From Cytophagales bacterium (GTDB lineage: Bacteria > Bacteroidota > Bacteroidia > Cytophagales > Cyclobacteriaceae), in NCBI GenBank assembly GCA_017303795.1, contig JAFLBR010000007.1, forward strand, positions 186,001-250,000: a DNA stretch of 64,000 nucleotides. Direction: 5' to 3'. Position numbers and translations under genes: made by a program. Shown here piece after piece: positions 1 through 64,000 of the stretch (its first letter is position 1; each line of letters begins with the position of its first letter). The notes below the pieces were generated by a model that worked only from the letters and a program-made list of their open reading frames with translations, was not told where the DNA came from and ran no database searches.

Positions 1-390
1 CCATTGTTGATTTACAAGTTCGAAGGCTTCGAGGCATTTAAACGATTTATTGCTAAAGTAAACGAAGAAACTATTTCCTTCTTAATGAAGTCCGACATAC
101 CCGTGCGCGATGCCGATCAGGTACAAGAAGCACGGCAGTTCAGACGCCAGAAATTGAGTGAGAAGAAAGAAGAGTCACGTTCGTTATTGCAAGGAGGCGG
201 ATCACAATCTGCGGCAACCGATACCCGCCAAACAGAAGAAAAAGTAATGCCTGTTAAATCTGAAAAAGTAGCGGGTAGAAATGATAAGGTAACGGTGCAG
301 TATCAGGATGGTCGTGTAGAAAAAGATGTGAAGTATAAAAAAGTAGAAGACGATATTAAAGCCGGCAAGTGTATTGTTATTGAAGGCTGA
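1..390 (+). CDS. secA: SecA preprotein translocase ATPase, C-terminal fragment
   Basis: This is the last 129 residues of SecA, the ATPase motor that drives unfolded preproteins through SecYEG; the gene begins upstream of the window and the frame is open from base 1. The segment IYKFEGFEAFKRF followed by VNEETISFLMKSDIP matches the end of the helical scaffold domain. It is followed by a charged low-complexity linker and a short conserved tail (VQYQDGRVEKDVKYKKVE) typical of Bacteroidota SecA. I see no C-terminal zinc motif (CxCx8CH), so SecB binding by that route is unlikely. Identification is from family knowledge of the C-terminus only. Confidence 0.85.
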   Translation, partial: PLLIYKFEGFEAFKRFIAKVNEETISFLMKSDIPVRDADQVQEARQFRRQKLSEKKEESRSLLQGGGSQSAATDTRQTEEKVMPVKSEKVAGRNDKVTVQYQDGRVEKDVKYKKVEDDIKAGKCIVIEG

Positions 391-478
391 TAAGTTGTTT
401 ACCGATTTTAGAGTACATTAGTCTTTATTATTGAATTGGTTAGATAACTCGTTGCAGGTTGCTTCGTATTTTAAAGCG

Positions 479-982
479 ATGGGAAAGATGTTTAGATTAT
501 TTTGTTTAGCATTGTTTTGTCACCTGCTGGTAGGTTGTGCCGTACAGAAGACTTCGGATAAACCGTACTACGAAAATCTTGCGGCTCACAGACCAAAAGT
601 AACTTTGCCTTCTGAAAACACCAGTAAAGACACGGCCAGCCAAACCAAAATAATAGCCGCTGTTACACCTACACATCATGTCAATGCAAAGGTTGATGCC
701 GTATTGGACAGTATAGATCGGTACAACCAGGTGCGTAAGTTTGTAGATGGTTACACCATTCAAATTTATTCCGGACAGAATCGCGAGCAGGCTATGGAGG
801 CCAAAAAGAAAATGACGAGCGATCTTCCGGAATACACTGCCAATCTTCAGTATCAGCAACCTAAATTTCGGGTAACGGTTGGGCGTTACTTTACCAAACT
901 CGAAGCACATCCTGATCTGGTTAAACTTCGCAGCAGCTTTACGGCCGCCATACTTGTTCCTGAAAAAATTCCAGTTCGCTAA
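479..982 (+). CDS. SPOR-domain lipoprotein
   Basis: Small outer-envelope lipoprotein. The N-terminus is a short hydrophobic signal ending in the lipobox LLVGC, so the mature protein should be lipidated on that cysteine. A variable spacer follows, then a C-terminal module (GYTIQIYSGQNREQAMEAKK to the end) with the spacing and FRVTVGRY strand of a SPOR fold, which binds denuded septal peptidoglycan. The start is chosen as the first ATG at 479; ATG 488 is equally possible, and the open frame upstream to 431 would put residues before the signal peptide. It lies 88 bp after secA on the same strand. A link to cell division or wall remodelling is inference from the domain. Confidence 0.75.
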   Translation: MGKMFRLFCLALFCHLLVGCAVQKTSDKPYYENLAAHRPKVTLPSENTSKDTASQTKIIAAVTPTHHVNAKVDAVLDSIDRYNQVRKFVDGYTIQIYSGQNREQAMEAKKKMTSDLPEYTANLQYQQPKFRVTVGRYFTKLEAHPDLVKLRSSFTAAILVPEKIPVR

Positions 983-1048
983 CAACAATTAAATTCTGAT
1001 TTAGAAATCTAAAGTTGCCCATGTATCTTACGTGTTTATAATTTCATT

Positions 1049-2083
1049 ATGAACAACGAAGGTAAGTGGGAAAAACGGTGGCACCCTTTGCGGGAAGAAT
1101 GGGTAGTTTATTCCGCTCATCGCAACAATCGTCCATGGCAAGGTGCCGGAAAAGCAACACCTAAACCTGCACCAGATTTCGATGCGACCTGTTATCTCTG
1201 CCCTGGTAACAAGCGAGTACATGGCAGCGCTAATCCTGATTATAAAGATGTTTTCATTTTTGAAAACGACCATCCGGTTGTGGGCATGCAAGCACCTGAT
1301 GTTCCTTCGGTTGATTCGCTTTATAAAAAAGAACCCGCCACGGGCATAGCAAAAGTAGTGTGTTACGATCCGCGGCATAACATCACGCTTTCGCAGATGA
1401 AGCTGCCGGAAATCGTGAAAGTGTTTGAATCGTTTCAGCAAGAGATGATTGCCTTCGAAAAAAATCCCGCCATTCATTCGGTATTAATTTTTGAAAACAA
1501 AGGCGAAGTGGTTGGTGTAAGTAACCCACATCCGCATTGCCAGATTTATGCATTGGATTTTGCGCTAAAGCTGGTTAGTCAGCAGATACGTGTAGCCAAT
1601 GAATACAGGTATGTAAATAATAAAAACATTTTTGAAGACATCATCGCACACGAACAGTATGACAAAAAAAGGATTATTGCTGAGAATGATTTTGCCATTG
1701 CCTTCATTCCTTACTTCGCGCGGTATGCGTATGAAGTAATGATCTTCCCGAAAGGAAATCACCAAACACTTATTTCGTTAAACGAGAAAGAGCTTGCCGG
1801 TTTTACAGCCGTGTTTCACCAAACTGTGCGCAAACTCGACATGAATTTCGAAATGGATTTCCCTTACGTGATGTCGATGATGCAAGCCCCGGTTGATGGT
1901 GGTTCTTATCCAGAGTTCAGAATGCATTGTTGGCTGCAGCCCCCCTATCGCCAACCTGGTTTAATCAAATATTTAGCCGGGCCAGAGATTGGTGCTGGAA
2001 ACTTTATGGCCGATACCATGCCCGAAGACAAAGCAGCTGAACTTCAAAAAATAAATGTGAAAGATTATTTATGGGAACGATAA
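1049..2083 (+). CDS. galT: Galactose-1-phosphate uridylyltransferase
   Basis: Transfers UMP between UDP-glucose and galactose-1-phosphate in the Leloir pathway, cytosolic. 344 residues, normal for the family. Visible motifs are the zinc-site CxxC (Cys48, Cys51), NPHPHCQIY with the HPH at 161-163 (His163 is the expected uridylylated nucleophile) and the C-terminal half with PEFRMHCWLQPP. Cys164 replaces the glycine usually found in HPHGQ. The gene is followed after 16 bp by a GHMP kinase, forming a galT-kinase pair without galE or galM nearby. HIT-superfamily membership is clear; galactose specificity is inferred from overall similarity. Confidence 0.9.
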   Translation: MNNEGKWEKRWHPLREEWVVYSAHRNNRPWQGAGKATPKPAPDFDATCYLCPGNKRVHGSANPDYKDVFIFENDHPVVGMQAPDVPSVDSLYKKEPATGIAKVVCYDPRHNITLSQMKLPEIVKVFESFQQEMIAFEKNPAIHSVLIFENKGEVVGVSNPHPHCQIYALDFALKLVSQQIRVANEYRYVNNKNIFEDIIAHEQYDKKRIIAENDFAIAFIPYFARYAYEVMIFPKGNHQTLISLNEKELAGFTAVFHQTVRKLDMNFEMDFPYVMSMMQAPVDGGSYPEFRMHCWLQPPYRQPGLIKYLAGPEIGAGNFMADTMPEDKAAELQKINVKDYLWER

Positions 2084-2099
2084 CCAGAAGTCAGTTTAT

Positions 2100-3383
2100 A
2101 TGTTAATCGAAACTTCTGCTCCCGGCCGCTTGGATGTAATGGGTGGCATTGCCGATTATTCCGGTTCGCTTGTTTTACAAATGCCTATTGCGCAACGCAC
2201 TACTGTAAAGTTACAACTGCGCACCGATTACCGATGCGAAATAAAAAGTTATATCGGCAGCAGCCAACCGTGGTTGCTTGATCTTGATTACCGCGATTTA
2301 TTGCTGAACAAGCAAGCCGACTATGCGTTTGCAAACACGTATCTCACACAACGCAAACAAATCTGGGCTGGTTATATTATTGGCTGCGCATTGGTGTTAC
2401 AAAAAGAAAAAGGAATTGAATTTACCGGTGCCTCTATCGAAGTTCATTCCGAAGTTCCGCTAGGCAAAGGAGTTTCGTCCTCCGCATCGGTTGAAGTTGC
2501 AACCATGCGTGCGTTGGCACAGGCTTTTCAACTTACATTAACGTCAACCGAGTTACCAACCCTCGCACAAAAGGTTGAGAACTTTGTAGTGGGTGCTCCA
2601 TGCGGCTTGATGGATCAGCTTGCTTGCCATTTAGGTGAACCGAATCATTTTCTGCCCATTGTTTGTCAACCGGATTTAGTTGAATCTTTAATTCCAATCC
2701 CGCAAGGATTACATTTTGTAGGCATTGATAGCGGAGTTAAACATGCGGTGAGTGGTCATCAATACGGAACTGTACGCAGTGCTGCATTTATGGGCTACTC
2801 CATTATTGCTTCACATCTCGGTGCCTCCACGCACGATTTGAAACACGCACTTCAAACAGGGGAGCGTAATCATTTACCCTTTCGGGGATATTTGTGTAAT
2901 ATTTCTGTTGATGAATTCGAATCGCTCCAGAACATTTTACCGGATAAACTTTCTGGAAAAGATTTTTTAGAAAAACAGGTTTCCATTGATCCGGTAACGA
3001 AAATAAATCTTGATACCGCTTATGCGGTTCGTACCTGCACCGAACATCCGGTTTACGAAAACAATCGCGTAAGCCAGTTCAGATCATTATTAAATGCCTA
3101 CGTGCAACAACAAACAAGCGAACAAACAAAAACGTTAACCGCATTAGGCAACCTGATGTATGCTGCGCACGAAAGTTATTCGCGCTGTGGTTTAGGTTCT
3201 GATCGTACCGATGAAATTGTAGCGCTTGCAAAAAAATCTGAGGGAATCTACGGAGCCAAGATTACAGGCGGTGGCCAGGGAGGCACAGTTTGTTTGCTGA
3301 CAGATACTGCCGGCAAACAAACTGCTAAAGCATTGCATCAATCACTTTGTGAAAAATACAATCAGCCGCTGGTTTGGTTTTAA
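2100..3383 (+). CDS. GHMP sugar kinase in the galactokinase position, arabinokinase-like
   Basis: A 427-residue GHMP-family small-molecule kinase. The N-terminal sugar-recognition motif reads APGRLDVMGGIADYSGS, the ATP loop is PLGKGVSSSAS at 120-130, and the third GHMP motif is ITGGGQGG at 388-395. Classical galactokinases carry GRVNLIGEHTDYN in the first motif; the form seen here is that of the kinase domain of plant L-arabinokinase and related bacterial proteins. Position directly after galT argues for galactose as substrate, while the motif leaves L-arabinose or another sugar open. The stop codon overlaps the convergent gene's stop by four bases. Kinase call is firm, substrate is not. Confidence 0.75.
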   Translation: MLIETSAPGRLDVMGGIADYSGSLVLQMPIAQRTTVKLQLRTDYRCEIKSYIGSSQPWLLDLDYRDLLLNKQADYAFANTYLTQRKQIWAGYIIGCALVLQKEKGIEFTGASIEVHSEVPLGKGVSSSASVEVATMRALAQAFQLTLTSTELPTLAQKVENFVVGAPCGLMDQLACHLGEPNHFLPIVCQPDLVESLIPIPQGLHFVGIDSGVKHAVSGHQYGTVRSAAFMGYSIIASHLGASTHDLKHALQTGERNHLPFRGYLCNISVDEFESLQNILPDKLSGKDFLEKQVSIDPVTKINLDTAYAVRTCTEHPVYENNRVSQFRSLLNAYVQQQTSEQTKTLTALGNLMYAAHESYSRCGLGSDRTDEIVALAKKSEGIYGAKITGGGQGGTVCLLTDTAGKQTAKALHQSLCEKYNQPLVWF

Positions 3384-5296
3384 GGTGTAGGCACACGCAA
3401 CGAATTAATCCACTTCGCAATCTTCAAGGCTTCATCTTTTGGTACTTGTGGCATAGGTGCCATAGGTGTTTCGTGCTCTGGCCAGTTTTTTGGTTCGGGA
3501 TTATAAATCAATTGCACCATGCGCTCATCGGTGTATTTGCGTTTCGCAATATCCGCAAACGAAGGCCCCACCTGTCGCTTGTTGGTATTGTGGCAAGCCG
3601 TACAGGTATTCTTCACCAACAACGGTTCTATCTCAGCATACGTTAATGATTTGCTGGTTGCGCTGGTGGTTTGAGTTACTGGTTTAGCAGCAGGCTTAAC
3701 AGGCGTTGAGCGTTTTGTACTCAACTGATTTGCCGGCAACTTCTCGCCCTCAGGAATATTGTTTAACGTATAGTATGCCGCATTGTGCAGCACGGGTAAA
3801 CCTTCTTTCGAGCGAATGCCCGGAACCATCAATTCATGCAAATAATATTGGCGGAGATTCTCAACCACCACTCTTACTTTCAAACCATCATCCGAAACCT
3901 TCACACCTTTAATGTTTAATTTCTCATCATTAATGGTTGGACTTCCGTAAACGGGATGATATTTATAGATGTAACTGCGGCCAAAGTATGAATCCAGATT
4001 TTCGGCAGTGGTTTTATCAACTGGTTGCGTAAACTCTATTTCAAAACCATCGGGCATTGCTTTAACAGTTTTCATTTCCATCGGCACTTTACCCGTCCAC
4101 ACCAAACGCTGTAACCCAGCCGTGCTTGTACCAGCCGAACCCCAACCGCGATTGGTAAGCCCCGCATACAACGAACCATCGTGGCCCCAGTTCATCCGCA
4201 ACACACCCGATTGAAAGCCAGACTTAAATTCAAACGCTACGCCTTGAAATTCACCTTTCACTTTCTCCATCACCACGCGCATGATTTTGCTCTGACCCTG
4301 ATCGCCCACAAAAATTTGTCCGGCAAACGGCCCAAACTTACCATTGGTTTCATCTTTAATAATTTCTGCATTTGAAATTCCCAATACCCCATGTGGCAAC
4401 CAAACTGCTGGTAAACGTGTAGCTGGAAAATCATTCTTTAGATTATAAAACAGATCAGGATTTTTTTCATCGGCAATATTTTCAGGTTTAATGTAGGCAC
4501 CTTCCTTTTTAATCTGCCGCGCATCTACCTTCGCATACAATTGCTCGGTAGAAATTTTTACAGGTGAGTTTGCACGATCTGTCCAGCGCAAGCCTGCCGG
4601 ATGTCCGGTAAAGCTTCCTTTCGTTACGTGAAAGATTCCACCTGAACCTTGCCAATCGCCTTGGTTATCATCATAAAAAAGTTCACCATCAATCATTCCC
4701 AAACCACAAGGCGAGCGCATGCCTGTTGCCCACGGTTCCATATTTCCATCAGGCGAAATTTTCATCGTCCATCCACGCCACGGAACTCGGCTTTCACCAC
4801 GCCACCATTCTTCATCGCCAAACGCAACGTTACCGGTAACAAAGAAACTTCCATCAGGTGCAACCTTTGGCCCGAATGAATATTCGTGATAATGTCCCGA
4901 CAAGGGCCAGGCATAAACGGTTTCATACACATCGGCACGATCATCGCCATTGGTATCTTTCAGTTTAGTTAACTCACCGCGTTGAGCGGTGTACAATGCG
5001 CCTTCATGCCAGGCCAACCCCAAAGCTTCGTGCAAACCAGAAGCAAACAAGGTATAGCGCGGCTGGCCCTTCTCCATACTTGCATTTTCAATCAACCACA
5101 CATCGCCTCTGCGTGTGCATACTGCAATGCGGCCATCGGGTAATGTAGCAACACCGCCCACTTCCAGCAACATGCCTTCGGGCGCGGGTAAAGTCATGAT
5201 ACGGTAATAGTCTTCTTCTTTGGGAGTTTTAGAAGTTTGAGCAAAGAGTGGCTGCATCAACCACACACTTATTATTGTAATGAATATTTTCTTCAT
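3380..5296 (-). CDS. Secreted beta-propeller dehydrogenase-like protein with C-terminal cytochrome c
   Basis: Periplasmic protein of 638 residues with a Sec signal peptide ending in LFAQ. Residues of roughly 30-420 form repeated propeller blades of the sorbosone/PQQ-glucose dehydrogenase type (VATLPDGRIAVCTRRGDVW, GHYHEYSFGPKVAPDGS). A middle region of beta-type sequence follows. The C-terminus is a mono-haem cytochrome c: CTACH at 565-569 and a candidate Met ligand at 612 in ETPMAPMP. This arrangement suggests substrate oxidation in the propeller with electrons passed to the attached haem. It lies 20 bp downstream of the DUF1080 gene on the same strand, implying an operon. PQQ binding and substrate are not proven by the sequence. 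Confidence 0.75.
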   Translation of the reverse strand: MKKIFITIISVWLMQPLFAQTSKTPKEEDYYRIMTLPAPEGMLLEVGGVATLPDGRIAVCTRRGDVWLIENASMEKGQPRYTLFASGLHEALGLAWHEGALYTAQRGELTKLKDTNGDDRADVYETVYAWPLSGHYHEYSFGPKVAPDGSFFVTGNVAFGDEEWWRGESRVPWRGWTMKISPDGNMEPWATGMRSPCGLGMIDGELFYDDNQGDWQGSGGIFHVTKGSFTGHPAGLRWTDRANSPVKISTEQLYAKVDARQIKKEGAYIKPENIADEKNPDLFYNLKNDFPATRLPAVWLPHGVLGISNAEIIKDETNGKFGPFAGQIFVGDQGQSKIMRVVMEKVKGEFQGVAFEFKSGFQSGVLRMNWGHDGSLYAGLTNRGWGSAGTSTAGLQRLVWTGKVPMEMKTVKAMPDGFEIEFTQPVDKTTAENLDSYFGRSYIYKYHPVYGSPTINDEKLNIKGVKVSDDGLKVRVVVENLRQYYLHELMVPGIRSKEGLPVLHNAAYYTLNNIPEGEKLPANQLSTKRSTPVKPAAKPVTQTTSATSKSLTYAEIEPLLVKNTCTACHNTNKRQVGPSFADIAKRKYTDERMVQLIYNPEPKNWPEHETPMAPMPQVPKDEALKIAKWINSLRVPTP

Positions 5297-5316
5297 AAAA
5301 TTTCTTCGTTAAAGAA

Positions 5317-7230
5317 TTACCAGATGATTGTGTAGCTGAACGATCCGCTTACGGGAATAATTAATTCCTGCACACCTTTGCTTTCGCGGATTTGAGGAGT
5401 GCCGGTAACTTTGATATAATAACTTTTGTCATCAATGGCATACGAACCATTCGGGTTTTTCGTAATCACTTTCCCTTCGGCCAGTTTATAATACAATCCG
5501 GTTTTGCCTTCCAGATTTTTAATGGCTACCTCATGCACAATCGCATTCTCTTTGGGATACACTTTATCTTCTACTTGCAATCCACGGTAAGTGGCTTTAA
5601 AGGTTGGTCGCCCCGAATCATCTACAGTATAACCTCTGGAACGATACTCGCCTTGTGCTACTTCTGCTTCGCGCGCTATTACAGGAAACGTTTCATTGGC
5701 TGAGGTTAAAAAAGCCAACGGTTGATTGTTGAAAAGAAATAACGTAGCACCAAGCGGTTTGAAAGAACCATCGCCCCGATCGTGCCACATAGGCGTTGCA
5801 TCCACAAACTCACCACGCCAAACACAAGCAAGATTTCCAGCTTTCAAATCATACACATAATGTACACCGGAAGGATCGCCCACACCTATGGTATGCGTTA
5901 AGCGTTGTTTGTAATCGTCTTTAAAATCGAGGAAAGCCCGCAATAACTTTGGTGAGTTGGTTGGGTTGAGTAAAATGGGTGATACCGGTTGGTCGTTGGG
6001 CGGATAAGAATTAAATGCGTGCAAGGCCTTGAGGTCTGCTCCGGCCTGAACATAAAAGCCAAGTCGCGGTGGCATCCACGAAGCATTTTTATAATTGATG
6101 ATTTCGAATGGGTATGAACCAGCTTTAAGAGTAATGGTTGCCTGATTGGTTGGCCACCAGCCATCGCCACTTTGTGAATTAACCAATTGTTGATTGTTAA
6201 TGGTTAATCGCGCACCACCGGTATAAGCCAGCAGGAACCGATATTCGGCATCGTCTGATACAGTTAGTGTTCCGGTATATCGCGTGCCATAGGCATCTTC
6301 ATTCTCTAACACTTCGCAACTAATTTCAGAAAGTTTACCGCTGGCCGCCACAGGTAACGAAACAAAATCAGAAATCAACTTATAGTTTCCATACCAGGTT
6401 TGATAAGCCACTTCATTTACATTTACAGTAACCGGTTTAACAGCAGTGTATCTAATATTGCGAATGGCAACCGGCCCATGGTCGCCCTGAATCATTAAAG
6501 GGCCGGTTGGTTTTTCGTTGTTTTCAATCGGGCCACCGGTAGGTAACGGAACTTCTACATTATCGTGAATACGAACGCCATTCAGATCGACATACACAAA
6601 GCGTGCGTTTTCAATTTTGTTACCAGCTGCATCGAAGCGTGGCGCACGAAACGAGATTTTAAATTTCTGCCACAAGCCAGGCGCTTTCGCGGGATTGCTG
6701 AGCGGAGCTTTGCCCATATAAATTTTTCCTTTCTCATTTTCCCAGTTGCGATAAATACCACCAATGTCTCCAAACTTAGGGTTCTTAACGCCCCAACTAT
6801 CTAACAACTGCACTTCGTACCGGCCTTGCAAATAAATACCAGAGTTGGAACCACGCGGCAACATTACTTCCAGTTCAAGTTCGAGATCGCCATGTTCAAG
6901 ATTAGTAACGAGATGATCTTTCTTTGTATCATCATTCATGTTAAGCAGAATGCCTGAACCTGATGTGAAGGTTACTGCCTTTTGCTCGGTTATAGCAACC
7001 ACGCCTTTGGTTTTTTTGCCACGCTTTTCGATTACGGGTTGCAATTCAGTTTTTCCCTTTTCATGAATGTCGAGATCGGGATTGATGACCACATCGCCCA
7101 CAATTTGCCAGTTGCCCGCCTGCGGACGAAAGGCAGAAAGATCGTTCAGGTTTAAATTTTGTGTCTGGGCTGCTGCGGGAAATGCACATGCCACACAAAC
7201 ACACAGAAATAATAATCGTTTTATAAACAT
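5317..7230 (-). CDS. Exported DUF1080 (3-keto-disaccharide hydrolase family) protein with PA14-like domain
   Basis: Secreted protein of 637 residues. The signal peptide is MFIKRLLFLCVCVACAFP, with cleavage near AAAQ; the ATG at 7230 is preferred over the GTG at 7248 because it starts the signal peptide. Residues about 90-260 match DUF1080 (SGIYLQGRYEVQLLDSWG, GPLMIQGDHGPVAIRNI), a laminin-G/glucanase fold recently linked to hydrolysis of 3-ketoglycosides. Around 300-390 there is a PA14-like carbohydrate-binding segment (GTLTVSDDAEYRFLLAYTGG). The remaining third is unassigned. Upstream partner of the propeller/cytochrome gene; together they could oxidise and cleave a glycoside in the periplasm. 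That pathway is inference. Confidence 0.75.
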   Translation of the reverse strand: MFIKRLLFLCVCVACAFPAAAQTQNLNLNDLSAFRPQAGNWQIVGDVVINPDLDIHEKGKTELQPVIEKRGKKTKGVVAITEQKAVTFTSGSGILLNMNDDTKKDHLVTNLEHGDLELELEVMLPRGSNSGIYLQGRYEVQLLDSWGVKNPKFGDIGGIYRNWENEKGKIYMGKAPLSNPAKAPGLWQKFKISFRAPRFDAAGNKIENARFVYVDLNGVRIHDNVEVPLPTGGPIENNEKPTGPLMIQGDHGPVAIRNIRYTAVKPVTVNVNEVAYQTWYGNYKLISDFVSLPVAASGKLSEISCEVLENEDAYGTRYTGTLTVSDDAEYRFLLAYTGGARLTINNQQLVNSQSGDGWWPTNQATITLKAGSYPFEIINYKNASWMPPRLGFYVQAGADLKALHAFNSYPPNDQPVSPILLNPTNSPKLLRAFLDFKDDYKQRLTHTIGVGDPSGVHYVYDLKAGNLACVWRGEFVDATPMWHDRGDGSFKPLGATLFLFNNQPLAFLTSANETFPVIAREAEVAQGEYRSRGYTVDDSGRPTFKATYRGLQVEDKVYPKENAIVHEVAIKNLEGKTGLYYKLAEGKVITKNPNGSYAIDDKSYYIKVTGTPQIRESKGVQELIIPVSGSFSYTIIW

Positions 7231-7317
7231 AGTGTAAAAGTGAGCCACGAATATCTACTTCCTGATGGCCAATCCCAAACATTAAACAACCGGATTTTTT
7301 ATCCGTTAAAACCTCGG

Positions 7318-7325
7318 TAACTTTG
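7318..7325 (+). promoter_or_regulatory. Bacteroidota -7 box directly before the M20 hydrolase start
   Basis: TAACTTTG matches the -7 consensus TAnnTTTG exactly. About 20 bp upstream there is only TTTT, not TTTG, so the -33 element is weak. The expected start of transcription falls at or within a few bases of the ATG at 7330, which would give a leaderless or nearly leaderless mRNA. Confidence 0.5.
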
Positions 7326-7329
7326 GCCC

Positions 7330-8514
7330 ATGCACCTGATCGATAAAATTAAATCGCTATCTGAAAGTTTACAGCCCGAAGTAGTTCAATGGCGCAGGCA
7401 TCTACATGCCAACCCGGAACTTTCTTATGATGAATTTAACACTGCAAAGTTTGTAGCTGAACAATTAAATTCATTTGGGCTGGAGCCGGTGTCAATGGCC
7501 ACTACCGGACTCGTTGCCTTGATTCAGGGTAAACCCGGAAAAAATACGATTGCCTTGCGGGCCGATATGGATGCTTTGCCCATCGAAGAAAAAAATAATG
7601 TTGCTTATAAATCAACTAAGCCGGGTGTGATGCATGCGTGCGGCCACGATGTGCACACGGCCTCGTTGCTGGGTACAGCTAAAATACTTTCGCAAATCAA
7701 AAATGAATTTGAAGGCACGGTTAAGCTGATCTTTCAACCGGGCGAAGAAAAAAATCCGGGTGGTGCTTCGTACATGATTAAAGAAGGGGCATTGCAAAAC
7801 CCGATACCGGCTTCTATCATTGGGCAACATGTAATGCCTTTGGTGCCGGTAGGTAAAGTGGGCTTTCGCGAAGGCATGTATATGGCCAGCAGCGATGAAA
7901 TTTATCTGAAAGTAATTGGCAAAGGTGGGCATGGTGCAGCACCGGAACTCACCATAGATCCGGTAGTGATTGCCGCACACATTATTATCGGGTTGCAACA
8001 GGTTATCAGTCGCAACGCCAGCCCGAAACAACCTACGGTGTTAACCTTTGGCCGCATTATGGCCGAAGGCGCTACCAACATTATTCCCAATGAAGTAAAC
8101 ATTGCCGGTACGTTTCGGGCACTTAATGAACAATGGCGCAAAGAAGGTTTGGCAAAAATTGAAAAGATGGCCAAAGGCATTGCTGAAAGTATGGGCGGCA
8201 TGTGTGAAGTAAACATTTCGCACGGATATCCTTACTTAGAAAATAATCCGGAGCTTACGCGAAGAATCCGCCAGGCAGCTGAAGCATATGTGGGAAAAGA
8301 AAATGTGGTGGATATTGATCTTACGTTGGGGTCGGAAGACTTTGCTTATTATTCGCACGTAGTGCCCGCTTCATTTTACCGGTTGGGTACCCGCAACGAA
8401 GCAAAGGGATTAACTTCGTATGTACACTCGCCTACTTTTGATATTGATGAAGATGCGTTGAGGCTTGGCCCCGGCCTAATGGCGTGGATGGCTATTCAGG
8501 AACTTTCAAGTTAA
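7330..8514 (+). CDS. M20 family amidohydrolase (N-acyl amino acid or peptide deacylase)
   Basis: Zinc-dependent cytosolic amidohydrolase of 394 residues, the usual length for the M20D group (hippurate hydrolase, N-acetyl-diaminopimelate deacetylase, IAA-amino acid hydrolase). Conserved pieces are ALRADMDALPI, MHACGHDVHTASLLG with the first metal ligands, FQPGEE with the catalytic Glu, and the GKGGHGAAPE loop of the dimerisation domain. There is no signal peptide. It is divergent from the DUF1080 operon. The physiological substrate cannot be read from the sequence; housekeeping amino-acid salvage is the simplest guess. Confidence 0.85.
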   Translation: MHLIDKIKSLSESLQPEVVQWRRHLHANPELSYDEFNTAKFVAEQLNSFGLEPVSMATTGLVALIQGKPGKNTIALRADMDALPIEEKNNVAYKSTKPGVMHACGHDVHTASLLGTAKILSQIKNEFEGTVKLIFQPGEEKNPGGASYMIKEGALQNPIPASIIGQHVMPLVPVGKVGFREGMYMASSDEIYLKVIGKGGHGAAPELTIDPVVIAAHIIIGLQQVISRNASPKQPTVLTFGRIMAEGATNIIPNEVNIAGTFRALNEQWRKEGLAKIEKMAKGIAESMGGMCEVNISHGYPYLENNPELTRRIRQAAEAYVGKENVVDIDLTLGSEDFAYYSHVVPASFYRLGTRNEAKGLTSYVHSPTFDIDEDALRLGPGLMAWMAIQELSS

Positions 8515-8657
8515 TTCTTTGTTGCTCACAACCAACGCAGGGCTTCACCACGTTTAATTATTTCGCCCTTTCAGACCTTACGGGATAACTTGTGAAACAG
8601 AATTAAGTAATTGTTACGTCCTTAATTGTATGCCTGGCCTACTTATATTTACAACTC

Positions 8658-10268
8658 ATGAATGCTGAGCAGCCCGTAGCGCCCGTCTCCACTCCCTGGA
8701 AAGTTGTACTTCGCAATACAGCCTACATTCTGGGTGCGCTACTCATTTTTTTGTTTGCACTTAACCTGATGATTTCTTCGTTGCAATATCTGGGCAAAGA
8801 TGCTGAAGACATAATTCTGCAAACAACTGCCAATCCGTTTACGGCTTTATTCATCGGGCTATTACTTACTGCATTAATTCAAAGTAGTTCGGCCACTACT
8901 ACTATGGCGGTAGCATTAGTGGCTTCGGGGGCCATGCCCTTAAACAGTGCCATCCCCTTTATTATGGGTGCCAACATAGGCACTACCATTACAAGCACTA
9001 TTATATCACTCGGCTTCATCACCAAAAAGAAAGAATTCAGGCGGGCTGTAGCAATTGGTACTTACCACGACTTCTTTAACATTTTAACTGTTGTGTTGCT
9101 ATTCCCACTGGAGTATTATTTCGGATTTTTATCGGCCGTTGCACACTATGTGGGCACCACGTTGTTTCATGAACCCATCACCAACTCATCCGAAAGTTTT
9201 TCTTTGTTAGGTTGGGGTGGCGATTCCATCATCAAATTTATTATTAATACTATCGATAATGGGTTTGTGCTGGTGGTACTTTCGGTTATTATCCTATTCT
9301 CGTCCATTATCTTTTTCAGAAAAGTAATTTCTAAAACCTTAGGCTTTGGGCAGCAGGAAAAATTTCAGCATTTCTTTTTTAAGAACTCGTTCAAATCGTT
9401 TGGTTGGGGATTGTTAACTACTGCTATTATCCGATCAAGTACTATTACGTCTTCGTTAGTGGTTCCGTTGGTTGCCAAGAAGGTAGTTAAACTAAAATCG
9501 GCACAGCCTTTTATTTTGGGAGCCAACATAGGCACAACCATAACTGCCTTTATTGCCGCGCTGTTCAACTCCAATGCCGCCATTAGTCTGGCCATTGCAC
9601 ATTTTTTATTCAATGCTATTGGCGTACTAATCTTTTATCTGATTCCCTTTGTAAATGAATTACCGGGTAAACTGGCCGATGGCCTCGGACGGTTAACGCT
9701 CAAATATCGACTTGCCGGATTTTTATACCTGCTGCTTACTTTTTTCGTGGTGCCCTTTTCGCTCATCTATTTCAATAAAGATGCTGTACGTGTGAATGAA
9801 CTTACCTACAACTACCAGAACTTTGTAACACAACAAAACAGCAGCTACAACATCGTATCGAAAACATATCCGCATCATGCGCTCAGCAATTTGATGGTGT
9901 ACGAGCCTTCAAAAAATAATCAGCCCAACAAAATACTTACCGTTTACCGAAGAAATAATTTACTTCTCATCAACAACGATCTCTTTGAACTAAACCGCGC
10001 TGGTTTTTGTCGCGATGCCGAAGATGAACAGGGTAAATACAAAATCTGCATCCGCGAGGTCTTACCTTCACTCACGCTTTCATCGGGCCTTACAGCCGAT
10101 TCTGTTTTTGTGTTTGAGAAACAATGGTATCAACCAGAACGTGTGGACTCAAGCCGCGTGCGACTCTATATCAGTGCAGTACTGAATCTACAAGTAAAAA
10201 AAGAAAAACTTGCCCCCGATGGTCGCCTGCTGGAGCAGGAACTTCTCACCAGCCTGCAACCCAAATAA
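8658..10268 (+). CDS. Na+/phosphate symporter, NptA/PF02690 type
   Basis: Integral membrane transporter of 536 residues. The two inverted repeats of the Na/Pi cotransporter family are plain: ALIQSSSATTTMAVALVAS plus FIMGANIGTTITS in the first half and AIIRSSTITSSLVVPLVAK plus FILGANIGTTITA in the second. The QSSS/RSST pair forms the substrate site in this family. About nine hydrophobic segments occupy residues 15-380, then a soluble extension of roughly 150 residues replaces the PhoU-like tail found in some homologues. In the repeat-2 motif Q is replaced by R (IRSST), which may change ion or anion preference. Sodium-coupled phosphate uptake is inferred from the family. Confidence 0.8.
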   Translation: MNAEQPVAPVSTPWKVVLRNTAYILGALLIFLFALNLMISSLQYLGKDAEDIILQTTANPFTALFIGLLLTALIQSSSATTTMAVALVASGAMPLNSAIPFIMGANIGTTITSTIISLGFITKKKEFRRAVAIGTYHDFFNILTVVLLFPLEYYFGFLSAVAHYVGTTLFHEPITNSSESFSLLGWGGDSIIKFIINTIDNGFVLVVLSVIILFSSIIFFRKVISKTLGFGQQEKFQHFFFKNSFKSFGWGLLTTAIIRSSTITSSLVVPLVAKKVVKLKSAQPFILGANIGTTITAFIAALFNSNAAISLAIAHFLFNAIGVLIFYLIPFVNELPGKLADGLGRLTLKYRLAGFLYLLLTFFVVPFSLIYFNKDAVRVNELTYNYQNFVTQQNSSYNIVSKTYPHHALSNLMVYEPSKNNQPNKILTVYRRNNLLLINNDLFELNRAGFCRDAEDEQGKYKICIREVLPSLTLSSGLTADSVFVFEKQWYQPERVDSSRVRLYISAVLNLQVKKEKLAPDGRLLEQELLTSLQPK

Positions 10269-10300
10269 TAGCAGTTTATCAGTATATTGCCTCTTCAATT

Positions 10301-10666
10301 ATGGAAGGTATTAAAGACACTATTTTCAAATTTCTGCGCCTAGATAATCTGGTTGATAATCTTTCGGGGTATCTGGAGACACGACTGGAATTATTTAAGG
10401 TTGAAGTACGAGAGGATGTTGCACGGGTATTGGCACAGGCGCTGATGATAACAGCTATTCTGTTGCTTTCAATTTTGTTTTTGTTATTCTTCAGTGTAGG
10501 GATGGCACATTTCCTTAACGGGTTTTTTGAGCAACCTTATGTGGGCTATTGGATTGTAGCCGGTATTTACGGAGTGCCTTGTATTGTTTTCATTATCTTC
10601 CGAAAAAATCTCAGTCATAAGTTTGAGCAGTACATGACCAAACTGATGAAACGAAAAGAAAAATAG
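10301..10666 (+). CDS. Phage-holin-superfamily III / DUF1469-like small membrane protein
   Basis: 121-residue membrane protein. An amphipathic N-terminus (LSGYLETRLELFKVEVREDV) precedes two hydrophobic helices at roughly 47-70 and 80-105, then a basic tail. This is the architecture of Actinobacteriophage-holin-like DUF1469 proteins, which sit beside DUF883-like partners in many bacteria and are thought to act in envelope stress or membrane shaping. ATG 10301 is chosen because it starts the typical N-terminus; the frame upstream overlaps the preceding gene. Two bases separate it from the next gene, so the two are surely co-transcribed. Confidence 0.65.
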   Translation: MEGIKDTIFKFLRLDNLVDNLSGYLETRLELFKVEVREDVARVLAQALMITAILLLSILFLLFFSVGMAHFLNGFFEQPYVGYWIVAGIYGVPCIVFIIFRKNLSHKFEQYMTKLMKRKEK

Positions 10667-10668
10667 TT

Positions 10669-11067
10669 ATGGAACTGCTCGAAACCCAGGACCCGGAAAA
10701 GAAAAGATTGATAGAAGCTTCGCAGCGCCACAAGCAAGAACTTGAGCGCGAAGTAAAAGCAATGTCGGACAAAACTGAAAAGGCAGTAAAAAATGCGTTG
10801 ATTATCGGGGGTGCTCTGGCTATTACGTATCTGGTGGTTTCGCAACTTGGTTCATCCAAAAAGAAAAAAAACAAAGTCAAAGCAAAAGCTGCGGTTCAGA
10901 ATACCGAACCCGACTTTGAGCCTGCACCAGCTTATTCACCGCCATCTTTTATCTCGCAGATTGGCGAACGATTGGTTAGCCAGGCAACCGTTATATTACT
11001 TGACATCGCAAAAGATAAATTAGCCGAGTACCTCAGTAACCGCAAGCAAAAGCATGAAGATTCTTGA
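10669..11067 (+). CDS. Small membrane protein with single transmembrane helix, unknown function
   Basis: 132 residues. A charged coiled-coil-like N-terminus (residues 1-42) is followed by one transmembrane helix (NALIIGGALAITYLVVSQL), a poly-lysine stretch and an amphipathic C-terminus. No recognised domain. It sits between the holin-like gene (2 bp gap) and GGGP synthase (14 bp overlap), so it belongs to the same transcript and may be a structural partner of the holin-like protein. Confidence 0.65.
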   Translation: MELLETQDPEKKRLIEASQRHKQELEREVKAMSDKTEKAVKNALIIGGALAITYLVVSQLGSSKKKKNKVKAKAAVQNTEPDFEPAPAYSPPSFISQIGERLVSQATVILLDIAKDKLAEYLSNRKQKHEDS

Positions 11068-11818
11068 TACGCTGCAAGAGCGGCACAAGCTTGGTAAAAA
11101 ATCAATTGCTGTTTTAATCGATCCGGATAAGATTGAAGATCCAGCCCGCCTGAATACTTTAATCCGGCTTGCCGCAGAAAATTGTATCGACTTCTTTTTT
11201 GTAGGTGGTAGTTTAGTAACTACAACCAATCTGGCCGAGGTAATTAAACACATTAAAGACAATGTTTCGCTACCCGTGGTTTTGTTTCCGGGAAGTTCTC
11301 TACAGATTGATCCGGCTGCGGATGCGATTTTATTCTTATCGTTAATCTCGGGTCGCAACCCCGATTTATTAATTGGTCAACATGTGGTGGCAGCACCCAT
11401 TTTAAAAAACAACCGATTAGAAGTAATGCCCACCGGCTATATGCTTATCAATTCGGGTAAGACTACTTCGGTGGCGTACATCAGCAATACCACACCTATA
11501 CCCGAAGACAAATATTCGCTTGCTGCTTGCACGGCAATGGCTGGTGAAATGCTTGGACTAAAATTGATTTACTTAGATGCAGGCAGCGGTGCCGAGCGCG
11601 AGATTAGTCCTAAAATGATTAGTGCCGTGCGTAAGTCTGTTGGTGTGCCGTTGATTATTGGCGGAGGTATCAACACCAGTCAGAAAGCATTTAATGCCTT
11701 AGAAGCCGGAGCTGATCTGATTGTGATTGGCAATGCACTTGAGAAAGATCCGAACCTGCTTACAGAGATAAGTGAGCGCGTGTACGATTGGAATCAGAGT
11801 GTAGAGGCGGGGAAGTGA
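11054..11818 (+). CDS. Geranylgeranylglyceryl phosphate synthase family protein
   Basis: 254-residue TIM-barrel prenyltransferase of the GGGPS/PcrB family, joining an isoprenoid diphosphate to sn-glycerol-1-phosphate through an ether bond. Diagnostic pieces are AVLIDPDK at the N-terminus, FFFVGGSL, LFPGSS, LIYLDAGSGA and the phosphate-binding IIGGGINTSQKA followed by ADLIVIGNALE. The length and the insertion between strands fit the group II enzymes known from Bacteroidota, relatives of archaeal GGGPS rather than the Firmicutes heptaprenyl enzymes. The start overlaps the preceding gene by 14 bases. The product's role in a bacterium with ester lipids is unsettled. Chain length is not predicted. 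Confidence 0.85.
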   Translation: MKILDTLQERHKLGKKSIAVLIDPDKIEDPARLNTLIRLAAENCIDFFFVGGSLVTTTNLAEVIKHIKDNVSLPVVLFPGSSLQIDPAADAILFLSLISGRNPDLLIGQHVVAAPILKNNRLEVMPTGYMLINSGKTTSVAYISNTTPIPEDKYSLAACTAMAGEMLGLKLIYLDAGSGAEREISPKMISAVRKSVGVPLIIGGGINTSQKAFNALEAGADLIVIGNALEKDPNLLTEISERVYDWNQSVEAGK

Positions 11819-11925
11819 CCTCACCCCAACATCTTTTTTCAGTTCACCAAGATTGTGCAACCCCTCTCCTGTGGATAGGGGTGCGATGAATTATGCGAAC
11901 AGCAAAGTGTTGATGGGGTGAGGTC
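11817..11925. repeat. Dispersed palindromic intergenic repeat, copy 1
   Basis: A 109-bp element fills the whole gap between the convergent GGGPS and acylphosphatase genes. Its ends are inverted: GACCTCACCCCAACA at 11817 and TGTTGATGGGGTGAGGTC at 11908-11925. An inner CCCCTCTCC motif (about 11862) is followed by a partial complement AGGGGT. Related CCTCACCCC and CCCCTCTCC modules recur at 25321-25353. No coding capacity was seen; it can fold as a bidirectional terminator-like hairpin. Confidence 0.7.
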
Positions 11926-12197
11926 TACCTCCGCACTTCAAATCCTTCAAAATTTTGCAATGCTGATAAAGCTGTTTCTACATTTATTACCTGGGCACGT
12001 TCCGGGCCTTGATGACACCAGGCTAAAAATTTCTCTAACACTTCTGGTGCAGCTTCAGCTTCGATGTAAACCGAACCATTGGGTTGGTTGCACACAAAAC
12101 CTTTTACGCTCAACGCATCAGCTTTTTGTTTGGTTGACGCACGGAAATAAACGCCTTGTACTTTGCCGGTAATGGTTATGTTGAGGTGGTAAAACAC
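11925..12197 (-). CDS. acyP: Acylphosphatase
   Basis: 90-residue cytosolic enzyme that hydrolyses carboxyl-phosphate bonds such as acetyl-phosphate. The phosphate-binding loop is VQGVYFRAST with catalytic Arg19, and the second catalytic residue is Asn37 in GFVCNQPNGSV; the 18-residue spacing equals that of characterised acylphosphatases (Arg23/Asn41). Length is normal. The usual DG after the Asn loop is replaced by NG. Single gene, convergent with GGGPS. Confidence 0.9.
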   Translation of the reverse strand: MFYHLNITITGKVQGVYFRASTKQKADALSVKGFVCNQPNGSVYIEAEAAPEVLEKFLAWCHQGPERAQVINVETALSALQNFEGFEVRR

Positions 12198-12258
12198 AAT
12201 TTACTTGAGACTCTTTAATGGTTTTATTGCTAGAGAGGAAAGATCGTATGGGGTTGCA

Positions 12259-12984
12259 TTACTTTCCAAATATCTTTGATAGAAAGCCTTTCTTCTTCTT
12301 TTGAATAACCCAAACAAGCTCACTAGGATGTCTCTTAGTAAATTGATTTGACCCAAAACGCCCCCAAGCAAAGCCATCTCTATTTTTTTTATTTCTCAAG
12401 TCCGCAACAATCCAATTGTCTCCTTCAAAAAGGTTTAAGAAAGAAACTAAATCACCATTACTATTCCTGAAGTCAGTTATCTCATAAGTATTAGGATTGG
12501 TTGACCAAATGTCCGTTACCATTTTTTCGTGCACATCATTGAGGTAATTATCTACAGGCTTTTGAAAAAACTCAACTAAGGATTCAAAAAACTCATTCAA
12601 CGTATTACAATAAATTACCAAAACAGCTGGATCGTGACACGCATAAAATATTTTTCCCAAGTCACCATTATCCTTTATCTCGAGAACCCAGACATTCCCG
12701 AAGCCATCATGCCCAAGAGTAACAGAATGGGATATCAGCTCTGTAAATCCAAATTCATCTATGGAGTCGAAGTAAGCTGTTTCCAGGCCGTAGCCCTCCC
12801 ATCCTTTTGTCTCTCTTAAAATTTCCTCCAACTCGTTGGCTATTCTGTTTGAAGGAAATTTTGTTTTGAGAAACTCTAACTCGTCATTAGTAAGACCTAG
12901 TTTGAAATCGAGAGAATAGCTTTCACCGTCTTCGTTTAGGAAGGTTGATGATTTTAGTTTTCTTATTATTTCAATAGTTGTCAT
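12259..12984 (-). CDS. SMI1/KNR4 (SUKH) family protein, likely immunity protein
   Basis: 241 residues. The SUKH fold is recognisable by LTNDELEFLKTKFP, LEEILRETKGWEG and the long SVTLGHDGFGNVWVLEI stretch followed by IFYACHDPAVLVIY. Bacterial SUKH proteins are mostly immunity proteins that neutralise nuclease or deaminase toxins delivered by contact-dependent systems. No cognate toxin gene is adjacent: the neighbours are acylphosphatase downstream and a Fic toxin upstream on the same strand (153 bp away). The C-terminal ~80 residues extend beyond the core domain and end in a basic KKKKGFLSKIFGK tail. The gene reads as more AT-rich than its neighbours, which fits acquisition. Immunity function is inference. 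Confidence 0.75.
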   Translation of the reverse strand: MTTIEIIRKLKSSTFLNEDGESYSLDFKLGLTNDELEFLKTKFPSNRIANELEEILRETKGWEGYGLETAYFDSIDEFGFTELISHSVTLGHDGFGNVWVLEIKDNGDLGKIFYACHDPAVLVIYCNTLNEFFESLVEFFQKPVDNYLNDVHEKMVTDIWSTNPNTYEITDFRNSNGDLVSFLNLFEGDNWIVADLRNKKNRDGFAWGRFGSNQFTKRHPSELVWVIQKKKKGFLSKIFGK

Positions 12985-13137
12985 ACAGATTATTGTTGAA
13001 GTATTCGATATAGCAGCAAGCAGAAAATTTCTATTTTGCTACCTTAGATCAATGTTTCAAAAAACATAATTCATACTCAAAACCAATTGGACTAACACGC
13101 GACATTACTCCAATCCCCTCTGCCCAAATGCCTCCCC

Positions 13138-13749
13138 TTATTTTCCTGATTGCTCCATAATAAGTTCAAAAATTAAACTCGCCAATGCCTCTACATCGCT
13201 GTTTATAGTTCCTTGCATATAGCGCTCAAAAATAAATGCATTGTCAGGCGGGTTCAGGTTTAGTGTTAATCCTTTCTCCCATGCGAGTAACCGAATAAAC
13301 TCGCGTTGGGTACGTCCGTTGCCTTCCCTGAAAGGGTGTAAATAATTCACATGATCCAGAATCTCAGCTAATTTTTGTGATAGTGCTTGTTTGTCAGTTT
13401 TGCGAATGGCTTTGTATTCCAAAATTAATGTGTCGATGTAACGGAAAGCATTTTCAAAATGGCTTGTCGGAAAAAACTGTTTACCTGCTTTGCCAATTTC
13501 AACAACTCGTTTTGTGCCTGCCCAGGCATAAATATCCTGAAACAAATACTTGTGAATTACAAACAAACTTGATGTACCTTTGATTTTTATAGGATTTTCA
13601 TAAAGCTCTTGTACTCGTTTTGTTACAGCACCACTTTCAGCAAAAAGCAAAACCTCTTCGTCTTCGATGTTAGCTAAATTACGAAGTATGCCCGTTTTGG
13701 GATCAGTGTAAGTATAATCGGGGTCTAAATATTTGTAAGCATCAGACAT
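13138..13749 (-). CDS. fic: Fic family AMPylase toxin
   Basis: 203-residue Fic-domain protein that should transfer AMP (or another phosphate group) to a target protein. The active-site motif HPFREGNGR is at 138-146, with His138 as general base and the Arg that binds the ATP gamma-phosphate. The beta-flap region FPTSHFENAF upstream is also typical. No inhibitory helix is present in the protein itself, as expected for class I Fic enzymes whose inhibitor is a separate antitoxin. ATG 13749 is chosen because it overlaps the stop of the upstream antitoxin gene by eight bases (ATGTCTGA), a coupling common for such pairs. Confidence 0.85.
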   Translation of the reverse strand: MSDAYKYLDPDYTYTDPKTGILRNLANIEDEEVLLFAESGAVTKRVQELYENPIKIKGTSSLFVIHKYLFQDIYAWAGTKRVVEIGKAGKQFFPTSHFENAFRYIDTLILEYKAIRKTDKQALSQKLAEILDHVNYLHPFREGNGRTQREFIRLLAWEKGLTLNLNPPDNAFIFERYMQGTINSDVEALASLIFELIMEQSGK

Positions 13750-13963
13750 AAGCTTTCTCTTTTGCCAATTTGATAAACTCGGCAAAAGTAATTTCCCCAG
13801 CTACGTAATCTCTGATGAGGGTTACTCCTTTAGGGGTTGGCTCAAAACCTTCAAACATATTGGTGCCGATAGCGTTTGCTGTGCTTTCCAATGTTTTAAG
13901 ATCGGAAAACTGCACTCCCATCAGCGTAAGATTATCGCGGTCTATGTCTATTGCTCTATACAT
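13742..13963 (-). CDS. Fic antitoxin (VbhA/FicA-like)
   Basis: 73-residue protein immediately upstream of the Fic gene. It contains TNMFEG, matching the Fic-inhibitory helix consensus [S/T]xxxE[G/N], whose Glu pairs with the Fic arginine and blocks productive ATP binding. The C-terminus GVTLIRDYVAGEITFAEF is characteristic of VbhA-type antitoxins, where it forms the small helical DNA- or partner-binding part. The order antitoxin-then-toxin with overlapping ends supports a class I Fic module. The function has not been shown for this sequence; the motif and context make it a strong inference. Confidence 0.75.
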   Translation of the reverse strand: MYRAIDIDRDNLTLMGVQFSDLKTLESTANAIGTNMFEGFEPTPKGVTLIRDYVAGEITFAEFIKLAKEKAYV

Positions 13964-14041
13964 ATTTTTCTACCAGAAAAGTTATTCAATATACAACTTT
14001 TCCCATAAAAAGGTTAGCAGAAATGGACTCCAGCTCTGCTT

Positions 14042-15664
14042 TCAAAAAACATAATCCGTACTCAAAAACACCGACTCTCGGTTTTGTATAATCTGGCTAA
14101 TGATTTTTTTATTGCTGTCGCTGGCTTTGGTTGCTACCAACGTGCGAATAGAAAACACGCGCAACGCATCGGCTACGGATAACGTTCCTTCTGCTGAATC
14201 TTTTCTTCCATTGAAAGGGAAGTTATCCGGGCCACGCTGGCATTGCACATTCAGGTTAATGCGCCCCACCTGGCTGGAGAAAGCGTCAATCAACCGCGCT
14301 ACTTGTTTAGAGTCGTTTCCAAAAATACTTACTTGTTGCCCGAAGTTAGAGTTAAGCACATACGCAATGGCCTCTTCTTCTTTCTCAAATGGAACCACAG
14401 GCACTACGGGACCAAACTGTTCCTCGTAATACACCCGCATTTTATCATTAACCGGATAAAGTAAAGCCGGATAAAAAAATGTTTCAATAACAGTACCACC
14501 ATTCGGGTTGATGACTGCTGCACCATGTTGTTTGGCATCTGCAACCAACTTAGTCAGGTAATCGGTTTTGCCGGGTTCGGGTAAAGGCGTAAGACTTGCT
14601 CCGGCATCCCACGGCATACCGGGTTTTAGTTTTGCAATTTCATCCGAAAGTTTTTTCAGAAACTCATCTACAATGCTTTTGTGTACAAACAAAATTTTCA
14701 GTGCCGTACACCGCTGGCCATTAAACGAAAGCGAGCCGAGCACACATTCACTCACTGCGTTGTTGATGTCGGCATCGGGCATTACAATGGCGGGGTTCTT
14801 TGCATCCAAACCTAAAATTGCTTTTAAGCGATGTGGCTTCGGATGGAGTTTCTTTAATTCGTTCGCGCCTTTGTTGGTTCCGATAAACGCAAACACATCT
14901 ACTTTTCCGGTTTCCATTAATGCGCCCACTGTTTCGCGGCCACGCCCGTAGATCACATTAATAACTCCGGCAGGAAAGCACGTGCGAAAAGCTTCGAGTA
15001 ACGGCCGAATTAACAACACACCATACTTGGCTGGTTTAAACACCACGGTGTTGCCCATAATCAATGCCGGGAACAACGTGCTGAAGGTTTCATTTAGCGG
15101 ATAATTATACGGCCCCATACACAAGGCCACACCCAGCGGTACGCGCCTGATCTGCGCCATAATGCCTTGCTCATACACAAAGCCAGATGATTTGCGATCG
15201 AGTTCTTTCAATGAGTTGATGGTATCAACAATGTAATCGCACGTGCGATCAAATTCTTTTTCAGAATCCTTTTGCGTTTTACCAATCTCCCACATCAACA
15301 GGTTTACAACGGCTTGCCGCTGCTCGCGCATCTTCGCCAGAAATTTTTCTACATGCTCAATGCGCTCTGCTACCGACATAGTAGGCCAAGCACCATGACC
15401 TTGATCGTACGCCTTCACAGCCGAATCTAATGCAGCAAGTGCTTCTTTTGAAGTAAGTAAAGGCGTGCTTCCAATTACTTGTTGCTTTAGTGTGCCATCG
15501 GGTTGCTTTAAACACACCGGACTTAACACCGGACTCATGTCGCCTTGCCAGGTAATGAGTTTACCATCCAATAAATATTCCCGTTGGTCTAAATCAGTTG
15601 GCAAGGCAACCGCAGCGGGTACTTGTGCAGCCTGTGGAAAAAGAGAATTCAAAAAATCGCTCAT
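14042..15664 (-). CDS. gapN: NADP-dependent non-phosphorylating glyceraldehyde-3-phosphate dehydrogenase
   Basis: 540-residue aldehyde dehydrogenase of the GAPN branch, oxidising glyceraldehyde-3-phosphate directly to 3-phosphoglycerate and giving NADPH without ATP. The catalytic Cys319 lies in FNGQRCTALK; the general-base region is ILGLDAKNPAIV, cofactor region GPYNYPLNE and FKPAKYG. The GAPN-specific C-terminal half FPFNGRKDSAEGTLSVADAL is well conserved. ATG overlaps the stop of deoC by four bases (ATGA), so the two genes are translationally coupled: deoC yields glyceraldehyde-3-phosphate, gapN consumes it. Confidence 0.88.
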   Translation of the reverse strand: MSDFLNSLFPQAAQVPAAVALPTDLDQREYLLDGKLITWQGDMSPVLSPVCLKQPDGTLKQQVIGSTPLLTSKEALAALDSAVKAYDQGHGAWPTMSVAERIEHVEKFLAKMREQRQAVVNLLMWEIGKTQKDSEKEFDRTCDYIVDTINSLKELDRKSSGFVYEQGIMAQIRRVPLGVALCMGPYNYPLNETFSTLFPALIMGNTVVFKPAKYGVLLIRPLLEAFRTCFPAGVINVIYGRGRETVGALMETGKVDVFAFIGTNKGANELKKLHPKPHRLKAILGLDAKNPAIVMPDADINNAVSECVLGSLSFNGQRCTALKILFVHKSIVDEFLKKLSDEIAKLKPGMPWDAGASLTPLPEPGKTDYLTKLVADAKQHGAAVINPNGGTVIETFFYPALLYPVNDKMRVYYEEQFGPVVPVVPFEKEEEAIAYVLNSNFGQQVSIFGNDSKQVARLIDAFSSQVGRINLNVQCQRGPDNFPFNGRKDSAEGTLSVADALRVFSIRTLVATKASDSNKKIISQIIQNRESVFLSTDYVF

Positions 15665-16317
15665 GGGTTTAGGTTATGGGTAACAATAGTTTTTCCGGAT
15701 GAAGTGCCAAGTCTGTCAGCACCTGCTTCAATCATTTGAATAGCTTGTTCATAGGTTTTAATTCCGCCACTGGCCTTAATGCCAACGGTTGCCGGAATGG
15801 CACTGCGCATAATTTGTATGTGTTCCACTTTTGCTCCGGCAGACGCGAAGCCAGTAGATGTTTTTACAAAATCGGCACCGGCATCAGCACAAAGTTTACT
15901 GGCTTCTGCTATTTCGGCATCCGACAAGTAAGCCGTTTCAATAATTACTTTTAAAATTTTCTGATGATCGTGAACCAGCTTGCTGCATTTGGCAATTTCT
16001 ACTTTAGTCCACGGTAAACCGGTTTTAAACGAACTGATATTCCAGACTACATCAATCTCATCGGCACCATTATCGATAGCTCGTTTTATTTCATCCAGTT
16101 TGGTTTCCGTCATGCTATAGCCTAATGGAAAGCCCGCTACGGTTACCAATAAAATTTTATTTGTTCCGATTTCGCGTTGCGCTCGCTTTACCCAAAAGGG
16201 TGGTACACAAATGCCAACAAAACCAAACTCGCGGGCCTCATCCACCAATTGATCAATTGCACTTATGGTAAGTGTAGGACTTAAGTTTGTGTGCTCAATG
16301 TGATTGGCCAGATTCAC
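15661..16317 (-). CDS. deoC: Deoxyribose-phosphate aldolase
   Basis: 218-residue class I aldolase cleaving 2-deoxyribose-5-phosphate to acetaldehyde and glyceraldehyde-3-phosphate. The Schiff-base lysine is Lys152 in ADFVKTSTGF; the supporting residues are in DEIDVVWNI and GIKASGGIKTYE. Length is normal for bacterial DeoC. First gene of a deoC-gapN pair with a four-base overlap, giving a short route from deoxynucleoside sugars to 3-phosphoglycerate and NADPH. The pathway link is inferred from the coupling. Confidence 0.9.
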   Translation of the reverse strand: MNLANHIEHTNLSPTLTISAIDQLVDEAREFGFVGICVPPFWVKRAQREIGTNKILLVTVAGFPLGYSMTETKLDEIKRAIDNGADEIDVVWNISSFKTGLPWTKVEIAKCSKLVHDHQKILKVIIETAYLSDAEIAEASKLCADAGADFVKTSTGFASAGAKVEHIQIMRSAIPATVGIKASGGIKTYEQAIQMIEAGADRLGTSSGKTIVTHNLNP

Positions 16318-16420
16318 CGTTGCTGATGTTTAAACCGGCAACGAAATTAGTTTATCCTAATCAGATTATTTAAGCGAATGAAGTATTTAAAGCAGAAGAA
16401 TAGAAAATGCTTTCACAACA

Positions 16421-16457
16421 AACGATAATTAGGTTGATGATGAACCTAATTATCGTT
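16421..16457. terminator. Perfect 15-bp inverted repeat downstream of a small secreted-protein gene
   Basis: AACGATAATTAGGTT (16421-16435) and its exact complement (16443-16457) are separated by seven bases. It lies 28 bp beyond the stop of the minus-strand gene ending at 16485 and before the deoC promoter region. There is no T-run on either strand, so it is either a factor-dependent terminator/3'-end stabiliser or a protein-binding palindrome. Confidence 0.55.
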
Positions 16458-16484
16458 AGAGAAGAAATCTGAGTTCAAAAAAAA

Positions 16485-16853
16485 TTAGTGCCGGATGCCA
16501 CATTCTTTACAATACTTCATTTTGTAGGGTGGGTTTTTCTTTGGCATCTTTTTATGACCGTAATAAAGCGGGTTAGAGTATTGAGGGGCAGCCAGCTTTT
16601 TAAGTAACTTTTGTTTTTCCTTTGCTGCTTTCTCCACACGCGCATAATACTCGTACTGAGCCGTGTGTTTTACTTTCGCTTTCTTCAGCAAAATTTTTTG
16701 CCTTTTAGTTTGCTGATGAGTAGGCTTTAGTTTTTTGGAGTGTACCTGAATGTCTTCAGGGGCTTTATCGCCAAGCGTAGTTTGCGCAAGCGATAACCGG
16801 GGCACAATAACAGCCAACAGACTGATGAAAGTCCAGATTAAGATTTTTTGCAT
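16485..16853 (-). CDS. Small lysine-rich secreted protein
   Basis: 122 residues with a clear Sec signal peptide (MQKILIWTFISLLAVIV, cleavage near SLAQ). The mature part is very basic, rich in Lys, Gln and Tyr, and ends in YCKECGIRH, a CxxC pair close to the C-terminus that could bind metal or form a disulfide. No family recognised. It is monocistronic, with the perfect inverted repeat at 16421-16457 downstream. Confidence 0.65.
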   Translation of the reverse strand: MQKILIWTFISLLAVIVPRLSLAQTTLGDKAPEDIQVHSKKLKPTHQQTKRQKILLKKAKVKHTAQYEYYARVEKAAKEKQKLLKKLAAPQYSNPLYYGHKKMPKKNPPYKMKYCKECGIRH

Positions 16854-16887
16854 AGCAGTCTTAGAACGCTGCTAGCGGAAAGTTATT

Positions 16888-16995
16888 TCAGGAAGTAAAG
16901 TATTGAAACAGGTAGTAGGCTATTACAGCCAGCCCAACTAACAAAGCAATGTACCCGAACATGCGGGCACGTTCGTAATAGCCTTTTACAGGCAT
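16888..16995 (-). CDS. Tiny single-helix membrane protein, paralogue A
   Basis: 35-codon frame: MPVKGYYERARMFGYIAL then a hydrophobic helix and a short Phe/Tyr-rich tail. A TTG at 17025 would add ten mostly basic residues. It shares the layout P-x-K-x-YY-x-R-x-R followed by one membrane helix with the frame just upstream (17029-17145), so the two look like tandem paralogues. No known family. Evidence is only the shared pattern, codon-like sequence and operon-like spacing. Confidence 0.45.
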   Translation of the reverse strand: MPVKGYYERARMFGYIALLVGLAVIAYYLFQYFTS

Positions 16996-17028
16996 GAGGC
17001 TTTTCTTCTTGCGATGGGTGGTCAAAGC

Positions 17029-17145
17029 TTAAAATTCAGCAATAAATCTCGCAATAAAGTAGACAGTAAAGCAAACGGCAATCAGTGCCATTAATACTCT
17101 GGGCCTGTTGTAGTAAACTTTTGCAGGGGTCGCTTTTAATTTCAT
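17029..17145 (-). CDS. Tiny single-helix membrane protein, paralogue B
   Basis: 38-codon frame starting ATG at 17145: MKLKATPAKVYYNRPRVLM followed by a helix (ALIAVCFTVYFIARFI) and EF at the end. Same basic-aromatic N-terminus (KVYYNRPR against KGYYERAR) and single helix as the adjacent downstream frame. Together they occupy a 395-bp stretch that would otherwise be non-coding between the anti-sigma gene and the Lys-rich secreted protein. The rest of that stretch, 17146-17249, shows nothing. Confidence 0.5.
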   Translation of the reverse strand: MKLKATPAKVYYNRPRVLMALIAVCFTVYFIARFIAEF

Positions 17146-17249
17146 AACTAACTGATTTTTATGAATTTAATATAAACATACTAAAATAAACTTGAAATAC
17201 AATATCTCGCCCTGGTTGTCGGTAAACGGGCAATAGAAAAGGTTAACTG

Positions 17250-18026
17250 CTAGCCTTTGGTACTGCCCATAACCTGCAAGGTTTGGAGCGAGGGGACTGG
17301 TGATCCGCCACGGGCTTCAATAGTAACCGCAAAAGCATCGGCATGCGATGTAGGTTTCATCTTTATTAAGCCATTTTTCGTATCAAAAATGCCAAGATCA
17401 ACCGGTTTGCCATCAATAAGCGCCCACAACTGAAACTGGTTTTCGGCTGTAAGGGTTTTCAGATTCTGAATGCGTAAGTAAACTTCTTGCGAAGCGCTAC
17501 TCCAGTAAACGGTTGCCTGGGCATTGGGGGCCGAGGCTGTTCCGGCTAATACTATTCTTGCGAACGCAGGGTTATCGATTACTTCAACCTCGTGCTGAAT
17601 TTTTGATAATTCCAGATTTACCGTATTCAGGTTTTGTGCAATCTGCTGATGGCGCGATTCGAGTTCGGCTAATTGTCGTGAAGTTGAATTCCAACGTGTA
17701 TAATAGTTGTAAGCAAGGTATGCGAACCCACACGCCAGAATTACCGAAGCCGCGGCCAGCCATTGCCACAACGTAACGGCTTTAGAAGTTTGAGAAATAC
17801 GTTTTGTATTGGCTGACGTAAGTATTTTGTTTTTTAAATCAGGTTTTGGTTTTACTGCAGCCTCAAACGCGAGTTGTTCAACTGTTTTTTCAATGCGGGT
17901 AAGCTCATCGCGCAAAGCGGAATTGTTTTCCAGTTGTTGCTCCACTTGCTCGCGTTCGCGCACGGTAAGCTCACCCAACACATAGGCTTCCAGAATTCCT
18001 GTCGCTATGTAAGCCTCTACATTCAT
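17250..18026 (-). CDS. Anti-sigma factor, RskA-like
   Basis: 258-residue single-pass membrane protein. The N-terminal cytosolic part (residues 1-75) has the anti-sigma helix pattern EAYVLGELTVREREQVEQQL; one transmembrane helix (LWQWLAAASVILACGFAYL) follows, then a periplasmic coiled coil and a C-terminal RskA domain (VYWSSASQEVYLRIQNL, NQFQLWALIDGKPVDLG). No zinc-binding HxxxCxxC is seen. Its start overlaps the sigma factor stop by four bases, giving a translationally coupled sigma/anti-sigma pair. Confidence 0.85.
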   Translation of the reverse strand: MNVEAYIATGILEAYVLGELTVREREQVEQQLENNSALRDELTRIEKTVEQLAFEAAVKPKPDLKNKILTSANTKRISQTSKAVTLWQWLAAASVILACGFAYLAYNYYTRWNSTSRQLAELESRHQQIAQNLNTVNLELSKIQHEVEVIDNPAFARIVLAGTASAPNAQATVYWSSASQEVYLRIQNLKTLTAENQFQLWALIDGKPVDLGIFDTKNGLIKMKPTSHADAFAVTIEARGGSPVPSLQTLQVMGSTKG

Positions 18027-18562
18027 TCTACTTTTAAAATGGTGCGCAACGTAATCATCGCTAAACGCAACCGTGTTTTTACCGTTCCCAGAGGAATTCC
18101 AAATTCATCGGCCACTTCCGATTGCGTGTAGCCGTTCAGGTAAAGTTGTTCTACAATCAATTTCTGCTCGGGTGGCAATGCCTCTAATACCGGCAACAAC
18201 CCGATTTGCTCTATAGCCATTTCGGTTTGTTCCTGCTTATCAATTGTATTTACGAACTCATGCAGGTCATCGGTTTTCTTAGCGCGGGTAATTTCTTTGG
18301 AGCGGGTTTTATCGATGGCCAGGTTTCGGGTCAGGTTCATCATCCATGTAAACAAACGGCCCTTACTTTCATCGTAGGCATCTATGCGATCCCAGATTTT
18401 TAGAAACGCATCCTGCAAAACTTCTTCAGCCCACTCCTCGCGCTTTACAATGCGAAAAATAATCCCGTAAAGAGCTGCCGAATAATGATCGTATAAATAG
18501 GAAAAGGCCGATTTATCACCGGCCCTTAATTGTTTGATCAGATCGCTTTCCTGGCGGATCAC
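18023..18562 (-). CDS. ECF-type RNA polymerase sigma factor
   Basis: 179 residues with sigma-2 (FSYLYDHYSAALYGIIFRI, then EEVLQDAFLKIWDRID) and sigma-4 (LPPEQKLIVEQLYLNGYTQ, SEVADEFGIPLGTVKTRLR) regions, and no sigma-1 or sigma-3. This is an ECF sigma factor held by the downstream RskA-type anti-sigma. It starts only six bases after the lpdA stop, so it may be transcribed from the lpdA promoter as well as its own. The stimulus is not evident. Confidence 0.9.
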   Translation of the reverse strand: MIRQESDLIKQLRAGDKSAFSYLYDHYSAALYGIIFRIVKREEWAEEVLQDAFLKIWDRIDAYDESKGRLFTWMMNLTRNLAIDKTRSKEITRAKKTDDLHEFVNTIDKQEQTEMAIEQIGLLPVLEALPPEQKLIVEQLYLNGYTQSEVADEFGIPLGTVKTRLRLAMITLRTILKVE

Positions 18563-18568
18563 GAATTT

Positions 18569-19960
18569 TTATAAGTGAATCACTTCGCCATAGGCAGCGG
18601 CAGCCGCTTCCATCACAGCCTCGCTCATGGTTGGATGTGGATGTATCGACTTGATAATTTCGTGGCCGGTGGTTTCAAGATTACGGGCTACCACTACTTC
18701 GGCAATCATCTCGGTTACGTTAGCACCAATAAAGTGTGCGCCTAACCACTCGCCATACTTGGCATCGAAAATTACTTTTACAAAACCATCGGGGGCACCG
18801 GCTGCTTTTGCCTTACCCGATGCCGAGAATGGAAACTTACCTACTTTAACTTCGTAACCGGCTTTCTTGGCGGCTTCTTCGGTATAACCTACCGATGCAA
18901 TTTCAGGACTACAATAGGTACAACCCGGAATGTTGTTGTAGTTGATTGGATGGGGTTTTAATCCTGCAATTGCTTCTACGCAAGTAATACCTTCTGCGGA
19001 AGCCACATGAGCTAACGATGGGCCTTTTACAATATCACCAATAGCATATACACCAGCTACATTGGTTTTGTAGAAATCATCTACTATAACTTTTCCTTTA
19101 TCGGTTTTTACACCAACCTCTTCCAATCCAATGCCTTCAAGGTTGGTAGCCACACCTACTGCCGAAAGTACAACATCAGCTTCGAGTTTAATTTCACCGT
19201 CTTTGGTTTTTACGGTGGCCACACAACCTTTACCGGTTGTATCCACTTTAGTTACCTCTGCACTGGTATGAATGGTGATACCTGACTTCTTGAAAGACTT
19301 CTCCAATTGCTTCGATACCTCTTCATCTTCTACCGGAACAATGCGCGGCATAAACTCTACTATTGTTACCTCTGTACCGATAGTGCTGTAGAAGTAAGCA
19401 AACTCAACCCCTATCGCACCCGAACCCACTACAATTAATTTTTTAGGTTGAGTTGGCAACGACATGGCTTCGCGATAGCCAATAATTTTTTTACCGTCAA
19501 TTTTTAACGCTGGCAATTCGCGCGAGCGTGCACCGGTGGCCAGAATAATATGTTTGGCCTCATGCTCTTCTTTCTTACCATCGGCTGAAGTTACTTCAAC
19601 CTTGCCGCCTTTTTTCAGTTTACCGGTTCCAACAAGCTGTTCGATTTTATTTTTCTTAAACAAAAACTGAATGCCTTTGCTCATACCATTGGCTACATCG
19701 CGACTGCGTTTTACAATCGCATTAAAATCGGCCTTGGCTTCTTTTACTTCAATACCATAATCTTTGGCGTGGTTCAGGTATTCAAAAACCTGCGCACTTT
19801 TTAGTAATGCTTTGGTAGGAATGCAACCCCAGTTTAAACAAATACCACCCAGTTCAGCTTTTTCTACCACACCCACCTTCATACCCAATTGCGAAGCGCG
19901 GATTGCCGCTACATATCCACCCGGACCCGAACCAATTACGATAACATCATATTTTGCCAT
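18569..19960 (-). CDS. lpdA: Dihydrolipoyl dehydrogenase (E3)
   Basis: 463-residue FAD/NAD disulfide oxidoreductase, E3 of pyruvate and 2-oxoglutarate dehydrogenases and the glycine cleavage system. FAD motif VIVIGSGPGGYVAA, redox pair Cys41-Cys46 in GGICLNWGCIPTK, NAD-binding VVGSGAIGVEFAYF, second FAD motif VAGVYAIGDI, and the interface catalytic His-Glu in IHPHPTMSEAVMEA. Full length and intact. Unusual neighbour: the ECF sigma/anti-sigma pair follows after six bases. Confidence 0.93.
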   Translation of the reverse strand: MAKYDVIVIGSGPGGYVAAIRASQLGMKVGVVEKAELGGICLNWGCIPTKALLKSAQVFEYLNHAKDYGIEVKEAKADFNAIVKRSRDVANGMSKGIQFLFKKNKIEQLVGTGKLKKGGKVEVTSADGKKEEHEAKHIILATGARSRELPALKIDGKKIIGYREAMSLPTQPKKLIVVGSGAIGVEFAYFYSTIGTEVTIVEFMPRIVPVEDEEVSKQLEKSFKKSGITIHTSAEVTKVDTTGKGCVATVKTKDGEIKLEADVVLSAVGVATNLEGIGLEEVGVKTDKGKVIVDDFYKTNVAGVYAIGDIVKGPSLAHVASAEGITCVEAIAGLKPHPINYNNIPGCTYCSPEIASVGYTEEAAKKAGYEVKVGKFPFSASGKAKAAGAPDGFVKVIFDAKYGEWLGAHFIGANVTEMIAEVVVARNLETTGHEIIKSIHPHPTMSEAVMEAAAAAYGEVIHL

Positions 19961-20083
19961 ACATGCAGGATTTAAAGTCTTTAAAATGCGGTCAAAGATA
20001 CATTGCCGGGCGTTCTTTCAAAAGGTTGATTAAACGGGGTTGGTTTTTAAATTGTGGGATTAAATTGGCAATTTTGAGGCACT

Positions 20084-20284
20084 GTGGTTTTAAAAAGAAC
20101 ATATTTGGTTAGCGTCTCCAATGAGAAATTGGCTGTTCAATCGGATCCAAAAACTTTTGAGCGAATAATGGAGGCTTTGGAAAATATCTCATTATACAAT
20201 AACATGATTTCGAACAATCAACTCGAAGTTCTTAACCTTGATCAAGCTAAAAAGTATTACAAAAAATTAAAGAAACGTATTTAA
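20084..20284 (+). CDS. Small hypothetical protein
   Basis: 66-residue frame with a GTG start at 20084, ending four bases before fabG. The first part is beta-like (LKRTYLVSVSNEKLAV), the rest helical and basic, ending YYKKLKKRI. The size and composition recall small antitoxin-like or regulatory proteins, but no motif is recognised. The start is uncertain. Proximity to fabG suggests co-transcription. Confidence 0.4.
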   Translation: MVLKRTYLVSVSNEKLAVQSDPKTFERIMEALENISLYNNMISNNQLEVLNLDQAKKYYKKLKKRI

Positions 20285-20288
20285 TTGT

Positions 20289-21035
20289 ATGACACTACTT
20301 AAAGGAAAAACCGCGCTCGTTACCGGAGCCTCAAAAGGAATAGGAAGATCAATTGCATTAAAATATGCCGAGCAAGGGGCCAACGTGGCCTTCACCTATT
20401 TATCAAGTGTAGAGCAAGGACAGGCGCTGGAAGCGGAACTTGCAGCCAAAGGCATTAAGGCAAAAGGCTATCGTTCCGATGCTTCGGATTTTGCCCAAGC
20501 TGAAAAACTGATTAATGATGTAGTGGCTGAATTTGGCACGCTCGATATTCTGATCAACAATGCCGGTATTACGCAAGACACTTTATTATTGCGTATGAGC
20601 GAAGCGCAATGGGATAAAGTAATTAATGTAAACCTGAAATCATGCTTCAACACGGTAAAGGCTGCCACCAAACCGATGATGAAACAAAAAGGTGGCTCCA
20701 TTATTAATATGACTTCGGTTGTAGGCTTAAAAGGTAATGCCGGCCAGGCAAACTATGCCGCATCTAAAGCGGGTATAATTGGTTTCACAAAATCAGTTGC
20801 TTTGGAGTTAGGCTCGCGTGGTATTCGTTCCAATGCCGTTGCTCCTGGTTTTATTGAAACCGAAATGACTGCCGTACTGGATCCGAAAACTGTACAAAGC
20901 TGGCGCGATGCAATTCCGTTAAAACGTGGAGGCAAACCCGAAGATGTTGCCGATGCATGCGTGTTCTTAGGTTCTGATCTTTCCACTTACATTACCGGTC
21001 AGGTAATTCAGGTTGATGGTGGAATGCTGACCTAA
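20289..21035 (+). CDS. fabG: 3-oxoacyl-[acyl-carrier-protein] reductase
   Basis: 248-residue short-chain dehydrogenase; reduces beta-ketoacyl-ACP with NADPH in fatty acid elongation. Rossmann motif VTGASKGIG, NNAG, catalytic Ser in TSVVGLKGN, Tyr156 and Lys160 in NYAASKAG, and the C-terminal ITGQVIQVDGGM. All fit FabG rather than a general SDR. Followed by an intrinsic terminator. Confidence 0.88.
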   Translation: MTLLKGKTALVTGASKGIGRSIALKYAEQGANVAFTYLSSVEQGQALEAELAAKGIKAKGYRSDASDFAQAEKLINDVVAEFGTLDILINNAGITQDTLLLRMSEAQWDKVINVNLKSCFNTVKAATKPMMKQKGGSIINMTSVVGLKGNAGQANYAASKAGIIGFTKSVALELGSRGIRSNAVAPGFIETEMTAVLDPKTVQSWRDAIPLKRGGKPEDVADACVFLGSDLSTYITGQVIQVDGGMLT

Positions 21036-21062
21036 GTTTTTTCGATCTTCTTTATGTTAGTA

Positions 21063-21089
21063 AGTCTGCCGCACCGGCAGACTTTTTTT
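21063..21089 (+). terminator. Intrinsic terminator after fabG
   Basis: Nine-base-pair stem AGTCTGCCG/CGGCAGACT with a three-base loop followed by seven T residues. It lies 28 bp after the fabG stop. Confidence 0.85.
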
Positions 21090-21198
21090 ATCCGTACTGG
21101 TACGTACACACTTATACCCTTGAACTTGTATTGCAGGTGTTTGAAGTTGCAGACAACTTTAGGTTTAAAATTTTCATTAAACCTTAATCTCAAAACGC

Positions 21199-22842
21199 AT
21201 GAAGAATACGCTTCTGGTCTTTCTGATAGTATTTCTGGCTGGCACAACTCCAGTGCTGGCCCAACAACTAGATCTTGAAAAGACTTACAAAATCTCACGC
21301 GCATCTAAACGTGGCTTTTTAGCCGGTCTCGATTATGATAAAGATGCGAAGACCTACACGCTTACTTATTTCACAGACCAAAAAAAGAATGTATTTAAAT
21401 ACGAACAATACGTGTTCGACAATGACTTTAATCTGGTGAAAGAAGAGGAACTCACCGAAGAGGCTGAGAAGATGAAAAAGAAATTTAAATGGTTCAGGTT
21501 TAAGGGTGAAGAATATACGGTGATGGGGAATACGGTAGAAAATAATATGATGGGAACCCTTGTACTTCGTAAAAAGAAGATCACCTATAAATATCAATTT
21601 CTGTTAGGCGGGTATCAACGCAAGGTAGCTATACTTGATAAAGTAAAACCTAAAACAGAAGATGGTAACAAATTAACAGGCATTACCCATGCTGAAGATG
21701 ATATGACAGGTGATTTGTTCATTCTCGCATCTGTGAAAGCAAAGATTGGCGTAAATCCAGGTGATGATGTGGGCGCAATACGCCTGGTGAAATTTGACTC
21801 AGATCTTAACATGGTGAAAAGCACTGACTTTGAATTTCCAAATTTTCAAACGTTAGCATTTGTAAGAACTATTGAAAGAGAAAACCCAGATGATCCGGAG
21901 AGCCCCGGTGTGGCCGGATTGGTTTTCATTTTCGCCCCATCTAATGCTATGGGAAAGAAAAATGCTGATCCTGACAAGAATAACTACACTTACATCCGGG
22001 TAGATGATCAAGCTAACATTGTTGAACGCTTTAACTTTAATAGCCCGGCCAGCTATTGGAATATCCAGGAAATGATTTCCTCTGGTAACGACTTTTATTT
22101 TTATGGTCCTGCCATGGCGGGTCGCGATAAGTATTTTAACGAAGGTGCGGGATCACGCATTGGAGGTGGAGAAGTAAAATACAAAGCCGTTCAACTCATG
22201 AAAGTGTCGGGAGGCAAAATGGTTTATCTTACTGAAACCAATCTTGAAGAATTTAAAGCCAAACAACAATTTCCTCCCAGTCAACGAAAAACACCAGACT
22301 ATACTGGTCGGGAATTTGGTATTCGTTCCTACAACTTTGCCTCTAATGGTGATTTGATCATTCTAGGTCAGAATTACGATAAAACCAAAGAGGGCATCAT
22401 CACCAAGTTTGAAGATGTACTTGGCTTTCACTTTGATACAAATGGAAAACTGAAAGCACAATATGGATTAGATACAAAAGAAAATGGTGTAGCCGTTGAC
22501 TATAGTTACTTACAGGGAGTGGGTTACTACACAGTAACAAAAATTACCAGTGTGTATGCTTGCCCACAAACTATCATTGAAGGAAGTGACGGAGATTTAT
22601 ACTGGGTACTTCAGGAAATTAAAGGCAAAGGCAATGATAAACTTTTAACCTACCCTCGTATTGGGAAAGTAAACATGAAAAATAGTACGGTCACAGATTT
22701 GAAGACCTTTGGTAAAGGTGAAGGATTTTACCTTGACCCTAAATATCCGTTTCTGGAAACAGATAAAAGTGAGACCCTTGTCTTCTTTGGGGCTGACAAA
22801 GCCGGTAAAGAACTTTGGTTTGCCCGTGTAAAATTGAAATAA
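21199..22842 (+). CDS. Large secreted protein of unknown function
   Basis: 547 residues with a Sec signal peptide (MKNTLLVFLIVFLAG, cleavage near VLAQ). The mature protein is beta-rich with alternating charged segments and recurring blocks such as NGDLIILGQNYD and GDLYWVLQEIKG, suggesting a propeller-like fold, but I cannot assign a family. It appears monocistronic, with a good intrinsic terminator downstream. Similar proteins are common in Cytophagales without known function. Confidence 0.75.
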   Translation: MKNTLLVFLIVFLAGTTPVLAQQLDLEKTYKISRASKRGFLAGLDYDKDAKTYTLTYFTDQKKNVFKYEQYVFDNDFNLVKEEELTEEAEKMKKKFKWFRFKGEEYTVMGNTVENNMMGTLVLRKKKITYKYQFLLGGYQRKVAILDKVKPKTEDGNKLTGITHAEDDMTGDLFILASVKAKIGVNPGDDVGAIRLVKFDSDLNMVKSTDFEFPNFQTLAFVRTIERENPDDPESPGVAGLVFIFAPSNAMGKKNADPDKNNYTYIRVDDQANIVERFNFNSPASYWNIQEMISSGNDFYFYGPAMAGRDKYFNEGAGSRIGGGEVKYKAVQLMKVSGGKMVYLTETNLEEFKAKQQFPPSQRKTPDYTGREFGIRSYNFASNGDLIILGQNYDKTKEGIITKFEDVLGFHFDTNGKLKAQYGLDTKENGVAVDYSYLQGVGYYTVTKITSVYACPQTIIEGSDGDLYWVLQEIKGKGNDKLLTYPRIGKVNMKNSTVTDLKTFGKGEGFYLDPKYPFLETDKSETLVFFGADKAGKELWFARVKLK

Positions 22843-22864
22843 ACATTGATTGATAGACTACTGT

Positions 22865-22899
22865 GAAGTGTGGGAGTAATCTCACACTTCATTTTTTTT
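22865..22899 (+). terminator. Intrinsic terminator
   Basis: Eight-base-pair stem GAAGTGTG/CACACTTC with a ten-base loop followed by a run of T, 22 bp after the stop of the secreted-protein gene. Confidence 0.8.
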
Positions 22900-22955
22900 A
22901 TAGGCATAACTAACACCCGTCAGTAAAAAAATTTTAACACTTTTTTTGAAATAGG

Positions 22956-22987
22956 TTTGGAAACTCTACCAAACCACTATACGTTTG
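22956..22987 (+). promoter_or_regulatory. Bacteroidota-type promoter of the methionine operon
   Basis: TTTG (22956-22959) and TACGTTTG (22980-22987) are separated by 20 bp and match the -33/-7 consensus TTTG-N19/20-TAnnTTTG exactly. Transcription should start near 22993, about 27 bases before the riboswitch P1 helix. Confidence 0.75.
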
Positions 22988-23019
22988 TGGCATCATAGTC
23001 GGTGAGGCAATAGCTAAAA

Positions 23020-23146
23020 CCGATTTATAAAGAAGCGTGGAGAGCACAGGCTCTGAGAAACGCTAGCAACCTTCGCCCAAGTAAAATTGGAAAGAAACGG
23101 TGCTAAATCCTGCTCCCGGCAAGGTGCCGAGAGAACTATAAACCGG
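23020..23146 (+). promoter_or_regulatory. SAM-I (S-box) riboswitch aptamer
   Basis: The core matches the S-box layout. P1 pairs CCGATTTATA (23020-23029) with TATAAACCGG (23137-23146), one mismatch. P2 pairs GCGT/ACGC and AGAGC/GCTCT (23041-23054). The conserved GCAACC and GGTGCTAAATCCTGC strands are present. P4 is CGGCA-AGG-TGCCG (23117-23129). The P2 loop CAGG (23047-23050) can pair with CCTG (23109-23112), the known S-box pseudoknot. Downstream genes metY, metX and hom are the expected regulon. No intrinsic terminator follows P1; instead a small ORF starts ten bases later, so the mode of output is unclear. Confidence 0.88.
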
Positions 23147-23155
23147 TAAAGTAAA

Positions 23156-23302
23156 ATGAGAACACAACTTTCCAACCTCAAAAGCCGATCAGGTTATCAA
23201 AGCCTGAAAAACTCAATCCAGGATTTATTTAATCACATTCATTTCGCTCTTGCGCAAATGTGCAATCCTATTCCACAGGGTTGTATGTGTTGTTGCTGTT
23301 GA
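23156..23302 (+). CDS. Cysteine-rich leader peptide between SAM riboswitch and met genes
   Basis: 48-codon frame starting ATG ten bases after the riboswitch P1 helix. The first 35 residues are ordinary and polar; the end is MCNPIPQGCMCCCC, six cysteines in the last 13 residues, four of them consecutive before the TGA stop. A run of codons for one amino acid in a leader ahead of its biosynthetic genes is the mark of a ribosome-stalling attenuator, and metY uses sulfide or cysteine metabolism directly. Not previously known to me in this form. Alternative: a functional small metal- or thiol-binding protein. Coding is supported by position and composition only. Confidence 0.6.
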   Translation: MRTQLSNLKSRSGYQSLKNSIQDLFNHIHFALAQMCNPIPQGCMCCCC

Positions 23303-23339
23303 TTGTTGTCGTTAGTAAGCGAAGCGCTTCCGGCAACAA
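23303..23339 (+). promoter_or_regulatory. Long hairpin directly after the Cys-leader stop, possible attenuator
   Basis: TTGTTGTCG (23303-23311) pairs with CGGCAACAA (23331-23339), one G-U, enclosing a second stem AAGCG/CGCTT. The Cys codons themselves contain TTGTTGCT (23290-23297), which can pair with the same GGCAACAA arm. The two folds exclude each other, and a ribosome on the Cys codons would decide between them. There is no T-run, so it is not a simple terminator. Two further competing hairpins follow at 23354-23381 (CTGCC/GGCAG or GTGAC/GTCAC). Confidence 0.5.
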
Positions 23340-23436
23340 GCTAACCTAAGACCCTGCCAGGTGACAGGCAGTATTGGTCACGGTTATGTTCCATTCCATT
23401 TTTAAAATCAACATTCACAACAAAACATTTTTAACC

Positions 23437-23871
23437 ATGTCTAATCTTAGATTTTCTATAAACTCAAAAAGCGAAACACCCGCACGTACTGAAATTGAAA
23501 CGCGTGGCTTCAAACTCATTGTAGATGAACCTGCCGAATTAGGTGGCACCAATCAGGCACCCAATCCGGTTGAGTACATTCTTGCCGGTTATGCCGGATG
23601 TATTAATGTAGTGGCACACATTACAGCCAAAGAACTGAACATCGATTTGAAAGATCTTCAGATTTCTATTGAAGGTGATTTGAATCCGGCAAGGTTGTTT
23701 GGCACTTCTTTTACGGAACGTGCTGGTTATCAAAATCTGAATGTGTCGCTAAAAACAAAAAGTACTATCGATGAAACGTTAAAAACGAAATGGTTGCAGG
23801 AGATTGAAAACCGGTGCCCGGTAAACGATAACCTTCGCAATGTTACACCCATTAATTTTTCATTGAATTAA
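23437..23871 (+). CDS. OsmC family peroxiredoxin-like protein
   Basis: 144-residue OsmC/Ohr-fold protein. The two conserved cysteines of the family are in GYAGCINVVAH and ENRCPVND, consistent with a thiol-dependent peroxidase or related redox role. ATG 23437 is used; the open frame from 23374 lies in the regulatory leader and lacks similarity. First full gene behind the SAM riboswitch and Cys leader, so it is expected to be induced when SAM (and perhaps cysteine) is low. OsmC proteins are often found with sulfur-assimilation genes in Bacteroidota. Confidence 0.8.
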   Translation: MSNLRFSINSKSETPARTEIETRGFKLIVDEPAELGGTNQAPNPVEYILAGYAGCINVVAHITAKELNIDLKDLQISIEGDLNPARLFGTSFTERAGYQNLNVSLKTKSTIDETLKTKWLQEIENRCPVNDNLRNVTPINFSLN

Positions 23872-23876
23872 TAAAG

Positions 23877-23959
23877 ATGGTCTGTGAGGGCACAGACCAT
23901 GAGAAAAAGAAAAAAAGAAAAATAAATCAAAAAACAAGCGGTCTTTTCGCGCAGACCGC
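23877..23959 (+). promoter_or_regulatory. Two hairpins between osmC-like gene and metY
   Basis: The first stem is a perfect 10 bp, ATGGTCTGTG/CACAGACCAT (23877-23900). The second is GCGGTCT/AGACCGC (23938-23959). Both carry GGTCT and AGACC arms that could cross-pair. Neither is followed by a T-run, and a purine-rich A/G stretch lies between. They may stabilise or partially terminate the osmC message. Confidence 0.5.
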
Positions 23960-23984
23960 ATCAAAAAAAATTAAAAAACTTTAA

Positions 23985-25319
<1,335 letters not shown>

Positions 25320-25320
25320 G

Positions 25321-25412
25321 CCTCACCCCTGGCCCCTCTCCACAGGAGAGGGGAAAGTAAAACTGAAGTATTAGTTAGGCACAATCTAAAAGTCCCTCTC
25401 CTAATGGAGAAG
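25321..25412. repeat. Dispersed palindromic repeat, copy 2, inside the met operon
   Basis: CCTCACCCC at 25321 is followed by a perfect nine-base-pair hairpin CCCCTCTCC-ACA-GGAGAGGGG (25333-25353), then by an imperfect one around CTCTCC-taat-GGAGA (about 25396-25411). The modules match the element at 11817-11925. It occupies the metY-metX gap (122 bp). There is no T-run after the perfect hairpin, so it may reduce but not end transcription into metX. Confidence 0.65.
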
Positions 25413-25441
25413 GATTTAGTGTGAAGCAAGAAAAGCGAGGA

Positions 25442-26485
25442 ATGAAGACAGATCAGATATATCACTTTGCCAGTGAGTTCCAGTTGGAAACCGGGGGGAA
25501 ACTCCCGGGCTTTCAACTTAAATACACTACGTTCGGTCAACTGAACAAAGACCGTAGCAACGTAGTATGGATTTGCCATGCCCTTACCGGCAGTTCTGAT
25601 TTTACCGATTGGTGGAAAGGTTTATTTACCGAAGCTTCACCTTTCGATCCGCGCGACTACTTTATTATTTGCGCCAACACGTTAGGCGGTTGCTATGGTT
25701 CAACCGGGCCACTCTCCATTAATCCGCAAACCGGTAAACCGTATTATCATTCCTTTCCGGAGATTACCAACCGCGATGTAGTAAAGAGTTTTGATTTGTT
25801 GCGTCAGCATCTGGGTATCAACAAAGTTCATTCATTGGTTGGTGGCTCTCTGGGCGGTCAACAAGTATTGGAGTGGGCCATTCTTCAACCCAACGTGTTT
25901 GAACGCATTATTCCTATCGCTACCAACGCATTTCATTCCCCGTGGGGCATTGCACTTAATGAAGCACAACGCATGGCTATTGCTGCCGATGCCACCTGGA
26001 AAGAAGACGATGCCCGTGCTGGTGTAGAAGGAATGAAAGCCGCGCGTGCAATTGGCATGATTTCATTTCGCACGTACGATACCTTTCATCAAACACAAAG
26101 CGAAAAGAATACTGATAAGACAGATAATTTTCGCGCAGCCTCTTACCAACGCTATCAGGGGCAGAAGTTAGCCAATCGTTTTAATGCATTTACCTATTGG
26201 TTGCTAACCAAAATGATGGACAGCCACAATGTGGGTCGCGGAAAAGAAAGTGTAGAACATGCTTTAGCAGAAATTAAAGCCAGCACCTGGGTAATTGGAA
26301 TTGATACGGATTTGTTGTTTCCCATTCGCGAGCAGGAATACCTGGCCCAACATATACCGGGCGCACAATTAGACACTATTACCTCGCTGCACGGACACGA
26401 TGGCTTTTTAGTGGAGTTCGATCAGTTTAAACAAAGTGTAAGAAATTTTTTAAGAACAGAAGTAAAGAAAGAAACCTTAGTATAA
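25442..26485 (+). CDS. metX: Homoserine O-acetyltransferase
   Basis: 347-residue alpha/beta-hydrolase-fold acyltransferase making O-acetylhomoserine. Nucleophile Ser136 in VGGSLGGQ, catalytic Asp in GIDTDLLFP and His in LHGHDGF. The ICHALTGSSDF oxyanion region is also conserved. ATG 25442 is chosen because the GTG at 25421 lies in the repeat region. Acetyl against succinyl specificity follows the MetX family, not a residue I can verify. The stop is immediately followed by the hom ATG with no gap. Confidence 0.9.
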   Translation: MKTDQIYHFASEFQLETGGKLPGFQLKYTTFGQLNKDRSNVVWICHALTGSSDFTDWWKGLFTEASPFDPRDYFIICANTLGGCYGSTGPLSINPQTGKPYYHSFPEITNRDVVKSFDLLRQHLGINKVHSLVGGSLGGQQVLEWAILQPNVFERIIPIATNAFHSPWGIALNEAQRMAIAADATWKEDDARAGVEGMKAARAIGMISFRTYDTFHQTQSEKNTDKTDNFRAASYQRYQGQKLANRFNAFTYWLLTKMMDSHNVGRGKESVEHALAEIKASTWVIGIDTDLLFPIREQEYLAQHIPGAQLDTITSLHGHDGFLVEFDQFKQSVRNFLRTEVKKETLV

Positions 26486-27712
26486 ATGAAAAAGAAATTA
26501 AAGTTAGGCTTGTTTGGGTTTGGATGTGTAGGGCAGGGTCTTTATCACGTACTGAACGAAACCCATGGAGTAAAAGCAGAGATTAAAAAAATCTGTGTAA
26601 AGAATCGCGACAAGCAACGCATAATTGATGCTACCTATTTTACCTACGAAGCCAACGACATTCTGAACGACCCAGAAATAGATGTGGTAGTTGAATTGAT
26701 TGACGATGCCCACGCTGCGTTTGAAATCGTAAAGAAATCAATCCAAAACGGAAAGCATGTGGTTACCGCCAACAAAAAAATGTTAGCCGAACATCTGGAT
26801 GAAATTTATGAGCTGCAACAAAAGTACGATCGTTCTATTCTGTATGAAGGTGCTGTGTGTGGCAGCATTCCAATTCTTCGCAACCTCGAAGAATATTACG
26901 ACAATGATTTAATCACCAGCATAGAAGGAATCTTTAACGGTTCTACCAATTATATTCTTACCAAAGTATTTGACGAGAAGAAAAGTTATACCGAAGCGTT
27001 GAAAGCCGCACAAGAGCTGGGCTTTGCCGAAACCGATCCCTCGTTAGATGTAAAAGGTTTCGATCCAAAATACAAACTCACCATTGCCATTGCCCACACG
27101 TTCGGTGTTTTTGTAAAACCTGAAAACATCATTAATGTAGGCATTCAAAATATTTCGGCTGTTGATCTGAAATATGCCCGCGAAAACAATCTCACAATTA
27201 AGTTAGTAGCACGTGCCTATAAAATCGATGGCAGCATTATCGGGTTTGTAGCTCCGCAATATATTCCGCTTGATCATACTCTTGCTGCCGTTCGAAATGA
27301 ATTTAATGCAGTTATGGTACAAGGCGCTTTCGCGGAAAAGCAAGTGTTTATTGGTAAAGGTGAGGGTAGTTATCCTACCGGTTCAGCAGTGCTTTCCGAT
27401 ATCTCGGCTTTAACATTCGACTATCGCTACGAATACAAAAAATATACACAAGGTGATGGACTACCTTTCTCCAATGAAGCACTGGTAGATGTGCTGGTTA
27501 GCTTTCCGGAAGGAACTTCAATCTCAAGCAGCGACTTTGAAAATTTTAAAGGCGGCTATCAGGGTAAAGGGCACCAATACCTGCAAGGCACGGTGCGTTT
27601 AGAGAAACTTCAGGAGTGGGCCGATCGGGATGATGTGAGTGTAATTCTGGCACCACAACCTAACCTTGCAGCAGCCCGACAACCGGTTGCTGTTGAGCGC
27701 CTGTCGGCCTGA
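26486..27712 (+). CDS. hom: Homoserine dehydrogenase
   Basis: 408 residues. NAD(P)-binding LGLFGFGCVGQGLY, catalytic region NGSTNYILTKVF and the FAETDPSLDVKGFD motif with the catalytic lysine nearby (YKL). No C-terminal ACT domain in its usual form is recognised, so feedback control by threonine may be absent; the tail from about 340 does not look like an ACT repeat. Abuts metX directly, last gene of the SAM-controlled operon, and a second hom (fused to aspartokinase) would be expected elsewhere in the genome. Confidence 0.88.
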   Translation: MKKKLKLGLFGFGCVGQGLYHVLNETHGVKAEIKKICVKNRDKQRIIDATYFTYEANDILNDPEIDVVVELIDDAHAAFEIVKKSIQNGKHVVTANKKMLAEHLDEIYELQQKYDRSILYEGAVCGSIPILRNLEEYYDNDLITSIEGIFNGSTNYILTKVFDEKKSYTEALKAAQELGFAETDPSLDVKGFDPKYKLTIAIAHTFGVFVKPENIINVGIQNISAVDLKYARENNLTIKLVARAYKIDGSIIGFVAPQYIPLDHTLAAVRNEFNAVMVQGAFAEKQVFIGKGEGSYPTGSAVLSDISALTFDYRYEYKKYTQGDGLPFSNEALVDVLVSFPEGTSISSSDFENFKGGYQGKGHQYLQGTVRLEKLQEWADRDDVSVILAPQPNLAAARQPVAVERLSA

Positions 27713-27735
27713 TTTTATTACCGCTTAAACAACAT

Positions 27736-27766
27736 ACTGGCAATCATCTGGTTGCCAGTTTTGTTT
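27736..27766 (+). terminator. Terminator of the met operon
   Basis: Eight-base-pair stem ACTGGCAA/TTGCCAGT with an eight-base loop followed by TTTTGTTT, 24 bp after the hom stop. Confidence 0.7.
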
Positions 27767-27825
27767 CTGGCCGTTGTCCTCAACTTTTCGATGCCTTTCT
27801 AATGGCGTGTTTTAACTTCCATGCC

Positions 27826-27833
27826 TATATTTG
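27826..27833 (+). promoter_or_regulatory. -7 box of the nqrF promoter
   Basis: TATATTTG matches TAnnTTTG. Twenty bases upstream no clean TTTG is present. It lies inside the open frame that begins at 27821, which supports ATG 27857 as the true start. Confidence 0.45.
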
Positions 27834-27856
27834 TACCCCAAGGTAAATCGATATCC

Positions 27857-29149
27857 ATGTTAATCTTCACTTCTATTGTTGCCTTTACTGCAGTTATTCT
27901 GTTGCTGGTAGGGCTATTGATTTTTGCACAAAAGAAATTGGTACAATCAGGGCCTGTAAAAATCCTGATCAATGGCGAAAAAACCATTACCGTATCGGCT
28001 GGTAGCTCGTTGTTAACCACGTTGGCCAACGAAAAAATCTTCCTGCCTTCGGCTTGTGGTGGTGGTGGTACATGCGCCATGTGTAAATGCGTGGTAGAAA
28101 CCGGTGGTGGCGATGTGTTGCCTACCGAAGTGGGTCACCTTTCCCGTAAGGAACAAAAAGAACAAGTGCGTTTAGGCTGCCAGGTAAAAGTGAAGCAAGA
28201 CCTGAACATTCGCATACCTGAAGAAATTTTTGGAATCAAGAAATGGGAGTGCGAAGTGGTGAGTAACTACAACGTATCTACTTTCATTAAAGAGTTTGTG
28301 GTAAAGTTGCCTCCGGGCGAAACGCTGAAGTTTGAAGCGGGTGGTTATATTCAGATTGATGTACCGGCTTTAACTGCCGACTTCAAAACAATGGATATTA
28401 CGCCACATCCGGAGTTAGGTCATAAGCAAGATGTATTTCAAAGCGATTGGGATAAGTTTAAGTTGTGGGATCTGAAGATGAAGAATGATGAGCCCATCTT
28501 CCGTGCTTATTCTATGGCCAACCATCCAGCCGAAGGAAACATTGTGATGTTGAACATTCGTATTGCTACGCCACCGTGGGATCGTGCCAATAACAAATGG
28601 ATGGATGTAAATCCGGGTATTTGTTCTTCGTATGTTTTCTCGCGCAAGCCGGGCGATAAGGTTACTGTTTCAGGGCCTTATGGCGAGTTCCACATTAACA
28701 AGACCCAACGCGAAATGATTTATATAGGTGGTGGTGCCGGTATGGCTCCGCTGCGTGCACAAATCTTCCACCTGTTCCATACCGAAAAAACAAATCGTAA
28801 GGTTTCGTATTGGTATGGCGGTCGCTCTAAAAAGGAATTGTTCTATGTAGAGCACTTCCGCAAAATCGAGCAGGAGTTCCCGAACTTCCAGTTTAACATT
28901 GGCTTATCAGAACCATTACCGGAAGACAACTGGAAAGTAAAAACGAGTTTAGACGATAAAGATGCGGATGGCTACGTTGGCTTTATCCATAAATGTTTGT
29001 ACGATAATTATCTATCGAAACATAAGTCGCCCGAAGATGTTGAGTTTTACCTGTGCGGCCCGCCTATGATGAATGCGGCTGTATTAAAAATGCTGGACGA
29101 TATGGGTATTCCAAAAGAAAATGTTCGCTTCGATGATTTTGGAGGTTAA
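27857..29149 (+). CDS. nqrF: Na+-translocating NADH:quinone reductase subunit F
   Basis: 430-residue NADH-input subunit of Na+-NQR. One N-terminal transmembrane helix, a 2Fe-2S ferredoxin domain with Cys ligands in [14 protein letters not shown] and RLGCQV, an FAD domain (RAYSMANHP) and an NADH domain ([23 protein letters not shown]). ATG 27857 gives the usual MLIFTS start directly before the helix. The protein is complete, but nqrA-E are not beside it; in most Bacteroidota nqrF closes an nqrABCDEF operon. It is flanked by its own promoter box and a terminator. Confidence 0.9.
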
Positions 29150-29171
29150 CCTTACTATAATTTAAAATTAA

Positions 29172-29195
29172 GGAGGGCTTAGGCTCTCCTTTTTT
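29172..29195 (+). terminator. Terminator after nqrF
   Basis: Seven-base-pair stem GGAGGGC/GCTCTCC with a TTAG loop followed by six T residues. Confidence 0.8.
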
Positions 29196-29248
29196 ATTTT
29201 ATAGGGGATATGTTTTCGTTTGATTAGTTTTGTTTAAAGTTCTTTCGC

Positions 29249-30409
29249 ATGGATTTAACCATACTCTTCTCCCCGATTGACGAATCAATTTATCAGAAAA
29301 CCTACGCACCTAATTCTATCTTTAAAAGCATTAGGGTGTTTGGCGATAAAATGCCCGACTACAAAGGCGCACACATTGCTATTTTCGGTGTAAAGGAAGA
29401 GCGCGGAACCAAAACCAATACCGGCAGTGCAAAAGGGCCGGATGAAATCCGGAAGAAACTTTACAACCTGAAAAAAGGAACAGGCGCTTATCGCATTGTT
29501 GATCTCGGTAATCTGAATCTTGGTATCGATCTGGATGAAACCTATGTGCGCATCAGCGAGGTTTGTCGCATTTTGTTAGAGAACAATGTGTTGCCTTTGA
29601 TCTTGGGCGGAACGCACGATCTGGATTATGGCCAGTATCGGGGTTACGAAGAAATGGAAAAGCTAATCAGTCTGCTTAACATTGATGCCTTTCTGGATCT
29701 TGATGATAGCCGTGAAGCAGACAAAGCCAATCAGCACATTCACAAAATTTTACTGCACGAACCAAACTATCTTTTAAGCTACACACACCTTGCCCATCAA
29801 CTCTATTTAATTGATCCTTCATCTGCGGCCATTCTCGAAAAATTGTACTTCGAAGCATTTCGCATCGGGCAAATGCGCACCAACCTGGCCGAGATGGAAC
29901 CCGCTATCCGCAATGCCGATTTAATGAGTTTTGATATTACCGCCATTCGATCTTCAGACGCACCGGGTAATGCCAATGCTCAACCGTTTGGATTAACAGG
30001 CGAAGAGGCTTGTCAGCTTTGTTGGTATGCAGGTATGAATGAAAAATTAAGTTCGGCAGGATTCTATGAGTACAATCCCGACTTTGATGATGCTAACAAA
30101 AAAACTGCTTCGGTTATCGCCACTATGATCTGGTATTTTATTGAAGGTTTTTACCATCGCAAGCACGATACCAATTTTAAGAGCAACGATTTTTTAAAGT
30201 ACGTGGTATCCATGGCTGCCGAACCCGAAACCATTACGTTCTATAAAAGTAAAGTAACGGAGAAGTGGTGGATGGAAGTTGCCCATCACCAACCCGGTGC
30301 ACGCTATACCCGCAATAGTATTGTTCCGTGCAGCTATACCGATTATCAGGTTGCCACCAAAGGCGAAGTGCCCGAGCGGTACATCAGCACATTAGCTAAG
30401 CTGATTTAA
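29249..30409 (+). CDS. Arginase/formiminoglutamase-family hydrolase
   Basis: 386-residue member of the ureohydrolase superfamily, annotated as formimidoylglutamase in related Bacteroidota. The first metal motif is LGGTHDLDYG (His123), the second DAFLD (146-150) where arginases have DAHxD, the third SFDITAIRSSDAPG (Asp229, Thr231) where arginases have SxDxDxxDP. Two canonical ligands, His and the second Asp, are therefore replaced. An insertion between the second and third motifs is present. Single gene, convergent with an Nramp-like transporter gene with a three-base gap. The catalytic role is uncertain because of these substitutions. Confidence 0.7.
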   Translation: MDLTILFSPIDESIYQKTYAPNSIFKSIRVFGDKMPDYKGAHIAIFGVKEERGTKTNTGSAKGPDEIRKKLYNLKKGTGAYRIVDLGNLNLGIDLDETYVRISEVCRILLENNVLPLILGGTHDLDYGQYRGYEEMEKLISLLNIDAFLDLDDSREADKANQHIHKILLHEPNYLLSYTHLAHQLYLIDPSSAAILEKLYFEAFRIGQMRTNLAEMEPAIRNADLMSFDITAIRSSDAPGNANAQPFGLTGEEACQLCWYAGMNEKLSSAGFYEYNPDFDDANKKTASVIATMIWYFIEGFYHRKHDTNFKSNDFLKYVVSMAAEPETITFYKSKVTEKWWMEVAHHQPGARYTRNSIVPCSYTDYQVATKGEVPERYISTLAKLI

Positions 30410-30412
30410 CAC

Positions 30413-31675
30413 TTATACTTGTTGCTTACGCGATTTCAGAAGTTGAACGATTACCACAATCAGCACAACAGCCGTAGTGGCTATCACCAGTTGCGGGTGC
30501 GGAGTTAATGAGAAGAAATCACTTATGGCCTTATCAATATTATTGATTCCGATAAGTGCTGTGGTGCCAAAGATCAACAACAGAATTGCATTATACCAAA
30601 AGGCGTGTTGATGTTCTGGTTTCACCAGTCGGCTATCATTCACCATTATAATCAGAAAGTAAGCTAACAGCGGCAACACAAAACCATTCATAGCCTGTAC
30701 CGCAAGTATTACCGGTATAGGTTTTACATCACTTATACCAAAACCAAAACCTATTAGTAGTACAGCAGCCCAAACCAATCTTATTCGGTTTTTATTTTCA
30801 GAGCCCAACACCGTTGAAGCAATTAATGAAGCCGCGTATGGCGATGTAATGGCTGATGAAAATCCCGCTGCGAATAAACCAACGCCCAAAGCAACAGCAG
30901 CCCACGAGCCGCTATTGTTTTTTAAAATCTCAGCAAGAGCCGGAAATGAAGTAAAGGTACCAGCAACTGTTCCTGCCAATAAAATACAAGCTGTAATAAC
31001 ACCTCCATTAATTACAGAAACCGTAAGTCCAATCCGCATAAGCGGAATGGTGTTGCCCTTGCTGATGGCTGAGCCCATAAAAATATTGTACGGCACAATA
31101 GTAGTGCCCACCAACGCCAGCGCTATCCACTCACTTCCAACAGGCAACTGCGGAACTACCGATGCTTTTAATAATTCACTAAACGAAAATGTTGCTTTGA
31201 ATGCAAGCACAGCAAATGCTATTGCCATTATCACTACTAAAAACATCATCACATTCGAAATGAGTTTACTGCCACCACGCCATAAAATAGTGGCAGCCAA
31301 AACTGTAATTATTATGGTAAACAATTTTGTACTCCCCGAAGTAAGCAACGCCAACCCCGAAACTGCACCCAGGATATTACCCGCTTCGTAAGCGGCACAC
31401 CCTAATAAAACCGGAACAGCTACCAGCCACTTTACCCAACCAGCACCAAAACGTTGTTGCACACATTCGCCAAATGTTAAACCACTGCTAATGATTACAC
31501 GCGCGGAAACTTCCTGTAGCACAATGCAGGCAACAGTGGCAAACACAACAGCCCACAGCAAACTCAGTTGAAAAGATGCGCCCGCAGTGATGGCCGTAGT
31601 AATAGTACCCGGCCCGATAAAGGCAGCCGAGATTACCGACCAAAGAACTACGCTTTTAATTTTATCAGGTCTCAT
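30413..31675 (-). CDS. Nramp-family-related divalent cation transporter
   Basis: 420 residues, eleven or so hydrophobic helices. TM1 reads GPGTITTA where Mn/Fe Nramps have DPGN, and TM6 reads VPYNIFMGSA where they have MPHN. The metal-coordinating Asp, Met and His are thus missing, although the unwound Gly-Pro segments are kept. The protein belongs to an Nramp-related subgroup of unproven substrate; Mg2+, Mn2+ or a non-metal substrate are possible. Monocistronic. Confidence 0.7.
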   Translation of the reverse strand: MRPDKIKSVVLWSVISAAFIGPGTITTAITAGASFQLSLLWAVVFATVACIVLQEVSARVIISSGLTFGECVQQRFGAGWVKWLVAVPVLLGCAAYEAGNILGAVSGLALLTSGSTKLFTIIITVLAATILWRGGSKLISNVMMFLVVIMAIAFAVLAFKATFSFSELLKASVVPQLPVGSEWIALALVGTTIVPYNIFMGSAISKGNTIPLMRIGLTVSVINGGVITACILLAGTVAGTFTSFPALAEILKNNSGSWAAVALGVGLFAAGFSSAITSPYAASLIASTVLGSENKNRIRLVWAAVLLIGFGFGISDVKPIPVILAVQAMNGFVLPLLAYFLIIMVNDSRLVKPEHQHAFWYNAILLLIFGTTALIGINNIDKAISDFFSLTPHPQLVIATTAVVLIVVIVQLLKSRKQQV

Positions 31676-31774
31676 GTAATGGGTTCACCTAAAAATATAG
31701 GTTTGCCATTCAATATCCATATCAACACTAAAGTATCAGTAGTTTTTGATTGCGGAATATTCGTACCTTGAATT

Positions 31775-32149
31775 ATGAGCCTCGAAAAACTACCTCTCAT
31801 CCTAATTCGCTTTGCAGCAGCCGGCAATATGTTAATTCATGGCATTGCCCGAATTGCAAATGATGGCGTTACACCTTTTGATGGTTTTCTTTCAAGCCTG
31901 GGCTTTCCACCTTACTCCGCCTGGGTGATTACTCTCTTTGAAATAGCTGGTGCGGTTTTGTTGATGTTTAACCGTTGGGTTATTCCCATCAGCATTATGT
32001 TTATACTTCAATTGCTGATGGGAATAATTTTAGTACACGGCCGCGAAGGTTGGTTTGTAGTGGGTGCCGGCAGAAACGGAATAGAGTATAGCGTGTTGCT
32101 GATCATTTGTTTTATCAGCACCGCATGGAATGCCAGAGCTAAACACTAA
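31775..32149 (+). CDS. DoxX family membrane protein
   Basis: 124 residues with four hydrophobic helices. The family features are LILIRFAAAGNMLIHGIARI at the start, FEIAGAVLLMFNRW in the middle and GIEYSVLLI at the end. DoxX-like proteins are small membrane proteins of mostly unknown role, some linked to thiol or redox stress. It is preceded by AT-rich sequence without a clear promoter match and converges with the next gene at a one-base gap. Confidence 0.7.
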   Translation: MSLEKLPLILIRFAAAGNMLIHGIARIANDGVTPFDGFLSSLGFPPYSAWVITLFEIAGAVLLMFNRWVIPISIMFILQLLMGIILVHGREGWFVVGAGRNGIEYSVLLIICFISTAWNARAKH

Positions 32150-32150
32150 T

Positions 32151-32732
32151 CTATTTATTCATTCCGGGTAGTACACCTGAAAATGTAACTCCAAATGCGT
32201 TTGCAGAATACGATTGATTATTTTGATCGGTGTACTTCAACGCAGTAAACGAAAGGCCAATACCATAGTAGGCAATTTCGAACACAGGGCCAGTACTGCT
32301 TTTATATGTCATGTCTCCACCAAGGCCTCCAGAGTTAAATTTAACTCCTGTGTGTGTAACAATACCAGCACCTAATCTCAACTTTGGCGCAGCCATAAAA
32401 TTAGCAGTTAGTTGCATGGGTACACGTGTAAGTCGTATGTGCACATTATCAGCCTGAGTAGTTAGATATTTATATCCGATTGAACCCCGAATTAAAAACT
32501 TTTCAGCCTTTGGAAATTGAATCTGAGCTCCGATTGCGATTGATCCCCCCTGACCGGCATTCACTGATTGTGTCTCGCCATTAGTAAATAGAACTCTTTG
32601 CAACTCATCGCCACCAAACTCGAGTGCGCCACTGATTAAAAAGCGAACGGGTCGATAGTTAGATTCATTCTGGGCAAAAGCCGTAACAAGATTTACAACA
32701 AGGAATAACGTGAAAACAAATTTTAATTTCAT
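32151..32732 (-). CDS. Secreted beta-barrel-like protein, unknown
   Basis: 193 residues with a Sec signal peptide (cleavage near TAFAQ). The mature part consists of alternating strands (IAIGAQIQF, FLIRGSIGYKYL, LRLGAGIVTHTGVKF, YYGIGLSFTALKY), as in small eight-stranded outer-membrane barrels (OmpA/PorT-like). It does not end in the usual aromatic residue, so membrane insertion is uncertain. No function assigned. Confidence 0.6.
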   Translation of the reverse strand: MKLKFVFTLFLVVNLVTAFAQNESNYRPVRFLISGALEFGGDELQRVLFTNGETQSVNAGQGGSIAIGAQIQFPKAEKFLIRGSIGYKYLTTQADNVHIRLTRVPMQLTANFMAAPKLRLGAGIVTHTGVKFNSGGLGGDMTYKSSTGPVFEIAYYGIGLSFTALKYTDQNNQSYSANAFGVTFSGVLPGMNK

Positions 32733-32827
32733 AATGGGGTTTGATTTGAGCGCAATGATAAAGAATGTTCTGGATTCATTAATCGGGATGATAACTGCAG
32801 CAGAAAAAATATTTATAGGGTACTTGC

Positions 32828-32859
32828 TTTGAAGTTAGAAGAGAACAAATTTATATTTG
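32828..32859 (+). promoter_or_regulatory. Strong Bacteroidota promoter for a short RNA
   Basis: TTTG (32828-32831) and TATATTTG (32852-32859) with a 20-bp spacer match the consensus exactly. The expected start of transcription is around 32864-32868. Confidence 0.75.
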
Positions 32860-32863
32860 CACC

Positions 32864-32990
32864 ATGCTAAGAATAACAGCACCATATAAAATCAACAAAC
32901 CCGGTAGCGATATTGGGTTTAAGCCTCGGATTTTCAGTTGATCAATACCTGATCATAAACTGAAGACCCGGGCCTCGTCCGGGTTTTTTT
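32864..32990 (+). ncRNA. Putative structured small RNA or attenuator upstream of rtcB
   Basis: About 125 nt between a consensus promoter and an intrinsic terminator. Predicted elements by eye: hairpin 1 AAACCC (32897-32902)/GGGTTT (32915-32920); hairpin 2 TTCAGTT-GATCA (32933-32944)/TGATC-ATA-AACTGAA (32950-32964); terminator hairpin 32966-32984. The arm AAACCCGG of hairpin 1 is the exact complement of CCGGGTTT in the terminator, so an alternative, terminator-breaking fold exists. A 25-codon frame (ATG 32864, TGA 32941) starts almost at +1 and could be a leader peptide, but its amino acids show no bias. The rest of the 360-bp gap (32991-33091) holds only a small GCATCA/TGATGC hairpin. Confidence 0.6.
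32966..32990 (+). terminator. Intrinsic terminator of the small RNA
   Basis: ACCCGG/CCGGGT stem extended by G-U and C-G pairs, followed by seven T residues. Confidence 0.85.
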
Positions 32991-33091
32991 ATTTTACCAC
33001 GGACACAAAAGAAAAATTAAGCATCAGCAATGATGCGTGGAATTGTTTTGCCCCTGCTTTAAGGTAGTAGGCGAAACAGAAATTAAAGGAT

Positions 33092-34507
33092 ATGAAAAGA
33101 AAAATGTTAAGCGGAAAAGACCTGATCAAATTGGGTTATCCCGAAGGAAAAGCAATCGGTATTGCTATCAATACGGTTTTGAAATACTTCCGCAGAAGCG
33201 AGAAAGAAGAAATATACGATGCGTTAAAAGCTGTGTTGGCAAATCCCAAAGCTTTTGTGCAAGATTCTATCTGGAGCAAAACAGCGTTGGCTCTTGTGCC
33301 GTCCGAGAAAAAATCGATGGTGCATGAGTTGTTGAAAAACAGAATCGACTATCAGATATACGGAGGCGCAGAGATTGAAGAAGGTGCGCGTAATCAAATG
33401 GAAATTGCGATGAAGCTTCCTATTACGGTGGCCGGAGCGTTAATGCCCGATGCACATCAGGGTTATGGTTTACCGATTGGTGGTGTGTTGGCTACACAAA
33501 ATGCCGTTATACCGTATGGTGTAGGTGTGGATATTGGTTGCCGCATGTGCTTAACTGCATATCCCCTTGATGAAAAGTTTTTAACCAGACATCAAGCCAA
33601 CCTGAAACAAATGCTGTTAGACAACACGTGTTTTGGTCGCGAGGTTTTTAAACGACCTAAAGATCACGAAGTGCTTAACCGCAATTTGTTTAAAGAGATT
33701 ACCATACTAAAACCGTTGCAAGGCAAAGCAGCGATGCAGATTGGTTCATCCGGAAGCGGAAATCATTTTGTTGAGTTTGGGTTAATTGATTTGCCCGAGC
33801 ACAACGAATGGAAACTTGCGACCGGAAAATATCTCGCGGTATTGTCGCACTCAGGTTCGCGAGGACTGGGCGCTGAAATAGCACGGCACTATACGCGTGT
33901 GGCTAAACAAAATTGTTTGTTGCCTGGCGATGCAGCAAGTCTTGCATGGCTCGACTTAAACACAGAAGCCGGACAAGAATATTGGTTGGCCATGACTTTA
34001 GCAGGTGATTATGCTTCGGCTAATCATCATCAGATTCATGAACGAATAGCCGCAGCGTTAGGTGAACAACCACTATTGCAAGTAGAGAACCACCACAACT
34101 TTGCGTGGAAGGAAACTTTAGCGGATGGTGTGGAAGTAATTGTACATCGAAAAGGTGCAACCCCTGCAGGTGCCGGTGTGCTGGGAATTATTCCCGGCTC
34201 TATGACTTCGTCAGGGTACATCGTGAAAGGTAAAGGCAATGCAACATCTATTAACTCTGCTTCGCATGGCGCAGGTAGAGTGATGTCGCGAAGCGCAGCT
34301 AAAAATGCTATCACCAAAAAAATGCTGAAGCAGGAATTGCAGAAGCATAGTGTGGAATTAATTGGCGGTGGTCTGGACGAAGCACCGATGGTGTACAAAG
34401 ACATTCGTAAGGTGATGAATTACCAGCATGAGTTGGTAGAAGTACTCGGAGAATTTACTCCGAAGATTGTAAGAATGTGTGGCGATGAATCGCCCGCAGA
34501 AGATTGA
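33092..34507 (+). CDS. rtcB: RNA-splicing ligase RtcB
   Basis: 471 residues. RtcB joins 2',3'-cyclic phosphate (or 3'-phosphate) and 5'-OH RNA ends with GTP and Mn2+. Conserved segments include MPDAHQGYGLPIGG, GVGVDIGCRMC with the metal-binding Cys, GSGNHFVEF, ENHHNFAW and INSASHGAGR, whose His is guanylylated. Typical length. It is followed by two TPR genes and preceded by a small RNA with its own terminator, so basal expression may depend on read-through. No archease gene nearby. Confidence 0.92.
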   Translation: MKRKMLSGKDLIKLGYPEGKAIGIAINTVLKYFRRSEKEEIYDALKAVLANPKAFVQDSIWSKTALALVPSEKKSMVHELLKNRIDYQIYGGAEIEEGARNQMEIAMKLPITVAGALMPDAHQGYGLPIGGVLATQNAVIPYGVGVDIGCRMCLTAYPLDEKFLTRHQANLKQMLLDNTCFGREVFKRPKDHEVLNRNLFKEITILKPLQGKAAMQIGSSGSGNHFVEFGLIDLPEHNEWKLATGKYLAVLSHSGSRGLGAEIARHYTRVAKQNCLLPGDAASLAWLDLNTEAGQEYWLAMTLAGDYASANHHQIHERIAAALGEQPLLQVENHHNFAWKETLADGVEVIVHRKGATPAGAGVLGIIPGSMTSSGYIVKGKGNATSINSASHGAGRVMSRSAAKNAITKKMLKQELQKHSVELIGGGLDEAPMVYKDIRKVMNYQHELVEVLGEFTPKIVRMCGDESPAED

Positions 34508-34529
34508 TTTAAAATTCAAGGTTTAAGAA

Positions 34530-34564
34530 TTCAACATTCAAAACCATGAGTTTTGAATGTTGAA
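34530..34564. repeat. Large perfect hairpin between rtcB and TPR gene
   Basis: TTCAACATTCAAAAC and its exact 15-base complement are separated by five bases; weaker flanking complementarity extends the stem to about 34509-34584. It contains repeated variants of TTCAA/TTGAA. Without a T-run it is probably an RNA-stabilising or dispersed palindromic element rather than a terminator. Confidence 0.6.
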
Positions 34565-34585
34565 CATTAAATTTTGAATTTAAGT

Positions 34586-35083
34586 ATGGAACTAAAATGG
34601 ATGAACACACACCTGACTCAGGCAGAGCAGTTGATATACAACAACCAGGTAACAGAAGGTTTGGAGTTGTTGCAGAACCCGTTGTACGAAGAACCAGGCT
34701 ATGCACATCTTCATAACCATATCGGTTGGGCATACTTGTATTACACTCCGGATATAGCACAGGCCGAAATGCACCTGAAGCTTTCTATCCGGTTTAATCC
34801 AACCTATGCGCCACCTTACCTGCACATGGGTAACCTGTTAATTCGTTCCGCACGTTACACCGAAGCGGTGGAGTATCTGCAAAAAGGTTTACATCAGCGG
34901 GAAGCCAACAAAGTTGCCTTTCTGGATTTGATCGCGCAGGTATATGAATTGAAACAGGATTTCCGGAAAGCGATTCGTTTCTACAAAGAAGCGATGGTGG
35001 CTACAACCGGATTTGAAACTGCCCAGTTGATGGAAGGCATTAAACGTTGCCGGAAAAAAAGATGGGTGATGTTCAGTTTTTAA
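34586..35083 (+). CDS. TPR repeat protein, paralogue 1
   Basis: 165 residues formed of about three to four tetratricopeptide units (LLQNPLYEEPGYAHLHNHIG, AEMHLKLSIRFNPTYAPPYL, AVEYLQKGLHQREANKVA). ATG 34586 is chosen over an upstream TTG in the hairpin. Cytosolic. The same order of motifs (LYEEPGYA, RF/QF, VYELKQDF, IKRC) is repeated in the next gene, showing duplication. Context behind rtcB suggests a joint role, possibly as partner or stress-RNA regulator; not established. Confidence 0.75.
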   Translation: MELKWMNTHLTQAEQLIYNNQVTEGLELLQNPLYEEPGYAHLHNHIGWAYLYYTPDIAQAEMHLKLSIRFNPTYAPPYLHMGNLLIRSARYTEAVEYLQKGLHQREANKVAFLDLIAQVYELKQDFRKAIRFYKEAMVATTGFETAQLMEGIKRCRKKRWVMFSF

Positions 35084-35133
35084 TTACAGCAGGAGGAACG
35101 GATTTGTTTCTCCTGCTAAACTGAAATTAAACA

Positions 35134-35622
35134 ATGGAAAAAATAAAATGGATAGAAGAATATCTCGAAGAAGCGTTGAAGCTGGCATGGATGGAAGGCC
35201 ACGAACAAGCTTTAAAATTGCTCGACCGACTACTTTATGAAGAACCTGGGTATGCACGGTTGCATTATACGTTGGGGTTAATCTTTTTTGATTATGGTGA
35301 TGACATGCCGCGTGCCGAACAGCACTTCAGGCTTGCCATTCAGTTTGATAAAAAGTTTGCTGATCCGTATTGGTATCTCGGCAGACTGTTAGCGGATGAT
35401 GATCGGTTGGATGATGCTCTTACCATTTACAATCAAGGGCTTAAAGCCAAGCAGGCAAAAAAGGCTCACTTGTTGGAGCAGGTTGGTAAAGCGTATGAGT
35501 TGAAGAAACAATTTAATAAAGCCATCGGCCGATACCGAAAGGCATTAAGACACTCGGCTGAGTTGTGGCACTGCATCGTATTGGAAGAAAGTATAAAGCG
35601 ATGCAAACGAAAACAGAGATAA
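35134..35622 (+). CDS. TPR repeat protein, paralogue 2
   Basis: 162 residues, tandem paralogue of the preceding gene: LYEEPGYARLHYTLG, AEQHFRLAIQFDKKFADPYW, ELKKQFNKAIGRYRKAL, IKRCKRK. 50 bp separate the two. TPR scaffold, cytosolic, no other domain. Followed by a strong terminator. Confidence 0.75.
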   Translation: MEKIKWIEEYLEEALKLAWMEGHEQALKLLDRLLYEEPGYARLHYTLGLIFFDYGDDMPRAEQHFRLAIQFDKKFADPYWYLGRLLADDDRLDDALTIYNQGLKAKQAKKAHLLEQVGKAYELKKQFNKAIGRYRKALRHSAELWHCIVLEESIKRCKRKQR

Positions 35623-35629
35623 AATGAAG

Positions 35630-35657
35630 AGAGCGCTGATGAGGCGCTCTTTTTTTA
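35630..35657 (+). terminator. Terminator of the rtcB-TPR unit
   Basis: AGAGCGC/GCGCTCT stem, seven-base loop, then eight T residues; overlaps the end of the convergent gene. Confidence 0.85.
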
Positions 35658-36293
35658 TTCATTCTTCGTTATCCAATCACATAAACGAACACTATCAAAT
35701 TGAGAAAGCGTATACTCTCCTTCTTGAAATTTGAATTTCTTTGTTAGGCTATCTCTACAAACAAGCCACCGATTCTCTTCAATATCTTCCGGTATTAAAT
35801 TTCGTGTTATTTCAAATTTCACAATCGAATCCTGAAAAATGATTGACCTATAGTTGGGCGCCACTTCGGCTTGGTAAATTAATGAGGCTATCTCTAATAC
35901 TGATTTTCGATTACCCTCCATATCTATAGTCATTAAGAATATTGACTTAACAACATCATTGAATTTATATTCTTGCAAAATCAAATATTGTGTAAAATCA
36001 TTTCTGATCATTACCTTCCCAAAATAGAATTGTTTGCAATCTGGACCTCCATTCGTAGAGAACTCTTGGTTAAATCCGCAGAAATTAGAATCTCCTTTCA
36101 TGTAGGAAAAATAAAAAAGACTATCAACAGGTTTGAGCTGATCCAACTTAATGTCGTGGGGAATCTGAACAACAATACTATCTCCAGCATATAGAGCCAT
36201 ACCTTGCAATGACTTCTCCTTTTCTGGAATTGTAAGAATAGCATCCTTATGGGTACAACCCACCAAGATAAAAATCATAAAAACTATCCTCAT
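35655..36293 (-). CDS. Lipoprotein of unknown function
   Basis: 212 residues with a short lipoprotein signal, MRIVFMIFILVGC, Cys13 being the lipidation site. The mature part is beta-rich and resembles the beginning of Bacteroidota six-bladed propeller lipoproteins, but is too short for the full fold. No domain assigned. The gene is AT-rich compared with neighbours. Confidence 0.55.
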   Translation of the reverse strand: MRIVFMIFILVGCTHKDAILTIPEKEKSLQGMALYAGDSIVVQIPHDIKLDQLKPVDSLFYFSYMKGDSNFCGFNQEFSTNGGPDCKQFYFGKVMIRNDFTQYLILQEYKFNDVVKSIFLMTIDMEGNRKSVLEIASLIYQAEVAPNYRSIIFQDSIVKFEITRNLIPEDIEENRWLVCRDSLTKKFKFQEGEYTLSQFDSVRLCDWITKNE

Positions 36294-36317
36294 TAGCGTT
36301 AAGTCTTTAAAACGAAT

Positions 36318-37253
36318 TTAATAATTAATCTCCACCACTTTCTTCTTATTCAGCTTTTGCATTTGCTTCGGCACTAGCATCAGAATTTCTTCTTTCAGGG
36401 TTTTGATCAATTTTGTTTTTATATGATCGCGGTGCGTAACCAAACTCACCTCCCGTGCAGGGCTGGGCTCTTTTAGCCGCTTTACCAATTTCATCTGGGC
36501 GGCACTAAATTCCATAATGGCCAACTCGGGCAAAATGGTAATGCCATCGCTCTTATCTACCATCCGCTTCAGCGTTTCAATGTTGCCTGTTTCATATTTA
36601 AAATAAAGTTCTGAATGTTTTCGTAACTCACACAAGTTCAAAATCTGCGACCGGAAACAATGGCCTTCTTCCAACAACCACAATTCATTTGGGTCAATCT
36701 CGGTTGGCAACACATATTTTTTATCCACCAGCGCATTTTTCTTCGATACATAGACAAACAGTTCTTCGTAAAAAAGTATGTCTTCTTTGATTGACGAATC
36801 TTTTAAGGGTGTTACCACCAGGCCGCAATCCAGCCGGTTGTTTTTTAACTCCTGTACTACTTCTTCAGTAATAATCTCGCGCACTACCAGGTTTACCTGC
36901 GGATATTTTTCGCGGATATTTTTAAACAGCGATGGCAATAAATAAGGTGCCAGCGTGGGAATGATACCAATCCGGATTTCACCCGTCATGGTGTCTTTTT
37001 GTTCGGCTATAAGTTGAGGAATTACTGCGGCTTCGCGCAACAGAATACGCGCTTGCGCAATTATGCGGGTTCCTATTTCGGTAGGAATAACGGGTTGCTT
37101 TGTACGATCAAAAATTTTTACACCTAATTCTTCTTCCAGTTTTTGAATTTGCATACTCAGCGTAGGCTGGGTAACAAAACATTTTTCGGAAGCCAGCACA
37201 AAATGGCGGTGGGTATCCAGCGCTACAATGTATTCCAATTGAATCAAAGTCAT
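36318..37253 (-). CDS. oxyR: Hydrogen-peroxide-sensing LysR regulator OxyR
   Basis: 311 residues. N-terminal winged helix-turn-helix (FVTQPTLSMQIQKLEEELG) and C-terminal substrate-binding-type domain. The redox pair is Cys199 and Cys208 in GHCFRSQILNLC, identical in spacing and even in numbering to E. coli OxyR. Divergent from katG across a 176-bp gap holding a palindrome, the classical OxyR arrangement. Likely activates katG on disulfide formation. Confidence 0.92.
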   Translation of the reverse strand: MTLIQLEYIVALDTHRHFVLASEKCFVTQPTLSMQIQKLEEELGVKIFDRTKQPVIPTEIGTRIIAQARILLREAAVIPQLIAEQKDTMTGEIRIGIIPTLAPYLLPSLFKNIREKYPQVNLVVREIITEEVVQELKNNRLDCGLVVTPLKDSSIKEDILFYEELFVYVSKKNALVDKKYVLPTEIDPNELWLLEEGHCFRSQILNLCELRKHSELYFKYETGNIETLKRMVDKSDGITILPELAIMEFSAAQMKLVKRLKEPSPAREVSLVTHRDHIKTKLIKTLKEEILMLVPKQMQKLNKKKVVEINY

Positions 37254-37266
37254 AGACAGAAACTAT

Positions 37267-37318
37267 AAGATCATAAAAATAATCAATTTGATTTATGAAT
37301 CTTAGTGTTGTATTCTTG
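37267..37318 (+). promoter_or_regulatory. OxyR operator overlapping the katG promoter
   Basis: A near-palindrome runs from AAGAT-CATAAA (37267) to TTTATG-AATCTT (37303), centred on AATCAATTTGATT, as expected for a LysR tetramer site. The katG promoter elements TTTG (37287-37290) and TATTCTTG (37311-37318, one mismatch from TAnnTTTG) are separated by 20 bp, so the operator covers the -33 element. Binding is inferred. Confidence 0.6.
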
Positions 37319-37417
37319 TCATCCCGAAAAGGCTGAAAAGATGACTACGGTCATTGTACAGCAAATTGTTCGGGCTTAGTTTTAACCAATCAGAGAATAA
37401 CTATTATCCATTTATAA

Positions 37418-39628
<2,211 letters not shown>

Positions 39629-39649
39629 GCAATTGAAACCTGATTTGAA

Positions 39650-39678
39650 AGGTGACCTGAAAACGGGTCACCTTTTTT
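39650..39678 (+). terminator. Terminator after katG
   Basis: Eight-base-pair stem AGGTGACC/GGTCACCT with eight-base loop and T-run. Confidence 0.85.
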
Positions 39679-39707
39679 ATTTAGCTTTAACCGATAAACG
39701 CTTATCC

Positions 39708-40787
39708 ATGCTGAAAACTATTCTAATCATTCTTGGTCTTTTATTTCTTGCCTTTGTGGGCTACATCGTAAGTTTGTTTATGCGGGTGGGCAAACCGGTT
39801 AATGCTGCGCTTTCCGATTCGTATTATCAGCACCGGTGGAAAAATAAAATCATTTATTCGCCTATGGGCAATTGGTTTGAATTAGGCTACACCGAACTGG
39901 AGGCCGACCCGGAAACATTCACAGTACTCTCCCGAGAATTTGCCAAAGACAAACAACAGGTGTATTGGAAAGACAACGTTCAAAATGTTGACCTTGCCAG
40001 TTTTACAATTGATGAACAAGGAACGCCCAGAGATGCACAACACGTGTATTACCATTTTGATTATGGAGACTCACTTCATATTATCAAAAATGCTGATGCG
40101 CAAACTTACGAGACTTACAAACCCATAAAACAAGAATGGAGCTACTACGCGTGGGGCCGCGATAAAAATGCCATCTTCCTGAATGGTAATAAACTGGATG
40201 TGGATCGCGCAACCTTTACCGTGCTGAACAGTACTCTTGCCATAGATACAACAAACACTTATATCATTTATCGCGATTACACTCAGATTGGTGGGGCACG
40301 GGCAGAAGTACAGGTGTTAAAAAAAGCTGCGTATCCTGATGGACTACCGAAAGTTATCTCGGAAAACTATGTACAGTTTGGAAACACACTTGTGCTATCA
40401 AACTGGAATGTAGATTTTTCTATGCTCACTTTCGATAAGATTGAGTCCATTAAAATTATAGACGAGCGAAATCTTGTTGTTAATAGTGATATTCTCGTAA
40501 GCGATGGCGAACGCATAGAGAGAGTTGATATTGCTAGTCTTGAAATTGTGAATCGGGATTTTATAAAAGATAAACAGCAGGTGTTTTACGATCGTAAAAA
40601 GATTACAGAAGCTGATGCTGCCACCTTTACACCTGTATATGAAGAATATTCAAAAGATAAAACCTACGTGTTTTATAAAGACCAGATTTTAAAAGATGCT
40701 AACCCGGCTACATTTACGTACGACTTTGCTACTGATGTAGCGACTGATGGGAAGTTAAAGTTTAAAGATGGCGTAGTGATTGAGTAG
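39708..40787 (+). CDS. Membrane-anchored DKNYY-repeat protein
   Basis: 359 residues. One N-terminal membrane helix (MLKTILIILGLLFLAFVGY), then a long extracytoplasmic region with repeated DKxxVYxxxxxLxxADxxTF units (AKDKQQVYWKDN, GRDKNAIFLNGNKL, IKDKQQVFYDRKKI, SKDKTYVFYKDQIL), the DKNYY family pattern. Function of the family is unknown. ATG 39708 follows the katG terminator and starts directly at the helix, so longer starts are rejected. Confidence 0.7.
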   Translation: MLKTILIILGLLFLAFVGYIVSLFMRVGKPVNAALSDSYYQHRWKNKIIYSPMGNWFELGYTELEADPETFTVLSREFAKDKQQVYWKDNVQNVDLASFTIDEQGTPRDAQHVYYHFDYGDSLHIIKNADAQTYETYKPIKQEWSYYAWGRDKNAIFLNGNKLDVDRATFTVLNSTLAIDTTNTYIIYRDYTQIGGARAEVQVLKKAAYPDGLPKVISENYVQFGNTLVLSNWNVDFSMLTFDKIESIKIIDERNLVVNSDILVSDGERIERVDIASLEIVNRDFIKDKQQVFYDRKKITEADAATFTPVYEEYSKDKTYVFYKDQILKDANPATFTYDFATDVATDGKLKFKDGVVIE

Positions 40788-40792
40788 CTTTA

Positions 40793-41284
40793 CTACCGAC
40801 TTTTCATAACCACTTTCAAGGTAAAACCACCGCTTGCTAATCCATTTGCACCGGTAACACCTATAATAACTTTGTAGGGCGTGTTAATAGCCACCAGATC
40901 GGTTACAGTGCGCGTGTGGTCTTGAGTTTTACCGGCTTTAGGTCTATCCCATTTATGATCGGCTTCACAGCGAATACAGGAACTTAAGTTCGGCACCAGA
41001 TCATTTCGGGTAGCTCCTATTTCATAAGCATAAATACTAAAGTCGGCATTTGCATTATCCGGAATTACGGTTATCGTCATTTCAGAATACTTTGGTATAA
41101 TGCCCGAAAAGAAAACATGGTTGCCTGTAAATTTTTGTTTTTGTGTTTCCGGAAAGCAAGCATTGGCACTGCTCCACGCCCACGATAAATCAGCTAGCGG
41201 TTGCCCTTGCGATAAATCGCCTTTATATAAAACCTCTCCGTTTGCAACAGGTTCAATGGTGGTTATGGTAGGTTGTGGGCTCAT
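40793..41284 (-). CDS. Unknown beta-rich protein, signal peptide apparently frame-shifted
   Basis: 163 residues from ATG 41284, beta-sandwich-like, with four cysteines (NACFPE, SSCIRCE) suited to disulfides outside the cytosol. No signal peptide in frame, yet the in-frame codons before the ATG read KHPLIIISLLLSI and end at a stop; the ATG at 41325-41327 would join this as MKHPLIIISLLLSIM if one A of AAA (41322-41324) were absent. Either a single-base error or a real mutation has cut off the export signal. No family recognised. Confidence 0.5.
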   Translation of the reverse strand: MSPQPTITTIEPVANGEVLYKGDLSQGQPLADLSWAWSSANACFPETQKQKFTGNHVFFSGIIPKYSEMTITVIPDNANADFSIYAYEIGATRNDLVPNLSSCIRCEADHKWDRPKAGKTQDHTRTVTDLVAINTPYKVIIGVTGANGLASGGFTLKVVMKSR

Positions 41285-41411
41285 AATGGATAGAAGTAAG
41301 CTGATGATTATTAAAGGATGCTTTCATTTGACTAAGGTAGTTATTTCTAAAGAAAAGTAAGGTGTTTATTTACATAGTAATTGATCAGAATTGAATAGAA
41401 GTAATGCAATT

Positions 41412-41525
41412 CTATAAATTATCTCTAAGCAAATAAACTACCGTTCCCAAAAGTATAATTCCTTCAATTGAGTAGATGGTGTACTTAAACCAATTGGGCA
41501 AATCTTTCCATTCTTTAAATGTCAT
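41412..41525 (-). CDS. Tiny single-helix membrane protein
   Basis: 37-codon frame, ATG at 41525: MTFKEWKDLPNWFKYTIY, then a hydrophobic helix (IEGIILLGTVVYLL) and a charged end. Plausible small membrane protein; tryptophan-rich amphipathic start. No family known. The surrounding gap 41285-41571 shows no other feature. Confidence 0.5.
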   Translation of the reverse strand: MTFKEWKDLPNWFKYTIYSIEGIILLGTVVYLLRDNL

Positions 41526-41571
41526 ATGCTATGTTAAGTGTTTCCTTCAACTTAAGCTGTGACTGAGTAAA

Positions 41572-42183
41572 TCACTTAGTTATTTTATATCCAATACTCA
41601 ATAGTTGTAGCAGCAAATTTTCAGTCAGGTTTTTCTCTGATCTGACTAAGCCCATATTACCATTAATCTCAATTATCATCCCCTCAATTTTTTCCAACGA
41701 CTCTATAAGACCCCTGGGCAAATATTTTTGAATTTCATCTGGCTTCTCACCAACAACAAGATAGTTCTTACTAAAATTGGGGTACTCCTTAAAATCAATA
41801 TCAACCCTAATAAACAAGTCAACTAATTTATCGGTAACTGTTTCTGTTCGGATAAAAGCCTTACCCACATCTTGTTGTAGGTTAAAGACTAAAACCGGTT
41901 CGATTTCTTGAATCTCCTCCAGATACGCTCCGTTCTTCTTTTTACGCACAATCGTTGAGTGTTTATCTATCAAAAGAATAATAAAAGAACCGGACGCTCC
42001 TTTCAGCTCTGTAACTCTGTGAACAAACAAACTCTGATATTTTTTTAACTCTTCAAATCTTACCAATGTCTTAAGCCCAACGTTTGGCTCCTTTCGTCTT
42101 ACGTCAAAACGATCCCGAACTTTTTGGAGAGTCTCCTCAAAAAGTATTTCTGCTGATTTATCGAGGGTTCTGAAATTTGTCAT
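41572..42183 (-). CDS. Hypothetical cytosolic protein
   Basis: 203 residues from ATG 42183 (an ATG at 42195 would add four). Mixed alpha/beta, no signal or membrane helix. Contains two conserved-looking beta stretches (SLFVHRVTELKGASGSFIIL, EPVLVFNLQQDVGKAF). No family recognised. AT-rich relative to adjacent genes, together with the next small gene it may be accessory. Confidence 0.5.
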   Translation of the reverse strand: MTNFRTLDKSAEILFEETLQKVRDRFDVRRKEPNVGLKTLVRFEELKKYQSLFVHRVTELKGASGSFIILLIDKHSTIVRKKKNGAYLEEIQEIEPVLVFNLQQDVGKAFIRTETVTDKLVDLFIRVDIDFKEYPNFSKNYLVVGEKPDEIQKYLPRGLIESLEKIEGMIIEINGNMGLVRSEKNLTENLLLQLLSIGYKITK

Positions 42184-42315
42184 GTTGTAATTCAAAAACC
42201 GAGTGTCAATTAGAAGTTATTGTAGTAAGCCACAAAAAAATTAGATTAGAAAATGCAACTAAGGTAGCATAAACATAGATTCCCCGAGGCGGGAGACTCC
42301 GATAGAAAGAAACGC

Positions 42316-42591
42316 TTATTTACAACTTAAAATACATTCCGCAATTTGTTCATCTGATTTAAATCCTTTGCCTAAGTCCGTAAATTGGTAAAGTAGAGGG
42401 TCATCAGACAACTTTTCAATTAAATTCATATTAAGCAAATGTAAGAAGTATTGGAGTATCTCAGATTTACTTTTTCCCGTAGACTTTGCTGTTTCCAGTA
42501 ACGGAAACCACGCGTGTTCAATCGGGCAGTTGCAATTATCTGAATGGAGCCATAATTGCTCAAAGAGTATCTTCATTACTTCCTTCTCCAT
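42316..42591 (-). CDS. Small winged-helix-like hypothetical protein
   Basis: 91 residues; helical with a pattern (ETAKSTGKSKSEILQYFLHL, NLIEKLSDDPLLYQFTDLG) suggesting a small winged helix-turn-helix. Lies ten bases after the aminotransferase stop on the same strand, hence probably co-transcribed. Cysteines occur near the start (DNCNCP) and the end (ECILSCK). Function unknown. Confidence 0.5.
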   Translation of the reverse strand: MEKEVMKILFEQLWLHSDNCNCPIEHAWFPLLETAKSTGKSKSEILQYFLHLLNMNLIEKLSDDPLLYQFTDLGKGFKSDEQIAECILSCK

Positions 42592-42601
42592 ACTTTATGC
42601 A

Positions 42602-43744
42602 CTACCCCACCACTTCATCAAACGCCTTAACAAACGCTTTCATTTCATCCAACGTACCAATACTTACGCGGCACCATTCCTTACCTTGAAAATCCCACAC
42701 GCGGATTTGAAAACCGCGCTTCAGGGTTTCGGCTAAAATTGTTTTACCGGCTTTTGGTGCGGGAAACAATACACAGTTGGCGCGCGACTTACCGTGGAAC
42801 CAACCTTTCTTATCTAAGTGTTGCTGAAAGAAGTTTAACGCTTCGTTATTTTTAGTGCGTGTAAGTTTAGCAAAGGCTGCATCGTTGAGTGATGCTTTGG
42901 CTGCAGCTAATCCAGCCTGGTTAATTACCGGCCCCATCTGGTAAGGTGAAATTTTTTTGATCGTTTCGGGTTGCCCAATGGCATAGCCAAACCGCAAGCC
43001 TGCCAATCCATGTACTTTCGAGAACGTGCGCGATACCATTACGTTGTGACCTTTGCGCACCAACTCCACAGCCGAACGTTGTTCATCCGGTTCCAGAAAT
43101 TCCAGATAGGCTTCATCCGAAAACACTAACGTCTTTTTACTCATCTCCTGACAGAAGTCGAGATACTTCTGGCCTTCAATCACCGTACCGGTTGGATTGT
43201 TGGGATTACATAAAAACATTAAACGCGTATCGGATTTTACGGCTGCCGCAAGTGCATCCAGATCGTGTTTGTGGTAATCGTCCACATCAACTTTATCCCA
43301 ACGGGCATGCAACTTTTCGGCATAGTCCATCAGCGACCGAAAAGTGGGGAAAGCGGAAAGCACGGCACCACCTTCCAGGCCAACACCCATTCCCGCAAGG
43401 CACAACGTTTCGGACGAACCATTTACGATCAGGATATGATCGGGCGACACACCTTCTTTCTCGGCCACAACTTTTTTAAACTCCTGCACCGCTTCAAAAG
43501 CATAGCGGTTAAATTCGTTCATACCTTCCTGCAAAGCTTTTCGCGCCAGCGGAGATGGGCCATAAGGATTTTCGTTCGAACCTAATCGAACAACTTTTCC
43601 ATTTACGAGTGGCCTAAAATTTTTTTCAGCAACACTTACCGGTGCGGCCAGTAATTCGTTTACCAAAGAAGATGACACAGTTAGTCCGCCTGTTAGCGTT
43701 AATGCTGATTTAAACCAGGCTCTGCGATTGATGGGGTTGTTCAT
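42602..43744 (-). CDS. Exported HisC-like PLP aminotransferase
   Basis: 380-residue fold-type I aminotransferase resembling histidinol-phosphate aminotransferase: substrate loop LGSNENPYGPSP, NPNNPTGT, FSDEAYLEF, and the PLP lysine in SRTFSKVHGLAGLRFGY. Unlike HisC it carries an N-terminal extension with a twin-arginine-type signal (NRRAWFKSALTLTGGLTV, cleavage around LLAAP), suggesting folded export with PLP bound. No his genes nearby. Substrate unknown; amino-acid or phosphono compound transamination in the periplasm is speculation. Confidence 0.75.
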   Translation of the reverse strand: MNNPINRRAWFKSALTLTGGLTVSSSLVNELLAAPVSVAEKNFRPLVNGKVVRLGSNENPYGPSPLARKALQEGMNEFNRYAFEAVQEFKKVVAEKEGVSPDHILIVNGSSETLCLAGMGVGLEGGAVLSAFPTFRSLMDYAEKLHARWDKVDVDDYHKHDLDALAAAVKSDTRLMFLCNPNNPTGTVIEGQKYLDFCQEMSKKTLVFSDEAYLEFLEPDEQRSAVELVRKGHNVMVSRTFSKVHGLAGLRFGYAIGQPETIKKISPYQMGPVINQAGLAAAKASLNDAAFAKLTRTKNNEALNFFQQHLDKKGWFHGKSRANCVLFPAPKAGKTILAETLKRGFQIRVWDFQGKEWCRVSIGTLDEMKAFVKAFDEVVG

Positions 43745-43887
43745 ATCGTTATTGTTGAATTTATTACCCGTCTAATATTCATAGCCACGAATTCACGAAT
43801 AAGGCTTAAGATTTAACCTATTCGCAAGTAGTAAGGCTTGCAAAGAAGCTAGCCGAAAATACAATTATTTTATGGAGATTCTAATCC

Positions 43888-44118
43888 TCAAGTTTCTTCG
43901 TAGCCTACTCTTAGAAGCGAATAAGCCATTGCGCCCATAGCGATGAGAATGATTGGAATTATAATCGCTGCACCCCAACTAAATTCAACCTTCCCCAACA
44001 CCACCTTTACAATCCATACAATAAAGCCAATGAATCCTGCCACAACGCCAAGTGCAGTACCCATACCATAGTAAATGGCTAATCCGCCATTTACTCGCTT
44101 TTGTACTTTCTTACTCAT
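43888..44118 (-). CDS. Small two-helix membrane protein
   Basis: 76 residues with two hydrophobic helices (GMGTALGVVAGFIGFIVWIV and AAIIIPIILIAMGAMAYSLL) and basic N-terminus. No family recognised. One base separates it from the upstream repeat protein gene, so the two form an operon. Confidence 0.55.
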   Translation of the reverse strand: MSKKVQKRVNGGLAIYYGMGTALGVVAGFIGFIVWIVKVVLGKVEFSWGAAIIIPIILIAMGAMAYSLLRVGYEET

Positions 44119-44119
44119 A

Positions 44120-45130
44120 TTACCATCTTGGTTTCTGGAAGTAAGTTACATAAGGTTCGCCATCTAACACAATCATCGGGTCGCCAGTTTTAGGATGATT
44201 TTGTTTCTGTAATTGGTAGGAGCCCTGGCCGCGGGCTTGCGAGTTATAATAAACACGATCGCCCTGCACCCACCACGTACCGCGGTCGCTGCCTTGCGAG
44301 GATGTACCAGCATAAAAAGAACTGGTGTTGGTATCCATAGAACGTTCGGAGGTATACTCGAATGTGCCATTGCCATTCAGCACAATGCACTCGCTTGAAC
44401 TTGAGCCGCCTGTATTGGTTGAGTTTACATTTGTCCAGCACCACTTGCCCACTAACTCCTGTGCCACACGACCACCACCGGCTTGAGTTTGATTTTGCGC
44501 AGGAGCTTGCCCACCATTACCCGCACCTTTTGTATAGGTAAACTGTTGGCCGTTGGCACTCAGCGTAAGTTGATTGCCCTTTACACTATACGCCAGCATG
44601 GCATTGCCTTGTGGTGTTATTAATGTAATGTGGCCTTGCGAGACCTGGTACTGAAACGTATTACCCGCATAACTGCATTGGCCATTGCTTTTAAACTCAA
44701 CCGACTCGCCATTGCCGCTCCATACCCCAATTACTTCATTCGCATTTTGAGAACTCGTGTTTTGCTGTTGAACAGTTTGTGGTGTCTGATTCTGTATAGC
44801 TTGTGTGTTTTGTGTTCCGCCTTTTGCGAACATAATGTTGCCATCTAAATCGCCACCAGAAAGCGTGAGGCTATTGCCTTGCAACACGTAGGTGTAAACG
44901 GTGGTTTGGCCATCTTGCACAAGCGAGAGTTTATTGGCCTGTGTGGTATACTTAATCATTTCGCCATCAAACTCGCCACTGCCATCACCATTGAGCATGA
45001 GCGTCATCTGGTATCCAAACTGGCTGTTTTGCCAGATGCCAGTAAGCTTTGCACTTTGTTGGGCCTTGGCTCCGATTTGTGCGCTTACCGCAGCCGGAAT
45101 CAAAAAAAGAATGAATAGGTACGTTTTCAT
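44120..45130 (-). CDS. Secreted protein with three lipocalin-like repeats
   Basis: 336 residues. ATG 45130 starts the Sec signal (MKTYLFILFLIPAAVSAQ). Three modules follow: LTGIWQNSQFGYQMTLMLNG, VIGVWSGNGESVEFKSNG and LVGKWCWTNVNSTN, each with a GxW start, a strand with NGDG/NGNG and a closing LTLSxxxxxxxY strand, joined by Gln/Asn-rich linkers. This is the pattern of short lipocalin-like or DUF5640-type barrels. Surface or periplasmic. Function unknown. Confidence 0.6.
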   Translation of the reverse strand: MKTYLFILFLIPAAVSAQIGAKAQQSAKLTGIWQNSQFGYQMTLMLNGDGSGEFDGEMIKYTTQANKLSLVQDGQTTVYTYVLQGNSLTLSGGDLDGNIMFAKGGTQNTQAIQNQTPQTVQQQNTSSQNANEVIGVWSGNGESVEFKSNGQCSYAGNTFQYQVSQGHITLITPQGNAMLAYSVKGNQLTLSANGQQFTYTKGAGNGGQAPAQNQTQAGGGRVAQELVGKWCWTNVNSTNTGGSSSSECIVLNGNGTFEYTSERSMDTNTSSFYAGTSSQGSDRGTWWVQGDRVYYNSQARGQGSYQLQKQNHPKTGDPMIVLDGEPYVTYFQKPRW

Positions 45131-45240
45131 GATTGATTGGAAATATTTATCCAATTTATATAAAATGTAAATGAAAGGATGACAACCTACATCTTCATGG
45201 GGTAGTTTAAGTAATTAATAGTGAGTCGTGAGTATCCAAC

Positions 45241-45281
45241 ACTAAGGACTAAGGACTCAAGACTAATGACTAAAGACTCAG
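45241..45281. repeat. Short 7-bp tandem repeat
   Basis: Six imperfect copies of ACTAAGG/ACTAATG/ACTCAAG in a 136-bp gap. Low-complexity; no promoter or hairpin detected in it. The rest of the gap shows nothing. Confidence 0.6.
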
Positions 45282-45290
45282 TATTCACAA

Positions 45291-47072
45291 CTAAATAATT
45301 CCCATCTTCCGCATTAGAAAAGTAGCATTGGCTTTTTGGGCTACACCTGCGTGTAAGGTATAATCAAATGAAAGTTGATCGTTTTCAATTTTGCCTTCGA
45401 AGCAGGCGGTGGCAATTTGGGCGGGGTATTCCTGTTGCAACACACCCAGTGCAATATCGTGGGTGGCTAATACTGTTAATGCATTCTTTTCTTTCAGTCT
45501 TTTCAATAATTCAAGTGAGCCTAATTGTTTATCGGTAGAGTTGGTTCCCTTCAGAATTTCATCAAGCAGAATAAACATGGGTGTACCGGCTTGTAACTCC
45601 TGCACAATAGATTGCAGTCGGTTTAGCTCTGCAAAAAAGTACGACTGATGTTCTTGCAGCGAATCGGTTGTGCGCATGCCGGTGCGCAATTTTAATAAAG
45701 GTGTTTGCCAAACCTGTGCACACACGGGCGAACCAATCTGCGCAAGCACAAAGTTTACACCCAATGCACGCAAGAAGGTACTCTTACCGGCCATGTTGGC
45801 TCCGGTAATCAGATAAACACTTTGTGGATTACCAATTTCGAAATTATTGTTTATCCGTTTGCCATCTGGAATAAGTAAATGCCCGATTGCTTCACCTTTC
45901 AACATCATTTTATCGCTTACTTCTGCAAACGCATAGTGCGGATAATTATAATGAAGTGTAGCGAGTGAAATCAAGCTATCCCATTCGGCCAATGACTCTA
46001 ACCAACCGGGCAACGCATGTGCATTTTCTTCGCGCCACTTTTCAAGTTTACTTACGGTATGGAAATCGTACAGAAACAATCCGTTCCCCAATTGCATGGC
46101 CAGCGGATTCATGCGCGACTCCAACGCATTAACCAACGCTGAAAATTCTTTTACCTTTTCAAACGCGTTTACAGCAATGGCATGATGCTGCTGCATCTTT
46201 TCCGAAGAGAATTTTTCTTTGGAAAGCAACTCGAAAATTTTTGCATAGTTGTGCATAATCTTGCCACCGGCAACCAATACTTGCTGCATCGCGCCAATGC
46301 GTTTGGCATAACTCGCAGCTATAGCCAACTGAATGGCGGTCATCAACAAAAACAAGCCAAAGTAACTCGATGTATAAATTACAAATGCCAACACAGCAAG
46401 GGTAATAGTTGGTAGCACCCAACGCAAAATCGTGTTGAAGGTATCTTTATAAAAGATTGGTTTTTCCTTTAACCAGTTCAATAACCCGCTTACATCAAAT
46501 GTTGTATCGTTTATTTGTTTACCGGTTGCCCACACCTGTTGGCGCAATTCCAGATGTGCGGCTAATTCGCGCACTGCCTCTTGCCGATGTTGTAATTCAA
46601 CTTGAGAAAAAGTTGGATATTTAAAATGGTGTGCGAGTTTAACTTCACCTGAATGTGTGCCACACCGGTTTAGGTATTGAAATACAGAACCCGGTCCGAA
46701 CAAATCCAGATCGTGACTGTATGCATGATGTACATCGGCAAACGCATTACCTTCGTCAAACTCAATCGCTTCAAAGCCGAGTGCCTTTGCTTCGCGTTGA
46801 TTGAGTAAGCTGAGATAGGATAATCGTTCTTTGAGTTCGCGCGCAGCAGTTTGTTTACGCACCAGCAAAATAAATCCCGCAAGGGGTAAGATTATTGCGT
46901 AATAAAAATCCGGACTTGATAATGCGAGATAAATAATGAATGCAATCAACAACACCAGCCCCACTCGTATCCACGCATAAAGCCGAATTTGTTTTTCAAC
47001 TGCTTCGCTTTCTGTTTGAAATTGTTGTGCCCGTTGCTGGTAAAATTCAACCGTAGGTGTACCGTTTGCCAT
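45291..47072 (-). CDS. Membrane-anchored MutS-like ATPase
   Basis: 593 residues. The C-terminal third is the MutS ATPase: Walker A TGANMAGKSTFLRALG, the TTDSLQEHQSYFFAELNRL signature, Walker B FILLDEILKGTN and the LATHDI switch. A MutS core (lever/clamp-like helices) precedes it. The N-terminus holds a pair of membrane helices (VGLVLLIAFIIYLAL, FYYAIILPLAGFILL) and a second pair at about 225-260, replacing the mismatch-recognition domain; no Phe-x-Glu is present. ATG 47072 shares its A with the stop of the upstream gene. Role in mismatch repair is unlikely; membrane function unknown. Confidence 0.75.
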   Translation of the reverse strand: MANGTPTVEFYQQRAQQFQTESEAVEKQIRLYAWIRVGLVLLIAFIIYLALSSPDFYYAIILPLAGFILLVRKQTAARELKERLSYLSLLNQREAKALGFEAIEFDEGNAFADVHHAYSHDLDLFGPGSVFQYLNRCGTHSGEVKLAHHFKYPTFSQVELQHRQEAVRELAAHLELRQQVWATGKQINDTTFDVSGLLNWLKEKPIFYKDTFNTILRWVLPTITLAVLAFVIYTSSYFGLFLLMTAIQLAIAASYAKRIGAMQQVLVAGGKIMHNYAKIFELLSKEKFSSEKMQQHHAIAVNAFEKVKEFSALVNALESRMNPLAMQLGNGLFLYDFHTVSKLEKWREENAHALPGWLESLAEWDSLISLATLHYNYPHYAFAEVSDKMMLKGEAIGHLLIPDGKRINNNFEIGNPQSVYLITGANMAGKSTFLRALGVNFVLAQIGSPVCAQVWQTPLLKLRTGMRTTDSLQEHQSYFFAELNRLQSIVQELQAGTPMFILLDEILKGTNSTDKQLGSLELLKRLKEKNALTVLATHDIALGVLQQEYPAQIATACFEGKIENDQLSFDYTLHAGVAQKANATFLMRKMGII

Positions 47073-47566
47073 CACCACATTTTTTCAATCAACCGCATTA
47101 CCTGCGAAAGGTACTCTTCATCTGTCGCATCAAAATCATTCAACTTATCGCTGTCCACATCCAGCACCAACGCCACTTCATTATTCTTAAATGCCGGCAA
47201 CACAATTTCCGACTTTGATGCTGAGCTACAGGCGATATGACCGGGAAATGCATCTACATCGGGAACGATTATAACCCGCTTCTCCTTCCAGCTTGCACCA
47301 CATACTCCTTTGCCCAACCCAATACGCGTGCATGCTATTGGTCCCTGGAATGGGCCCAACACTAATTCCTGTTTGCCCGTAGTATTTTTTACGAGGTAAA
47401 ATCCTACCCAGAAAAAATCCATGGTTTGTTTAAGCGCGGCTGCGATGTTGGCAAGATTGGCGGTAAGGTCAGACTCGCCCGTGGTGAGCGCTTTCAGCTG
47501 TGGAATTAAAGTTTTATAGCGCGAAACTTTATCCGATTCAGTCGCTATCAACAGATTTTCGGCCAT
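47072..47566 (-). CDS. msrC: Free methionine-(R)-sulfoxide reductase (GAF domain)
   Basis: 164-residue GAF-fold enzyme reducing free Met-R-sulfoxide. The three conserved cysteines are in FQGPIACTRI, GKGVCGASW and GHIACSSASKSEIVLP, matching the fRMsr family. Overlaps the MutS-like gene by one base (TGATG), so the two are translationally coupled. The MutS-like protein and the reductase have no known functional link. Confidence 0.88.
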   Translation of the reverse strand: MAENLLIATESDKVSRYKTLIPQLKALTTGESDLTANLANIAAALKQTMDFFWVGFYLVKNTTGKQELVLGPFQGPIACTRIGLGKGVCGASWKEKRVIIVPDVDAFPGHIACSSASKSEIVLPAFKNNEVALVLDVDSDKLNDFDATDEEYLSQVMRLIEKMW

Positions 47567-47601
47567 TGGATCAATTGATTTTGATCACAAAAATAGCCTA
47601 C

Positions 47602-47676
47602 TCAAGCCTGGTAAAAAAGCAGAATGATAATGATGGCTATTACTATCCCAATAATTTGCAGAAGTCCTTTGCGCAT
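47602..47676 (-). CDS. Possible 24-residue hydrophobic peptide
   Basis: Frame MRKGLLQIIGIV followed by a hydrophobic run and ending FYQA. Consistent with a tiny single-helix membrane peptide similar in style to others in this window. No ribosome site or other support; position before msrC on the same strand. Confidence 0.3.
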   Translation of the reverse strand: MRKGLLQIIGIVIAIIIILLFYQA

Positions 47677-47775
47677 ATCGGGAGGAAAGCACGTTCGGAA
47701 TTTTTGCCAAACCAAAGGATGGCTTAATTACCCTGAAAATTTTAGTAATTTCAAGTAGTAAAAAGCATAGTAGCC

Positions 47776-48408
47776 ATGATACGCACCAGAAGCCAAGAGT
47801 TATCAGTTTGGATTGTGGCCTTTCTCCCACTTGTATTTCTTACACTTTGCTGGACGACTATCCCTCATACAATTACCATTCATTACAATATGGCATTTGA
47901 GCCAGACAGATGGGGAAGCAAGCAAACTTTAATTTGGTTGAGTTGCTTGCCATTGCTTGTGAGTTTTGGTTTGATCTTGGTGAAGCAAACTACCCGGGCT
48001 TCATTTCTGCTAAAACTAACTGCTGTCGGTATTTTATCCTTGCTAATGATGTTTATTATTTATAATTCAAATCAAAATGGTTCAAAAAATATTCATTTCA
48101 TTCATGTGATTCTTGGAGTGTTCTTCATTATTCTTGGACAAATCATGAACTCTATTGAGCAGAATCAATTTATTGGAATCCGAACCCGTTGGACGCTCGC
48201 TCATAAAAAAGTTTGGGAAGAGACGCACGAGTTTAGCAGTAAAGTATTTCTTGTTAGTGGATTAACAATTGTAACTACCTCAGTAGTGTTACCGGCAAGA
48301 ATAGTTACACCCGTGTTTCTAATCATCATTCTAATAACAGCACTTATCACTGTAATTTATTCCTATTTCGCGCACAAAAGATACGGACATACAAATCAAA
48401 ACGATTAG
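47776..48408 (+). CDS. SdpI/DUF1648 family membrane protein
   Basis: 210 residues, six hydrophobic helices. The DUF1648 N-terminus (PHTITIHYNMAFEPDRWGSK) and SdpI motif (FIGIRTRWTLAHKKVWEETH) are clear. SdpI of Bacillus gives immunity to the killing peptide SdpC and sequesters a repressor; here no sdpC or sdpR is near, so the protein is likely a general member. Four bases upstream of a DUF4230-like gene. Confidence 0.75.
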   Translation: MIRTRSQELSVWIVAFLPLVFLTLCWTTIPHTITIHYNMAFEPDRWGSKQTLIWLSCLPLLVSFGLILVKQTTRASFLLKLTAVGILSLLMMFIIYNSNQNGSKNIHFIHVILGVFFIILGQIMNSIEQNQFIGIRTRWTLAHKKVWEETHEFSSKVFLVSGLTIVTTSVVLPARIVTPVFLIIILITALITVIYSYFAHKRYGHTNQND

Positions 48409-48412
48409 CAGC

Positions 48413-49054
48413 ATGGCGCGTTACCTCAAACTTATTATTGCATTGCTGATTACGGGCACTATTGCTGCCTTTGTGTTGCTGGTAATAATTCCCGAACGTC
48501 TGGCAAAAAATAGTTACGAAGCTGCCAAAACGCTAGGCGAAGATTTTAAGAAAGCTTTTCAGTTTACACCTGAGGTTCGTGTTGAAAACACGGTAGTGCT
48601 GAATCAGCAAACCAGTGTACTGGAATTGGCTGTGTTAGCACAAAATTTTCGGCACCAGTATGATTATACCAACACGTGGATGGGTAGCACCAAAAAAATT
48701 AATATCAGCGGAAGCTTTATTGCAAAAGTTGGATTTGATCTGAATGAAAAATTTCAAATCACCATGCAGGATAAAAAAGCTATTGTTTCTTTACCCGAAC
48801 CACAGTTATTGTCTATTGAATCGGGTGGTGATATTACTTACCGCGATGAAAACGGTTTATGGAATTGGGTGAGCACTGAAGATCGTACCGCAGCCACCAA
48901 TGCGTTTATAAAAGATGCTAAAGGTTATGCACAACATGCTGATTTTATTAAGGATGCCCGCGTGCGCGCAGAAGAACAAATCCGGAAGGTGTTGGCACCA
49001 CATATGGAAGAAGTGGTGTTTGAGTATAGGGTGGTGATGCAGCAGAACCTATAA
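48413..49054 (+). CDS. Membrane-anchored DUF4230-like protein
   Basis: 213 residues: one N-terminal membrane helix, then an extracytoplasmic region with FTPEVRVENTVVLNQQTSVLEL, a GSFIAKVGFDL strand and a helical C-terminus with EEQIRKVLAPHMEEVVF. The layout matches DUF4230. Function unknown. Co-transcribed with the SdpI-like gene. Confidence 0.6.
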   Translation: MARYLKLIIALLITGTIAAFVLLVIIPERLAKNSYEAAKTLGEDFKKAFQFTPEVRVENTVVLNQQTSVLELAVLAQNFRHQYDYTNTWMGSTKKINISGSFIAKVGFDLNEKFQITMQDKKAIVSLPEPQLLSIESGGDITYRDENGLWNWVSTEDRTAATNAFIKDAKGYAQHADFIKDARVRAEEQIRKVLAPHMEEVVFEYRVVMQQNL

Positions 49055-49149
49055 TTAAAACTTTGCTTCATTCTTTAATAATTTTCCAAAGTTGAAAAAA
49101 ATTCGAAGTTGATTTCGATGAAAAGTATCTGTTCGAATTTCTGGATTGA

Positions 49150-49180
49150 TTTGCCCACTTGCGTTTTCTTTTTACTTTTG
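49150..49180 (+). promoter_or_regulatory. Consensus Bacteroidota promoter
   Basis: TTTG (49150-49153), 19-bp spacer, TACTTTTG (49173-49180). It implies that translation of the next gene starts at GTG 49200 or ATG 49254, not at the upstream end of the open frame. Confidence 0.7.
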
Positions 49181-49199
49181 CAAAACATTCTGTCCCAGC

Positions 49200-49703
49200 G
49201 TGATCCGAAAATTTTTTCCGCTAGACAAAAACTACCTGCTTGAAGAAGCCCAGATGCAATCTCGGCAGCACCTGCTTGTACAACTTGTCGATACCGTAAA
49301 ATCCCATTACCTGCACAAGCATAACCCGTTGGGGTTGGACGATGACTTTACACTGCTTATCAAAAGCTTTCATCTTAAAAACCTGAAGCCACTCGAAAGT
49401 TTTTATCAAAACCTGGCAGCGGTGTATCGCTACAAGCATGGCGAAACCCAACTTGAGTTTGTGTGGGATGGTCGCGAACATCTTGAAAAATACAAAAGCG
49501 AATGGGTGGCGGCATTCAATGAATGGACAACCCGTTTTTGCACACACGAATTGTTTCTGCAAGCTGTGCTGGACTTAACCGTATTTCTTCCTGAAAACCG
49601 CCATGCGGTCCTTGCCGAAAATAAAATGAATCATTTCATCCTCCATCACTTTGATATGCGTCTTCATAAAAGCAAGGGCCTTGTGGCCATGAAGGTGGCT
49701 TGA
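49200..49703 (+). CDS. Hypothetical helical protein
   Basis: 167 residues from GTG 49200 (or 149 from ATG 49254). Mostly helical, no signal peptide, no membrane helix, no family recognised. Start is decided by the promoter at 49150-49180. 70 bp upstream of the FMN glutamate-synthase-like gene, possibly co-transcribed. Confidence 0.55.
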   Translation: MIRKFFPLDKNYLLEEAQMQSRQHLLVQLVDTVKSHYLHKHNPLGLDDDFTLLIKSFHLKNLKPLESFYQNLAAVYRYKHGETQLEFVWDGREHLEKYKSEWVAAFNEWTTRFCTHELFLQAVLDLTVFLPENRHAVLAENKMNHFILHHFDMRLHKSKGLVAMKVA

Positions 49704-49773
49704 TTAACACAAAACCGGTTTGATTCCTGTTTGATTATCGCTAATTTATCCGGTCTTTAATCTTACCAAACCT

Positions 49774-51372
49774 ATGAAGCGACCCGCATTCTACCTTTAC
49801 GCTGCCCTTGCAGTTGCCATTGTGCTGGCATTAAGTTATTTCTGGATCAACGCATTGTTCCTGTTTATCCTGGTTGGCCCAATCATTTTTATTGGCATTC
49901 AGGATATTTTACAACCGCGGCAATCCATTCGTATAAACTTTCCGGTATTGGGCCGGTTGCGGTATGTGTTTGAAGACCTCCGGCCTAAAATTCAACAATA
50001 CTTTGTAGAAAGCGATACCGATGGTGCGCCTATCAATCGCAATGAGCGTTCTGTTATTTACCAGCGCGCCAAAAAACAAACTGATACCATTCCGTTCGGC
50101 ACTCAATTAAATGTGTATGCCGAGGGCTACGAGTGGATGACGCACTCTATCGTGCCCAAAGATTTTCATAAACTGGATCATAACCCACGCGTACGCTTTG
50201 GCGGAAAGGAATGCAAGCAACCTTACGATATGAGTGTGCTGAATGTAAGTGCCATGAGTTTTGGTTCACTCAGCAAAAATGCAGTGCTCTCCTTAAATGG
50301 TGGCGCAAAGATGGGTGGCTTTGCACACAACACAGGCGAAGGCGGAATTAGTCCGTACCACTTACAACCCGGTGGCGATTTAGTGTGGCAGATTGGTACC
50401 GGCTACTTTGGCGCACGCGATGACGAAGGAAAATTCAGTGATGAAACTTTTAAGAAGAATGTAGCCCACGCTAATGTAAAGATGATTGAGATCAAACTCT
50501 CGCAAGGTGCCAAGCCGGGGCATGGTGGTATTTTACCGGGCAAGAAAAACACTCCAGAGATTGCGGCCATCCGCCACGTAAAGGCGGGCACTACCGTTTT
50601 CTCTCCGCCCTTTCATAGTGCCTTTAGTACGCCAATTGAATTAATACAGTTTATAAAAAAACTTCGTACACTTTCAGATGGCAAACCAGTTGGCTTTAAA
50701 CTTTGCATCGGGCGCAAGAGCGAGTTTCTTTCTATCTGCAAAGCGATGGTGCAACTCAACACCTACCCTGATTTTATAACCATTGATGGTGGCGAAGGGG
50801 GTACTGGTGCGGCTCCGCCAGAGTTTAGTAACTCGGTGGGTATGCCCATGCTGGATGCACTCGCTTTCGCGGATAATGCGTTACGCGGATTTGGCATTCG
50901 CAAGGAGATGCGATTGATTGCCTCCGGAAAAATTTTAACCGGCTTTCATATTTTACGCGCAATGGCTTTGGGTGCCGATACGTGTAACAGTGCCCGTGCG
51001 ATGATGATGGCGCTGGGTTGTATTCAGGCGTTGGAGTGTCATAAAAACACGTGCCCCACTGGTGTGGCTACACAAGATCCGTACTACATGAAGGGTTTGG
51101 TGGTAGAAGATAAAACTGTGCGCGTGGCCAACTACCATAAACATACGGTTGAAGGTTTTGTTGAGTTGATGGGCGCTGCCGGGTTAGATCATCCCGATAA
51201 AATTGGGCGCACGCATGTGTACAGACGGGTGTTTATGAACTTAGTAAAAACCTACGAAGAGATTTACCCCACTATACCCGATGGCTGCCTGCTGAACAAT
51301 GGCGATATTCCATTTGATTATGATGATTATATGAAACGTGCTTCGGCAGAGAGTTTTGAGGTGGCGGTGTGA
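49774..51372 (+). CDS. FMN-binding glutamate-synthase-family protein, membrane-anchored
   Basis: 532 residues. The N-terminus has two membrane helices; from about 100 the FMN/3Fe-4S synthase domain of GltB follows: MSFGSLSKNAVLSLN, GEGGISPYHL, KLSQGAKPGHGG, ITIDGGEGGTGAAP, and the cluster-binding region GCIQALECHKNTCPTGVATQ. The glutaminase and GXGXG domains of GltB are missing, so it cannot use glutamine on its own. Families of this type are annotated as FMN-binding glutamate synthase with undefined activity. 3Fe-4S by Cys pattern. Confidence 0.85.
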   Translation: MKRPAFYLYAALAVAIVLALSYFWINALFLFILVGPIIFIGIQDILQPRQSIRINFPVLGRLRYVFEDLRPKIQQYFVESDTDGAPINRNERSVIYQRAKKQTDTIPFGTQLNVYAEGYEWMTHSIVPKDFHKLDHNPRVRFGGKECKQPYDMSVLNVSAMSFGSLSKNAVLSLNGGAKMGGFAHNTGEGGISPYHLQPGGDLVWQIGTGYFGARDDEGKFSDETFKKNVAHANVKMIEIKLSQGAKPGHGGILPGKKNTPEIAAIRHVKAGTTVFSPPFHSAFSTPIELIQFIKKLRTLSDGKPVGFKLCIGRKSEFLSICKAMVQLNTYPDFITIDGGEGGTGAAPPEFSNSVGMPMLDALAFADNALRGFGIRKEMRLIASGKILTGFHILRAMALGADTCNSARAMMMALGCIQALECHKNTCPTGVATQDPYYMKGLVVEDKTVRVANYHKHTVEGFVELMGAAGLDHPDKIGRTHVYRRVFMNLVKTYEEIYPTIPDGCLLNNGDIPFDYDDYMKRASAESFEVAV

Positions 51373-51494
51373 AAATAGGTCTGAAAAAATACGCTCTGCG
51401 CATGTCTCTGCCGAGTATTATTCGAAATTAATTTTAAATTTGTTACGAGATCTTTTATAGAACCACAAAAGAGAAAAAGTTAGAATATAAATTT

Positions 51495-52097
51495 ATGAAG
51501 TTATTAGCATCAATTTGTTTCTTGTTTGTGTCAAATTCATTGGCCGGACAAAATTATTTCATGTTTACCCAGAAACAGATCGCTGAAATAAGTAGCACAG
51601 AGGAATCTTTTCAATCCAAAAAGTTAAAAACTAAAAATATCTACTTATCCACTGACTTTTATCCACTTGCAGATAAATATGAAGTGGAATTTCCCATTTC
51701 GTACTTAAGAACAAACGATACGCTTATTAATAGTTGTATGGTTCAGTATTTTTTCACTGCTACTGACTCTAAGATAAGATTGATTGTATACGACTGGGAT
51801 GAAACCCAGAGAACAGATCTTTTTAAGGAGCGTACTGACATTATGAAAGCCGAGCGACAAAGACTCAAAGAGTACTTAAACAAGTATGATCAGATCTTTC
51901 AAATTATTTCATCTCAACTGGGGATTCCATTAAAAGATACTAAGTTGAAAGATGTAGCAAACACTAATTCAAAATACAAAGAACGAATTACGACATGGAA
52001 AAAGGAAAATCTAACGGTAGAGGAACATCTCCTTTTTACGATATCTGATAATGAACTCGGTACATATCAGGTTAGTGTAAAAGCGTATTGGGATTAA
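51495..52097 (+). CDS. Secreted protein of unknown function
   Basis: 200 residues with signal peptide (MKLLASICFLFVSNSLAG). Mature part mixed, C-terminal half helical with charged segments. No family recognised. Locally AT-rich. Confidence 0.55.
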   Translation: MKLLASICFLFVSNSLAGQNYFMFTQKQIAEISSTEESFQSKKLKTKNIYLSTDFYPLADKYEVEFPISYLRTNDTLINSCMVQYFFTATDSKIRLIVYDWDETQRTDLFKERTDIMKAERQRLKEYLNKYDQIFQIISSQLGIPLKDTKLKDVANTNSKYKERITTWKKENLTVEEHLLFTISDNELGTYQVSVKAYWD

Positions 52098-52167
52098 AGG
52101 CCTTGGTGGGTGTCCGTACGCACCAGAAATAAATCAATCAGCTCACCAAAAAAGCCCCTGCGCACAA

Positions 52168-52193
52168 TTGTTTCGTGAGACCCGAAACAAGGC
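52168..52193. repeat. GTTTCG hairpin repeat, copy 1
   Basis: TTGTTTCG-TGAGACC-CGAAACAA followed by GGC. Same sequence with small changes occurs at 53368-53394; the two copies flank two small genes. Confidence 0.6.
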
Positions 52194-52220
52194 TAACAAA
52201 TCTTACGAGTCTTTAAGACC

Positions 52221-52685
52221 TCAATAATACTTAGTCGTATCCGCCTCACTTTGCCAAACAGCTTGCGGGTAAGTCCAATAGTTGCAGGGTGGTTCTAAAC
52301 AAATAGCATGAAACTGTCCCCAATAGTACTCGAAGGTTGTTGCTCCCGTTGCTGTTTGCACAGTTCCAATCATCAAACTATGCGTAACCCCACTCACCCC
52401 ATTACGATAATGAATAGCTTGGGTCAGTTGCACTTTCGTTCCGGCCGGAACTATGATGGCATCATCATAAGCCAAGCCATCCTCAACCAGTAAAGTTTTT
52501 TCCGCAATTGGAAATTGATTGTTAACCAGAAATGCAGGCCGTACCAAAATCAATTCTCCCAGCCACGTTGCATACGGTTGCTTCTGCGATACATCTGTGC
52601 GTGTGTTTCGCAGAGCCAAATAAAAAATACCAACAATAATTACTACTAAAGTGAGACCAGCTAACCAAATCATTTTGCGTGTCAT
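52221..52685 (-). CDS. Single-pass membrane protein, unknown
   Basis: 154 residues; one N-terminal membrane helix (IWLAGLTLVVIIVGIFYLAL) then a beta-rich external domain with WLGELILVRPAFLVN and a Cys pair (AICLEPPCNYW). No family recognised. Same strand as the next gene, 43 bp downstream of it. Confidence 0.55.
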   Translation of the reverse strand: MTRKMIWLAGLTLVVIIVGIFYLALRNTRTDVSQKQPYATWLGELILVRPAFLVNNQFPIAEKTLLVEDGLAYDDAIIVPAGTKVQLTQAIHYRNGVSGVTHSLMIGTVQTATGATTFEYYWGQFHAICLEPPCNYWTYPQAVWQSEADTTKYY

Positions 52686-52728
52686 TTCTTTTGCTTCCGG
52701 ATTACGATTTCAAGACAAGTTAATCTTT

Positions 52729-53346
52729 TCACTCCAACTTAATCTCTCTTCCCCACTGCAACTTTTTCAAATCCAGTTTCCGATAATAGTATTGATCTTT
52801 ATGGTTAAAAACTCCATCGCGGTTGCTATCACGCTGTAGCCTTACCAATGCAAAATGAGCATGTGCATAAACCTGTATACCCATAACATGATCTTTTCCC
52901 GTACTCAATGCCTGCAAATTTTCGCCAGTAGGCGAAATAGTATAAAGCACCGAGGCATCCTGTTCGTCAATACGGCCGCTGCCATTGGTGTCCGTTTGTT
53001 TCACCAATAAAAAAATCCGGTTGGCTTGCACTAACGGCATACTTTGGTGATACATTTTTGCATTCGAATCATCACCTCGCGCAAACTGCACAAACGTATC
53101 GTCTTCAAATAATTTTTTGGATGTATCCGTTACAAAATTATAAACAATCAGATTGGCGTAATAACCTCCCCACACCGCCAATTTATTCGAGGACAGAAGT
53201 TGTTCATTATACAACACCGGAATAAAAAGCGTGCTGGTAGAATCTGTCAGAATCGGGCTGCCCAGACTATTTTCATTTTTGTAGTTGCGTTGAGCTTGTG
53301 TTAATATTGACACAGACAAGAAGATTAGGAGTAGTATATGTTTCAT
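52729..53346 (-). CDS. Secreted protein with EF-hand-like loops
   Basis: 205 residues with a Sec signal (cleavage near LTQAQ). Two 12-residue loops DTNGSGRIDEQD and DSNRDGVFNHKD have the spacing of calcium-binding EF-hand or dockerin-type loops (Asp/Asn at 1, 3, 5, 9, acid at 12). Surrounding segments are beta strands, as in propeller proteins. Calcium binding is inferred. Confidence 0.6.
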   Translation of the reverse strand: MKHILLLIFLSVSILTQAQRNYKNENSLGSPILTDSTSTLFIPVLYNEQLLSSNKLAVWGGYYANLIVYNFVTDTSKKLFEDDTFVQFARGDDSNAKMYHQSMPLVQANRIFLLVKQTDTNGSGRIDEQDASVLYTISPTGENLQALSTGKDHVMGIQVYAHAHFALVRLQRDSNRDGVFNHKDQYYYRKLDLKKLQWGREIKLE

Positions 53347-53367
53347 AGGTTTTTAGTTGTTAAAATG

Positions 53368-53394
53368 TTGTTTCGTGAGGACACGAAACAAGGC
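53368..53394. repeat. GTTTCG hairpin repeat, copy 2
   Basis: Ten-base-pair stem TTGTTTCGTG-AGGA-CACGAAACAA followed by GGC; matches copy 1 at 52168. Downstream, at 53446-53493, AGAGGTCATCTC and GAGACGACCTCT form another near-perfect inverted pair at the end of the vWA gene. Confidence 0.65.
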
Positions 53395-53507
53395 ATGGCA
53401 AGAAGGAACAAGACATGAAAAAAAGGCAAGAGTTAAAAAACAAAGAGGTCATCTCACAAAGTCAATCGGTTAAGATTAAACCCGGAGACGACCTCTGCCC
53501 ACCGCTA

Positions 53508-54659
53508 TTAAAAATTTAGATTTTTTGTCTTTGCTGTTTCACGCACCGCTTTAATCATGGCCGCATCCAGCGTATTTTCGGTTACTTCTTTAGGAGCATT
53601 CGTTACTATATATTCCTGGCGTTTTTTATTCAGACTTTGAATTTCATCCTGAATCTTTTTACGCTCATCGGCTTTTTGTTTTACATACGCCTGGCGTTGC
53701 GTGGCTGACATACCTTTCATTTCTTTTGGCAAGTCTTCATCTTTCGCTTTCAAAATAACTTCTTCACTTTCCTTAGAAGCATCCACCAAATCCCACGTAG
53801 AGTTTTTATACGCATGCGAACTTTTTGAAACTGCACGTTCTACGGCATTGGCTTGTCCATAGCTTCGGGCATTGTTATCCTGTATGGCCTGTTGCTCTTT
53901 TTTAGACTCACCCACTTTACCATAATACACATACGTATCATTCAACTTTGCATTCAGTGCGCTGATACGATCATCGTAAGGCGAAGGCACATAAACCGTT
54001 TTGCGATTTTGTTCAATACTCATGTACGAGCCACCAGTAATGTCGGCACCATCTTTCCAACTGGTTGAAATACCATCTTCAAACGGGCCGCAGAAAATGG
54101 TATTTACTACAACCCCCTTCTCGCGGGCAAAAGCACCAGCCGTGCGATACGATACAGAACCTTGTGTAAACGGTTCGTTACCGGCAATAAAAATCATCTT
54201 CAAGTCATTGGCTGAGGTACTCCACTCTAATTGTTTTAGCGATGTATTAATTACCTGGCCACAATATTCATTACCTCCATTGGTAGAAAGCGCAAACAGC
54301 TTTTCCGAAATCACATCCAGGTCATCCGTTAAACCACTCACCAACCGGATGTATCCTTCCGATGATGGCAACCCATCGTTACCATATTCATAAAGCGCAA
54401 TTTTAATGTTGGGCTTCTTTCCATCGGCACACTTAGCCGCAGCCAACTCGTTCACAATTTTCCAAAGCTGTGATTTAGCCTGGTCAATCAGGCCATCCAT
54501 ACTATTGCTGGTATCCAGCAACAGTGCCAGTTGAATGCTTTGATCTTTGGCCGGTGGTGGTGCCACAGGAGCAAATGCACTCAGGCTAAAAAAGAATATT
54601 ACAGAAAGGAGCGCAAGGCGGTTCTTAACCGGGCTTGCGAAAAAAGAAGTTGTCTTCAT
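53508..54659 (-). CDS. Secreted von Willebrand factor A domain protein
   Basis: 383 residues. Signal peptide (LALLSVIFFFSLSAFA), then a vWA domain with the MIDAS start LLLDTSNSMDG. The middle of the protein contains Cys pairs, and the last 130 residues form a charged coiled coil (EEVILKAKDEDLPKEMKGMS, ERKKIQDEIQSLNKKR). Probably binds a divalent ion and a protein partner in the periplasm. Function unknown. Confidence 0.75.
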   Translation of the reverse strand: MKTTSFFASPVKNRLALLSVIFFFSLSAFAPVAPPPAKDQSIQLALLLDTSNSMDGLIDQAKSQLWKIVNELAAAKCADGKKPNIKIALYEYGNDGLPSSEGYIRLVSGLTDDLDVISEKLFALSTNGGNEYCGQVINTSLKQLEWSTSANDLKMIFIAGNEPFTQGSVSYRTAGAFAREKGVVVNTIFCGPFEDGISTSWKDGADITGGSYMSIEQNRKTVYVPSPYDDRISALNAKLNDTYVYYGKVGESKKEQQAIQDNNARSYGQANAVERAVSKSSHAYKNSTWDLVDASKESEEVILKAKDEDLPKEMKGMSATQRQAYVKQKADERKKIQDEIQSLNKKRQEYIVTNAPKEVTENTLDAAMIKAVRETAKTKNLNF

Positions 54660-54865
54660 GGCGTTTGTTTTTGGTAAAGTTTACGCGCAAAACCGTGTTG
54701 GGGTACCTCAACTTAGTGAAGCGATCAACTGGCTGGGTGAAACGCCTAACCGACTGGGTGAGGCCTGCAAAATCAATATATCACTCGCCAACAGGCCAAA
54801 AATTATTATAGTAACTTTCCAACCTGAACCCCATTAACTACCGTTGATTAGCGGAGACAATTGAA

Positions 54866-56794
54866 ATGAAAAAGTTTTTACTCCTTCTGTGGATAACCAT
54901 ATTTGCCAGCGTAGGCCCTTGCTTTGCGCAGAAGAAAAAGCTCGACTCTTATTCCGACTTTAAAAGTCGCTCTTCACAAACCAGCATTACACAACTCTTG
55001 CGCGATGCCGAATCAGTAAAGAAAGATAACCCTACACAAGCGTTAAGTTTTGTACAGGAAGCTTTGGGCATGAGTCTTTCGCAAGGCGATGTAGTAAATG
55101 AAGCCCGTGGTTACCTGCTGATTGGCGAAATCAATGAACAGATAAACGAATGGACACTTGCGCTCGAAAACTATACGAAAGCGTATCAACTTCTGGCGGT
55201 GCGATATGCATCTTCAACCGAATATAATCGCACCTTGCGCGGACTTGGCAATACGTATTTAAAACTCGCTAACTACGATCAGGCACTTAACTATTACAAT
55301 CAAACATTAGCCCTTCGCTTAAGCGCGACCGAAAAAGCCGAACGTCAACTTGATATTTCGGAAGTGTATTTCCAGAAAGGAGATTATGCCCAGGCGCTTG
55401 CGCAGGTAGAAGAAATAAAAATAAATCAAAAGGTTGGTGATGATGTGCTATTGGGGAAGATTCAAAATCAGAAAGCAAAAATTTATGCGCGCACCCGAAA
55501 TGTAGATCAGGCTAATACTTTATATAAGTCATCGCAACAAAATATGCGTGCAGCCGGCAATGCGGCACCAGCTAAAGAAGAAGAAGCTTTAAAAAATACC
55601 AAAGAAGAAATTTCGGAAGTGCTGCGCGAACAAAAACGCTACGATGAAGATATTTCGTTGCGTAATCAATCTATTGACTTTAACCTGGAATCTAAAAATC
55701 TGGGCGAAGCCTCTAAGGATAAAATTGAACTTAGTAAGTCGCTTGCCGCGAAAGGAGAAACGAATGAAGCTATTCAACAATTAAAAGAAGCGGCCGTGCT
55801 GGCCGATTCGGTAAGCAATCCCAAAGAACAGGCCGCGGCTTATCTGAATCTGGCAACGCTGTATGAGAAGAACGGGCGCACGAGCGATGCATTAAAGACG
55901 TATCAAAAATACAGCGAAGCCGTTTCACGAACCGAACAACAAACCGAAATCAATCAACAACAAAAAGCCGAACTGATCCGCAAACAAAAAGAAATTGAAA
56001 CCCTGAGCAACGAAGTGGTTTCGGGCCAGCGCGAGGAACAAACATTATTGCAACAACAACAGCTTGTCATTTATGGATTGTTGGCGATTATCGTAATCAT
56101 TCTTGTTACGAGTTATTTCATTTATAAAAATGCACAGGCGAGCAAGCGAGCCAACCAGTTGCTGGCTTTAAAATCATTACGCGGGCAAATGAATCCGCAT
56201 TTCATTTTCAACGCGCTTAACTCTGTTAACCAGTTTATTTCACAAAATGATGAACGCTCAGCCAACAAATACCTTTCTGAATTTTCAAAGCTGATGCGAT
56301 TGGTGTTAGAGAACTCACAGGAAGATTTTATTCCATTGCAAAGAGAAGAAGAAATAATTTCACTTTATGTAAAACTGGAACACTACCGCTTTCGCGATAA
56401 GTTTGATTATACCATTACCATTGATGAAGAATTGAATAAAGAAATAATTCAATTGCCGCCCATGCTCATTCAACCGTATATTGAAAATGCAGTCTGGCAT
56501 GGTCTGCGTTATAAAGAAGACAAAGGCAAACTGGCTTTGAGTTTTGAGCACCACAACGGCAGCATGCAGGTAATTATTGCAGATGATGGCATCGGAAGAA
56601 AAAAATCGGCCCAGCTTAAAACCGACAATCAGAAGAAGCATAACTCAACCGGATTAAAAAATATTGAAGAGCGGTTGCAGATATTGAACAGGGTATATAA
56701 AACAAATTACACTGTAACCATAGAAGATCTGGCAGCCGATAGCGGCACACGCGTTATCATTTCCATTCCGGTTTCAAAGACAACCATCGTATGA
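54866..56794 (+). CDS. LytS-type sensor histidine kinase with TPR sensor domain
   Basis: 642 residues. A Sec signal (cleavage near CFAQ), then about six periplasmic TPR units (residues 40-360), a coiled coil, one membrane helix (LVIYGLLAIIVIILVTSYFI) and a His_kinase (PF06580) domain: His445 in QMNPHFIFNALNS, N-box LIQPYIENAVWHGL, and the ATP-lid residues DDGIGRKKS. The stop overlaps the response-regulator start by four bases. Signal unknown. Confidence 0.9.
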   Translation: MKKFLLLLWITIFASVGPCFAQKKKLDSYSDFKSRSSQTSITQLLRDAESVKKDNPTQALSFVQEALGMSLSQGDVVNEARGYLLIGEINEQINEWTLALENYTKAYQLLAVRYASSTEYNRTLRGLGNTYLKLANYDQALNYYNQTLALRLSATEKAERQLDISEVYFQKGDYAQALAQVEEIKINQKVGDDVLLGKIQNQKAKIYARTRNVDQANTLYKSSQQNMRAAGNAAPAKEEEALKNTKEEISEVLREQKRYDEDISLRNQSIDFNLESKNLGEASKDKIELSKSLAAKGETNEAIQQLKEAAVLADSVSNPKEQAAAYLNLATLYEKNGRTSDALKTYQKYSEAVSRTEQQTEINQQQKAELIRKQKEIETLSNEVVSGQREEQTLLQQQQLVIYGLLAIIVIILVTSYFIYKNAQASKRANQLLALKSLRGQMNPHFIFNALNSVNQFISQNDERSANKYLSEFSKLMRLVLENSQEDFIPLQREEEIISLYVKLEHYRFRDKFDYTITIDEELNKEIIQLPPMLIQPYIENAVWHGLRYKEDKGKLALSFEHHNGSMQVIIADDGIGRKKSAQLKTDNQKKHNSTGLKNIEERLQILNRVYKTNYTVTIEDLAADSGTRVIISIPVSKTTIV

Positions 56795-57528
56795 AGGCAA
56801 TAATTGTAGATGACGAAAAAGACAGTCGCGAGATATTGGCCAATTACTTAAAAAAATATTGCCCCGATATTGCTGTGTGTGGCTTCGGTGAATCCGTGGC
56901 AACAGGTTTGGAGGAAATAAAAAAACATAACCCTGATGTAGTGTTTCTGGATATTGAAATGCCTTACGGGAATGGATTTGATTTGTTAGACAAAGTAGGT
57001 GAAGTAACTTTTGAAACTGTTTTTGTAACAGCTTTCGATAACTATGCCATACAAGCGCTGAACCAAAGTGCTGCCTACTATTTACTAAAACCAATCGATA
57101 TTGATGAGTTGGTAAAGGCTGTAGAAAAAATTAGGGTAGAGCGCACCGAAAAAAAATACATGCAACACGCCCGGCTACTACTCGAAAACAAAAAGAACAG
57201 TGCGCATCAAAAAATTATGTTGCCAACGCTGGAGGGTTTCGAGATTGTGAATATCAATTCTATTTTATACTGCGAGGCAGCCGATAACTTTACGCGATTT
57301 TTCTTTGAACACGGTCAACCGTTAATGATTTGCCGAACACTTAAATACTTTGAGGACATTTTAACCGGGCATCGGTTTTTACGTATTCATCGTTCGCACC
57401 TCATCAACCCCGATTTTGTGGTACGATATTCGAAGGGAAAGGGCGGTTACGTAACCATGAAAAATAATCAGGAGTTGGAAATTTCGCCAAACAAGAAACA
57501 GGATTTTCTGAATCTGTTTGGCTCTTAA
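56791..57528 (+). CDS. LytTR-family response regulator
   Basis: 245 residues. Receiver domain with phosphoacceptor Asp54 in VVFLDIEMP and Lys in LLKPIDIDEL; C-terminal LytTR DNA-binding domain (FEIVNINSILYCEAADNFTR, FLRIHRSHLINPDFV). Coupled to the upstream LytS-like kinase by a four-base overlap. Targets unknown. Confidence 0.92.
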   Translation: MKAIIVDDEKDSREILANYLKKYCPDIAVCGFGESVATGLEEIKKHNPDVVFLDIEMPYGNGFDLLDKVGEVTFETVFVTAFDNYAIQALNQSAAYYLLKPIDIDELVKAVEKIRVERTEKKYMQHARLLLENKKNSAHQKIMLPTLEGFEIVNINSILYCEAADNFTRFFFEHGQPLMICRTLKYFEDILTGHRFLRIHRSHLINPDFVVRYSKGKGGYVTMKNNQELEISPNKKQDFLNLFGS

Positions 57529-57538
57529 ATAATTCGTT

Positions 57539-57967
57539 ATGAAAAACAACATCGCTATCGTTCTAGTATTGGTGATATTAAGTGCCGGTTGCAGACCGTC
57601 CGATAAAATCAATAAAGCTGTAGGTATTACAAAAGCCACGCTGGAAAACACACGCTGGGCGTTAACCGAACTCCGCGCAGAAACGATCACACTCGAAAAC
57701 AAACCTTATCTGATGTTTGCCAAAAAGAGTATGGTGGTAAATGGTTTTGGTGGTTGCAATCAACTGGCTGGTTCGTATGAAGTATCCGGGCAAAAACTTA
57801 AACTCAATAATATTGCCGCCACACGCATGTTCTGTCAGGAAGTTATGGCCGTTGAAAATTCCTTTCTTGAAAGTCTTGAGGTAGTCAATGCTTATAGAAT
57901 AGTTGGTCACGAGTTACATTTACTTCAAAATGATGCTCTCATTGCTCGTTTCCGATTGGCAAACTAA
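57539..57967 (+). CDS. META-domain lipoprotein
   Basis: 142 residues. Lipobox VILSAGC (Cys18), then a META domain (ENTRWALTEL, NGFGGCNQLAGSYE, AATRMFCQEVMAVENSFLESL), as in HslJ. Outer-envelope lipoprotein, function of META unknown. Ten bases behind the response regulator, so probably in the same operon and possibly its output. Confidence 0.85.
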   Translation: MKNNIAIVLVLVILSAGCRPSDKINKAVGITKATLENTRWALTELRAETITLENKPYLMFAKKSMVVNGFGGCNQLAGSYEVSGQKLKLNNIAATRMFCQEVMAVENSFLESLEVVNAYRIVGHELHLLQNDALIARFRLAN

Positions 57968-58067
57968 GCTCGAAACTTCACACCGTTCATCAAAAAAATA
58001 TTTGTCTTACTGCTGGTAGTTTTTAAACTGCGTGTTAAACAACCTGTTTAACTATAACCAAACTATT

Positions 58068-58529
58068 ATGAAGGCAAAGTTTTTAATTCCGTTTTTATGT
58101 TTACTGAGCTCGTTGGCTTTTGCTCAGGATGTAACCGTTACCGATGAAGAGTTAACCAAGTATGCAACGGCCATGGACTCGATCAATGAAATGTCGGCCG
58201 AAGTAAAGGAAATGATTACCGAGTTGGTAAAAACTAATAAAGTAGTAACGGCTACACGCTACAATGAAATTTCCAAAATCATTGCGGATGAAACAAAGCT
58301 AACTGAAGCTAAGGCTACACCCGAGGAAATTACTTTTGTAAAAGACCTGGCCGTAAAGCGCGACTCAGCTACTTTAAAAATCAATCAGGCTGTTCAAACG
58401 CTCGCCAAAGATTACGTTGGCGCGGCCACGTTTAACAAAGTAAGAAAAGCGTTGAGCACCGATGCTGCATTAAAAACAAAATACGATGCACTAATGGTTG
58501 AGCTAGCCAAAGACAATCCGGGGCAATAA
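58068..58529 (+). CDS. Secreted small helical protein, DUF4168-like
   Basis: 153 residues from ATG 58068; signal peptide MKAKFLIPFLCLLSSLAFAQ. The mature part is helical with EELTKYATAMDSINEM and a long helix pair, resembling DUF4168 or related small secreted helical proteins. No function known. ATG 58068 starts exactly at the signal peptide. Confidence 0.6.
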   Translation: MKAKFLIPFLCLLSSLAFAQDVTVTDEELTKYATAMDSINEMSAEVKEMITELVKTNKVVTATRYNEISKIIADETKLTEAKATPEEITFVKDLAVKRDSATLKINQAVQTLAKDYVGAATFNKVRKALSTDAALKTKYDALMVELAKDNPGQ

Positions 58530-58548
58530 ATAATTGAGACTTTTAAAA

Positions 58549-58576
58549 TCGGGCTGCTTCTAATGAGGTAGCCCGA
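58549..58576. terminator. Bidirectional hairpin between convergent genes
   Basis: TCGGGCT/AGCCCGA stem with an extra C-G pair, loop of about ten bases, followed by CTTGTTTTA on the plus strand. Confidence 0.6.
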
Positions 58577-58582
58577 CTTGTT

Positions 58583-59635
58583 TTACGATTTATTCAACAA
58601 CATATCCAATCGGTTATTGGCATAATCTGCTTCGGTAGTAGTTAGGTCTTTTAATCGCTCTTTGGCAGCCGCATGTTCGCGCGCCAGGTGTTCTACGCGT
58701 TGCACTTCATAGCCATGCTCTTCCATTTTCAATAAATGATCGTACGGGCCGCGGGGCGAAATCAGTTTTACAAAAACCGGTGCCGTTTCAATAGCGATAA
58801 ACAACAGCATAATAAACCAACTCGCCCACGCAATGGCACTGCTGTTAAGCGCAATCCTGCTGAGTGCTTCTAACCTGCTGGCCAAACCATCGGGTTTTTG
58901 TTTTTCGAGCTGCGTTAATTCCGATTGAAGTTTTGATTGAGTGGTTGCCAGTGTGGCCCTGCGATCGGCTATTATTGTTTTATTGCGATTGGAAAGTTGT
59001 TTCAACTCCTGATCAGCTTTATCTGCGTCTGTTTTTTTCAATTTGTAGATTGGCCCGGCATTTCGTTTTTTAGTACCGCCTGTACCATCGGCTTCCTCTC
59101 GCGCTTGTTTATCCAACTCGTTTCGCTCGGCTGTTTTGCTGGCCAGTTCTGAATTAAGCGTTTCAATTTCTTTGTTCAGTTGATCTTGCTCTGTTTGAAA
59201 CCGGAGTTTTACTTCGTTCTCCTGATTGGCATAAGCTTGTTGTTCCATTAATACCAATTCAGCCTTAATTTCCTTTTCAAAAATTTTCAGTTCTAATGGC
59301 TTCGCGATTACAACTGAGATAATGATGGCTAAGATCAACCGTGGTGTGGCCATCAACCATTCTTGCCAGGGCTTGCCTTCTTTGCGCATGCTTGAAACAA
59401 TAAACCGATCGAGGTTGAAGATCATCAAACCCCATATTAGTCCGAGCAAAATGGCTATCCAGATATTATCGAACACCGTAAATAATGCATACGATGCTGC
59501 GATTGCTGCAAACACACCCGTAAAAAATATGGTAGCACCAATGCCTACATACTTCGTGCTTTCGGTCGCAGATTTATTGAGTAAGGTTATACTCGCACCG
59601 GAGCATAACCAGAAGAATCGTTTGATTTTTTCCAT
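58583..59635 (-). CDS. DUF4407 membrane protein
   Basis: 350 residues from ATG 59635. Three N-terminal membrane helices (GIGATIFFTGVFAAIAASYA, WIAILLGLIWGLMIF, LILAIIISVVIAKPLEL), a long central coiled coil (residues about 120-270), and a fourth helix near 280-300 (WFIMLLFIAIETAPVF). This is the DUF4407 pattern; function unknown. Confidence 0.8.
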   Translation of the reverse strand: MEKIKRFFWLCSGASITLLNKSATESTKYVGIGATIFFTGVFAAIAASYALFTVFDNIWIAILLGLIWGLMIFNLDRFIVSSMRKEGKPWQEWLMATPRLILAIIISVVIAKPLELKIFEKEIKAELVLMEQQAYANQENEVKLRFQTEQDQLNKEIETLNSELASKTAERNELDKQAREEADGTGGTKKRNAGPIYKLKKTDADKADQELKQLSNRNKTIIADRRATLATTQSKLQSELTQLEKQKPDGLASRLEALSRIALNSSAIAWASWFIMLLFIAIETAPVFVKLISPRGPYDHLLKMEEHGYEVQRVEHLAREHAAAKERLKDLTTTEADYANNRLDMLLNKS

Positions 59636-59797
59636 GGAGAAGTAACGGGTGTGGTTCAAGGTTTAGTATGGCCAACCTTCAAACAAGTTAAATGCCATTA
59701 CCATAATCCCATCGCACGCACACATTACCACATTGTCTTGCTCACCGATTGTTCCAATCCGAACACATCGCTGTCCACTTATAGCAGAAAGCGGATG

Positions 59798-62059
59798 TTA
59801 GCGTTTAAACTTATCGCGCAAAGCCGCGAGTTTATCTTCCATTGATTCAACGGCTTTAACGGGAGCAGCAGGCTTACGCGTTTTCTCCGGACGGTTAATG
59901 GTTTGCACCGGAGTATTTCCAAACGGATCGCTCTTCATGGATAAGGCAATACGCTTGCGCGGAATATCAACCTCCACCACGGTTACCTGTACTTTTTGTT
60001 GCACGGCCACAATCGTGTTAGGGTCTTTCACAAACTTATCGCTCAGGTGGCTGATGTGAACCAACCCATCCTGATGTACGCCAATATCCACAAACGCACC
60101 AAAGGCCGTTACGTTGGTAACAATGCCCGGCAACTTCATTCCGATTTTTAAATGTTTGATTTCATGGACGCCTTCAGCAAACTCAAACACTTCAAATTTT
60201 TCGCGCGGGTCCCGACCAGGCTTTTCAAGTTCTGTAAGAATATCAGTTAGCGTGGGCAAACCAACTGTAGCCGATACATATTTTTTCAGATCAAGTTTTC
60301 TGCGAAGCTCGGCACTCGTCATCAAATCTTTCACCGTACACCCTAAGTCTTGTGCAAATTTTTCTACAAGCTCATACCGTTCCGGATGCACCGCACTTGC
60401 GTCAAGTGGATTTTTTGAATCGCGAATGCGCAAGAAACCTGCGCATTGTTCAAATGCTTTCTCACCTAAACGCGGCACTTTCAATAATGCTTTGCGATCC
60501 GCGAAAGCGCCATGTTGGTTGCGATATTCCACAATACTTTTTGCCAACTGCGGCCCAAGACCCGACACATACGAAAGCAATTCTTTACTGGCTGTGTTCA
60601 GTTCAACACCTACCGAGTTTACACAACTCACTACCACATCATCTAACCCAGCCTTTAGTTTGGGTTGATCCACATCGTGTTGATATTGACCAACGCCAAT
60701 CGACTTGGCATCGATCTTCACTAACTCTGCCAACGGATCTTTTAATCTACGACCAATAGAAACCGCACCACGCACAGTAACATCATGATTCGGAAATTCT
60801 TCGCGGGCCACATCCGATGCTGAGTAAACAGAAGCCCCGCTCTCATTCACCATCACAATCAGAATTTCTTTAGGCAAACCAATACCCTTTACAAATGTTT
60901 CTGTTTCGCGACTGGCAGTGCCGTTACCAATAGCAATGGCTTCAATCTTAAAACGATCGCACAAGCCCAAAACAATTGTTGCCGACTTGGCCGTTTCGCG
61001 TTGCGGTTCATTTTGATAAAGCACGGTATCGAATAACAAAGCGCCTTGTTCATCCAAACAAACTAATTTAGTACCCGTACGAAAACCTGGATCTAATGCC
61101 AACACTCTTTTCTGACCTAACGGTGAGGCCAGCAAAAGTTTTTTCAAGTTTGCTGCGAATACCTGAATGGCTTCAGCATCGGCTTTTATTTTACTCTCTA
61201 CCCGTATTTCAGTTTCGAGCGAAGGTTTTAATAAACGTTTATAAGAATCTTTAACCGCCAGCGAAACCTGCTCGCTTGCTTTAGAAGTTCCTTTTACGAA
61301 TTGTTTTTCGAGTGAGGTTATGACCTGTTGTTCTTCGGGTTCAACATTCAAGGTTATAAAGCCTTCCTTCTCGGCTCTGCGCATGGCCAGTAATCGATGC
61401 GAAGGAGTTTTTTGAATCGGCTCCTTCCAATCGAAATAGTCTTTAAACTTTTGCGCTTCCTCACTTTCTGCTTTTGATTTTATAACTGCCGCTTCAATCA
61501 CACCTTCGGCCCAAAATAACTCGCGCACTTTTTGTCGTGCTTCCTGATTTTCACTTATCCACTCCGCAATAATATCGCGGGCACCATCCAATGCCTCTTG
61601 TTCGTTTGCTACACCTTTCTCCGCATCTACAAATGTTTTAGAAAGTGCATCAATATTTTTTTCTTGCTGCTCAAACAATACCGTAGCCAAAGGTTCAAGA
61701 CCTTTGTCTTTTGCCACACTTGCCCGTGTTTTGCGTTTTGGTTTGTAGGGCAGATAAATATCTTCCAGTTCGTTAAGCGTTTCAGCTTGTTCAATCAAGC
61801 GAGCCAATTCAGGCGTAAGCCGTTCTTGCTTTTCGATTGATTTTAAAATAGCATCTCTCCGTTTTTCTAATTCCAGTAATTGTTCTTGCCTGTCGCGAAT
61901 GGCTGCCAGTACAACTTCATCTAAACTGCCGGTAACTTCTTTGCGATAGCGCGCAATAAATGGAATGGTTGCGCCACCAGCCAGTAATTCAACCACACAG
62001 GTTACTTGTTCAAGTTTAAGATTTAATTCTGTTGCAATTTTTAATTCAATCGGATTCAT
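59798..62059 (-). CDS. tex: Tex family RNA-binding transcription accessory protein
   Basis: 753 residues, full-length Tex. N-terminal helical part, YqgF-like RNase-H domain (VLALDPGFRTGTKLVCLDEQ), helix-hairpin-helix repeats (GVELNTASKELLSYVSGLG, KVPRLGEKAFEQCAGFLRI) and a C-terminal S1 domain (KLPGIVTNVTAFGAFVDIGV, QDGLVHISHLSDKFV). Related to eukaryotic Spt6. Binds RNA; helps transcription-coupled processes. Monocistronic. Confidence 0.93.
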   Translation of the reverse strand: MNPIELKIATELNLKLEQVTCVVELLAGGATIPFIARYRKEVTGSLDEVVLAAIRDRQEQLLELEKRRDAILKSIEKQERLTPELARLIEQAETLNELEDIYLPYKPKRKTRASVAKDKGLEPLATVLFEQQEKNIDALSKTFVDAEKGVANEQEALDGARDIIAEWISENQEARQKVRELFWAEGVIEAAVIKSKAESEEAQKFKDYFDWKEPIQKTPSHRLLAMRRAEKEGFITLNVEPEEQQVITSLEKQFVKGTSKASEQVSLAVKDSYKRLLKPSLETEIRVESKIKADAEAIQVFAANLKKLLLASPLGQKRVLALDPGFRTGTKLVCLDEQGALLFDTVLYQNEPQRETAKSATIVLGLCDRFKIEAIAIGNGTASRETETFVKGIGLPKEILIVMVNESGASVYSASDVAREEFPNHDVTVRGAVSIGRRLKDPLAELVKIDAKSIGVGQYQHDVDQPKLKAGLDDVVVSCVNSVGVELNTASKELLSYVSGLGPQLAKSIVEYRNQHGAFADRKALLKVPRLGEKAFEQCAGFLRIRDSKNPLDASAVHPERYELVEKFAQDLGCTVKDLMTSAELRRKLDLKKYVSATVGLPTLTDILTELEKPGRDPREKFEVFEFAEGVHEIKHLKIGMKLPGIVTNVTAFGAFVDIGVHQDGLVHISHLSDKFVKDPNTIVAVQQKVQVTVVEVDIPRKRIALSMKSDPFGNTPVQTINRPEKTRKPAAPVKAVESMEDKLAALRDKFKR

Positions 62060-62103
62060 GCACTCACAAATGTTTTAGATCGGGGTGCGAATGAACAAAA
62101 TAA

Positions 62104-62132
62104 ATCAGATACAATGCAAAAAATTATCTGAT
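62104..62132. repeat. 8-bp inverted repeat downstream of the tex start
   Basis: ATCAGATA/TATCTGAT separated by 13 bases in the divergent gap between tex and the toxin gene. Could be an operator. Rest of the 241-bp gap is AT-rich without a consensus promoter. Confidence 0.4.
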
Positions 62133-62247
62133 CTAAATTCACTGGAATCATAAAAGATAAGGTATGATTTATCATTTAACTCGCTCGAAAGAACTTATAA
62201 AAAAGTCTTACAAACAACTTTTCGTTTTGCAGATTATTCTTTTTTTC

Positions 62248-62276
62248 ATAGCTTTAATATCCATCATTAAAGCTAT
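62248..62276. promoter_or_regulatory. 11-bp perfect palindrome upstream of the AHH toxin gene
   Basis: ATAGCTTTAAT and its exact complement, seven-base spacer, ending 24 bp before the toxin ATG. May be an operator or a hairpin that influences translation. No regulator gene adjoins. Confidence 0.5.
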
Positions 62277-62300
62277 TCATTTAAATCCGTTGTAAAATTT

Positions 62301-64000
62301 ATGAAATTCATTGTCAAATTTTTTGTTTTGATTCTATTGATCTCTTCATGTGAAGATAATTTTGAGGCTCAAAAAAAGAGAGAGAAACTTCCGTCCGCTT
62401 TTTTTACAACCCTAGATAACGAACCGAGTTTATACACCGCTCTTGATCAGGCAGGTTTCTTTCAAAATAAGAACAAGTCAAGCAAGTTAATGTCTGGCAT
62501 TACGGATTTTAAAGCTGACTCGATATTAAAAGTAATTCAGGCTGATAGCGTTAACTATACCTACTCGCTCTTTCTTGATAAAGAGAGTACCCTTTATTCT
62601 TTCAAGAATCTGGTTTTCAGTAGTTATTCGGATGGATTTTTAGCTTACATACTAGAATACACTTCTGATAGACCAATTAAATCTTTTGAATCATTTACCG
62701 GCAAAGTAGTGAAATACGACTTGGAGGGGAGACTACTTGATGAAACATCTGTAGGGAATAATAGTAATGAAGGAGGTAGGACAAAAGCCTGTTTTGCAGA
62801 AGTTGAAATGGTTTGTGTCAGTGGTGGTGGCGTATCTACTGCTACAGGACTCCCATTACCTTGCCTGCAATGGGAAATGGTAATTACCATTGAGTGTTCA
62901 GGTGGTTCTGGAGGCTCGGGTGGAGCCACCGGAGGTTGGTATAGTCTTGGCACCTATATTCCAAATCCTGATGGCTATGGTGGCGGTTCAGGAACTGGTG
63001 GATCAAATTCAGGCGGAACTGGAGGAGTACCCCCAAGTGATAATCCCAATTTTGAAGGAGGCATTGGGGTTTTGCCCCCCACTCCAGAGTTCTTAAGATC
63101 TCAGCATTTTATCTCACAACTACCCACTTCAAGTCAATTGTTTATTCAAGAGAATGTGGCAGTAACTACAAGTATTTATAGTTACTTGGAGAGTAACGTA
63201 AACCCCACGGGTGAAGAATATCAATCAGATGCAATTCAATATGTAAAAGACCTGATTTATTTAGCTATACAAGAAAATGATGACGTGCTTTCAGAAAAGC
63301 TTATCAATATTGCCCTTATCACAGAAGATCAAGAATATTTTGTTAGACCATTGGATTATGTTTATTGTAGTCAAATTGATCCTTTCATTGCTTTAGACCT
63401 GAGTAATCCGGGGTTGCATCCTGCATTCATAACATACCTCACGGTTAAGTATCAAATACTCAAAGAACTCAATCCTGACTGGAGTGAAACTAAACTTATT
63501 TGGGAAACATCAAAAGATGTGGTACACATTACTCTCGATGTATTCGGTCTTGTACCTGTATTTGGCGAGGCGGCCGACCTTGTAAATGGAGTTATTTATA
63601 CTATTGAAGGCGATGGCCTAAATGCATCTCTTAGTTTCGCAAGCACGATTCCGCTGGCAGGATGGGCAACAATTTCAACAAAATACGGTTTAAAAATTGT
63701 TAATGCAGCCAGTGATATCAATTCGAAAGTAAAACTCGTCTGGTCAATTGCACCAGACGGTCTAATTAAGTTTGGTAGCGATAGTTACTGCCGTCAGCAA
63801 TTACGGAAAATGCTAGGTTTAGTTGTTGGCGATCCGCGTCAGGCACATCATATAATACCGCTCAATAAACAAACACATCTAGTTGTGCAAAAGGCAGCAA
63901 GTTCGGGTAATGCATTTCACTTAAATGAAGCACTAAACGGTATACCCTTAAGTACCGCTGTGCACAATGGAAGCCATGGTAATTATGACAACTTGATATT
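62301..64000 (+). CDS. Lipoprotein polymorphic toxin with C-terminal AHH nuclease domain (3' end missing)
   Basis: 566 residues visible, open to the window end. Lipoprotein signal MKFIVKFFVLILLISSC, Cys17 lipidated. An unassigned N-terminal region is followed by a Gly/Ser-rich linker (about 200-250) and a helical pre-toxin-like segment (LVPVFGEAADLVNGVIYTIE, STIPLAGWATISTKYG, about 415-465). The end has the AHH signature: QAHHIIP (Ala515-His517), then NAFHLNEALNGIPLSTAVHN and GSHGNYDNL (His555, His559). AHH belongs to the HNH/endonuclease VII superfamily and is used as the warhead of polymorphic toxins. A cognate immunity gene should follow beyond the window. Start ATG is preceded by a palindrome. 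Confidence 0.8.
   Translation, partial: MKFIVKFFVLILLISSCEDNFEAQKKREKLPSAFFTTLDNEPSLYTALDQAGFFQNKNKSSKLMSGITDFKADSILKVIQADSVNYTYSLFLDKESTLYSFKNLVFSSYSDGFLAYILEYTSDRPIKSFESFTGKVVKYDLEGRLLDETSVGNNSNEGGRTKACFAEVEMVCVSGGGVSTATGLPLPCLQWEMVITIECSGGSGGSGGATGGWYSLGTYIPNPDGYGGGSGTGGSNSGGTGGVPPSDNPNFEGGIGVLPPTPEFLRSQHFISQLPTSSQLFIQENVAVTTSIYSYLESNVNPTGEEYQSDAIQYVKDLIYLAIQENDDVLSEKLINIALITEDQEYFVRPLDYVYCSQIDPFIALDLSNPGLHPAFITYLTVKYQILKELNPDWSETKLIWETSKDVVHITLDVFGLVPVFGEAADLVNGVIYTIEGDGLNASLSFASTIPLAGWATISTKYGLKIVNAASDINSKVKLVWSIAPDGLIKFGSDSYCRQQLRKMLGLVVGDPRQAHHIIPLNKQTHLVVQKAASSGNAFHLNEALNGIPLSTAVHNGSHGNYDNLI

What the first reader, a model, noticed from the sequence alone, without database searches (positions are those of the whole stretch)
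22956..23871. SAM-I riboswitch followed directly by a leader ORF ending in a cysteine run: possible dual SAM and cysteine control of the met operon
Seen: consensus promoter, S-box aptamer with P1, P4 and the P2-loop/J3-4 pseudoknot complement, then ten bases later a 48-codon frame ending GCMCCCC, before osmC-metY-metX-hom. S-box riboswitches normally end in a terminator or a sequestered ribosome site, neither of which is visible. Known: Cys-rich leader peptides regulate sulfur genes in mycobacteria. Inference: the riboswitch gates translation of the leader, and stalling on Cys codons sets expression of the genes behind it.
Basis: partly seen in the sequence, partly recalled or inferred. Interest (0 to 1): 0.85.

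Follow-up and report, generated by a model that had tools for sequence, protein, structure and literature searches.

The report
Riboswitch-gated cysteine/methionine leader peptide
In many Bacteroidota the RNA sensor for S-adenosylmethionine is followed at a nearly fixed distance by a tiny gene whose end is packed with cysteine (and methionine) codons, so one mRNA leader appears to read SAM and sulfur amino-acid supply together before the methionine genes are made.

Summary
A SAM-I aptamer (66 bits) is followed 11 nt later by a 48-codon ORF ending GCMCCCC, before osmC-metY-metX-hom. In 58 genomes of the genus, 64 of 131 SAM-I aptamers (51 genomes) have an ATG 1-13 nt behind them and a 23-50 aa ORF with a Cys-rich end; bodies differ, the Cys end recurs. 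Without choosing frames, (TGY)3 runs lie in frame with the first ATG at 50 of 52 genus loci and 28 of 31 others; 0 of 65 other-type aptamers have a run. The pair also occurs in Pontibacter, Hymenobacter, Chryseolinea, Pedobacter and Psychroflexus. New here: leader ends are also about 7-fold enriched in Met; aptamer-to-ATG spacing is narrow; and in this genus a covarying hairpin with an invariant GUGAC loop follows (38 of 38 matches lie behind such an aptamer). Best reading: SAM gates leader translation, and stalling at Cys/Met codons sets downstream expression. Gating, stalling, sign and output step are inferred. Counter-evidence: 37 of 117 loci from named records lack the Cys end, and the window has no U-tailed terminator behind the leader. 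The listings I saw show no paper on the combination.

The parts
22956..22987 (+). Promoter: TTTG (22956-22959), 20 nt, TACGTTTG (22980-22987)
   Evidence: Letters; TAnnTTTG element quoted in a PMC9723704 passage; TTTG box recalled
23022..23144 (+). SAM-I aptamer; 3' strand of P1 (TATAAACC) at 23137-23144
   Evidence: RF00162 66.1 bits; G000:C22:209022-209144
23145..23155 (+). 11-nt spacer GGTAAAGTAAA before the leader ATG, A at -3
   Evidence: Spacing 9-11 nt in 43 of 64 genus leaders; composition; letters
23156..23302 (+). Leader ORF, 48 aa, ATG to TGA
   Evidence: conservation; frame test
23282..23299 (+). Regulatory codons Cys-Met-Cys-Cys-Cys-Cys (TGT ATG TGT TGT TGC TGT), stop TGA at 23300-23302
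   Evidence: tail composition
23328..23341 (+). Anti-Cys segment TTCCGGCAACAAGC, complementary to Cys codons (23290-23296 with 23333-23339) and to the post-stop TTGTTGTCG (23303-23311 with 23331-23339)
23342..23386 (+). Covarying hairpin P_c with invariant GUGAC loop (23361-23365)
   Evidence: model R2 hit G000:C22:209328-209389; covariation; letters
23437..23871 (+). osmC-like gene
   Evidence: PF02566 62.7 bits; NF041052 below its cut-off
23997..25319 (+). metY, O-acetylhomoserine sulfhydrylase
   Evidence: TIGR01326 666.8 bits
25421..26485 (+). metX, homoserine O-acetyltransferase
   Evidence: NF001209 340 bits, cut-off 331
26486..27712 (+). hom, homoserine dehydrogenase
   Evidence: NF004976 327.6 bits, cut-off 205

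Best explanation
A two-input leader RNA. (1) SAM gate: no terminator was found between aptamer and ORF in the window, and the leader's initiation region (about -12 to -19) is the 3' strand of P1, so SAM-bound P1 should block initiation on the leader (inferred). (2) Amino-acid gate: when SAM is low the leader is translated, and the ribosome meets Cys (and Met) codons just before the stop; short Cys- or Met-tRNA stalls it there (inferred from codon content). (3) Output: in this genus the stalled ribosome would keep the Cys codons from pairing with the anti-Cys segment next to hairpin P_c, and that decides whether transcription goes on into osmC-metY-metX-hom (inferred; intrinsic or Rho-dependent termination not resolved). 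Expected logic: ON when SAM is low and Cys/Met-tRNA is low, that is a NOR gate; the sign of the amino-acid input is the least certain. Shown: conserved arrangement, frame, narrow spacing, codon enrichment, hairpin covariation. Step probabilities, my judgement: translated sulfur-amino-acid leader 0.85; SAM gates its start 0.7; low Cys turns expression on 0.6; output by transcription termination 0.55.
For: 64 of 131 genus aptamers have the Cys-ended ORF; all 64 are among the 66 class-A aptamers, and 0 of the other 65 have a (TGY)3 run in the next 210 nt. Frame test without choice of frame: frame 0 at 50 of 52 and 28 of 31. Clustered leaders (172): Met 204/2408 in the last 14 codons against 50/4308 in the body, other frames 13 and 32 of 2408; Cys 716/2408 against 74/4308. 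ATG 9-13 nt behind ATAAA of P1 in 52 of 64 genus, 57 of 74 named and 26 of 28 order/class Cys leaders. Passages of PMC6847099 name A at -3 as a positive determinant, positions -3, -6, -12, -13, and inhibition by structure near the start. Hairpin P_c: 90.8% of 468 cells paired, 50 cells changed on both sides, 0 of 500 shuffles as high; 38 of 38 matches in 56 genomes lie behind a SAM-I aptamer. In the genus, metH-type and terminator-type aptamers lack the leader (53 and 12). L004, L083 and L099 have G+C hairpins with T-runs between leader and gene.
Against: No expression data. 37 of 117 loci from named records and 15 of 35 family-level loci with an ORF lack the Cys end. Terminator-like sites in only 26 of 125 Cys-leader loci (29 of 625 shuffles), none behind the leader in the window. 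Pairing of the Cys run with downstream RNA exceeds an ORF-body control only in the genus (z -0.90 against +0.25); elsewhere not (-0.58 against -0.50). Pairing with the anti-Cys segment is not species specific (own better in 23 of 36). A is the commonest base at most positions before the ATG, so the -3/-6/-12/-13 match is not specific. In 17 close pairs codon positions show no protein-like constraint (101/93/119), and 19 of 26 changes at Cys codons lose Cys.
Confidence: 0.62

Rival explanations
1. SAM gate with Rho: the leader ORF only has to be translated to shield the RNA; without translation (SAM bound) Rho stops transcription. Cys/Met codons tune how long ribosomes stay, and P_c is a Rho or pause element. 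Overlaps in part with the best explanation, so the two odds are not exclusive.
For: No U-tailed terminator behind the leader in the window; intrinsic sites in only 26 of 125 loci; some related leaders keep the ATG but have no Cys; riboswitch, uORF and Rho are discussed together for B12 riboswitches in passages of PMC11260477.
Against: Does not by itself require Cys or Met codons at the end, in frame.
Confidence: 0.45
2. Opposite sign: stalling at Cys codons turns the operon off, so that scarce sulfide is kept for cysteine rather than spent by MetY on homocysteine.
For: Cys ends are common before metY, which consumes sulfide (90 of 130 MetY-first loci); the structural data do not fix the sign.
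Against: One Cys leader precedes cysH and four precede a ferredoxin gene; genes that raise sulfide should go up when Cys is low. Mycobacterial polycysteine ORFs are called cysteine-responsive attenuators (title of Canestrari 2020, seen only as a reference in PMC9094748).
Confidence: 0.2
3. The Cys-rich product is itself a small functional protein (metal or redox binding), made under SAM control.
For: Runs of up to 8 Cys (L193, L292); ORFs of 23-50 aa in the genus.
Against: Bodies differ, number and spacing of Cys vary, Cys sits right at the stop; no Pfam or NCBIfam match for the window's leader, the only one searched; no protein-like codon constraint.
Confidence: 0.07
4. RNA-only element: TGTTGTTGC repeats are there to pair with CAACAACA, and the Cys reading is a by-product.
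For: Best partner of the anti-Cys segment begins in the coding part in 29 of 36 genus loci.
Against: Frame 0 relative to the first ATG at 50 of 52 and 28 of 31 loci; Met enrichment in frame only; no extra pairing outside the genus.
Confidence: 0.06

Closest known systems
SAM-I (S-box) riboswitch, RF00162
   Same: Aptamer matches the family above its gathering score and stands before methionine genes; in SAM-I riboswitches that sequester the ribosome site, it is in the 3' side of P1 (PMC2258182 passage).
   Different: The sequence that could be gated is a leader ORF, not the gene; no own terminator found.
Polycysteine leader ORFs of mycobacteria (Canestrari et al. 2020)
   Same: Cys-rich short ORFs called cysteine-responsive attenuators (title as reference, and passages on such sORFs, in PMC9094748; the paper itself is not held).
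   Different: Those are leaderless by their title; here the ORF lies behind a riboswitch, and Met codons are enriched too.
uORFC-8-2 motif upstream of cysS in Rhodobacterales (PMC8632094, passage)
   Same: uORF with tandem Cys codons in a predicted attenuator.
   Different: No riboswitch mentioned in the passage; two tandem Cys codons; consensus with a U run.
B12 riboswitches with uORFs in M. tuberculosis (PMC11260477, passages)
   Same: Riboswitch and translated uORF act together on the downstream gene.
   Different: In the passages seen the uORF does not read the pathway's amino acids; other ligand and phylum.
SAM-I riboswitch of Xanthomonas that also binds uncharged initiator tRNA (PMC7270179, abstract)
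   Same: Second amino-acid-related input on a SAM-I leader.
   Different: tRNA binds the expression platform; no leader peptide in the abstract.
SAM-I / T box(Met) and SAM-I / AdoCbl tandem logic gates (PMC9481103, passages)
   Same: Two inputs, one 5' leader.
   Different: Second sensor there is RNA; 'leader peptide' and 'uORF' do not occur in the main text of that review.

Membership tests
SAM-I riboswitch (RF00162) | Covariance-model match above gathering score | tested here: met
   66.1 against 44.4 bits
SAM-I riboswitch (RF00162) | Binds SAM | not testable with these tools
   needs in-line probing or calorimetry
SAM-I riboswitch (RF00162) | Expression platform: terminator, or initiation region in P1 | tested here: inconclusive
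   No U-tailed terminator behind aptamer or leader; narrow spacing with the initiation region reaching into P1 fits the second, for the leader ORF
Cys-responsive leader-peptide attenuator | Short ORF with Cys run near its stop before sulfur genes | tested here: met
Cys-responsive leader-peptide attenuator | Cys run in the reading frame of the start codon, conserved | tested here: met
   50 of 52 and 28 of 31 loci that have a run
Cys-responsive leader-peptide attenuator | Expression responds to cysteine through the Cys codons | not testable with these tools
   no expression data
Mycobacterial polycysteine leaderless ORF | ORF begins at the 5' end of the mRNA | tested here: not met
   Aptamer lies between promoter and ORF; 168 nt from promoter box to ATG; transcript start itself not mapped
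trp/his-type transcription attenuator | U-tailed terminator competing with an antiterminator | tested here: not met
   None behind the leader in the window; a hairpin with T-run in 26 of 125 Cys-leader loci
Tandem riboswitch logic gate | Second aptamer in the same leader | tested here: not met
   Only SAM in Rfam at gathering; at E up to 5 in 23140-23480 only one weak miRNA-family match on the other strand

The most novel reading that the evidence does not exclude
A class-wide family of two-input leader RNAs in Bacteroidia: a SAM riboswitch subtype whose output is the translation of a leader peptide that reads cysteine and methionine supply (NOR logic of SAM and Cys-/Met-tRNA), with a lineage-specific hairpin carrying an invariant GUGAC loop as its output element.
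Probability: 0.58. Interest if true: 0.85.

Novelty: new variant of a known kind. Interest (0 to 1): 0.78.

Why it matters
Riboswitches and leader-peptide attenuators are usually treated as separate devices. A widespread, testable case in which a riboswitch gates a codon-reading leader would show how one mRNA leader combines a metabolite with the charging state of tRNA, in a phylum whose mRNAs lack Shine-Dalgarno sequences (PMC6847099 abstract). It would also explain SAM-I aptamers in Bacteroidota that seem to lack an expression platform, and give a role to many small ORFs.

Tried and rejected
Orientation error: read '-' strand loci among L001-L033 unreversed (loci of the genome search are not turned); corrected, whose counts are used.

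Pairing of the Cys run with the start region of the next gene (17-nt arms, 82% complementary, in the window): not a general feature, z +0.38 against +0.28 for the control over 111 loci. Intrinsic termination as the general output: only 26 of 125. Known Rfam element behind the leader: none relevant. Family match for the window's leader peptide: none. RNAalifold on the whole post-leader alignment gave only 7 pairs; the hairpin was tested on a shorter alignment with a structure I named, and it was first seen in these same sequences, so control (b) of that call is not independent. Degenerate-pattern trials: at best 27 of 64 known loci.

Rows left out: of 29 loci only the 10 with a TATAAA-type P1 by eye went on. 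3 genus loci with a GTGAC motif only by chance look (L026, L075) or with a cut end (L116) were not put in alignment A1 (39 listed, 36 aligned). 18 of 83 family/order/phylum loci have no ORF of 12-80 aa starting within 22 nt and are not in the family counts. The genus search used stricter filters that lose weak matches.

Not tested: Cys leaders before sulfur genes without a SAM-I aptamer; phyla other than Bacteroidota.

Full report
What is there. The window carries a SAM-I aptamer at 23022-23144 (RF00162, 66.1 bits) behind a Bacteroidota-type promoter (TTTG-N20-TACGTTTG). Eleven bases behind it a 48-codon ORF runs from 23156 to 23302 and ends GCMCCCC. Behind that come an OsmC-like gene, metY, metX and hom. 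The leader peptide matches no NCBIfam or Pfam model, and Rfam shows no other family over its cut-off in the window.

Genus. All 131 SAM-I hits that one search lists in 58 genomes of the genus were read (the search used stricter filters that lose weak matches). 64 of 131, in 51 of 58 genomes, have an ATG 1-13 nt behind the aptamer opening an ORF of 23-50 aa with at least two Cys in its last 14 residues; 62 of the 64 have at least three. Shuffles of the same stretch behind the same ATG reach three in 40 of 12800. Cys makes up 346 of 896 of the last 14 codons in frame, 68 and 30 of 896 in the other frames. All 64 belong to a sequence subtype of the aptamer (class A: GATTTATAAAGA...TATAAAYY; alignment), which has 66 members in the genus; the other two are L079, with a broken ORF, and L094, masked by N. 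The 65 aptamers that are not class A split cleanly: 53 stand before a gene like MetH (the reference, from L003, is the N-terminal methionine synthase module) and 12 have a T-run of five or more within 95 nt and stand before a MetZ-like gene; 0 of 65 have a (TGY)3 run in the next 210 nt, against 52 of 66 in class A. The window's own genome has a second class-A locus, L004, with leader ...RYCCCS before a RimK-like ATP-grasp gene.

Frame test without choosing frames. Taking simply the first ATG behind each class-A aptamer, (TGY)3 runs fall in its frame at 50 of 52 genus loci that have a run (66 aptamers; 14 without a run) and at 28 of 31 loci from the family, order and phylum searches (77 aptamers, L162 also being a genus locus; 9 without ATG in 24 nt, 37 without run). 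Of the 65 genus aptamers that are not class A, 60 have no ATG within 24 nt.

Breadth. A model of class-A aptamers (R1) was run over 60 genomes of the family, 118 of the order and 247 of the phylum. The loci read are those of the best matches plus 10 of the 29 loci, 83 in all, so they are biased to class A. Among the 65 of them with an ORF of 12-80 aa starting within 22 nt, Cys ends (three or more in the last 14) were found in f1 20 of 35, f21 2 of 2, f2 1 of 1, f14 3 of 3, f4 3 of 3, f18 1 of 1, f12 1 of 1, f15 2 of 6, and, in families of the same class but other orders, f22 5 of 6 and f26 1 of 2; none in f11 (0 of 3), f17 (0 of 1) or f25 (0 of 1). No Cys end was seen at the loci read from families outside the class. 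Runs reach eight Cys codons (L193). Thirteen of the 117 are the same DNA as loci of the genus; without them it is 67 of 104. Cys ends occur in Pontibacter, Rufibacter, Hymenobacter, Cesiribacter, Chryseolinea, Chryseosolibacter, Echinicola, Pedobacter, Sphingobacterium and a Psychroflexus MAG; loci without them include Algoriphagus lacus, Membranihabitans, a Fluviicola MAG and Bacteroidales MAGs (titles were shown for 80 of the 120).

Methionine as well. After collapsing similar peptides (213 distinct, 172 left), Met is 204 of 2408 in the last 14 residues against 50 of 4308 in the body (Fisher p 1.6e-49; residues of related peptides are not independent), and 13 and 32 of 2408 in the other frames. 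Among the 47 without a Cys end it is 45 of 658 against 7 of 1166. Cys is 716 of 2408 against 74 of 4308, but where several frames were open the one with most Cys was taken, so for Cys the frame test above is the fair one. Four leaders end H-T/K-V-H-M-A/S-M-x-x-P-G-C (L236, L245, L264, L352).

SAM gate. The ATG lies 9-13 nt behind ATAAA of P1 in 52 of 64 genus, 57 of 74 named and 26 of 28 order/class Cys leaders that could be measured; the smaller values include loci where an earlier in-frame ATG was taken. In the genus A is the commonest base at -1 to -3, -5 to -8, -12 to -16 and -18 to -20, so the region is A-rich throughout, and -12 and beyond is P1. Passages of PMC6847099 name A at -3, and -3, -6, -12 and -13, and low structure, as what tunes initiation in F. 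johnsoniae. [quoted passage not shown] That SAM-bound P1 blocks the leader start is an inference, not a result.

Behind the leader in this genus. A segment like CAGCAACAAAC is complementary to the Cys codons or the bases just behind the stop (best partner begins in the coding part in 29 of 36). It is followed by a hairpin with an invariant GUGAC loop. On 36 sequences 90.8% of 468 cells pair, 8 of 13 pairs have changes on both sides, 50 cells have such changes, 0 of 500 shuffles are as high on these measures (44 of 500 for the number of further pair types), and slid versions pair at most 42.1%. A model of it (R2) has 38 matches at E up to 0.05 in 56 genus genomes, one each in 38 genomes, all 38 behind a SAM-I aptamer on the same strand at 128-328 nt, 37 with a scored Cys leader and the other the masked L094. 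In the family it occurs in 3 of 60 genomes, two of them of the genus itself; 5 of 81 clustered named loci and 0 of 45 order/class loci have the GTGAC motif. So the hairpin is lineage specific; the riboswitch-leader pair is the general part.

Output step. L004, L083 and L099 have a strong hairpin with a T-run before their gene; over all, 26 of 125 clustered Cys-leader loci have such a site against 29 of 625 shuffles. The window has none behind the leader. Pairing with the next start region is not supported. Transcription termination, intrinsic in some and otherwise possibly Rho-dependent, is the likeliest output but unresolved.

Genes. Over 200 loci (83 from the family, order and phylum searches, 117 named, sets that overlap each other and hold 14 genus loci), the Cys end goes with MetY first in 90 of 130, OsmC 6 of 6, ferredoxin 4 of 4, cysH 1 of 1, ATP-grasp 4 of 5, YceI 1 of 1, SusC-like 1 of 1, no reference gene 4 of 12, but MetX 5 of 19, MetZ 3 of 17, MetH 0 of 3 and Hom 0 of 1 (family names). 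The device tends to sit where sulfide is made or fixed, with MetZ as an exception.

Against. No expression data exist here. In 17 independent close pairs the ORFs show no protein-like constraint (101/93/119 changes by codon position; 56 synonymous and 166 other codon changes) and 19 of 26 changes at Cys codons lose Cys; what is kept is the Cys end as a whole. Extra pairing of the Cys run over an ORF-body control is seen only in the genus. Many relatives keep aptamer and ATG without Cys.

Literature. Searches (open PMC library, no preprints; only the listed top 3-20 titles and abstract starts were seen where there were hits) show no paper on a SAM-I riboswitch followed by a Cys leader. I read passages of seven papers (PMC8632094, PMC2258182, PMC11260477, PMC9723704, PMC6847099, PMC9094748, PMC9481103) and the abstract of PMC7270179. 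One flavobacterial transcriptome paper reports clues for leader-peptide attenuation before amino-acid operons (PMC9723704, passage); its supplement was not read, so it could hold a case of this.

Changed on checking: wording of the promoter distance, counts of non-class-A aptamers, overlap of the named set with the genus, and the A-rich start region.

Noticed in passing
L021, L028, L057, L069, L087, L090 (aptamers): Class-A SAM-I aptamers that lack the P4 stem (CCTG runs straight into AAATATAAACC); all six have Cys leaders (L090 by pattern only).
   Followed up: partly
L236, L245, L264, L352: Leaders of Bacteroidales/Lentimicrobium MAGs (title of L352 not shown) share an ending H-[TK]-V-H-M-[AS]-M-x-x-P-G-C, with Met and Cys but no Cys run; at L236 the next gene is MetH-like.
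   Followed up: no
L004, L083, L099: G+C hairpin with a conserved CUUCAGCGAAGU core and a T-run before a RimK-like ATP-grasp gene of unknown substrate, under SAM-I/Cys-leader arrangement.
   Followed up: partly
L216: A seven-Cys leader behind a SAM-I aptamer before cysH (phosphoadenylyl-sulfate reductase).
   Followed up: yes
window 23288-23304 and 23406-23422: 17-nt arms, 82% complementary, joining the Cys codons to the osmC start region; not a general feature over 111 loci.
   Followed up: yes
window 23359 and 23366 (A3 columns 35 and 42): The two bases near the GUGAC loop covary as A-A or G-G (31 of 36), a non-standard pair.
   Followed up: no
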